34,715 nucleotides of DNA, taken from assembly GCA_020847765.1 (NCBI GenBank), contig JADLBJ010000072.1, forward strand, positions 1 through 34,715. The letters run 5' to 3'. The DNA comes from Dehalococcoidia bacterium. Lineage in GTDB: Bacteria > Chloroflexota > Dehalococcoidia > Tepidiformales > Tepidiformaceae. Every line of letters begins with the position of its first letter. Positions within the stretch are counted from its first letter, which is position 1. The position numbers were made by a program, and so were the translations under genes. This document shows positions 1-34,715 of this stretch, piece after piece. The notes under the pieces were generated by a model. The model had not been told where the DNA came from and did not search any database. It worked only from the letters and a program-made list of their open reading frames with translations.

Positions 1-514
1 AGCCCATGCCGAGGCGCTGGCGGCGGCGGCGTGCGTTCCGCCGCGAGACGCCCACGACCGTGTGGCAGCAATGGTCGACGAGGCGGCGGGTGACCTTCTG
101 ACGCACGGAAGGCTCCGGTCCCGGCACGTCGTGCTCCGTGAGGACGACCGCAGCCCCGGTCAGAAGCCGAGCGGTGATCAGGACGGCGAGACCCCCGGTA
201 GCCCCGCCTGTGTGCAGGTGGACGGCGGCGGCGCGGGAGGTAACCAGCACTCGCGCGAGGTGCCACCAGCGGCGCAGCTGGCCCACACGCCCGTCACGGC
301 CGTCCGTGTTCGCGCGGGTAACGCGCGCCCCGTTCGCGTGCGCTCGCCGCGCCACGCCGTCGAACGCAGGGCCCTCGGGTACGACCACCCTCGTGGGGAG
401 GCCCCGCCGGACATACTCACCGGCCAGGTCGACGGCGTGGCTCTCCATGCCACCGACAGCGGTTGATTGCAGGACCACGACGACACCGTGCCGCTGCAGG
501 CGTTCGCCCATCAT
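1..514 (-). CDS. glycosyltransferase (GT4-like), N-terminal part; C-terminus runs off the window
   Basis: Open frame on the minus strand from ATG at 514: MGERLQRHGVVVVLQSTAVGGMESHAVDLAGEYVRRGLPTRVVVPEGPAFDG...VHLHTGGATGGLAVLITARLLTGAAVVLTEHDVPGPEPSVRQKVTRRLVDH. This is a typical GT4 N-terminus. Start overlaps the stop of the upstream GT gene (ATGA). Confidence 0.75.
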   Translation of the reverse strand, partial: MMGERLQRHGVVVVLQSTAVGGMESHAVDLAGEYVRRGLPTRVVVPEGPAFDGVARRAHANGARVTRANTDGRDGRVGQLRRWWHLARVLVTSRAAAVHLHTGGATGGLAVLITARLLTGAAVVLTEHDVPGPEPSVRQKVTRRLVDHCCHTVVGVSRRNARRRRQRLGMG

Positions 515-1761
515 GCGGTTGCCTCCGAGAGGGCCTTCCCCGACCGCCAGCGCTGGACCTGATCGAGGAGCAGGTCGACCAGAAGGCGGTCGTTCCGGCG
601 GCCGTCGAAGCGCTCCTCTGCGACCGCCCGGGCGCAGCGTCCGAGGGCGGGCAGGGTGTCGCGCTGAGCGACGGCGGCACGAATGGCGGCGACGAGGTCC
701 CCCGGTTCCGGGCGAATGAGCCAGCCGGTCTTCCCCGGCAGCACGACGTCGCGGACGCCCCCGACGTCGCCTGCGATGACTGGCAGGCCGCTGGCCATGG
801 CCTCGATGAACGCGAATCCGAGGCACTCGGCCCGCGTCGGCAGGACGAAGAGGTCGGCACGGGCGTAGAGCGCGCGCAGGGCCGGCGAGTTCGGCGCGGC
901 GCGGTGCACGGTAAGGCCCGGTGTGGACTCGACGTCGCTCCGGGTGACCACGTCCACCGTGACCTCCTCGCACAGCCCGCCCCGAAGGGCGGCGACAAGC
1001 AGGTCGCCCCCTTTTCGGCGGAAGTCGCCGCCGACGAAGAGGAGCCGCAGCTTGTCGCCGGGGGGTCGAACGGGCCGCGCGGGCGCTCGCCAGGCGGCCA
1101 GGTCGACCCCCGGGTGGAGGACGTGGATGCGCTCCTCTTCAACGCCGAGGCGGCGGAGGCCGTCGGCGGCCCAGCTCGAAATCGGCGTGAACAGGGTGAC
1201 GCGCGAAAAGACGCGCATCTCCTGCCAGGCGGAGACCCGGCGCCGAAGACCGCGACGCGGCGCGCGTTCGAAGTAGACCGGCGCGAAGGCTTCCTGCTGC
1301 GCAAACGTCCAGTCGGTTTCGAGGATGAGCGGCCGGCGCATGGGACCCGAGAACGCCCAGAGGTAGGGCAGGGCAAGCTCATTGGCGGACGTCCAGACGG
1401 CGTCGGGGCGGGGCAGCCCAGCGAAGTGGCGTGCTTCGACCAGAGCGCGGGCCCGGCCCTTGATCGCCTTGGGCAACAGTGGCAGCCGCTCAATCCCGCC
1501 CGAGGGCTGCCAGCCGGTGACTTCGTGGTGAGAAGTCCGAATGCGCCCGTCGCCGCCGACGTGCCTCTCGATGTTCTCGCGCCGAGTCGCCCAGCCCGCA
1601 TAGGTGCAGTGAAGGAACAGCACACGCGGTGGAGCGGCTAGCCCGGCGGGCGGCGGACGTCTCACGGTTCGCCTCCGGACAACCGCTGCGCGCCAACACG
1701 AAGAGCGCTCCTCACTGACGGCTCGTCCTCTCCCATGTGGTAGGTGCCTGGTGCAGGGCAA
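511..1761 (-). CDS. glycosyltransferase family 4 (GT-B fold); exact start uncertain
   Basis: Contains LLFVGGDFRRKGGDLLVAAL and LPTRAECLGFAFIEAMASGLPVIAGDVGGVRDVVLPGKTGWLI, the typical GT4 C-terminal E-x7-E region. Confidence 0.88.
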   Translation of the reverse strand: MPCTRHLPHGRGRAVSEERSSCWRAAVVRRRTVRRPPPAGLAAPPRVLFLHCTYAGWATRRENIERHVGGDGRIRTSHHEVTGWQPSGGIERLPLLPKAIKGRARALVEARHFAGLPRPDAVWTSANELALPYLWAFSGPMRRPLILETDWTFAQQEAFAPVYFERAPRRGLRRRVSAWQEMRVFSRVTLFTPISSWAADGLRRLGVEEERIHVLHPGVDLAAWRAPARPVRPPGDKLRLLFVGGDFRRKGGDLLVAALRGGLCEEVTVDVVTRSDVESTPGLTVHRAAPNSPALRALYARADLFVLPTRAECLGFAFIEAMASGLPVIAGDVGGVRDVVLPGKTGWLIRPEPGDLVAAIRAAVAQRDTLPALGRCARAVAEERFDGRRNDRLLVDLLLDQVQRWRSGKALSEATA

Positions 1762-2944
1762 GGCCGGCGTAGACGGCGACCTTGTGCGCGAAGAAGCGTG
1801 GCACCTCGCGGAGAGCGCTCAGCTCGCGCGCAGGGGGGCGGGCAGCGGCAAGACCGGCGACGAACGACGCTCCGACGAGGGCCATCGGTGCGGCGGCTGC
1901 CCACCAGGGAATGGCGCCAGCAAGGGCGGCAGCAGGCGGCAGGGCTGCCAGCAGGCTGAGCAAGCTCAGGGGCGGACTCGCGACTTCGAAGGCGCCAGCT
2001 GCGGCCGAGAGCCGACCCCTGAAGAGGGCGGCCAGACCGACGCCCAGGGCTCGCGGCAGGAGGGCGAAGCGGCCGGCCTCCCAGCGTCGATCCTGCACGC
2101 TAGCGACGGCATAGCCGCCTGCCATTTCGCCCCAAACCGTGGCGCGCGGCTCAAAGCGAACCGGGAGGTTGCGAGTGGCGAAGGCCAGGGTCATGGCTGC
2201 GTCCTCAGCAAGGCCAGATCCACCCGGCCAGTCGCGCGCCACCTCCCAGGCCACAAGCATGCCGTTGCCCTTGAATCCGCTTCCCAGGCGCAGCCGCGAC
2301 GCGCCGAGCGGACGCGACCAGTGGACCAGGCGAAAAGCGAGCGCGCGCAAGCGGACGAGCGGCTCATGCGAAGGTAGAGGGCGATAGTGCGCTTGTACGG
2401 CGCGAGCCCCTTCGCGAAGCCGGGCCCCGGAGGCGACGAAGAAGTCCCGCGAGACCACAGAGTCCGCGTCGACGAAGACCACGCCATCTGGCGGCGAGGG
2501 GCGCTGACGGAGCGCGCCCAGGGCAAAAGCGAGCGCGTGGCTCTTCCCCCGAACGGCGGCGTCGGTGCGGGCGAGCACCGTCGCGCCGGCCGCGGCCGCC
2601 AGCGCGGCGGTGGCGTCCGTGCAGTTGTCTGCGACGACGACGACGTCCGGGCGGCTGTCGCCAGCTTGCTGGGCGGCGAGCAGGCTGCGGACGCAGCGCG
2701 CGACGTGGCGCTCCTCGTTGTGCGCCGGGACGACAGCGACAATTGCTATGGGCCCCCGCGGTCGCCGTATCCTCGCACGCGGCGCCGGGAGAGCGGCCAG
2801 CGAGAGGATGAGCCACCAGCCAGCCACCAGAGCCACGGAGACAGCGACGGGCCAGGCCAGGACCGCCAGCGCAACAGTCATGCCGGCGTCCCCGCAGGCG
2901 TGACTGCGGGCGCTCTCGGCGGGCATGGCGTCGGCGCCAGGCAT
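1712..2944 (-). CDS. membrane-anchored glycosyltransferase family 2; start may be the internal MTVALAVLAWP
   Basis: VVPAHNEERHVARCVRSLL...DVVVVADNCTDATA...VVFVDADSVV; N-terminal and C-terminal hydrophobic segments. Confidence 0.87.
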   Translation of the reverse strand: MPGADAMPAESARSHACGDAGMTVALAVLAWPVAVSVALVAGWWLILSLAALPAPRARIRRPRGPIAIVAVVPAHNEERHVARCVRSLLAAQQAGDSRPDVVVVADNCTDATAALAAAAGATVLARTDAAVRGKSHALAFALGALRQRPSPPDGVVFVDADSVVSRDFFVASGARLREGARAVQAHYRPLPSHEPLVRLRALAFRLVHWSRPLGASRLRLGSGFKGNGMLVAWEVARDWPGGSGLAEDAAMTLAFATRNLPVRFEPRATVWGEMAGGYAVASVQDRRWEAGRFALLPRALGVGLAALFRGRLSAAAGAFEVASPPLSLLSLLAALPPAAALAGAIPWWAAAAPMALVGASFVAGLAAARPPARELSALREVPRFFAHKVAVYAGLALHQAPTTWERTSRQ

Positions 2945-4019
2945 TCGGCCAGCGCCGCCGTGTACTGTTCGACCGTGAAGTGATCGGCTATCGTTCGCCG
3001 CCCGCCGGCGCCCAGCGTGGCCGCGAGATCTGCGTCGCTGAGCAGGCGCACGAAGGCGGCACGTAGGGCACCTGCGTGGCCCGGGGGAACGTAGACGCCC
3101 GCGTCGGCGGCGTCGCCGGGGCCGCGTCCGGCGGTGGCGGCCCGGTCCAGCATGCCGTCCGGGCGCATCAGGGCGCCGCGAACGTACTCGCGCTGGCCGC
3201 GGGTCGCACTGACGACGACCGGCCGCCCCATGCTCATGGCCTCGAGCAGCGTCGTTACTCCGGACTGGTTGGCGACGTCCTCGAGTGGGACGGCGACGAC
3301 GGCCGCCTGCTCATAGAGGCGGCGGAGGTCGGCGAAGGGCAACGGCGCCGTCAAGAGCTCGACGTTCGCCGGGAGGTTTCCCGCTTGGGCCGTCTTGCGT
3401 GCCCAGTGGCTCCCGGCGGCGATCACGACGCGAGCGCGCAGGCCGCGCACGGCGGCCACCAGCGTGCGGTAGTCGCGGTTCTCCGAGCCCACTGCCAGGA
3501 TCAGGGGCAGGTCACCGGCCAGGGGCGAGCCGCCCCGCCAGAAGTCGGCGTCGACTTGATAGGGCACCTGGCGCACCAACCAGCTGCGACCGACGGCGGC
3601 GCGCGCCGTCCGGGCCTGCTCCTCGCTGTGGACCACGACGACCCCTGCGGTCGAAGTCCGAGTTGCCAGGCGCAGCAGGATGCCTTTCCAGGGCTTGCTC
3701 AGCAGGTGGCCGAGCATCACCACCCGGCGCCCGCGCTGGAGCCTGAGAGCGAGCACGAGGAGCAGGGGCACGCCCAGGTGCTCGCCGTCGGCGAAGATCG
3801 TGTCGCCCGGACGACTGAGACTGGCCGCCTGCCATGCCTGGCGGAGGTGCGGACCCAGGAGGCGGCCGCCCCAGCCGCGCCGAGGGCTGCCCGTGCGATA
3901 GATGACCGGCGCGTCGAGCCGGCGAGCGACCTCCAGGAAGTCGCGACGCGGTCCGCAATCCACGAGGCGGGCTGTCTCGTCGTGGGAGGCGCTGACGACC
4001 AGGATGGTGCGCCCATTCA
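2878..4019 (-). CDS. glycosyltransferase family 4
   Basis: Start taken at MNGRTILVVSASHDE, overlapping the stop of the upstream GT. LILAVGSENRDYRTLVAAV and VVAVPLEDVANQSGVTTLLEAMSMGRPVVVSATRGQREYV are GT4 hallmarks. Confidence 0.85.
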
Positions 4020-5057
4020 TGACGCGAGATCCTCGAGCAGGGCGAAGACGCGGCGCGCGTTCCCCCTCGCGTCCATGTGGTCGCGGGCGTGCTCGCGCGC
4101 GCGCAGCCCCAGCCTCTGCCGTTCGCTGGCGTCGTCCACCAGGCGGCACAGGGCAGAGGTCAGCGCCGGTTCGTCTCCGGGTGGGACGAGCAAGCCGCTC
4201 TCGCCGGGCGTCACCGTCTCCGCGTTGGATCCGACCGTCGTCGTCACGACCGGCAGACCCGCGGCCATCGCTTCGCCGATAGCGACCGAGGTGCAGTCAC
4301 CGCGCGTCGGGAGGCAGAAGACGTCGGCCTCGGCATAGGCGCGCAACTGACGGTCGCTGCCCGGACGAACCCCGCGTTCGACGCGCACACCCGGCTGGGG
4401 CGCAACGGGCGCGTCGGTGACGAGCACGAGTTCGGCGCGGTCGGAGAGCGGGGCGAAGGCCCGGAGGAGGGCGGGGCCACCTTTACGCACGAAATCACCC
4501 CCCACGAAGAGGATGCGCGGGCGGGCCGAGACGCTCTTGCGGGGGAGCAAGAAGAACGACCGCGGCGCGCCCGGGTGGGCAACGAGCACCCGCGCACGAT
4601 CGACCCCGTAGTCGCGAACGAGCGAATCGGCGGCCCATTCCGACCAGGCGACGAACGCGCCAGCACCCTTGAAGACGCGGCGGTAGACGGCAGCCTTGCT
4701 CTCCTCCAGCGGGCGCGGGGCGCGTCGATGGGCGTACCAGCGGCCCATCGCGTCTATCTGAACCGGCGTCGCGTCGACGCTGACCGCGTACCGTCCGCGG
4801 CGCACGGCTAGCGAGGCAAGGAGCGAGATCGTCTGCGTGTGGAACAGGACGGCGCGATAGGGCGGGCGGGCGCGGAGCTGCTGGAGTGCGCTGGCGCTGC
4901 CACGCAGAGCCCAGGGCAGTGCGAAGGTGCGGCCCGTGGGGAACGCCACGCGAATGACGTCGGCCGACTGCCTGCACTGGGCCGCCGCCTGCTCCAGATT
5001 GAGACCATGAGCGCGGTGGCCGAGCGTCTGCTCAAGACAAAGGGCGATTTCGGTCAC
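4017..5057 (-). CDS. glycosyltransferase family 4
   Basis: GTG start with GGGAGG about 8 nt upstream. RILFVGGDFVRKGGPALLRAF and CLPTRGDCTSVAIGEAMAAGLPVVTTTVGSNAETVTPGESGLLVPPGD. Confidence 0.88.
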   Translation of the reverse strand: MTEIALCLEQTLGHRAHGLNLEQAAAQCRQSADVIRVAFPTGRTFALPWALRGSASALQQLRARPPYRAVLFHTQTISLLASLAVRRGRYAVSVDATPVQIDAMGRWYAHRRAPRPLEESKAAVYRRVFKGAGAFVAWSEWAADSLVRDYGVDRARVLVAHPGAPRSFFLLPRKSVSARPRILFVGGDFVRKGGPALLRAFAPLSDRAELVLVTDAPVAPQPGVRVERGVRPGSDRQLRAYAEADVFCLPTRGDCTSVAIGEAMAAGLPVVTTTVGSNAETVTPGESGLLVPPGDEPALTSALCRLVDDASERQRLGLRAREHARDHMDARGNARRVFALLEDLAS

Positions 5058-5101
5058 GCGTTGAACCTCCCTGGTGCTCCTCGTTGAGCGTGCGCGGCGC
5101 C

Positions 5102-5141
5102 CGTTGAGGTTGAGTTGATCGACGGTCGATCGCGGGTTATG
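5102..5141 (-). promoter_or_regulatory. tandem heptamer array (4 repeats, 11-bp period) upstream of the 5057 GT unit
   Basis: Minus strand: CATAACC-CGCG-ATCGACC-GTCG-ATCAACT-CAAC-CTCAACG, 45 nt before the GTG start. Confidence 0.6.
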
Positions 5142-5146
5142 GGCGG

Positions 5147-6097
5147 TCAGGAGGCGGCAGCCGACAGGGCACTGGCAAGAGCGCGGCGGTACTCGAGGTC
5201 ATAGACAACGCTCAGGGCACGGAGGGCACTGCCGCGGCGTCTGGCGGCGAACAGAGCGCGAGCGCTGGCCAGGGCGGCGGCGCGGACAGCGGGCAACCCG
5301 CCCGGCAGCCGGCGCGTGGCGTTCGACGCCAGCTGGACGAGACGGCCACGTTCCCGCAGTTCGCCGCCTATTACGTCCAACCAGCGCTCTTCCGGGTAGG
5401 CGAGGTCAATCTTCACGTCGGCGCGGGCGTATTGGCGGGGGATGGCGAGCCAGCTGGCGAGCGAGCGCCGTGCACGGTGCCAGGCGGCCGCGCGCGGCTC
5501 GAACACGAAGCGACAGCCGAGCCGGCTGAGACGGAGGCCAAGCTCGATGTCCTCGGCCCGCGTGAAGGACTCGTCGAAGCCGCCCGCGGCGAGGAAGTCT
5601 GCCCGCCGGAGGGCGGCATTGCCCGTGAAGAACTGGCGCCAGGTTGGGGCGTAGAGCCCGCGGGCCATGCGCGCGTACTCACGGTCGAGGGTCGCCGCCT
5701 CCCAGAAGTTCCACGGCGTAGGACGCCAGTCGGGCGGGGCGAGCAGTGGCCCGAAGACGACGCGCCGATCGCCTTCGGCCAGCGCCGCCATGTGCCAGCG
5801 AAGGAGGTCAGGCATGGCCTCCACGTCATCGTCGATGAAGGCCAGGACGTTCGCCGTGCTGAGCGCCGCGCCGGCATTCCGGGCAGCAGCCGGGCCCCCA
5901 TTCGCCCGTACGACGACGCGGAGCGCGAGCGCATGGGCGACCGCAGCGGGGATCCCGCCTGCCACGGGCGGGTCGCTGCCGTCGTCGACGACGATCACGC
6001 CGAAGTCGCCAAACGTCTGTTCGCAGAGCGCCGCGAGGCAGCGGAGAAGCTGTTCCTGCCGGTTGCACGTGGGGATGACGACGTCGAGGGCGGGCAT
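5147..6097 (-). CDS. glycosyltransferase family 2
   Basis: Start at MPALDVVIPTCNRQEQLLRCLAALCEQ; VIVVDDGSDPP, VLAFIDDDVEA, DESFTRAEDIELGLRLSRLG (ED motif). Confidence 0.92.
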   Translation of the reverse strand: MPALDVVIPTCNRQEQLLRCLAALCEQTFGDFGVIVVDDGSDPPVAGGIPAAVAHALALRVVVRANGGPAAARNAGAALSTANVLAFIDDDVEAMPDLLRWHMAALAEGDRRVVFGPLLAPPDWRPTPWNFWEAATLDREYARMARGLYAPTWRQFFTGNAALRRADFLAAGGFDESFTRAEDIELGLRLSRLGCRFVFEPRAAAWHRARRSLASWLAIPRQYARADVKIDLAYPEERWLDVIGGELRERGRLVQLASNATRRLPGGLPAVRAAALASARALFAARRRGSALRALSVVYDLEYRRALASALSAAAS

Positions 6098-6098
6098 G

Positions 6099-7556
6099 CT
6101 ATGCCTCCATGTCCAGCTTCGAGGGCTGATCGCGCTGCAGGAACGCGAGGGAGAGAACCACGCCCAGGGGAACGGCCGTGCGGGAACCGACGAGGGCCAT
6201 GTCGATGCGCGCATAGGCGAGGTACATGACGAGGACGGCAGCGAGCACCAGGGGGACCGCCGGGACATGGTCGCGCGGGGTGCGTGCGAAGGCGGCGAGA
6301 CAGCGACGCAGGGCCAGCACCCAGGTGCCGAGGAGGACGGCCGCGCCGACTGCGCCCGTCTTCAGCCACAGCCAGAGGATGTTCTGGTGGGGTGTATAGA
6401 GCTGGAGCGGCCAGAACGGCAGCTCGGGCAGCCTCACTGAAGTCTCGAATGGCCGACCAAAGCCGACGCCGAAGAGGGGATGTGCTCGCAGCGTCGCCTC
6501 GACGTTCGCGCGCTCGTCGCTGCGGTAATGGTCGGAGCTACGATCGCGCGCGTCGGGGTCGACTTGCGAGCGGACGGCACGCGCCGGTTCCGCGAGCGGA
6601 CCGCTATTCCCGTCCCAGTACACGCTGAGATAGCTCGCGCCCACGAGGAGGAGAGCCGTGCCCATGCCGAGGAGAAGGGCGGGCCGCCGGGGAAGCAGCA
6701 TCCAGCCAACGACCAGAGCACCGGCCGCCACCACGAGAATGGCGCTGCGCCGACCAGTCATCAGCAGGGCGGCCGCCATGAGAAAGGTGTAGCCGGTAGC
6801 CAGAAGCCGGGCACGGTCGCCGCGTACGCGAAGTTGGACGACAAGGCCCATGAGCACGCCGACGCCGAGAAAGAGGCCGGTTTCGTGGGCGAACCAGAAC
6901 TCCATCGGGGCGGCTGTCCGCCCGTTCTGGAGGTAGAAGAGGTAACGGACGACGGCCACCGCGCCGAGCAGGCTCGTGGCCGCGAATGCTGCGCGGACGG
7001 CGGCGCGCTCGCCCCAGCCGCGGCATTCCCGGGTGACGACGAAGGCGACGAGGGCGAAGAGCAGGCCGCGTGCTTCGTTGTAGGCAATGCCGGCGCTCCC
7101 GCCCTGATGAAGGCCATACACGAACCCGGCCAGCAGGACGAAGGGCGTCGCCCGCGCGATCAGGGGCAGGCCGGGCGAGGGACGTGCGTGCCGCCCGACG
7201 CGCAGGCTGAGAGAGGCAAGCGCGAGCAGCAGGAGCAGCTCGAACAGATTGGTCTTCAGGGGCAGGGCGATTCCCGCCGGCGCGTTCCAGAGGCTCCGGG
7301 CGAGCGGGCTAGTGAAGTCGACCTCGGCCGCGTCGATCCCCACGCCCGCCGCCAGGACGGCGAGGGCGAAGGAGCGAGGCTCCGCGAGCGCCCACCCCAG
7401 CAGCAGGGCCACAAACGGAAGGAGAGCCGCCGTGGGGCCGATTGCGAGCACCGCCACGGCCGAACCGAAGGCGGCCAGGATACTGGCCGCGGCCAGCAAC
7501 GGCGCTCCCACAGGCAGCCGCATCCCCGGGAAAACGGCAAGGCCCTCAGCCCGCAT
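6099..7556 (-). CDS. O-antigen ligase/polymerase (Wzy-like) integral membrane protein
   Basis: Multiple hydrophobic helices; the HPLFGVGFGRPFE...YTPHQNILWLWLKTGAVGAAVLLGTWVLAL segment is typical of O-antigen ligase/Wzy family proteins. Confidence 0.82.
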   Translation of the reverse strand: MRAEGLAVFPGMRLPVGAPLLAAASILAAFGSAVAVLAIGPTAALLPFVALLLGWALAEPRSFALAVLAAGVGIDAAEVDFTSPLARSLWNAPAGIALPLKTNLFELLLLLALASLSLRVGRHARPSPGLPLIARATPFVLLAGFVYGLHQGGSAGIAYNEARGLLFALVAFVVTRECRGWGERAAVRAAFAATSLLGAVAVVRYLFYLQNGRTAAPMEFWFAHETGLFLGVGVLMGLVVQLRVRGDRARLLATGYTFLMAAALLMTGRRSAILVVAAGALVVGWMLLPRRPALLLGMGTALLLVGASYLSVYWDGNSGPLAEPARAVRSQVDPDARDRSSDHYRSDERANVEATLRAHPLFGVGFGRPFETSVRLPELPFWPLQLYTPHQNILWLWLKTGAVGAAVLLGTWVLALRRCLAAFARTPRDHVPAVPLVLAAVLVMYLAYARIDMALVGSRTAVPLGVVLSLAFLQRDQPSKLDMEA

Positions 7557-7692
7557 GGCCGACCGCCAGGAGAACGAGCATCGCGCCGCCGGTGAGCGCG
7601 AAAACCAGAATGGACTCGGAAGGGATGGCGGCCGTGAGCGGCCGCCAGGTGAGCAGCGCAGCCACGGCGACGAGGAGAGCGACGAGGATCAT
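7546..7692 (-). CDS. 48-aa hydrophobic microprotein, probably 1-2 transmembrane helices
   Basis: ATG at 7692, TGA at 7546-7548: MILVALLVAVAALLTWRPLTAAIPSESILVFALTGGAMLVLLAVGHAG. Fills the gap between the CpsD-like gene (stop 7702) and the polymerase gene (start 7556, 11-nt overlap). Below the supplied ORF length cut-off. Confidence 0.6.
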   Translation of the reverse strand: MILVALLVAVAALLTWRPLTAAIPSESILVFALTGGAMLVLLAVGHAG

Positions 7693-7701
7693 CGCGTCAG
7701 C

Positions 7702-8511
7702 TCACTGCGGCATCGCAAGGAGTCGCTCCATCCAGCGGGGCACGCGCGACCGCTGTCGGTTGATCACGACACCGAGCACGTTCGCGTCGCGCAGCAGGTG
7801 CAGGGAGCGTTCGAGGTCTCGCTGTGAGGTGTGGCCAGCGCGGACGACGACTATCACGCCGTCACAGCGCCGGGCGAGCACCGGCGCGTTCATGGAATGC
7901 AGGGTCGCCGGCAGGTCGAGAACGACGAAGCCGCTCGTCGCTTTCATCGTCTCGACGAGCGGGGCAAGCCGCTCGGAGCGCGCCATGCGGGCAGGATCGC
8001 CAGCAGCGTTGCCGGCAGTGACCACGCTCAACGACGCGCGCCGGTGCCGGTACGTCACGGCTGCCAGGGTAGATGCGCCGGCAATTGCGTCCGAAAGACC
8101 GCGGCGGCCTTCGAGACCGTACTCTCTCCCCACAGAGTGAGTGTGGAAATCGGCGTCGACGAGCATGACCTGCGCCCCGAAGTCGTGGGCAAGGGAGCTG
8201 GCCAGGGCTATCGCCATTGTCGTCTTGCCGTCGCCGTAGTCGGGGCTCGTGACGCCGATCGCGAGCGACCGGGGCGCGGCCGCCAATGGGAGCTGCACGA
8301 TAGGCGCGGGGAGAGTGACCGCGAGACTCCCGCGAATGCCTTTGAAGCCACGCAGGCCAGCGACGGCAGCAGGCGATCCGCAGGGCTGCGTGAGCAGCCG
8401 CGCAGACGCCACCGGGACCGCCAGGTGCTCCCCGAGCCCAGCCATCAGCTGGATCTCGCGAATCGCCTCCGCGAGGTCGGTCATTGCCCGACGGTCGGCT
8501 ACAGCGGTCAT
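7702..8511 (-). CDS. CpsD/CapB/BY-kinase-like P-loop ATPase of the EPS system
   Basis: Walker A SPDYGDGKTTMAIALASSLA, Walker A' VMLVDADF, Walker B-like FVVLDLPA; ATGA overlap with the Wzz-like gene. Confidence 0.83.
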   Translation of the reverse strand: MTAVADRRAMTDLAEAIREIQLMAGLGEHLAVPVASARLLTQPCGSPAAVAGLRGFKGIRGSLAVTLPAPIVQLPLAAAPRSLAIGVTSPDYGDGKTTMAIALASSLAHDFGAQVMLVDADFHTHSVGREYGLEGRRGLSDAIAGASTLAAVTYRHRRASLSVVTAGNAAGDPARMARSERLAPLVETMKATSGFVVLDLPATLHSMNAPVLARRCDGVIVVVRAGHTSQRDLERSLHLLRDANVLGVVINRQRSRVPRWMERLLAMPQ

Positions 8512-9563
8512 CGGCGGCCACTTTCCCCACCGGCCAGGGGCAAGAGCGCCGCCGCCATTCGCCGGGCGTAGTTTCGGCGGCGGCGCGCCAGCAGCCGCAG
8601 CGGTGTATAGCGCTGCAGCCAGCCTCGGTGCCCGATCTCCGGGACCGTCCCCAGGAGCGGGACCCCGCCGCCGGCGATGTCGGCACGCGAGCGGATAGTG
8701 TGGTCCGCCCGGTAGCGGAAATAGATTGCACCCACGCCGACGACCGCGCCGAGAAACAGCGCGGCCGCGGGATAGCCATAGCGCGTGGTCGCGGGAACCG
8801 CCTCGGGAGCGGTCGGAAGGCTGGGAGGGTCCTGCACGGTTAGCGTCACCTCCTGCAGCCCGCTGTCGCCGGCGGCCTTGAGACGCGCCTCCCGTAGCGC
8901 CTGTGCGAGGCCGTCGACCACGGTGGTGGCCGTGTCGACCCGGCTCTGCAGCCGTTCGTGCTCAGGGTCGGGGCCGGTCGCGCCGGGCGCGATCGGGTGG
9001 ACTTTGGTATAGGCGGCGAGTTCGGCCTGCGCGGCGCTCAGCTCGCCGTTGGCCGCGACGAGCTCGCGCTGGTAGGAATCGAGGAGGGCGGCCGCCTGGC
9101 GAGCGGTCTCGGAGAGAGCCCGCGCCTGGAACTCGGCGATGACGGCGACAGCGACGCGCTGCGCCCTATCGGGTGCGGCATTGCTGACGATGACGCCGAG
9201 GAGGTTCGGCCCGATGGCGGCGGCGCTCGCGCCGGCTGCGACTTCGTCCCCGGCTGCGGCGCGAGCTTCGGCGGGGGCCTCAGCCGCGACCAGGCCGGCG
9301 GCGACGGCGACGGCCTCTCGGAACGCCGCAGTGGCCAGGAGGTCGCCGAGCACCTGGACCTGCGCTTTCGCCGCGGTCATCTGCGGGTCGTTCACATACG
9401 AGGTGGAAGCCAAAGCACCCGCCGCTACCCAGACGGTGGCTCGGGACGCGTAGACAGCCGGGTGCCGCGCGAGCGCAACGACGAGCGCGGGCGCCAGGAC
9501 GACGGGCAGGACGAACGCCCACCAGTGGCTGAAGGCGGTTTCGACCAGCTTGCGTGGAATCAC
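8508..9563 (-). CDS. Wzz/chain-length determinant-like protein; GTG start at 9563 preferred over the 9593 ATG
   Basis: N-terminal TM (WWAFVLPVVLAPALVVAL), coiled-coil-like middle, C-terminal TM (YPAAALFLGAVVGVGAIYFRYR). GGAGGG precedes GTG(9563); the 9593 ATG has no Shine-Dalgarno sequence. Confidence 0.8.
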   Translation of the reverse strand: MIPRKLVETAFSHWWAFVLPVVLAPALVVALARHPAVYASRATVWVAAGALASTSYVNDPQMTAAKAQVQVLGDLLATAAFREAVAVAAGLVAAEAPAEARAAAGDEVAAGASAAAIGPNLLGVIVSNAAPDRAQRVAVAVIAEFQARALSETARQAAALLDSYQRELVAANGELSAAQAELAAYTKVHPIAPGATGPDPEHERLQSRVDTATTVVDGLAQALREARLKAAGDSGLQEVTLTVQDPPSLPTAPEAVPATTRYGYPAAALFLGAVVGVGAIYFRYRADHTIRSRADIAGGGVPLLGTVPEIGHRGWLQRYTPLRLLARRRRNYARRMAAALLPLAGGESGRR

Positions 9564-9606
9564 GTCGCCCTCCGGTGGCTGCTTGGCGGTCATCGTCGCG
9601 AAAGGA

Positions 9607-9624
9607 GGTGGAGCGCGCGTTGAG
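9607..9624 (-). promoter_or_regulatory. tandem heptamer pair (11-bp period) upstream of the wzz-like unit
   Basis: Minus strand: CTCAACG-CGCG-CTCCACC, 44 nt from the GTG start at 9563. Confidence 0.5.
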
Positions 9625-9710
9625 GAGCGGGCGTGTAGTCCCCGTTCTGCCCCGTCCCGTTCACGCGCTCTTCACTCTGGGCGCACGAGGCTCGGCACGG
9701 CGGCCTTCCC

Positions 9711-10424
9711 TCAACAGGAGCCCGTGCCTCTGACGACGGTGCCCGCTGTTCGCAGGAGAATACGGAGGTCGAGCCAGAAGCTCAGCCGGCGGGCGTATTC
9801 AAGGTCGAGGGCGACCATGTCGGCGAAGTCATGGCGGCCCCGGAGCGTGACCTGCCACAGGCCAGTCATTCCGGGCGTTACGGCCAGCCGTTCGAAGTGC
9901 TCGGGGCGGTAGAGGGCGACCTCCGCGGGCAGGGGCGGACGCGGGCCGACGAGGCTCATCTCGCCGCGCAGCACGTTCCACAGCTGCGGCAGCTCATCGA
10001 GGCTGGTGCGCCGCAGGAAGCGCCCAACGCGCGTCCGGCGGGGGTCGTCCTTCATCTTGAAGATGAGCCCGTTCGCCTCGTTTCGGTCCGACAGGACAGC
10101 CTGCAGCTCCGCGGCGTTCCGAACCATGGAGCGGAACTTCCAGCAGCGGAACAGGCTTCCGCCCCGCCCGACGCGATGCTGCCGATGGAAGGGGCCACCG
10201 CGGCTGTCGACGACCACAGCGACAGCGATGAGCGCGATGAGCGGCGCGAGCAGCAACAGGCCCGACGCGGCGCCAAAGAGGTCGATCGCCCGCTTCCAGG
10301 CGGGCGTTGGGACCAACGCCTGGCCAGTGGCCGCCTCCGGCACGCTGAGACCGGATGGCGGGACCAGGACGGTGGGGGCGAGAGTCTCGACGACGGCCTC
10401 ACGGGTAAGGGTGGGAGCTGTCAT
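9711..10424 (-). CDS. undecaprenyl-phosphate sugar phosphotransferase (bacterial sugar transferase family)
   Basis: KRAIDLFGAASGLLLLAPLIALIAVAV...FHRQHRVGRGGSLFRCWKFRSMV...RRTSLDELPQLWNVLRGEMSLVGPRPPLPAEV...PGMTGLWQV. Confidence 0.95.
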   Translation of the reverse strand: MTAPTLTREAVVETLAPTVLVPPSGLSVPEAATGQALVPTPAWKRAIDLFGAASGLLLLAPLIALIAVAVVVDSRGGPFHRQHRVGRGGSLFRCWKFRSMVRNAAELQAVLSDRNEANGLIFKMKDDPRRTRVGRFLRRTSLDELPQLWNVLRGEMSLVGPRPPLPAEVALYRPEHFERLAVTPGMTGLWQVTLRGRHDFADMVALDLEYARRLSFWLDLRILLRTAGTVVRGTGSC

Positions 10425-11764
10425 GCCGACACCTCGAGTTGCTCGAGGGCAGCGGGCGCGGGCCGCTGCTTGTTGCCCGGACGGCCGATGCAGCGGTACT
10501 CGAAGCCGGCGGCCGCGAGGGTGCGGGGTTCGAGTGCGTTGCGCGCGTCGATGACGACGGGGCGAGCCACGACGCGGGCCACGGCCTGCCAGTCGAGAAG
10601 CTGGAACTCGAGCCAGTCCGTCGCGAGGACGACCGCCTCGGCGTCGCGGGCGGCCTCGAGCACGCTGGCGGCGACAGCGACGCCGGGCACCGCGTCCTGG
10701 ACGCGGCGCGCCTGAACGACAGGGTCGTAGACGGTGACGCGCGCACCTTCGAGCTGCAGCAGCGATGCCAGGGCGAGGGCCGGTGAATTCCGGATGTCGT
10801 CGGTGTTGGCCTTGAACGAGGCCCCAAGGATGGCGACCCGAGCGTCGTCCAGAACGCCGACCGCCTCGCGCACCTTCTGGAGTGCGCGGAACTGCTGGTC
10901 CCGATTGATCTCCATGACGGAGCGGAGGAGCTGGGGGTGCGCACCGTGGACCGCGGCCATGTGAGCGAGCGCTTTCACGTCCTTGGGGAAGCAGCTGCCG
11001 CCCCACCCTAGCCCGGCGCTCAGGAACTGGTGACCGATTCGGCTGTCCATCCCCATGCCGCGGGCGACCTCGGCGACGTCGGCGCCAAGCGCTTCGCAGA
11101 TGGCGGCGATCTCGTTGATGAACGAGATCTTGGTGGCGAGAAACGCGTTGGAGGCGTACTTGATCATCTCAGCGGTGCGGATGTCCACGCGTTGCACGTG
11201 CGCCTCGAGCGGGCCATAGAGATCGGCAACACGGTCGATTGCGACGCGGTCGTCCGAACCGAGAACGATCCGGTCGGGGTTCATGAAGTCGCTGATGGCC
11301 GAGCCTTCGCGCAGGAACTCGGGATTGGAGACGACGGCGAACGGGCACTGGCCGCTGCGGCGCGCCATGCCGACGACGAGGTCGCCGGTGCCGATCGGGA
11401 CAGTGCTCTTGTTGACGATGATGGAGCCGGGTTGCAGCCGGGCGGCGACAGCCGTCACGGCGTCGCGGACGGCACGGATGTCGGCTGCACCTTCCTGGGA
11501 CTCGGGCGTGTTGACGGCGATGAAGACGATCCGCGCCGCGAAGCGGTCGGGGTAGGTGGAGCGAAAGCTCAGCCGGCCGGCGGCGACGCCCGTGCGGAGA
11601 AGCTCGTCGAGGCCCGGCTCGTGGATGGGGCTCCGACCGGCGTCCAGCAGGGCGACACGCTCCGGGTCGGTGTCCACGCATTCGACCTCATGTCCGAGAT
11701 GGGCGAAGCAGGCGGCTGAGACAGCCCCCACGTACCCGCAGCCAATGACGGCAATCCGTGACAC
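10421..11764 (-). CDS. UDP-glucose/GDP-mannose 6-dehydrogenase family
   Basis: VSRIAVIGCGYVGAVSAACFAHLGHEVECVDTD; NPEFLREGSAISDFMNPDRIVLG; GLGWGGSCFPKDVKAL. AAGGAG lies upstream of GTG at 11764. Confidence 0.95.
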   Translation of the reverse strand: MSRIAVIGCGYVGAVSAACFAHLGHEVECVDTDPERVALLDAGRSPIHEPGLDELLRTGVAAGRLSFRSTYPDRFAARIVFIAVNTPESQEGAADIRAVRDAVTAVAARLQPGSIIVNKSTVPIGTGDLVVGMARRSGQCPFAVVSNPEFLREGSAISDFMNPDRIVLGSDDRVAIDRVADLYGPLEAHVQRVDIRTAEMIKYASNAFLATKISFINEIAAICEALGADVAEVARGMGMDSRIGHQFLSAGLGWGGSCFPKDVKALAHMAAVHGAHPQLLRSVMEINRDQQFRALQKVREAVGVLDDARVAILGASFKANTDDIRNSPALALASLLQLEGARVTVYDPVVQARRVQDAVPGVAVAASVLEAARDAEAVVLATDWLEFQLLDWQAVARVVARPVVIDARNALEPRTLAAAGFEYRCIGRPGNKQRPAPAALEQLEVSA

Positions 11765-11798
11765 TCGCCACTCCTTGGGAGATGTCCCTGCACCACCG

Positions 11799-11860
11799 TG
11801 TTCGAGCGGCGTTGAGGGGTGGTTGCCGGGCGGTGGATGGGACGTGGCCCGCGCGTTACT
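11799..11860 (-). promoter_or_regulatory. extended tandem heptamer array (up to 6 repeats, 11-bp period) upstream of the UDP-sugar dehydrogenase unit
   Basis: Minus strand: AGTAACG-CGCG-GGCCACG-TCCC-ATCCACC-GCCC-GGCAACC-ACCC-CTCAACG-CCGC-TCGAACA. Confidence 0.6.
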
Positions 11861-12731
11861 GCCGGGAGAGCACCATGCTGCGAAGGTCGTCAAAGCTGCT
11901 GGCCGGGGGGGCCGCCCGCCGACGGCGCAGGCACCAGGCGGAGGCAACGGCGAGGGCCGGGGCGTCGTGCAGGAGATACCGCCGCCAGAGGCGTCTGGGC
12001 TCCTGAGCGAGCCGGACCAGCCACTCGGCGCCGACGGAGCGCAGGAGCGCGGGCGCACGGCGCCGCCGCCCGGCCAGGAAGTCGAACGTCCCTCCGACGC
12101 CGATCCAGCAGGCGCTCGGGACCACCCGGTAGGAGTCGCGGATGAAGGCTTCCTGACGGGGGCAACCGAGGGCGACGAGCACGAGCTCGGGGCGAGCGCG
12201 CACGAGGTCGTTTAGGCCGGCCCTCAACTCCTCCGGCCGCAGCTGCCGGAACGGCGGCGAGGTGCGGCAGACGACCTGCACGCCCGGATGCCGTGCTTCG
12301 AGGGCCGCGGCAGCCGCCGCCGCGATGGCCTCCGTCGAGCCATAGAAGGCGACACGCAGACCGGCGGGGGCCGCCTGGCGGCAGATCTCCTCGACGAGAT
12401 CGACGCCGGTCACGCGCCGGGCTCGCCGACCGCCGGCGAGGCGCGCGAGCCAGGCCACGGGTGCACCGTCGGCGGTGACGAGCGACGAGCTGCTGAGGGC
12501 GCTTCGGAGGGCCGGGTCCCGTCTTGCCTGGGCAAGGAAGTCGAGGTTCGCCGTCGCGATGCGGGCACCGCTGCGAGCGCGCATCGCTTCGACGCAGAGG
12601 CTGGCCGCTTCCTCGAGCGTGCCGTCGAAGACCGCGACCGGCCCCACCTGCACGTGGCCGGCCCGCGGCTCCGTTGCGTCCTGCCAGCCAGTCGCGACCG
12701 GCCCATTGGGGCTCCTGCGTAGCACCGCCAT
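11856..12731 (-). CDS. WecG/TagA/CpsF family glycosyltransferase
   Basis: ARIATANLDFLAQARRDPALRSAL...LVTADGAPVAWLARLAG...RVTGVDLVEEIC...VLVALGCPRQEAFI...IGVGGTFDFLAGRRRRAPALLRSVGAEWLVRLAQEPRRLWRRYL. Confidence 0.95.
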   Translation of the reverse strand: MAVLRRSPNGPVATGWQDATEPRAGHVQVGPVAVFDGTLEEAASLCVEAMRARSGARIATANLDFLAQARRDPALRSALSSSSLVTADGAPVAWLARLAGGRRARRVTGVDLVEEICRQAAPAGLRVAFYGSTEAIAAAAAAALEARHPGVQVVCRTSPPFRQLRPEELRAGLNDLVRARPELVLVALGCPRQEAFIRDSYRVVPSACWIGVGGTFDFLAGRRRRAPALLRSVGAEWLVRLAQEPRRLWRRYLLHDAPALAVASAWCLRRRRAAPPASSFDDLRSMVLSRQ

Positions 12732-12774
12732 CCCGGACCTCCGCGTTTCCGCAGGGACAAATCTGTGACGGCGG

Positions 12775-12814
12775 AGTGGACGCGCGGTTGAGGGACTGTT
12801 GACGGCCGGTTGCC
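12775..12814 (-). promoter_or_regulatory. tandem heptamer array (4 repeats, 11-bp period) upstream of the WecG-like gene
   Basis: Minus strand: GGCAACC-GGCC-GTCAACA-GTCC-CTCAACC-GCGC-GTCCACT; 44 nt from the start at 12731. Confidence 0.6.
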
Positions 12815-12852
12815 AGTGGGGATACGCCCGCGAACGTCGGGTCGCAGGCATG

Positions 12853-12884
12853 AAAAAGCCGGGACGGCCCATGACCGTCCCGGC
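12853..12884 (-). terminator. intrinsic terminator of the ABM monooxygenase gene
   Basis: Perfect 10-bp inverted repeat GCCGGGACGG/CCGTCCCGGC with 7-nt loop, followed on the minus strand by TTTTT. Confidence 0.88.
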
Positions 12885-12911
12885 GTGGGGAAGGGGGAGC
12901 GCCGCGGTGCG

Positions 12912-13211
12912 CTACACGCCCGCGATCTGCGTGTACCGTTCGATCACGGGCCGGCCGGCGAGCAGGCCCTTGAGCTGGGCGCCCATGGCCTTCATGTGGT
13001 CGGTCTGGCCGTGCGCTTCGAGAGCGGCCGCGTCGGCGTACTGCTCGTAGAACATGAACAGCGCCGGTTCGGCGTCGGACGTATGGAGGGAGTAGGCGGT
13101 CACACGGCCGGCCTCGTGCTGCTTGACGTTGCCGACCATCTCGGTGAGGACGGCGCGCAGTTCGCTCTCCTTGCCGGGCGCAGCCTGCAGCCTGGCGACG
13201 ACGGTGATCAT
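12912..13211 (-). CDS. antibiotic biosynthesis monooxygenase (ABM/YgiN-like) domain protein
   Basis: MITVVARLQAAPGKESELRAVLTEMVGNVKQHEAGRVTAYSLHTSDAEPALFMFYEQYADAAALEAHGQTDHMKAM is the canonical ABM pattern. Confidence 0.92.
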   Translation of the reverse strand: MITVVARLQAAPGKESELRAVLTEMVGNVKQHEAGRVTAYSLHTSDAEPALFMFYEQYADAAALEAHGQTDHMKAMGAQLKGLLAGRPVIERYTQIAGV

Positions 13212-13303
13212 TGGTGTCTTCCTTTCCGGGGGTTGGGGCCGATTCTACGGGCGGTCGCGAACAGCGTCTCGCGCCTCCGCCGCCGGGTTCCTACCATCGT
13301 TCC

Positions 13304-14029
13304 GTGCTGAAACAGATGTCCCCGGCGGCCCGGCACAGGGCGATTGCGCGGGCGCGGGCCTCTGCCCTCAGCGATGCCGCCGTGGGCTATCCCGAATGGT
13401 ACCTGCAACGGTGGCACTTTCTGCCCGAGGGGTATCTGTCGCGCCGGTCGATCGCGGGCTACGACCACCTCATCCGACGCGTGTACTACAGCGTCGCGGA
13501 GCGGGCCGCCCTCAAGCGGCTGGTGGCGAATCTCCCTGCGAACTCGGAAGCCGTGCTGGACCTGGGTTGCGGTCCGGGCCGGGTGCTCGCGGCCGTGGCG
13601 GCTGCCCGGCCTCGGGCGAGGCTCTGGGGACTCGACCTCTCTCCCTTCATGCTCGAACGGGCCCGCACCCGGCTGCGCGAGGCGGCCGAGCGCCTGACGC
13701 TCGTCCATGGCGACGCGGCCCGCCTGCGCTGGCCGGAGGCTGCGTTCGACCTCGTTCTGGCCACGCACGTCCTCGGGCACATGCCCCGGGCGGCGGCGGG
13801 GGCGGCACTCGCCGAAGCGGAGCGCGCCCTCCGGCCCGGCGCGCGGATGCTCGTCGTCGATCACCGCTGGCACGGCCGCCTGCCGACCGCGCTCCGAGAA
13901 GTGCGCCGGGAGCGGCTCGCCCCCGGCTTTGCTGCCCTGTGTGTCTTGGAAAGGCCGATCGCCGACGAGCGGCCCCCCGACGCTGCCCCCGCCGACCCTT
14001 CTCGTCCTTCTGCGGCTGCTCTACGGTAA
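13304..14029 (+). CDS. class I SAM-dependent methyltransferase
   Basis: VLDLGCGPGRVLAAVAAARPRARLWGLDLSPFMLERARTRL, VHGDAARLRWPEAAFDLVLATHVLGHM. GTG 13304 or ATG 13316 start. Confidence 0.9.
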   Translation: MLKQMSPAARHRAIARARASALSDAAVGYPEWYLQRWHFLPEGYLSRRSIAGYDHLIRRVYYSVAERAALKRLVANLPANSEAVLDLGCGPGRVLAAVAAARPRARLWGLDLSPFMLERARTRLREAAERLTLVHGDAARLRWPEAAFDLVLATHVLGHMPRAAAGAALAEAERALRPGARMLVVDHRWHGRLPTALREVRRERLAPGFAALCVLERPIADERPPDAAPADPSRPSAAALR

Positions 14030-14067
14030 GGAATACGGGCGGCTGTACGCCGCCGGAGGCGGTCGGC

Positions 14068-14733
14068 ATGGTCCAACTGCCGTTTCGCGACCGAGAGGAG
14101 GCGGGGCAGCTGCTCGCTGAGGCGCTGGCGGCGGAGGTGGGGCTCGATCATCCGCTCGTCCTGGCCCTTCCGCGAGGCGGAGTGCCCGTGGCCTTCGCGA
14201 TCGCCCGGCGCCTGGGTGCGCCCCTGGACGTCTTTGTGGTACGCAAGCTCGGAGTCCCTGGCCACGAAGAGCTCGCCATGGGAGCCATCGCCAGCGGCGG
14301 CGTGCGCGTCTTGAATGAAGACGTGATCGAGGGCCTCGGCATACGGGCAGAGGTGATCGAACGCGTCGCGGTCCGCGAAACACGGGAGCTGGAGCGTCGC
14401 GAGGCGCTCTATCGCGACGGGCGTGATGCTGTGCCCATTCGCGGCCGCTCCGTGCTCCTCGTGGACGACGGGCTAGCCACTGGAGCCTCGATGCGCGTGG
14501 CCGTCGCCGCGGTCCGGCAGGATATGCCCCGCATGGTGGTTGTCGCCGTCCCGGTCAGCGCCTCCGAGACCTTCGCGGTAGTGCGCGAGGAGGCGGACCG
14601 CTGCGTCTGCCTGGCGACTCCCGAGCCCTTCGACGGCGTGGGGCTCTGGTACAGGGACTTTGCGCCCACGACCGACGGCGAAGTCCGCGCTCTGCTGGCG
14701 GCAGCCCGAAACAGAGTCCAGGCTTCGACCTGA
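14068..14733 (+). CDS. phosphoribosyltransferase domain protein
   Basis: MVQLPFRDREEAGQLLAEALA...VLALPRGGVPVAFAIARRLGAPLDVFVVRKLGVPGHEELAMGAIASGG...VLLVDDGLATGASMRVAVAAVR (PRPP loop). Confidence 0.92.
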   Translation: MVQLPFRDREEAGQLLAEALAAEVGLDHPLVLALPRGGVPVAFAIARRLGAPLDVFVVRKLGVPGHEELAMGAIASGGVRVLNEDVIEGLGIRAEVIERVAVRETRELERREALYRDGRDAVPIRGRSVLLVDDGLATGASMRVAVAAVRQDMPRMVVVAVPVSASETFAVVREEADRCVCLATPEPFDGVGLWYRDFAPTTDGEVRALLAAARNRVQAST

Positions 14734-14945
14734 GGATCGATGAGAGACGATGGTTGCCATCTTCTTCGCGGTGTGCACATCGCCCTCCGCCTGTCGTCGT
14801 CCCGAGTCGGGCGACGTGGCGCTCCACGGAGGTGCAGCACCGGGGCGAGTTGTGACTGAGCTGGGCGCCATCGGCGCGTGTTCACCCGGGTCGATGGCAC
14901 CGAGCTCCACGGAGACTTGGCTGCGCGGCCGGACTGACTTCGACA

Positions 14946-15434
14946 CTAGAGCGGTTCACCGGTCCGTCGCAAACCGCCAGGCGGCAGGCGCGCGAGCAGA
15001 TCGAGAGCCCGCGCCCCGAGCACCGGCAGGGGCGCGGGCGTGACCTCGGCCAGGGGAGCGAGGACGAAGGCGCGTTCGGCCAGGCGAGGATGGGGTACGT
15101 CGAGCCCGGGCTCGGCGACGCGCACGTCACCGAACAGCAGGATATCCACGTCGATGGGGCGTGGTCCCCATCGCGGCCCGGGACGGCGCCCGAGTGCCTG
15201 CTCGATCGCCTTCGTGAGGACAAGAAGCGCGCCGGGGTCCAACTCGGTACGCGCCCTCACCGCCGCGTTCAGGAAAGGCGGCTGCCCGGCCGGGACCGGC
15301 TCTGTCTCCCAGATCGATGAGCGGCGCTCGATGGCGACGCTGGCCTCCTCCAGTCGCCGCACAGCCCCGCGCAGGTTGGCCACACGGTCGCCCAGATTCG
15401 ACCCAAGCGCCAGGAAGATCTGAGTCGCGGTCAT
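14946..15434 (-). CDS. folK: 2-amino-4-hydroxy-6-hydroxymethyldihydropteridine diphosphokinase (HPPK)
   Basis: IFLALGSNLGDRVANLRGAVRRL...SSIWETEPVPAGQPPFLNAAV...GRRPGPRWGPRPIDVDILLFGD...VPHPRLAERAFVLAPLAEV. ATGA overlap with folP. Confidence 0.96.
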   Translation of the reverse strand: MTATQIFLALGSNLGDRVANLRGAVRRLEEASVAIERRSSIWETEPVPAGQPPFLNAAVRARTELDPGALLVLTKAIEQALGRRPGPRWGPRPIDVDILLFGDVRVAEPGLDVPHPRLAERAFVLAPLAEVTPAPLPVLGARALDLLARLPPGGLRRTGEPL

Positions 15435-16285
15435 GACGCGTCGGGCGGACGCCAGTTGCCGCGCACGACCGCGTCTGCCACGCGCGCAACGCGGGCAATG
15501 GCGCGCACGTCGTGGACGCGCAGAATGTCGACGCCGCCGGCGACGGCGAGCGCCGCGATGGCCGCCGTCCCTTCCAACCGTGCTTCGACGGGCGAGTCGA
15601 GCACCAGGCCGATTGTGGACTTGCGGGAGGGACCGAGGAGAACGGGCCTGCCCGTACCCGCGAGCTCGGGCAGGCGGCGGACCATCTCGAGGTTCTGCAG
15701 TGGCGCCCACCCGAAGCCGAATCCGGGATCGAGGACAACGCGTTCGGAGTCGATTCCGGCCGCGCGGGCGACGTCGAGGCGTGTCTTCCAGCCGGTTTGG
15801 ATAGCCTGGATTATGTCGCTCGCGTGGGGCTGCCCACGCTGGTTGTGCATGGCGAACAGCGCTGCGCCAGCCTCGGCGACGGCGGCCGCCATCGCGGGGT
15901 CGCCGCGCAGGCCGGTGACGTCGTTCACGGCGTCGGCGCCTGCGCGGAGGGCCGCGTGCGCCACCTTCGCGTGGTAGGTGTCGACGGAGAGGGGAATGTC
16001 GGTGGCCGCGCGGACCGCTTCGAGGACAGGCAGGAGCCGCCGGATCTCGTCGCGGGGAGAGAGCGGGCTGGCGCCGGGACGGGTGGACTCGGCGCCGATG
16101 TCGACGAGGTCGGCGCCGTCCGCAGCGACGCGTTGGGCAAGCGCGGCCGCGGCGGCAGGGGAATCGACGCCGTCGCCGCTGAAGGAGTCGGGCGTGGCGT
16201 TCAGGATCGCCATGATGTAGGTCCGGGCACCCCACGCGAACGTTCGTCCGCGCAGGGCGAGGGGCCGGGGCCGGGCGAAGGTCAT
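15431..16285 (-). CDS. folP: dihydropteroate synthase
   Basis: YIMAILNATPDSFSGDGV...ADLVDIGAESTRPGASPLS...IPLSVDTYHAKVAHAALRAGADAVNDVTG...VVLDPGFGFG...PVLLGPSRKSTIG. Confidence 0.96.
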   Translation of the reverse strand: MTFARPRPLALRGRTFAWGARTYIMAILNATPDSFSGDGVDSPAAAAALAQRVAADGADLVDIGAESTRPGASPLSPRDEIRRLLPVLEAVRAATDIPLSVDTYHAKVAHAALRAGADAVNDVTGLRGDPAMAAAVAEAGAALFAMHNQRGQPHASDIIQAIQTGWKTRLDVARAAGIDSERVVLDPGFGFGWAPLQNLEMVRRLPELAGTGRPVLLGPSRKSTIGLVLDSPVEARLEGTAAIAALAVAGGVDILRVHDVRAIARVARVADAVVRGNWRPPDAS

Positions 16286-16313
16286 GCAGGTACCGCCGGT
16301 CGTCGGAGCGGGC

Positions 16314-16733
16314 TCAAGGCTCTAGAGCGTAGGTCTGCTCAGACCGGTCGCCGTCCTCGATGTACCAGACGCGGACGTCAGGTCGGGTGGGGTCCTTGAG
16401 GCCTACTACGAAGTGAACGTAGGGAGGGCCGAAGAGCGGCCCCATCATGCGGATGTCGGTCGGGCTAGGGATGGCCTCGCTGCCGGTATGCGAATGATAG
16501 AAGCCGGCGAGCTCGAGACCTTCATCCTCCATTGCCTCGCAGAGCCGCTTCGTCTCGAGCGGGTCGACGCGGAAGCGGTAGGGGCTGGCCTCCATGTTGC
16601 GAGCGCGATAGAGGGCGGCGACGCGGCCGTCTCTTGCGGCGACGAGGCCGCAGCACTCGATCGGCGCGTCCTCGCGCGCGTGGGCAATCATGGCGTCCAG
16701 GTGCTCACGGCCAATCCGAATCGCAGCGGTCAT
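16314..16733 (-). CDS. Mov34/MPN/PAD-1 (JAMM) family metallopeptidase
   Basis: ECCGLVAARDGR...GFYHSHTGSEAIPSPTDIRMM: JAMM motif HxH...S...D. Confidence 0.92.
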   Translation of the reverse strand: MTAAIRIGREHLDAMIAHAREDAPIECCGLVAARDGRVAALYRARNMEASPYRFRVDPLETKRLCEAMEDEGLELAGFYHSHTGSEAIPSPTDIRMMGPLFGPPYVHFVVGLKDPTRPDVRVWYIEDGDRSEQTYALEP

Positions 16734-16772
16734 CGTTCCTCCGGGCCCTCATTGTATGAGCGCCAGTAGGGA

Positions 16773-16799
16773 CAAACGAAAACCCCCGCGAGGCGGGGG
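16773..16799 (-). terminator. intrinsic terminator downstream of the secreted-protein gene
   Basis: CCCCCGC-GAG-GCGGGGG inverted repeat followed on the minus strand by TTTTCGTTT. Confidence 0.8.
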
Positions 16800-16828
16800 C
16801 TCCCGAGGGCTCTAGCGAACGGTCGCCG

Positions 16829-17224
16829 TTAGCTGCAGGTCTCCCCAGGTCGGTCGCGGAGCTGCGGACTGGCCACGTCGACGGCCATGAGAATGACGAC
16901 GCCAGCGAAGCGCGGGACCTTGTCGATGCCGCCGGCAGCTGGGCTGTTCACGTACCCGGGGACGGAAGTCGGGTTGAAGAAGTGCTGCCAGGACTGGTTC
17001 GCCCCATTCCAGATGTAAAGCGCGTTCCAGGAGCCGCTCGGCAGGCAGCCAACGAAGTCGGCTGGTGGAACGTCGCCGCTGAGGGGCCCGCCGGCGAGGT
17101 TGAAGCCAGCGCGCAGAGGCGCCTTGGTGCCGGCGGTCACGACGCCGAGCGACCCGCCGAGGAGGGCGGCAAGGCCCAGCGTTCCCACGACAAGGGCGAA
17201 AGACTTCCGGCGCATCCAGGACAT
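16829..17224 (-). CDS. small secreted protein of unknown function
   Basis: MSWMRRKSFALVVGTLGLAALLGGSLGVVTAG signal peptide-like start, then FNLAGGPLSGDVPPADFVGCLPSGSWNALYIWNGANQSWQHFFNPTSVPGYVNSPAAGGIDKVPRFAGVVILM. Confidence 0.72.
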   Translation of the reverse strand: MSWMRRKSFALVVGTLGLAALLGGSLGVVTAGTKAPLRAGFNLAGGPLSGDVPPADFVGCLPSGSWNALYIWNGANQSWQHFFNPTSVPGYVNSPAAGGIDKVPRFAGVVILMAVDVASPQLRDRPGETCS

Positions 17225-17386
17225 CGTTCCCTCCCCGCCCGCGGGCACGTTCTTGAGGTGGAGCTACCGTAGCAATGGCTCCCGGTACGTGCACCAATGG
17301 GAACGCGCGGGTGACACCGGAAGTTGCCGACCGCGCGTAAAACGTCTGTAAAAAGAGTGGCGACACGGGCGCCAAGGCGCAGCAGG

Positions 17387-18349
17387 TCAGCGCATGACTG
17401 GCCGCGGGGTCGGCGTTCGTGTAGGTGTGGGTGGCCTCGGCGTGGGGGTGGGCGTGGGGGTGGGCGTCGGTGTCGGCGTGGCGGTTGGCGGCGGGGGCGT
17501 GGCCGTCGCCGTTGCCGTCGCCGTCGAAGTGGCAGTTGTCTGGCCGCCGTCGCCCGCGGGCGGCGCGCCGGCGTCCGTGCCCGACGTGCTGCCGCTGCCT
17601 CCACGTCCGCCGAAGACGATGGGGCCACTCGACAGTGGGGTGCCGGGCGCGATGTGAAAGTCCAGGTAGTCCTCTGGGTTGACGGGGACGCCCTGCCAGC
17701 GGATCTCGAAGTGGAGGTGCTCACCGGTCGAATAGCCCGTCGAGCCCGAGACGCCGAGGACGCTGTCCGGCGTGACCGCCTGTCCAGGGGCGGCGCTCGT
17801 CGTGCTCAAGTGCGCGTAGAGCGTCGTCCAGCCGTCGCCACAGTCGACGATCACGTGATAGCCGTAGACGCTCGAGTAGTCGGCCCACAGGACCGAGCCT
17901 GTGCAGGCGGCATACACCGAAGAGTGGTGGTAGTCGTCGAGAGCGAGGTCGACGCCGCCGTGGACCAGGCCCTTCCCCCGGGGAGCGCCGTAACGGTCGG
18001 TGACCGAGGTCCAGGCGAAGAGCGGCATCGTGAAGCGGCTGCCGCTGTTGGCGCGCATCTCGTGAGCCGGCGGCTGCACACCGGCGATTGACTCGACCGG
18101 AAAGGCACCCTCAAGCGCGAGGGCGAGGTCGCCCGCTTCCAGGGCGGCTCCGCCGGCACCCGGGTGTGGCGGCTGCGAGGGGCCCGGGGCCGGCGAGGCC
18201 TCATGGGCGGGGGTCGGCGTGTGGCGGCCAGAGCGGCCCGGGCCCACCGCGGTGGCGGCCACTGTGAGCACGCCGAGCGTCACCCCCGCGGCGAGGAGCG
18301 CCTTTGCCGCCCACGAAACGCCTGGCCTGCGCTTCAGCCATCTATTCAT
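17387..18349 (-). CDS. secreted M23 family peptidase with C-terminal Thr/Pro repeat tail
   Basis: HGGVDLALDD...TTLYAHLSTT...GYSTGEHLHFEIRWQGVPVNPEDYLDFH (HxxxD, HxH); N-terminal TM/signal; tail ATSTATATATATPPPPTATPTPTPTPTPTPTPRPPTPTRTPTPRP. Confidence 0.9.
   Translation of the reverse strand: MNRWLKRRPGVSWAAKALLAAGVTLGVLTVAATAVGPGRSGRHTPTPAHEASPAPGPSQPPHPGAGGAALEAGDLALALEGAFPVESIAGVQPPAHEMRANSGSRFTMPLFAWTSVTDRYGAPRGKGLVHGGVDLALDDYHHSSVYAACTGSVLWADYSSVYGYHVIVDCGDGWTTLYAHLSTTSAAPGQAVTPDSVLGVSGSTGYSTGEHLHFEIRWQGVPVNPEDYLDFHIAPGTPLSSGPIVFGGRGGSGSTSGTDAGAPPAGDGGQTTATSTATATATATPPPPTATPTPTPTPTPTPTPRPPTPTRTPTPRPVMR
17394..17535 (-). repeat. imperfect hexanucleotide repeat encoding (TP)n/(TA)n tail
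   Basis: Repeated ggcgtg/ggggtgggcgt units on the plus strand within the 3' end of the M23 gene. Confidence 0.85.
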
Positions 18350-18468
18350 TCACAGGCAAGATCGGCGCTCGTGCGCCCTCGCGCCACCCCCGGGGCCGGC
18401 GAAGCCTCTCTGTCGGGGAGATCGCTCCCGACGATCAGGGATCTCCCCAACATCCGGGAGCCGCCGTC

Positions 18469-18975
18469 CTAGCGCCGACTCTCAGGTTCGAGGTGGGCGT
18501 CGAGCATCCAGGCGCGCTTCTCGACCCCGCGGATGATCTCGAGGCAAATGTCCTGCGTGGCCAGCTCGTCGTCGAGGGAGCGCGCCATCTGACGCAGCTG
18601 CTCCGCGCAGGAGAGCATGCGGTCGTGCACGGCGCGGACGAGGGGTTCCCAGCCGCGCTCGTCGGTTGGGAACGGATCAAGGTGGCTGCCCTGGGCGGCG
18701 TCCTGGATGGTGCCATGGGCGGTGCCGCCGAGCGTCACGGCTCGCTCGGCAAGCATGTCGCTCCAGTCGCGCGCCTCGGCGGCAACGGTGTCGAAGAGTT
18801 CATGGAGTCCCTGGAAGTTGGGCCCGCGCACGTTCCAGTGGGCCTGCTTGGCGGCTGCTGCCACGTCCATCATTGTTGCCAGATTGCCGTTGAGGGCGGC
18901 GATCAACTCGCCGCGGCGCCCCGCCTGCAGACTTGCCGCCGGCAGTGATCCGGTTCCTGAGATGGTCGATGCCAT
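18469..18975 (-). CDS. Dps/ferritin-like DNA-starvation protein
   Basis: AALNGNLATMMDVAAAAKQAHWNVRGPNFQGLHELFDTVAAEARDWSDMLAERAVTLGGTAHGT is the Dps ferroxidase-region pattern; GGAGG-type RBS upstream of ATG 18975. Confidence 0.92.
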   Translation of the reverse strand: MASTISGTGSLPAASLQAGRRGELIAALNGNLATMMDVAAAAKQAHWNVRGPNFQGLHELFDTVAAEARDWSDMLAERAVTLGGTAHGTIQDAAQGSHLDPFPTDERGWEPLVRAVHDRMLSCAEQLRQMARSLDDELATQDICLEIIRGVEKRAWMLDAHLEPESRR

Positions 18976-19109
18976 GAATGCCTTGCCTCCGTCCGATGAT
19001 TGGTCGAAGGCCCGCGTCAACTGTTAGCGTCGATCGGCCGGGGGTGGCAGGTCAAGTGAACAGGGATCGCCTGGTAACGGGTCAGAGAATGCCGAGCGCG
19101 ATTGGTGGC

Positions 19110-19197
19110 TGGCGGAGAGGGGGAGATTCTAACTCCCGGTGGCTTGCGCCACACCGCTTTTCGAGAGCGGCACCATCAACCACTCGGACACCTCTCC
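19110..19197 (-). tRNA. tRNA-Ser (anticodon CGA), CCA encoded
   Basis: Minus: GGAGAGGTGTCCGAGTGGTTGATGGTGCCGCTCTCGAAAAGCGGTGTGGCGCAAGCCACCGGGAGTTAGAATCTCCCCCTCTCCGCCA. Acceptor GGAGAGG/CCTCTCC, anticodon loop CTCGAAA, long variable arm. Confidence 0.96.
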
Positions 19198-19204
19198 GCC
19201 GCGC

Positions 19205-19213
19205 AGTGTAGCA
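19205..19213 (-). promoter_or_regulatory. putative extended -10 promoter for tRNA-Ser
   Basis: Minus TGCTACACT ending 8 nt before the tRNA 5' end. Confidence 0.45.
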
Positions 19214-19315
19214 GGCGCCCCTCCAGTGTGCGGCGAGGGCGTTCGCCACGGCCGCGCCTTGGGCAACCCGGGAGGCGCCTCGCGTCCCCTCGGCACGGGC
19301 CGTACGCTTGGTCCC

Positions 19316-21682
19316 GTGGACGCTCATACCCTGCGCGTGCTCGAGTTCGAGAAGGTGCTGACGTTGCTCGCGGCTGAGACGGCTTTCAGCCTGGGCCGCG
19401 AGCTGGCGCTGGAGCTGCGACCGGCGACGACTTTCACGGAAGCTCTCCAGCACCAGACGCTGACGGCCGAGGCACGCCTTCTCGACCAGCAGGGGATCGA
19501 CCTCTCCTTCGCCGGGGCGCGGGACATCCGAGCAACCATCCATGCGGCGGCCATCGGCCAGGCGCTCGACCCGTCCGACCTGGTCGAGGCCGCCAGCACG
19601 TTGAAGGCCGCCTGGCGAGCGCGGCAGACACTCGAACGCGTGCGGTCGCGCGTCGCCGCTCTGGCGGCTGTGACGGACGGCGTCTCGGATTTTCGCAGGT
19701 TCACGGACGCTGTCGACGAGGCGATCACCGCACGCGGCGAAGTCGCCGACGCCGCCAGCGAGACACTCGCCGCTACCCGTCGGGAGCGTCGAATTGCGCA
19801 GGAGCGGCTCGACCAGCGTGCCCAGGCCGCACTCGCCGACGCCATTCGTCGAGGAATTGCCCAGGAAGCCCTGCTGACGGAGCGCAACGGTCGGAAGGTG
19901 ATCCCCATCAAGTCCGACCATCGAGGACAGATCGCGGGCATCGTCCACGACGTCTCCTCGAGCGGCGCCACGGTGTTCCTCGAGCCGGTGGGCGTCGTGG
20001 AGACGGGCAACCAGGTGCGGGAGCTGCAGCTGGCCGAAGAGCGCGAAGTGCGCCGCGTTCTCCAGCGATTGACGGCGATCCTTGGCGATCGGGAGCAGGA
20101 GGCCCAGGAGAGCCTCCTGGCGCTCGCTCGGCTCGACGTGCTCCACGCGAAGGTGCGGTTGGCGCGGCGCTGGAAGGCGGCGCTGCCGCCGCCGGGCGAC
20201 GCTGCCTCCTGGCTGGCGGCCGGTGGGGCCAGCGTGCTCGTTCGCGCCCGGCACCCGCTTCTGCGGGGCGCCGTCGTGCCCATCGACGTCGAAGTCGGCG
20301 GGGCGTTCCAAGGGGTCGTCGTGACGGGGCCGAACACGGGCGGCAAGACGGTGGCTCTGAAGACGCTCGGGCTGCTCACGCTGATGGCGCAAGCAGGTCT
20401 CCCGCTTCCCTGCGAGGAGAGAAGTCGGCTCGTCGTCTACGAGCGCGTCTACGCCGACATCGGTGACGAGCAGTCGATCGAGCAGTCGCTCTCCACCTTC
20501 TCCTCCCATATGCGCAACATCACGGGGATCCTGGAGCGCGCTGTGCCCGGCACGCTCGTGCTCCTCGACGAGCTCGGCGCGGGGACGGACCCGACGGAGG
20601 GCGCGGCGCTCGCCCGCGCGATCCTGGAAACGCTTCTGGAACGCGGCTGCACCATCGTTGCGACGACGCATCACGGCGAGCTGAAGGCGCTGGCGCACAG
20701 CGACCCCCGCCTGCGGAACGCGTCCGTCGAATTCGACGTCGAGACGCTGAGCCCGACGTACCACCTGACGATCGGGCTGCCGGGCCAGTCGAACGCGATC
20801 GCAATCGCCCGGCGGCTGGGGCTGGACGAAGGAGTGCTCACCCTCGCCCAGGGCCAGCTTGCGCCCGAGCACTTCGAGCTCGAGCAGCTGCTCGGCGAGA
20901 TCCGTCAGGAGCGGAGCGCGGCGGCCGAAGCACGCGGCCGCGAAGAAGCAGCTCGCCGCGAGGCAGAGGATCTGCGGCTAGCGCTAGCCGAGCGCCGCGA
21001 CCGCGTCGAGCAGGAGCGCGCGGCGATCCTGCAGGCGGCCCATGACGAGGCCGAGGACGAGCTCGCCGCAGTGCGCCGCGAGCTCGAGCAGCTGCGGCGG
21101 CGGGCGGCTCATCAGACCTTCGATAGGCAGGCGGCCGAAGACACACTGCGCCAGCTCGACGCCAACCTCTCGCGCCTGGCCGCCCGCGCGCGACCCCAGC
21201 GACGCCAGCCGCAGCCAACTCCGGCGACACGTGAGATAGGGCCAGGCGACAACGTTCACGTACGCGACATTCCGCAGAGTGGGGAGGCGCTCAGCGCTAT
21301 CGGTGAAGACGGCCGGGTCGAGGTCCAGTTTGGGGGCCTCCGCATGAAGGTCTCCGTCGACCGCATAGACCGCGTCGAGTCGTCGCCGCGGTCGCAGTCT
21401 GGTGGGCCCGTGGTCGTTCCCGCCTCCCGGGCCACGACCCCGATTGAGATAGACCTGCGCGGCAAACGAGCGGACGAGGCGCTGGAGGAATGCGAGGTGT
21501 ATCTGGACGACGCCTTTCGCGCTGGTCTGCCCTTCGTCCGGATCATTCATGGTAAAGGGACGGGAGCCCTGCGGGCGGCCATTCGCCAGGCTCTCGCCGG
21601 GCACCCCCTCGTGCGCCGCTACGAGTCGGCAGGACCCCGGGAGGGCGGCGAGGGCGTGACCGTGGTCGTGCTCGCCGGCTAA
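19316..21682 (+). CDS. mutS2: endonuclease MutS2 (MutS ATPase core plus C-terminal Smr domain)
   Basis: VVVTGPNTGGKTVALKTLGLL (Walker A), LVLLDELGAGTDPTEGAALARAIL, ATTHHGELKALAH; C-terminal IDLRGKRADEALEECEVYLDDAFRAGLPFVRIIHGKGTGALR (Smr). Confidence 0.96.
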   Translation: MDAHTLRVLEFEKVLTLLAAETAFSLGRELALELRPATTFTEALQHQTLTAEARLLDQQGIDLSFAGARDIRATIHAAAIGQALDPSDLVEAASTLKAAWRARQTLERVRSRVAALAAVTDGVSDFRRFTDAVDEAITARGEVADAASETLAATRRERRIAQERLDQRAQAALADAIRRGIAQEALLTERNGRKVIPIKSDHRGQIAGIVHDVSSSGATVFLEPVGVVETGNQVRELQLAEEREVRRVLQRLTAILGDREQEAQESLLALARLDVLHAKVRLARRWKAALPPPGDAASWLAAGGASVLVRARHPLLRGAVVPIDVEVGGAFQGVVVTGPNTGGKTVALKTLGLLTLMAQAGLPLPCEERSRLVVYERVYADIGDEQSIEQSLSTFSSHMRNITGILERAVPGTLVLLDELGAGTDPTEGAALARAILETLLERGCTIVATTHHGELKALAHSDPRLRNASVEFDVETLSPTYHLTIGLPGQSNAIAIARRLGLDEGVLTLAQGQLAPEHFELEQLLGEIRQERSAAAEARGREEAARREAEDLRLALAERRDRVEQERAAILQAAHDEAEDELAAVRRELEQLRRRAAHQTFDRQAAEDTLRQLDANLSRLAARARPQRRQPQPTPATREIGPGDNVHVRDIPQSGEALSAIGEDGRVEVQFGGLRMKVSVDRIDRVESSPRSQSGGPVVVPASRATTPIEIDLRGKRADEALEECEVYLDDAFRAGLPFVRIIHGKGTGALRAAIRQALAGHPLVRRYESAGPREGGEGVTVVVLAG

Positions 21683-21883
21683 GGCGAGGCGTCGCGCGAC
21701 GGCGAAGCCCCGCCCTCGCGAGGCGGTAGCCTGCCCTCGCGTGGTTCGTTCAGGTGATCCAAACGGCCCTTTCTGGCAGTATGGTGCAGGTGCCGGCGGC
21801 GTTACGTCGCCCAGCCCGCCGGGGCGGCTTTCGCGGTACAGGACACGCCGGCGCCTCGGCCAGGAGGCGAGCACGGAGGAGGA

Positions 21884-23542
21884 ATGGCGGAGCTGACGGA
21901 GGACACTCGTCCGCTCGGCGAGGTTCTCGACCGGCGCCAGATCTGGCTGCTGCTGGCGTCGCTGATGCTGTGCATGTTCGTCAGCTCGCTGGACGGGTCC
22001 ATCGTCGCCACGGCCACGCCGCGGATTCTTGCCGACCTGGGCGGCTTTTCCATGCTGTCCTGGGTGTTCACGATCTACATCCTCAGCTCGACCGTGGTCG
22101 TGCCGATCGTCGGCAAACTCTCCGACATGTTCGGCCGGAAGTGGTTCCTCATCGCCGGGATGAGCATCTTCATGTTGGCCTCGGCCGCCTGCGGCGCCGC
22201 ACCGACGATGATCGCGCTCATCGTCGCTCGGGGCGTGCAGGGCGTCGGCGGCGGCATGCTGTTCGCCTGCGTGTTTTCGACGATTGGCGACATGTTTCCG
22301 CCGGCCGAGCGTGGGAAGTACATCGGTTTCTTCACGGGGACGTTCAGCCTCGCCGCGATTACGGGCCCGACGGTGGGCGGCCTGCTGACCGACCATGTGG
22401 GTTGGCGGTGGTGTTTCTACGTAAACGTTCCGGTGGGGCTGCTGGCGATCACGTTCATATGGATGAACCTGCCCCTGCATGCGCGTGGTGGACGCGTCTC
22501 GCGCGTGGACTTCCTGGGCGCGGCCCTGTTGGCGGGAGCGACGATCTCCATGCTGCTCGCACTCGTCTGGGGGAACGAAGCGTTCGGTTGGGGTTCGCCG
22601 GAGACCGTTGGCCTGTTTGTCGCGGCCGTAGCCCTGGGCACCGCCTTCGTGATGCAGGAACGCCGGCATCCCGAGGCCATCTTCCCGCTCGTGATCTTCC
22701 GCAACCGCGCCTTCGTTCTCTCGAACGTGATGGTGATCCTGCTCGGCGCGGGGATGTTCGGCGCTATCCAGTATCTGCCGACCTTCCTGCAGACGGCGCT
22801 CGGTGCGTCGGCCACCGATTCGGGCCTTATCTCGACACCCCAATCGCTGGGGATGCTCACGACGAGCGTCGTCGGCGGCCAGCTGATCGCGCGGACCGGT
22901 CGCTTCAAGTATCAGGTGATCGCAGGAACGCTCCTTATCCTTACGGCGACGGCGCTTCTCCGCACCCTGGACGTCGGCGAAGCCGAATGGCACATCAGCC
23001 TCTTCATGGTCATCTACGGCCTCGGTTCCGGGCTGGTGCTGCCGACGATGTCGGTGGTCGTGCAAAGCGCGGTCCCGCACGAGCTGCTAGGCGTCGCGAC
23101 GAGCGGTCGCCAGTTCTCGATGCAGATCGGGCAGGTGCTCGGGACAGCAGTCTTCGGGGTGGTCCTCGCGACGACCTTCGTGTCGTCGTTCGAAAGCCAC
23201 GTCAGCCCGGCCGTGCGGGCGGAGATCCCGCCGGCGACCTTCGCGCGCTTCGAGGATCCGACTCTGCCGCTGGACGAGCGCGAGTTTCGGGCCGTGCAGG
23301 ACGAAGTGCGCGCTGCCGTGCCGGACGGCGAGCGCGTTCTGGAAACGACGATCGCTGCCCAGAAAGAGGGCGTGGCGTCAGCGATTCAGGACATCTTCAC
23401 CGGGTCGCTTGTGGCGGCCGCGCTCGGCCTGCTGGTGGCGCTGTTGATGCCCGAGATTCCGCTCCGGCGACGGTTCCGCCCGGGGGAGCCGGCTCCCGGC
23501 CCCGAGGCCGCGCCCGAGCCGGTCGCGATCGAAGCGCTGTAA
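21884..23542 (+). CDS. MFS transporter, DHA2 (EmrB/QacA-like) 14-TM drug efflux family
   Basis: LDGSIVATATPRILADLGGF...VFTIYILSSTVVVPIVGKLSDMFGRKWFLIAG...TGPTVGGLLTDHVGWRWCFYVNVPVGLLAI. Confidence 0.95.
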   Translation: MAELTEDTRPLGEVLDRRQIWLLLASLMLCMFVSSLDGSIVATATPRILADLGGFSMLSWVFTIYILSSTVVVPIVGKLSDMFGRKWFLIAGMSIFMLASAACGAAPTMIALIVARGVQGVGGGMLFACVFSTIGDMFPPAERGKYIGFFTGTFSLAAITGPTVGGLLTDHVGWRWCFYVNVPVGLLAITFIWMNLPLHARGGRVSRVDFLGAALLAGATISMLLALVWGNEAFGWGSPETVGLFVAAVALGTAFVMQERRHPEAIFPLVIFRNRAFVLSNVMVILLGAGMFGAIQYLPTFLQTALGASATDSGLISTPQSLGMLTTSVVGGQLIARTGRFKYQVIAGTLLILTATALLRTLDVGEAEWHISLFMVIYGLGSGLVLPTMSVVVQSAVPHELLGVATSGRQFSMQIGQVLGTAVFGVVLATTFVSSFESHVSPAVRAEIPPATFARFEDPTLPLDEREFRAVQDEVRAAVPDGERVLETTIAAQKEGVASAIQDIFTGSLVAAALGLLVALLMPEIPLRRRFRPGEPAPGPEAAPEPVAIEAL

Positions 23543-23561
23543 CACCACGCCGGCCGAGAAG

Positions 23562-23592
23562 GTCCCCGCCCGCGCATTTCACGGGCAGGGAC
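23562..23592. terminator. inverted repeat between convergent genes, candidate bidirectional terminator
   Basis: GTCCCcGCCCG / CGGGCaGGGAC, 10 bp with one internal mismatch and 9-nt loop; no clear T-tract. Confidence 0.45.
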
Positions 23593-23614
23593 ACACGTCT
23601 CGCGCCCTGCGAAG

Positions 23615-24121
23615 CTACTTCTTCAACTCGGGCATGGGCTTGTCGCCGCCGGTGAGGGCGCCACGCTCCTCGCGTGTCATCGCGCGGCGCTTCTCCCAGT
23701 GGGCCACCCAGCTGTCGGTGATGCCCTGGGGCCCGTGGTGGTAGTCGACTTCGAGGGTGCACTTCCCCTCGTCGTTGAACTCCAGGCGGGACATGCCTTC
23801 GAAGCAGAGCCACTTGCCCCGGTTCTCGGGGCCGAAGCGGTCGTCGGTGACCTGGCTGTAGGCCATCCAGAGGACGGCGACGCCATCGTCGGAGACGAAG
23901 AGCTCTTCGACCGGAACACGCAACGTGATGCCGGTGCCCTGGCGCGCCCAGAAGTAGCGGATCTCCTCCTTGCCGCGGAGCGCGCCGTCGTGGTTGACGA
24001 TGTCGCGCATGACCGCGTCGTCGGAGAACCAGAGGTCCGGACCGTACGGATCGCCGCTGCTCCAGCCGCCTTCTTCGAAGAGCTTGCGCGCTACTTCCTT
24101 TTCCCGTTCACCGATGGCCAT
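23615..24121 (-). CDS. SnoaL/NTF2-like domain protein
   Basis: MAIGEREKEVARKLFEEGGWSSGDPYGPDLWFSDDAVMRDIVNHDGALRGKEEIRYFWAR...EYS-type beta-sheet C-terminus; size and layout fit SnoaL-like proteins. Confidence 0.68.
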   Translation of the reverse strand: MAIGEREKEVARKLFEEGGWSSGDPYGPDLWFSDDAVMRDIVNHDGALRGKEEIRYFWARQGTGITLRVPVEELFVSDDGVAVLWMAYSQVTDDRFGPENRGKWLCFEGMSRLEFNDEGKCTLEVDYHHGPQGITDSWVAHWEKRRAMTREERGALTGGDKPMPELKK

Positions 24122-24172
24122 CGGCTTTCCTCCACGCGAGATGGCGCCACCAACGCGGCGTCCCGGCGGGCC

Positions 24173-24200
24173 ATCATACGCCACACCGGGCAACCGCCAA
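24173..24200 (-). promoter_or_regulatory. putative sigma70-type promoter for the SnoaL-like gene
   Basis: Minus TTGGCG - 16 nt - TATGAT. Confidence 0.5.
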
Positions 24201-24236
24201 CGCCTCCCGGGCAGTTCCATGATCGCGCAGAGAACG

Positions 24237-24242
24237 TATACT
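24237..24242 (+). promoter_or_regulatory. -10 element TATACT, 6 nt before the GTG of the first TetR gene
   Basis: agaacgTATACTcgcggcGTG. Confidence 0.45.
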
Positions 24243-24248
24243 CGCGGC

Positions 24249-24878
24249 GTGGGAGCGCCCGTTCAGTCCCCTGCCCGGCGGCCACGACTGGGTCCCACAA
24301 CGCGCGCCCGAATTCTCGCTGCGGCCGCAGACCTCTTCGCACGGGACGGATTCGACGCGACGACCGTGCGGGCGATCGGCCTGGGTGCCGGCGTAACCGA
24401 CGCGGCCATCTATTACCACTTTCGCTCGAAGGCGGCGCTGCTCGACGCGCTCCTGGTCGAGCCGGACGTTGCTCCCCTGCTGCCGAGCGTGGGCCGCTTC
24501 GACGCCGCCGCCTTCACCGACTACGTCATCACCGTCTTCGTCTGCTGGAGCGAGCGGCCAGCCCTCGTCCATCTGCTCATGGCACAGGGCGTCGAGACCA
24601 GCCCCCTCGCCGGCGAGTTTATCCACAGCCTGCGCGACTCCTACCGACGGCTGCTCGTCCCCGCCCTGGCGCCCTGGTTCGCTATACCCGAGCTCATCGC
24701 CGACGCGCTGAGCCTGCAGGTCACCGGTGCGCTGCTGGGAGCGCTTCTCGCCCACCCCGAGAGCTTCCAGCAGGTCATTCGGCGGCCGGCTTTCCGCCGG
24801 CGGTTGCGCACGCTTGTTGATCTGACGATGACGGGCGCGGCGAGCCTGCGGGCTGGGGAAAGCAGTGCGAGCGCCTGA
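24249..24878 (+). CDS. TetR family transcriptional regulator
   Basis: TRARILAAAADLFARDGFDATTVRAIGLGAGVTDAAIYYHFRSKAALLDALL HTH; alternative ATG start at 24219. Confidence 0.9.
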   Translation: MGAPVQSPARRPRLGPTTRARILAAAADLFARDGFDATTVRAIGLGAGVTDAAIYYHFRSKAALLDALLVEPDVAPLLPSVGRFDAAAFTDYVITVFVCWSERPALVHLLMAQGVETSPLAGEFIHSLRDSYRRLLVPALAPWFAIPELIADALSLQVTGALLGALLAHPESFQQVIRRPAFRRRLRTLVDLTMTGAASLRAGESSASA

Positions 24879-24905
24879 GGCCGAACGCGAGAGGAGGCAA
24901 CGGCG

Positions 24906-25544
24906 GTGCCGCTGATGAAGGCCGTTCCCCGACGAGGCGACGACACGCGCGGGAGTATCCTGCGCGCCGCCCTCGACCTATTCGGCGACAGGGGATACGA
25001 GTGCACGACGGTCCGCAACATCGCCGAGCGCTGCGGACTGACAGACGCCGCGCTTTACTACTACGTCCCCACACAGCAGGAGATCCTGGAGACGCTGATC
25101 AGTGACCAGTGGCGGCTGCCGCCAGGCATGATCGGCGACCAGGTGGCTGCCACACGCAATCTCCCGCCAAGAGAGAGAATGCTGGCGCTCCTCGACGCGG
25201 CGCTCGACGAGCTGGCCGCGACCGGGGCGGCGCTGCGATTCATGCGCCGTTGCGTTGTCGCCGGCTCGCTCGAGGCACGCTCGCACCGACGGCGACAATG
25301 GCGGGCATGGGAGCAATTCGCCTCTGGCTTCTTCGACGACGCCCTTACGAGCGGACAGCGTCGACTGCTCGTGGACAGCCTCTTCACCTTCATCCAGGGT
25401 CTCAGCTTTTCGGCCTGGATGGAGCATGGGGCGAGGGCCTCGGTCGTGCTGCGCAGCCAGCGCTTCCGCGACCGTGTGCACGATCTCGTGCTGATCGCCG
25501 TGCCGGTCGCCGCGTTCTTCAACGCCGAGCGCCCATCCGCGTGA
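24906..25544 (+). CDS. TetR family transcriptional regulator
   Basis: RGSILRAALDLFGDRGYECTTVRNIAERCGLTDAALYYYVPTQQEILETLI HTH. Confidence 0.92.
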   Translation: MPLMKAVPRRGDDTRGSILRAALDLFGDRGYECTTVRNIAERCGLTDAALYYYVPTQQEILETLISDQWRLPPGMIGDQVAATRNLPPRERMLALLDAALDELAATGAALRFMRRCVVAGSLEARSHRRRQWRAWEQFASGFFDDALTSGQRRLLVDSLFTFIQGLSFSAWMEHGARASVVLRSQRFRDRVHDLVLIAVPVAAFFNAERPSA

Positions 25545-26005
25545 AAGCGGTCGTCCAGCGCGTCACGGAGGCGAGCGTCGACGCGGAGGGCCGGCGCGTC
25601 GCGGCGATCGGCCGGGGCTTTCTCGTGCTGCTCGGCATTGGCCGAGGCGACGACGCGGCGGGGGCTCGACGGCTGGCGGCGAAGGTGGCCGGTCTACGTC
25701 TCTTCGAGGACGCGCAGGGGAGGATGAACCTGGGCCTGCAGGAGGTGGGCGGCGCCGTGCTTTGCGTCAGCCAATTCACGCTCTACGGCGACGTCCGCCG
25801 CGGACGACGCCCTTCCTTCGCATTGGCCGCCGAACCGGGGGCGGCGAGTGCGCTCTACGAGGCCTTCTGCGCCGAGGTAGCGGCGCAGGGTGTCGTCTGC
25901 GAGCGTGGCGTGTTCGGCGCGCACATGGCGGTGCGGCTGTGCAATGAGGGCCCTGTGACGCTGGTGCTCGACTCCCAGGAGCTGGAGCAGCCGCGCCGGC
26001 CTTGA
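25541..26005 (+). CDS. dtd: D-aminoacyl-tRNA deacylase
   Basis: VKAVVQRVTEASVDAEGRRVAAIGRGFLVLLGIGRGD...CVSQFTLYGDVRRGRRPSFALAAEP...FGAHMAVRLCNEGPVTLVLDS; GTGA overlap with the TetR stop. Confidence 0.96.
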   Translation: MKAVVQRVTEASVDAEGRRVAAIGRGFLVLLGIGRGDDAAGARRLAAKVAGLRLFEDAQGRMNLGLQEVGGAVLCVSQFTLYGDVRRGRRPSFALAAEPGAASALYEAFCAEVAAQGVVCERGVFGAHMAVRLCNEGPVTLVLDSQELEQPRRP

Positions 26006-26062
26006 CCGGCTGCCAGCCGGCCGGCAACGTTCGACTCACGAAGGAAAGGGACGACCCGCCCC

Positions 26063-27775
26063 ATGCGCATGAGCAAGCTCCTCCTGAAGACCCTGCGCGA
26101 GCCGCCGGCCGAAGCGGAGATAACGAGCCACCGGCTCCTCCTACGAGCAGGCCTGGCCGTCCCCCTGGCCGCCGGCCTCTACTGCTTTACGCCGCTGGGA
26201 TGGCGCGTGCTTCGTCGGCTGGAAACTATCATCCGCGAGGAGATGGACCGAAGCGGGGCCGAGGAGGTGCACCTGCCCGCGCTCCATCCCATCGAGCTCT
26301 GGGAGGCGACGGGGCGTGCACAGGCCATGGGCCAGACACTCTTTCGCCTGGAAGACCGACGCGAGCGGATCTTCGCCCTCGGCCCCACCCACGAGGAGGT
26401 GGTCAGCTTCCTTGCCGCCCGCACGATCCAGAGCTATCGCGACCTGCCGGTGACGCTCTACCAGATTCAGACGAAGTTCCGTGACGAGCCGCGCCCACGC
26501 GGAGGGCTAATCCGCCTGCGTGAGTTCGCAATGAAGGACGCCTACAGCTTCGACCCCGACTGGGAGTCGCTCGACGCCTCCTACCAGGCGGCATTCGACG
26601 CCTACGTGCGCATCTTCCAGCGCGCCGGCGTGCCCGTGATCCCCGTGCACGCCGACTCGGGCGCCATCGGCGGCAAGGATAGCCAGGAGTTCATCTTCCT
26701 GACGGCGGCCGGCGAAGACGAGATTCTGCTCTGCCCGTCCTGCGGCTATGCGGCGAACGCGGAGAAGGCCGACTTCCGCCGTCTGCCGCCCATTGCCGGC
26801 TTCCCTCAGCCGCTTGAAAAGGTCGCGACGCCCGGGCAGAAGACGATCGCCGACCTCGTCGCCTTCCTCGGCGTCGATCCCCGGCAGACGTGCAAGGCCG
26901 TGTTCTTCCGGGCCGACGGCAGGCCCGTCTTCGTGGCCATCCGCGGCGACCTCGACGTCAACGAGATCAAGCTGAAGAACGCGCTGAAGGCGGCAGCCCT
27001 CGAAGCGATGGACGAGGCGGCGGTGCGGGCGGCGGGCCTCGTCGCAGGCTCCGCCTCGCCTGTCGGGCTCAGTGGCGTCCAGGTGGTGGCCGACCCGAGC
27101 GCCGTGGAGGGCGTCAACTTTGTGGCCGGCGCGAACGAGGCAGATTACCACTACCTTAACGTGAACTACGGCCGGGACTGGACTGCGGACCTGGTGGTGG
27201 ACGTTGGCCTTGCCCGCTCGGGAGACCTCTGCTCGGTCTGCGGCAGCCCCCTCGGGACGAGACGGGGGATCGAGATGGGCCACGTCTTCAAGCTCGGCAC
27301 GATCTACTCCGAGTCAATGGACGTCCGCTACCTGGATGAGAGCGGGGAACGGCGGCCCGCGGTGATGGGCTGCTACGGCATCGGCGTGGAGCGCATGCTG
27401 GCGGCGTGCATCGAAGCGAACCACGACGAGAACGGCATCGTCTGGCCGCCGGAAGTCGCCCCCTACCATGTTCACGTCGTCGCGCTCAACCTCGATGAGG
27501 AGGCCGTGGCCGAGGTGCTCGCCGGTGTGGAGCAGGCCCTAGGCGAAGCCGGCTACACGAGCCTCGTCGACGACCGCCTCGATTCAGCCGGCATCAAGTT
27601 CAAAGACGCGGACCTGCTCGGCATGCCGGTGCGCCTGACCATCAGTCCGCGCGCGCTCGAGCGGGGCGGCGTGGAGGTGCGGGACAGGCGCACGGGCGAG
27701 ACGGAGGTAGTGCCGCTTGACGGCGTTGTCACGCGCGTGCGCGGCATTCTCGCAAAGGAAGGCGGCCGCAGCTAG
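26063..27775 (+). CDS. proS: prolyl-tRNA synthetase (bacterial type with editing insertion)
   Basis: [19 protein letters not shown]...[15 protein letters not shown]...[33 protein letters not shown]...[37 protein letters not shown]. Confidence 0.97.
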
Positions 27776-27831
27776 CACCGACCGCTGCCAAATGCCCTTC
27801 CGATCGCCATCCCCAAACCCCTTGCACCTGG

Positions 27832-27840
27832 TGCTATACT
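27832..27840 (+). promoter_or_regulatory. putative extended -10 promoter (TGcTATACT) upstream of nusA
   Basis: gTGcTATACTgagcg, 63 nt before the nusA start; no good -35 element. Confidence 0.5.
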
Positions 27841-27868
27841 GAGCGTCAGCACAGGCACTTCCTTCCGG

Positions 27869-27897
27869 GAGTGGGCGCTTCGCCCACTCTTTTTGTT
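27869..27897 (+). terminator. intrinsic terminator in the nusA leader (candidate attenuator)
   Basis: Perfect 9-bp stem GAGTGGGCG-CTT-CGCCCACTC followed by TTTTTGTT, just before the nusA start (27904). Confidence 0.85.
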
Positions 27898-27903
27898 GGA
27901 GCT

Positions 27904-29436
27904 ATGAAGAACGAATTCCTTCTCGCCATCGGCCAGCTCGCCGCCGAAAAGAACTTGCCCCGGGACATTGTCTTCGACGCCGTCGAGGCCGCCCTCACCT
28001 CCGCCTACCGGCGTGAGGGCGAGAATGCGCCGAACGTCTACGTCAAGGTCGATCCCGAGACGGGCGACATCCACGCCTACATGCAGAAGTCTGTCGTGGA
28101 AGAGGTCGAGGAGCCGAACCTCGAGATCGCAGTGGGCGAGGCGCAGCGTTACAAGCGGGACGCGCGCGCGGGCGACGTGCTCGACTTCGAGATGAAGATC
28201 CCCGAGAACGCCGGTCGCATCGCCGCGCAGACTGCGAAGCAGGTCGTCCTGCAGCGACTCCGCGAAGCCGAACGCGACGCCGTGTACGACGAGTACGCCG
28301 GCAAGGAAGGGGAGATCGTCGTCGGCACGGTGCAGCGCGTCGAGCCGCGACAGGCGATTGTCGAGCTCGGCAAGGGCACAGAGGCGAGCTTGCCTTACAG
28401 CGAGCAGGTGCGAAACGAGCATCTGCGCTCGGGGCAGCGGGTCAAGGTGATCATCCTGCGTGTGGAGCGAGCGGCGAAGGGGCCGCAGGTGATCGTCAGC
28501 CGGAGCCATCGCTCCCTGCTCCGGCGGCTGTTCGAGCTGGAGGTGCCGGAGATCGCCAACGGCAGCGTGGAGATCAAGTCGATAGCACGCGAAGGCGGCC
28601 ACCGGAGCAAGGTCGCGGTCCATTCCCGCGTCGCCAGCGTCGATCCCATCGGCGCCTGCGTCGGCATGCGCGGCGGCCGCATTCAGAACATCGTGAACGA
28701 GCTGAGCGGCGAGCGCATCGACGTCATCAAGTGGGATCCGGACCCGGCGAACTTTGTCTCGAACGCGCTCAGCCCGGCGCAGGTGCTCGAGGCGGAGATC
28801 GACCTGGCCGAGCGTCGGGCCTCTGTGGTGGTGCCCGACCGCATGCTCTCGCTGGCGATCGGCAAGGAGGGGCAGAACGCGCGCCTGGCGGCCAAGCTCA
28901 CCGGCTGGCGGATTGACATCCGCAGCCAGGCGGCGAGCGAGCGCGCTGCCCAGGGCCTCGAGGAAGCGCCGTCGTCGTTCGAACCGTTCGCGCCCGGCGA
29001 AGAGCCGGACATCGACATCATCGAGGAGGCTGAGGAAGTCGCTGCGGCGGCCGCAGCGGCAACCCAGCCGCTCGTCACTGTCCCGATCGCACCCGCGCCC
29101 GCTCCTGCCCCGGCCGTCCAGGAAGGGACCGAGGAGGAGGAGTTCAACTTCGCCGCGGCTCTCGCCCAGACCGCCGTGCCCGACCGCGAAGAGCGCGAGG
29201 CCGAGGACTACGGCGAAGAGGAAGCGGAGGAAGACGAGGAATACGAAGTCCCGACCATGGTGGTCCCCGAAGCGCGCCCGACGGCGATTCGGTTCGCGGA
29301 GGACGTCCTGCCGAAGCGCCCTGAGGAGCAGGAAGAGGCGGCGAAGAAGGGCGCCAAGAAGGTGCGCCGCGCACCTCGCTTCGCCGAGTCCGAGGACGAG
29401 ATGGAGGAGATCGACTACTCCGGGCGCATCCACTAG
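27904..29436 (+). CDS. nusA: transcription termination/antitermination protein NusA with acidic C-terminal extension
   Basis: [39 protein letters not shown]1 domain; [28 protein letters not shown] and [27 protein letters not shown] motifs. Confidence 0.97.
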
Positions 29437-29443
29437 GAGGCGC

Positions 29444-29752
29444 ATGGCCGATCACGTGCAGCGCCCGCCGCGTCACGTTCCCCGACGGACCTGCATCGGC
29501 TGCCGCCAGGAAGCCGGCAAGCGCGAGCTCGTGCGCATTGTGCGCACGCCGGAGCAGCGACTCGCCGTCGATCCGACGGGGAGGGCCAACGGCCGGGGGG
29601 CGTACCTTCACGCCACCCGCGTCTGCTGGGAGAAAGCGCTGAAAGGAAGTACCATTAGCCACGCACTGAAGTTCAATCCGGCCAGGGAAGACGTGGAGGC
29701 GCTGCGCGCTTTCGCGGTCGCGTTGCCGGCCGAAGAAAGCGAAGACTCATGA
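29444..29752 (+). CDS. ylxR: YlxR family RNA-binding protein
   Basis: [54 protein letters not shown]. Confidence 0.95.
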
Positions 29753-31527
29753 CGGCTCAGCCTTCCTCCAAAGCTCGCACTGTGATGCTGCCGCCCGCGC
29801 TCACAGTGAAGGAGCTCGGTGACCGCCTCGGCGTCAGCCCGGTCGAGATCATCAAGCGCCTGATGACGCATGGCGTGATGGCGGCAATCAACCAGTCGAT
29901 CGACTTCGACACCGCCGCGATCGTGTCCACCGACCTGGGGTTCGAGGTGGGCCCGGAAGCGCCTGCACCCGCGACGGAACCTGTCGCCACGGAGGCGGAG
30001 GAGGCCCCGGACGAGCCTGCCTCGCTGAAGCCCCGACCGCCGGTGGTCACCATCCTCGGCCACGTCGACCACGGCAAGACCAGCCTCCTCGACGCGATTC
30101 GCAAGACGCGGGTGGCTGCCGGTGAGGCTGGTGGGATCACGCAGCACGTCGGCGCCTACCAGGTCCAGCGCGAAGGCAAGCTCATCACCTTCATCGACAC
30201 CCCGGGTCATGCGGCCTTCACGGCAATGCGCGCCCGCGGCGCCCAGGCGACGGACATCGCCGTGCTCGTCGTCGCTGCCGATGACGGCGTCATGCCGCAA
30301 ACGGTCGAGGCGATCAACCACGTCCTGGCCGCGGGCGTGCCGATGATCGTCGCCATCAACAAGATGGACCTCCCCGGGGCGAATCCCGACCGCGTGAAGC
30401 AGCAGCTGACCGAGCATAACGTGGTCGTCGAGGACTATGGCGGCGACGTGCTCGCCGTTCCCGTTTCCGCTACGAAGGGACAGGGGATAGACGACCTGCT
30501 CGAATCCATCAACCTGGTGGCCGAGATCGCCGAGCTGACGGCAAACCCCGACCGGCCGGCGAGCGCGGTCGTCATCGAAGCGGAGCTTGACGCGAGCCGT
30601 GGCCCGATCGCCACGCTCCTCGTCCAACGGGGGACGTTGCGCCAGGGAGACGCCCTCGTCGTCGGCGAGATCAGCGGCAAAGTCAAGGCGATGTTCGACG
30701 ATCGCGGCGAGCGTCTACGCGAGGCCGGCCCGTCGCGGCCAGTCGTCGTCATGGGCCTGGAGGCCGTGCCGGAGGCGGGCGACCGTGTGCGCGTCGTGAC
30801 CGACGAACGGGAGGCGCGTCAGATCGTGGATCTCCGCCGCCGCACGCGCGAGGGCCGAGAGCAGACGGACCACGCCCACGTCAACCTGGACACGCTCTTC
30901 CACGAGATCAGCGCTGGCAAGCTCAAAGAGCTGATCATCGTCCTCAAAGCCGACGTGCGCGGCAGCGCAGAGGCGATTCGCGGCGCGCTCGAGCAGCTGA
31001 GCACGTCCGAAGTGAAGGTCAAGATCATCCATGCGGCTACGGGTTCGGTGAGCGACTCGGACGTGATGCTCGCCGAAGCGTCAAACGGCATCATCCTCGC
31101 GTTCAATACCCGCGTCGATCCCTCGGCGAAGAAGCGTGCGGAAGCCGCGGGAGTCGAAATCCGCAGCTATTCCATCATCTATCAGCTGCTCGAGGACATC
31201 GAAAAGGCACTGGCGGGCATGTACGAGCCCGTCTTTGCGACCGTGGTGGACGGCCACGCCGAGGTCCGCCAGGTTTTCAAGTCCAGCCGCCTCGGGCAGA
31301 TCGCGGGCTGCTACGTCGTGGACGGCACCTTGCGGCGCGGTTCCCAGGTGCGCGTCCTGCGCAAGGGCCAGGAGCTGGCCAGGGGCCGCTGCGAGGGCCT
31401 CAAGCGCTTCCAGGACGACGTGCGCGAGGTGCAGACGGGATACGAATGCGGCGTCGTCGTCAGCAATTTCGACAAGTACCAGGAAGGCGACGTCATCGAG
31501 TTCTTCCATGACGAGCGCGTGCGCTGA
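29749..31527 (+). CDS. infB: translation initiation factor IF-2
   Basis: [41 protein letters not shown]...[44 protein letters not shown]...AINKMD. Confidence 0.98.
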
Positions 31528-31552
31528 CGCTCTGCCGCCGGAGACGCTGGCG

Positions 31553-31924
31553 ATGACCCGCCGCACCACCCGGATCAATGAGCTCCTGCGCGAGGAGCTG
31601 AGTACGCTCATCCAGCGGGACGTCAAAGACCCGCGCGTCCGCCAGGGACTGATCAGCGTCACCGAGGTGCAGACCTCCCCTGATCTGCGCCACGCGACGG
31701 TCTACGTGTCCCATCTCGGCGAGGAGGCCGAGCGGGAGGAGGCTCTGCGGGGTCTGGCTGCCGCCGCCCACTTCCTCCATATGGAGCTCGTCCATCGCCT
31801 GAAGCTGCGACATGTGCCAGAGCTCGCCTTTCGGTTCGACCCCTCGATAGAGCGGGGGGCGCGCCTCGCCTCGCTGATCCACGAGGTCGCCGACCGACGA
31901 CCCCCGGCCGACGGCGGAGAGTAG
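31553..31924 (+). CDS. rbfA: ribosome-binding factor A (possible upstream start at 31508)
   Basis: RTTRINELLREELSTLIQRDVKDPRVRQGLISVTEVQTSPDLRHATVYVSHLG...PELAFRFDPSIERGARLASLIHEV. Confidence 0.95.
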   Translation: MTRRTTRINELLREELSTLIQRDVKDPRVRQGLISVTEVQTSPDLRHATVYVSHLGEEAEREEALRGLAAAAHFLHMELVHRLKLRHVPELAFRFDPSIERGARLASLIHEVADRRPPADGGE

Positions 31925-31929
31925 CGTCC

Positions 31930-32868
31930 ATGCGGAGCGGGTCTGGGCTCACCGGCATTCTTCTGGTCGACAAGCCCGGCGGCTGGACGAGCCACGACGT
32001 AGTGGCGAAGGTGCGGGGACTGAGCGGCCAGCGCCGCATCGGGCACACCGGAACGCTCGACCCGCTGGCCACCGGGCTGCTCGTGCTCTGCCTGGGATGG
32101 GCGACCCGCCTGGTCGAATACATGAGCGGGCATAGCAAACGATACGAGGGCACGATCGTGCTGGGGCAGACGACGGACACTGACGACGCGGACGGCTCGC
32201 TGCTGGCCGAGCGCCCGGTGCCGGCTCTCGCGGAGTTCGACTTGCGGCGCCTGGAAGCGGCGTTCTCGGGGGATATCGACCAGGTGCCGCCGGCCTACAG
32301 CGCGGTCAAGATTGGAGGCACCCGGGCCTATGCCGCCGCTCGTCGTGGGAAGCCGCTGTCGCTTCCCGCGCGGCCCGTTACCGTCTCCGGACTCAGCCTC
32401 ACGCTGCTGGGGCCGACGACGCTCGGCGTCATGGTGTGCTGTAGCGCCGGGACCTACGTGCGCAGCCTGGCTCGGGACATCGGAGCAGCGCTCGGTTGCG
32501 GGGCGCATCTCGCGAGCCTGCGCCGCACACGGGTGGGCGTCCTCAGCCTCGAAGACGCCTGGACGTTGGCTGACCTGGCGGGCCTCGCCGCTGCCGGCGG
32601 GCTCGAGAGGGCACTGCTCCCGGCGGACGAAGGCCTGCTCGACCGACCGGCGGCGATCGTCTCCGAGCTGCACGCCCGCGCGCTCTGGCACGGCGAGGCG
32701 GTCTTCCCGCAGAGCAGCACAGAGGCAGCCACAGTCCTCCGTTTGTACTCAGCGGCGGGGATGTTCGTGGGCGCCGGGGTTCTGGCCGGCGGAATGCTCC
32801 GTCCCCTGAAGGTGATCGCCGGTCCGGCAGCGGTTCTTATGTCCCGCCCAGCTACGGTTGGGAATTGA
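31930..32868 (+). CDS. truB: tRNA pseudouridine(55) synthase
   Basis: GILLVDKPGGWTSHDVVAKVRGLSGQRRIGHTGTLDPLATGLLVLCLGWATRL. Confidence 0.97.
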   Translation: MRSGSGLTGILLVDKPGGWTSHDVVAKVRGLSGQRRIGHTGTLDPLATGLLVLCLGWATRLVEYMSGHSKRYEGTIVLGQTTDTDDADGSLLAERPVPALAEFDLRRLEAAFSGDIDQVPPAYSAVKIGGTRAYAAARRGKPLSLPARPVTVSGLSLTLLGPTTLGVMVCCSAGTYVRSLARDIGAALGCGAHLASLRRTRVGVLSLEDAWTLADLAGLAAAGGLERALLPADEGLLDRPAAIVSELHARALWHGEAVFPQSSTEAATVLRLYSAAGMFVGAGVLAGGMLRPLKVIAGPAAVLMSRPATVGN

Positions 32869-32892
32869 CAGCACGGCATCCGGCGATATGAT
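32865..32892 (+). promoter_or_regulatory. near-consensus sigma70 promoter
   Basis: TTGACA (overlapping the truB stop codon) - 16 nt - TATGAT. Confidence 0.75.
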
Positions 32893-32987
32893 GCGGGGAA
32901 GCGGCGAGGGGATGTGAAACCGCCTACACCCTCGATCATTTCGCCGCTGCCTTTCCGCTCTCGAGCGGAGCGCTAGGAGGATAGAGG

Positions 32988-33128
32988 ATGGAAGGCTACT
33001 GCCTGAAGTGCCGCGAGCGGCGCGAGATGAAGGACCCCAAGGCCATCACGATGAAAAACGGCAAGCCGGCGACCGAGGGCACCTGCCCTGTCTGCAGCAC
33101 CCGCATCTTCAAGATTGGGAAGGCCTGA
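32988..33128 (+). CDS. 46-aa zinc-ribbon protein (DUF5679-like)
   Basis: MEGYCLKCRERREMKDPKAITMKNGKPATEGTCPVCSTRIFKIGKA: two CxxC knuckles; RBS AGGAGG upstream. Below the ORF track cut-off. Confidence 0.88.
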   Translation: MEGYCLKCRERREMKDPKAITMKNGKPATEGTCPVCSTRIFKIGKA

Positions 33129-33148
33129 GGCCGAAGCCGCGGCCACCG

Positions 33149-33913
33149 TCAGGTTGCGAGCAAGCTGAGCAGGCGCTCATGGATGGCGCCGTTGCTCGCC
33201 GCGACGCTCGCTCCGACTAGCGGTGAGCCATGCCAGGTGGTGATCTTCCCGCCCGCTTCCCGGATCACCGGGTAGAGAGCGGCGGCGTCCCAGCGGCTCA
33301 TCACGGGGTCTATCATGGCGTCCGCCCGTCCGGCGGCCACCGCCAGGTACCCGTAGCAGTCGCCCCACGTCCGCAACAGGCTCACCTCAGCCGAAAGGCG
33401 GGCGAGGCGCTCTGGAGGAAGTCCTTCCTGCGCCGCGACGCTCGTGAGCAGCAGTGTGGCCCGGCTGAGGTCGGTCGTTGCGGAAACCCTCGCCGGCACG
33501 CCGTTGAGAAATGCGCCGCAGCCGTGAGCTGCCCAGGCGGTTTCGCCGACGGCGTGGCAGGCTATAACGCCGATCACCGGCTCCCCATCCTCCTCGAGCG
33601 CCACGAGAGTGCCGAAGAGAGGCACGTGGTGGATGAACGACTTCGTGCCGTCGATGGGGTCGAGCACCCAGCGTCGGGCGGAGGTGCCCGCCGTTGCGCC
33701 GAACTCTTCGCCCAGGACGCCGAAGTCAGGCGTTTCCCGGGCGAAGAAGCTGCGCATCGCCTCCTCGGCCTTGCGGTCGGCGATGGTGACGGGCGTACGG
33801 TCGGCTTTGAGCTCGACGGTCAGGTTTGCCTGGTAGAGCGGCATGACGACGTCGCCGGCGAGCGCCGCCGCCTGGCGCGCGATCGTCAACAGCGCAGCGA
33901 GGTCAGAGGCCAT
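33149..33913 (-). CDS. inositol monophosphatase family protein, HisN-like histidinol-phosphatase candidate
   Basis: GVLGEEFGATAGTSARRWVLDPIDGTKSFIHHVPLFGTLVALEEDGEPVIGVI...RTWGDCYGYLAVAAGRADAMIDPVMSRWDAAALYPVIREAGGKIT. Confidence 0.92.
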   Translation of the reverse strand: MASDLAALLTIARQAAALAGDVVMPLYQANLTVELKADRTPVTIADRKAEEAMRSFFARETPDFGVLGEEFGATAGTSARRWVLDPIDGTKSFIHHVPLFGTLVALEEDGEPVIGVIACHAVGETAWAAHGCGAFLNGVPARVSATTDLSRATLLLTSVAAQEGLPPERLARLSAEVSLLRTWGDCYGYLAVAAGRADAMIDPVMSRWDAAALYPVIREAGGKITTWHGSPLVGASVAASNGAIHERLLSLLAT

Positions 33914-34715
33914 CAGCGGAGCGTGTCGCCGCGCCGATACTCGCTCGTGAGATCGTCGAGCGTCGCCTTGAGATCGGGGGCGAGGCGAGCTTCGGCGGCG
34001 GCAAGGACGGGCTCAAGCTGTTCGGGCCGGCTGGCGCCAACGATGGGCGCCGTCACGGTCGGGTTGGCAATCACCCAGGCGACAGCCATGGTCGTCAGCT
34101 CCATGCCCGCCTCCCGCGCGACCGGCCGGAGCGTTTCGACCGTGGCGAACATTCCTTCGTGCCAGTAGCGGTCCTGATAGCGCTGCGCGGCCGTGCCGAG
34201 CGCGAAGCGCGATCCCTCCTCGGGCCCCGCCTGCGGGCTGTGCTTCCCGCTCAGCAGGCCGCCAGCGATGGGGTTGTAGGGGATCACGCCGATCCCCTCT
34301 TCAGCGCATAGGGGCAGCAGCTCGCGCTCTATCTCGCGGAAGAGAAGGTTGTAGCGTGGCTGGACCGAATCGAAGCGAACGACGCCGAGCGCTTCGCTGC
34401 GCCCGAGCGCGCGCGCCACCTGATAGGCAAGGAAGTTCGAGCAGCCAACATAGCGCACCTTGCCGGCCCGGACGACGTCCTCCAGGGCGCGGAGAGTCTC
34501 CTCGATCGGCGTCTCCGGGTCGGGGCCATGCAGCTGGTAGAGGTCGAGGTAGTCGGTCTGCAGGCGGCGCAGCGAGGCGTCGACGGCGTCGAGGATGTGC
34601 TTGCGCGAGTTACCCCGGTCCCACCGGCGTGACGACATCGGCGCGAAGCACTTCGTGGCAAGGATCACGTCCTGGCGGCGACCCCGCAGCCAGCGGCCGA
34701 CGATCTCTTCCGTGC
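33913..34715 (-). CDS. aldo/keto reductase, N-terminus beyond the window
   Basis: Frame stays open to the window edge (TEEIVGRWLRGRRQDVILATKCF); YLDLYQLHGPDPETPIEETLRALEDVVRAGKVRYVGCSNFLAYQVARAL; VIPYNPIAGGLLSGKH. Confidence 0.95.
   Translation of the reverse strand, partial: TEEIVGRWLRGRRQDVILATKCFAPMSSRRWDRGNSRKHILDAVDASLRRLQTDYLDLYQLHGPDPETPIEETLRALEDVVRAGKVRYVGCSNFLAYQVARALGRSEALGVVRFDSVQPRYNLLFREIERELLPLCAEEGIGVIPYNPIAGGLLSGKHSPQAGPEEGSRFALGTAAQRYQDRYWHEGMFATVETLRPVAREAGMELTTMAVAWVIANPTVTAPIVGASRPEQLEPVLAAAEARLAPDLKATLDDLTSEYRRGDTLR

Follow-up and report, generated by a model that had tools for sequence, protein, structure and literature searches.

Heptamer arrays at an 11-bp period form a predicted OmpR/PhoB-type operator in polysaccharide promoters of uncultured Dehalococcoidia

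Direct repeats of a 7-bp motif separated by a 4-bp spacer and lying on one face of the helix characterize the boxes of several OmpR/PhoB-family regulators, including M. tuberculosis PhoP, S. coelicolor PhoP, and the E. coli PhoB pho box. M. tuberculosis PhoP requires a strict 7+4 spacing and binds three to four repeats more tightly than two, and the S. coelicolor PhoP site is GTTCACC-N4-GTTCACC (PMC4832192). In SARP sites, direct repeats likewise recur every 11 bp, 8 bp separate the 3′ repeat from the −10 box, and the −35 is poor (afsS −10, CACTGT; PMC10936776). There is also precedent for a kinase associated with two regulators, one canonical and the other a pseudo-receiver protein (PMC12548384). 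In CmrRST of Clostridioides difficile, a kinase and canonical and pseudo-receiver OmpR-family regulators are encoded together and bear on surface and biofilm traits, and in ChvG-ChvI of the alpha-proteobacteria an OmpR-type regulator governs exopolysaccharide genes. A literature search for the motif described here, or for polysaccharide regulation in Dehalococcoidia or uncultured Chloroflexota, found nothing relevant.

The window, by which we mean the whole stretch of DNA analyzed (34,715 nucleotides), is the entire contig C105 of a Dehalococcoidia assembly of 2.5 Mb in 288 contigs that is 79% complete. Its minus strand carries a polysaccharide cluster encoding a WecG-type glycosyltransferase, Ugd, a sugar transferase, a Wzz-like protein, an ATPase, a Wzy_C-type ligase/polymerase, and several glycosyltransferases (Pfam; Table 1). 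The genes form four transcription units, headed by wecG, ugd, wzz, and a GT4-type glycosyltransferase gene, within which they overlap or abut. The unit headed by wzz reads wzz-ATPase-small ORF-wzy-GT2, and the last unit extends from 5057 down to 511. The original prediction counted only four sizeable gaps in the cluster. This count holds, since positions 7557-7701, which could pass for a fifth gap lacking an array, are filled by a conserved small ORF of 48 amino acids.

Table 1. Genes, predicted operator arrays, and predicted −10 hexamers of the polysaccharide cluster in the window
Feature	Position	Strand	Basis or remark
wecG, WecG/TagA/CpsF glycosyltransferase	11856..12731	-	Pfam PF03808
ugd, UDP-glucose/GDP-mannose dehydrogenase	10421..11764	-	PF03721, PF00984, PF03720
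Sugar transferase, overlapped by ugd	9711-10424	-	PF02397
wzz-like gene, GTG start 9563	8508..9563	-	Named by position and orthologues; no Pfam match
GT4-type glycosyltransferase gene	4017..5057	-	PF13692, PF00534
wecG operator array (predicted), 4 units GGCAACC GTCAACA CTCAACC GTCCACT, 4-bp spacers	12775..12814	-	Shuffle p ~0.0005
ugd operator array (predicted), 4 units GGCCACG ATCCACC GGCAACC CTCAACG	11810..11849	-	Matrix and shuffle tests
wzz operator array (predicted), 2 units CTCAACG CTCCACC	9607..9624	-	Matrix and shuffle tests
GT4-gene operator array (predicted), 4 units CATAACC ATCGACC ATCAACT CTCAACG	5102..5141	-	Matrix and shuffle tests
wecG promoter −10 hexamer (predicted) CAGATT	12760..12765	-	9 bp after array
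ugd promoter −10 hexamer (predicted) CACGGT	11795..11800	-	A-N3-T offset
wzz promoter −10 hexamer (predicted) GACGAT	9592..9597	-	A-N3-T offset
GT4 promoter −10 hexamer (predicted) CACGCT	5087..5092	-	A-N3-T offset

Heptamer direct repeats had been proposed to precede each of the four units, and we found them where they had been placed, except that the ugd array had to be re-delimited. Its repeats are present, but its limits shift from 11799-11838 to those in Table 1: the proposed unit TCGAACA (11799-11805) overlaps the −10 box, and an additional weak fifth unit, AGTAACG, lies at 11854-11860. With this correction, the near-constant distance between array end and start codon is borne out at 44, 46, 44, and 45 nt for wecG, ugd, wzz, and the GT4 gene, in place of the 44, 35, 44, and 45 nt first given. 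The proposed heptamer consensus survives in its core, T-C-A/C-A-C, whereas positions 1 and 7 are almost free, giving NTC(A/C)ACN. The choice of the GTG at 9563 as the wzz start is backed by the VIPRK N terminus that relatives keep and by the position of the −10 box.

When scored with a matrix trained on other genomes only, the four arrays ranked first in the whole window and contained all of the best two-unit sites (8/8). We generated 2,000 dinucleotide shuffles of each gap (p floor, 0.0005). Three-unit arrays reached this floor (p ~0.0005) at 4/4 gaps, and two-unit arrays gave p values of 0.0005 to 0.0025 across the four gaps; shuffled sequences thus almost never attained the arrays, and the claim of repeats was not refuted. 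The best two-unit scores summed to 74.5 at a period of 11, whereas the remaining periods between 7 and 19 gave 26 to 41. A model combining array and −10 box returned five sites at E<=2 in the genome from which the window derives, four of them the arrays of the window and the fifth on a different contig (C178:2446). This fifth site lies upstream of an NRPS-like gene, which was named by reading its sequence and serves as a lead only.

To determine how the arrays are conserved, we built a matrix solely on the 14 heptamers of the window and scored 24 regions in six relatives, each preceding an orthologue of wecG, ugd, wzz, the GT4 gene, or the sugar-transferase gene. The relatives are Chloroflexota metagenome-assembled genomes, labeled Dehalococcoidia (JAGQHB010000106.1, G008; JADLBC010000008.1, G015; JADZEI010000004.1, G016; SKSF01000068.1, G005) or Chloroflexi (JANXYE010000027.1, G003; CADEHD010000015.1, RBC038, also G302). 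On the gene strand, the best scores added up to 311 with a period of 11, to 76 to 115 with periods 7-10 and 12-21, and to 203 with period 22, which equals two turns; the opposite strand gave 16 with a period of 11. An array stood upstream of ugd in 6/6 relatives, and G008 and G016 also had arrays ahead of their wecG, wzz, and GT4 orthologues; low scores with this matrix came from several of the wecG and wzz orthologues. Genes directly behind another gene carried no array (the sugar transferase gene in G016, G005, and RBC038; GT4 and wecG in G015). A search for three KCMAC cores at an 11-bp period, with the reversed pattern as control, recovered sites adjoining wecG homologues in other genera. 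We counted 29 array sites over the 304 kb that make up the cluster loci and the loci of the regulator module described below. No site appeared in 400 kb taken from elsewhere in the same genomes, and unrelated organisms had 3 sites across 926 kb of loci with WecG. When the period was set to 9 or 12, the cluster and module loci yielded 6 and 9 sites, respectively, which probably stem from codon periodicity. Together, these results bear out the expected conservation: the period, strand, spacing, and position of the arrays are kept across genera and families.

Alignment of the arrays on their last heptamer revealed a common A at +11 and T at +15. Of the 36 arrays outside the window, 20 have this A-N3-T pair at the shared offset, whereas other offsets average 1.2 (p ~1e-20); each of the four arrays in the window has it too, the two-unit wzz array included. 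The predicted NANNNT −10 box begins 9 bp past the last heptamer and, in the window, lies 29 to 31 nt ahead of each start codon. The promoters lack a consensus −35, and the last two array units span the −35 region. The fixed 9-bp distance suggests that the array takes the place of the −35, and the correctly placed −10 box supports both the two-unit wzz array and its GTG start. The predicted operator and promoter layout is thus strongly supported at the level of sequence.

The original prediction held that the regulator is not encoded in the window, and the candidate that we found indeed lies in relatives. It is a module of a short HisKA kinase (HK), a canonical response regulator with intact receiver residues (RR1), and a pseudo-receiver regulator without the phospho-acceptor Asp (RR2). 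RR1 and RR2 both have OmpR-type DNA-binding domains with a conserved recognition helix, and among solved structures MtrA is closest to each of the two. The AlphaFold model of RR2 (mean pLDDT, 83) matches OmpR/PhoB-family structures in the PDB, with little gain over sequence. The module adjoins wecG in G005, G015, G016, and RBC038 and lies on a separate contig in G008 and G003; in RBC038 the order is HK-RR1-RR2-wecG-[array]-ugd. In some genomes (G016, G008, and G003), a LuxR protein and a third winged-helix protein (wHTH3) join it. RR2 orthologues (E<1e-67) were detected in exactly five of 36 other family genomes, those with a WecG orthologue (G003, G005, G008, G015, and G016). Were the two independent, the chance of this pattern would be about one in 377,000; RR2 and wecG are physically linked in 3/5 of these genomes, so the co-occurrence is not fully independent evidence. 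Among the family genomes searched, RR1 was distributed likewise. The 79%-complete assembly to which the window belongs yielded no close homologue of RR1, RR2, or wHTH3, and for this genome the regulator assignment therefore rests on relatives.

In genome-wide scans, all 17 of the best sites fell in the window's own genome or in genomes with the module, mostly within the polysaccharide cluster. Twelve module-free genomes had no site as strong as these, with the caveat that the model had been trained on sites from the genomes in which the best ones lie. One isolated array each was present in G022 and G001, two family genomes without the module, that in G022 near the sugar-transferase start; G141 has the module and weak arrays only. 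RR2-like genes also turned up outside the family in a class-wide search. Arrays lay near them in G052, G091, G176/G259, and G043, and families f8, f17, and f26 are among those in which RR2-like genes come with arrays. Arrays also occur upstream of module genes themselves (RR1 in G091, RR2 in G052, and wHTH3 in G008 and G015), which suggests autoregulation. As side observations, G016 has a paralogous kinase-LuxR-RR1-RR2 set with weaker arrays in a RiPP-like cluster, whose asparagine-synthase-like and PqqD-like proteins were named by eye, and the G043 neighborhood resembles this cluster; we regard these as leads only.

The heptamers are degenerate and were picked post hoc, which would fit chance or a composition artifact in GC-rich intergenic DNA. 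Against this stand the independent training and testing, the period and strand controls, the same-genome background, and the conservation across genera, and we put the probability of such an artifact close to nil. A SARP/BTAD regulator would account for 11-bp repeats over the −35 region, a −10 box with A2 and T6 (as in afsS), and the lack of a good −35. The heptamer lies 9 bp from the −10 box here, compared with the 8 bp reported, a figure that depends on how the repeats are delimited. BTAD proteins were equally common in genomes with and without strong arrays, were not found in array-bearing G003 (82% complete), and had none of their matches in polysaccharide loci. The original prediction had named SARPs beside OmpR/PhoB-type regulators; because BTAD proteins fail to track the arrays, the SARP option is weakened, and we rejected it as highly improbable. 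Reading of the arrays by the LuxR/GerE protein or wHTH3, which share the module in G016, G008, and G003, or a role as repressor operators, which could likewise act over the −35 region, is improbable as well. LuxR was not found in RBC038, nor a close wHTH3 in RBC038 or G005, yet both genomes have arrays, and the arrays upstream of wHTH3 in G008 and G015 would befit a target; we rejected both proteins as readers. A repressor is disfavored by the lack of a consensus −35 for strong unaided transcription.

The arrays could also be OmpR/PhoB-type operators whose reader is unlinked, such as a PhoB/PhoP- or MtrA-like global regulator, with HK-RR1-RR2 merely traveling with the cluster. The window's genome has arrays but no detected RR1 or RR2, G022 lacks the module yet has an array, MtrA is the nearest solved relative of RR1 and RR2, and the S. 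coelicolor PhoP heptamer GTTCACC (PMC4832192) is one base off GTCCACC here. We nevertheless consider an unlinked reader unlikely, given the confinement of the 17 best sites to own and module genomes with no comparably strong site in the 12 module-free ones, the tracking of the cluster by RR2 even across contigs (G008), and the RR2-type genes adjoining arrays in other families. Taken together, the one-strand 7+4 repeats, the adjacent −10 box with a covered −35, and, in relatives, a linked gene with REC and Trans_reg_C domains make it very likely that the reader is of the OmpR/PhoB type, and HK-RR1-RR2 is probably that reader. These data do not separate RR1 from RR2 as the candidate. The central proposal of a shared OmpR/PhoB-type operator over the polysaccharide operons is thereby supported by conserved array geometry and by an OmpR-family pair that is linked to and co-occurs with the cluster in relatives.

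PhoB and SARPs recruit sigma and RNA polymerase at the −35 region. The explanation that we find the most convincing as a whole, and think probable, is that the arrays are activator sites built into the promoters and likely read by HK-RR1-RR2; on the basis of geometry only, we infer that activation is the likely mode of control. OmpR/PhoB-type winged-helix protomers would bind head to tail on the TC(A/C)AC cores, one per 11-bp turn. As the last two units lie over the −35 region, the bound regulator would probably bring sigma and RNA polymerase there. The histidine kinase would phosphorylate RR1, which may then bind the array alone or with RR2. More tentatively, and with considerable doubt on our part, RR1-P and RR2 might form mixed head-to-tail filaments on arrays of two to five heptamers, which could be transplantable promoter cassettes that switch surface-polysaccharide and RiPP/secondary-metabolite clusters in several Dehalococcoidia families.

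Compared with described OmpR/PhoB-family boxes, the core here is TC(A/C)AC, usually in three to four units, the targets are polysaccharide and RiPP-like clusters, and the sensor-regulator set is different. The Pho regulon heptamer CTGTCAT/GTTCACC is not matched by NTC(A/C)ACN, beyond the single-base resemblance to GTTCACC. As in CmrRST, kinase, canonical regulator, and Asp-less regulator are adjacent in the relatives, but CmrRST belongs to an unrelated phylum, and CmrT has Glu at the Asp position, which RR2 does not. The motif of ChvG-ChvI is TTGC-N3-GCAA or GCC repeats (PMC9731502) rather than 11-bp TCAAC arrays. The kind of operator is known; the motif, the regulon, the regulator assignment, the NANNNT −10 box at fixed spacing, and the candidate regulator module are new. 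The polysaccharide genes of uncultured Chloroflexota hereby gain a defined predicted operator, a promoter layout, and a named candidate regulator, and what began as a sequence pattern now yields pairs of DNA and protein that can be tested directly. A canonical and pseudo-receiver pair on a concrete DNA site would also allow the action of a pseudo-receiver to be studied with purified parts.

Arrays of direct heptamer repeats with an 11-bp period were also detected outside the window (Table). The additional array in the window's own genome is followed shortly downstream by the start of an NRPS-like gene. In the relative G003, the L252 array and the promoter downstream of it are nearly identical to that genome's own ugd promoter and precede genes for short, secreted-looking proteins; a copied promoter cassette is possible. 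The good array in the family genome G022, which is without the RR1/RR2 module, lies near a sugar-transferase gene start in another polysaccharide cluster. The paralogous module of the relative G016 is located within a RiPP-like cluster, possibly of the lasso-peptide type. The 245-aa regulator carries a C-terminal domain of the OmpR type, whereas its N-terminal half matches no Pfam family; in G008 and G015 it is preceded by arrays.

Table. Coordinates of arrays and associated features
Feature	Location	Strand	Detail
Array	L078 (G000:C178) 2442-2481	+	TTCAACA ggca CTCAACG; own genome
Array	L252 (G003:C260) 1499-1527	+	
Array, good	L072 (G022:C27) 7491-7530	-	
Kinase-LuxR-RR1-RR2 module, paralogous	L173 (G016:C4:218000-237999) 7827-13469		
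Variant array	L173 7827-7855	-	
Variant array	L173 13441-13469	-	
Regulator, 245 aa	L068 5744-6481	+	With homologues
Small ORF, 48 aa, previously unlisted	Window 7546-7692	-	MILVALLVAVAALLTWRPLTAAIPSESILVFALTGGAMLVLLAVGHAG
GC-rich hairpin, then T run	Window 12853-12890	-	CCGGGACGG...CCGTCCCGG-CTTTTT; by eye only

Within the window, the small ORF sits between the ATPase gene and wzy. Its product, aligned with orthologues from five relatives, had no match in a Pfam search and is probably a two-helix membrane protein. Directly upstream of the wecG array, as read by eye, the hairpin and T run likely form a terminator that insulates the polysaccharide cluster.
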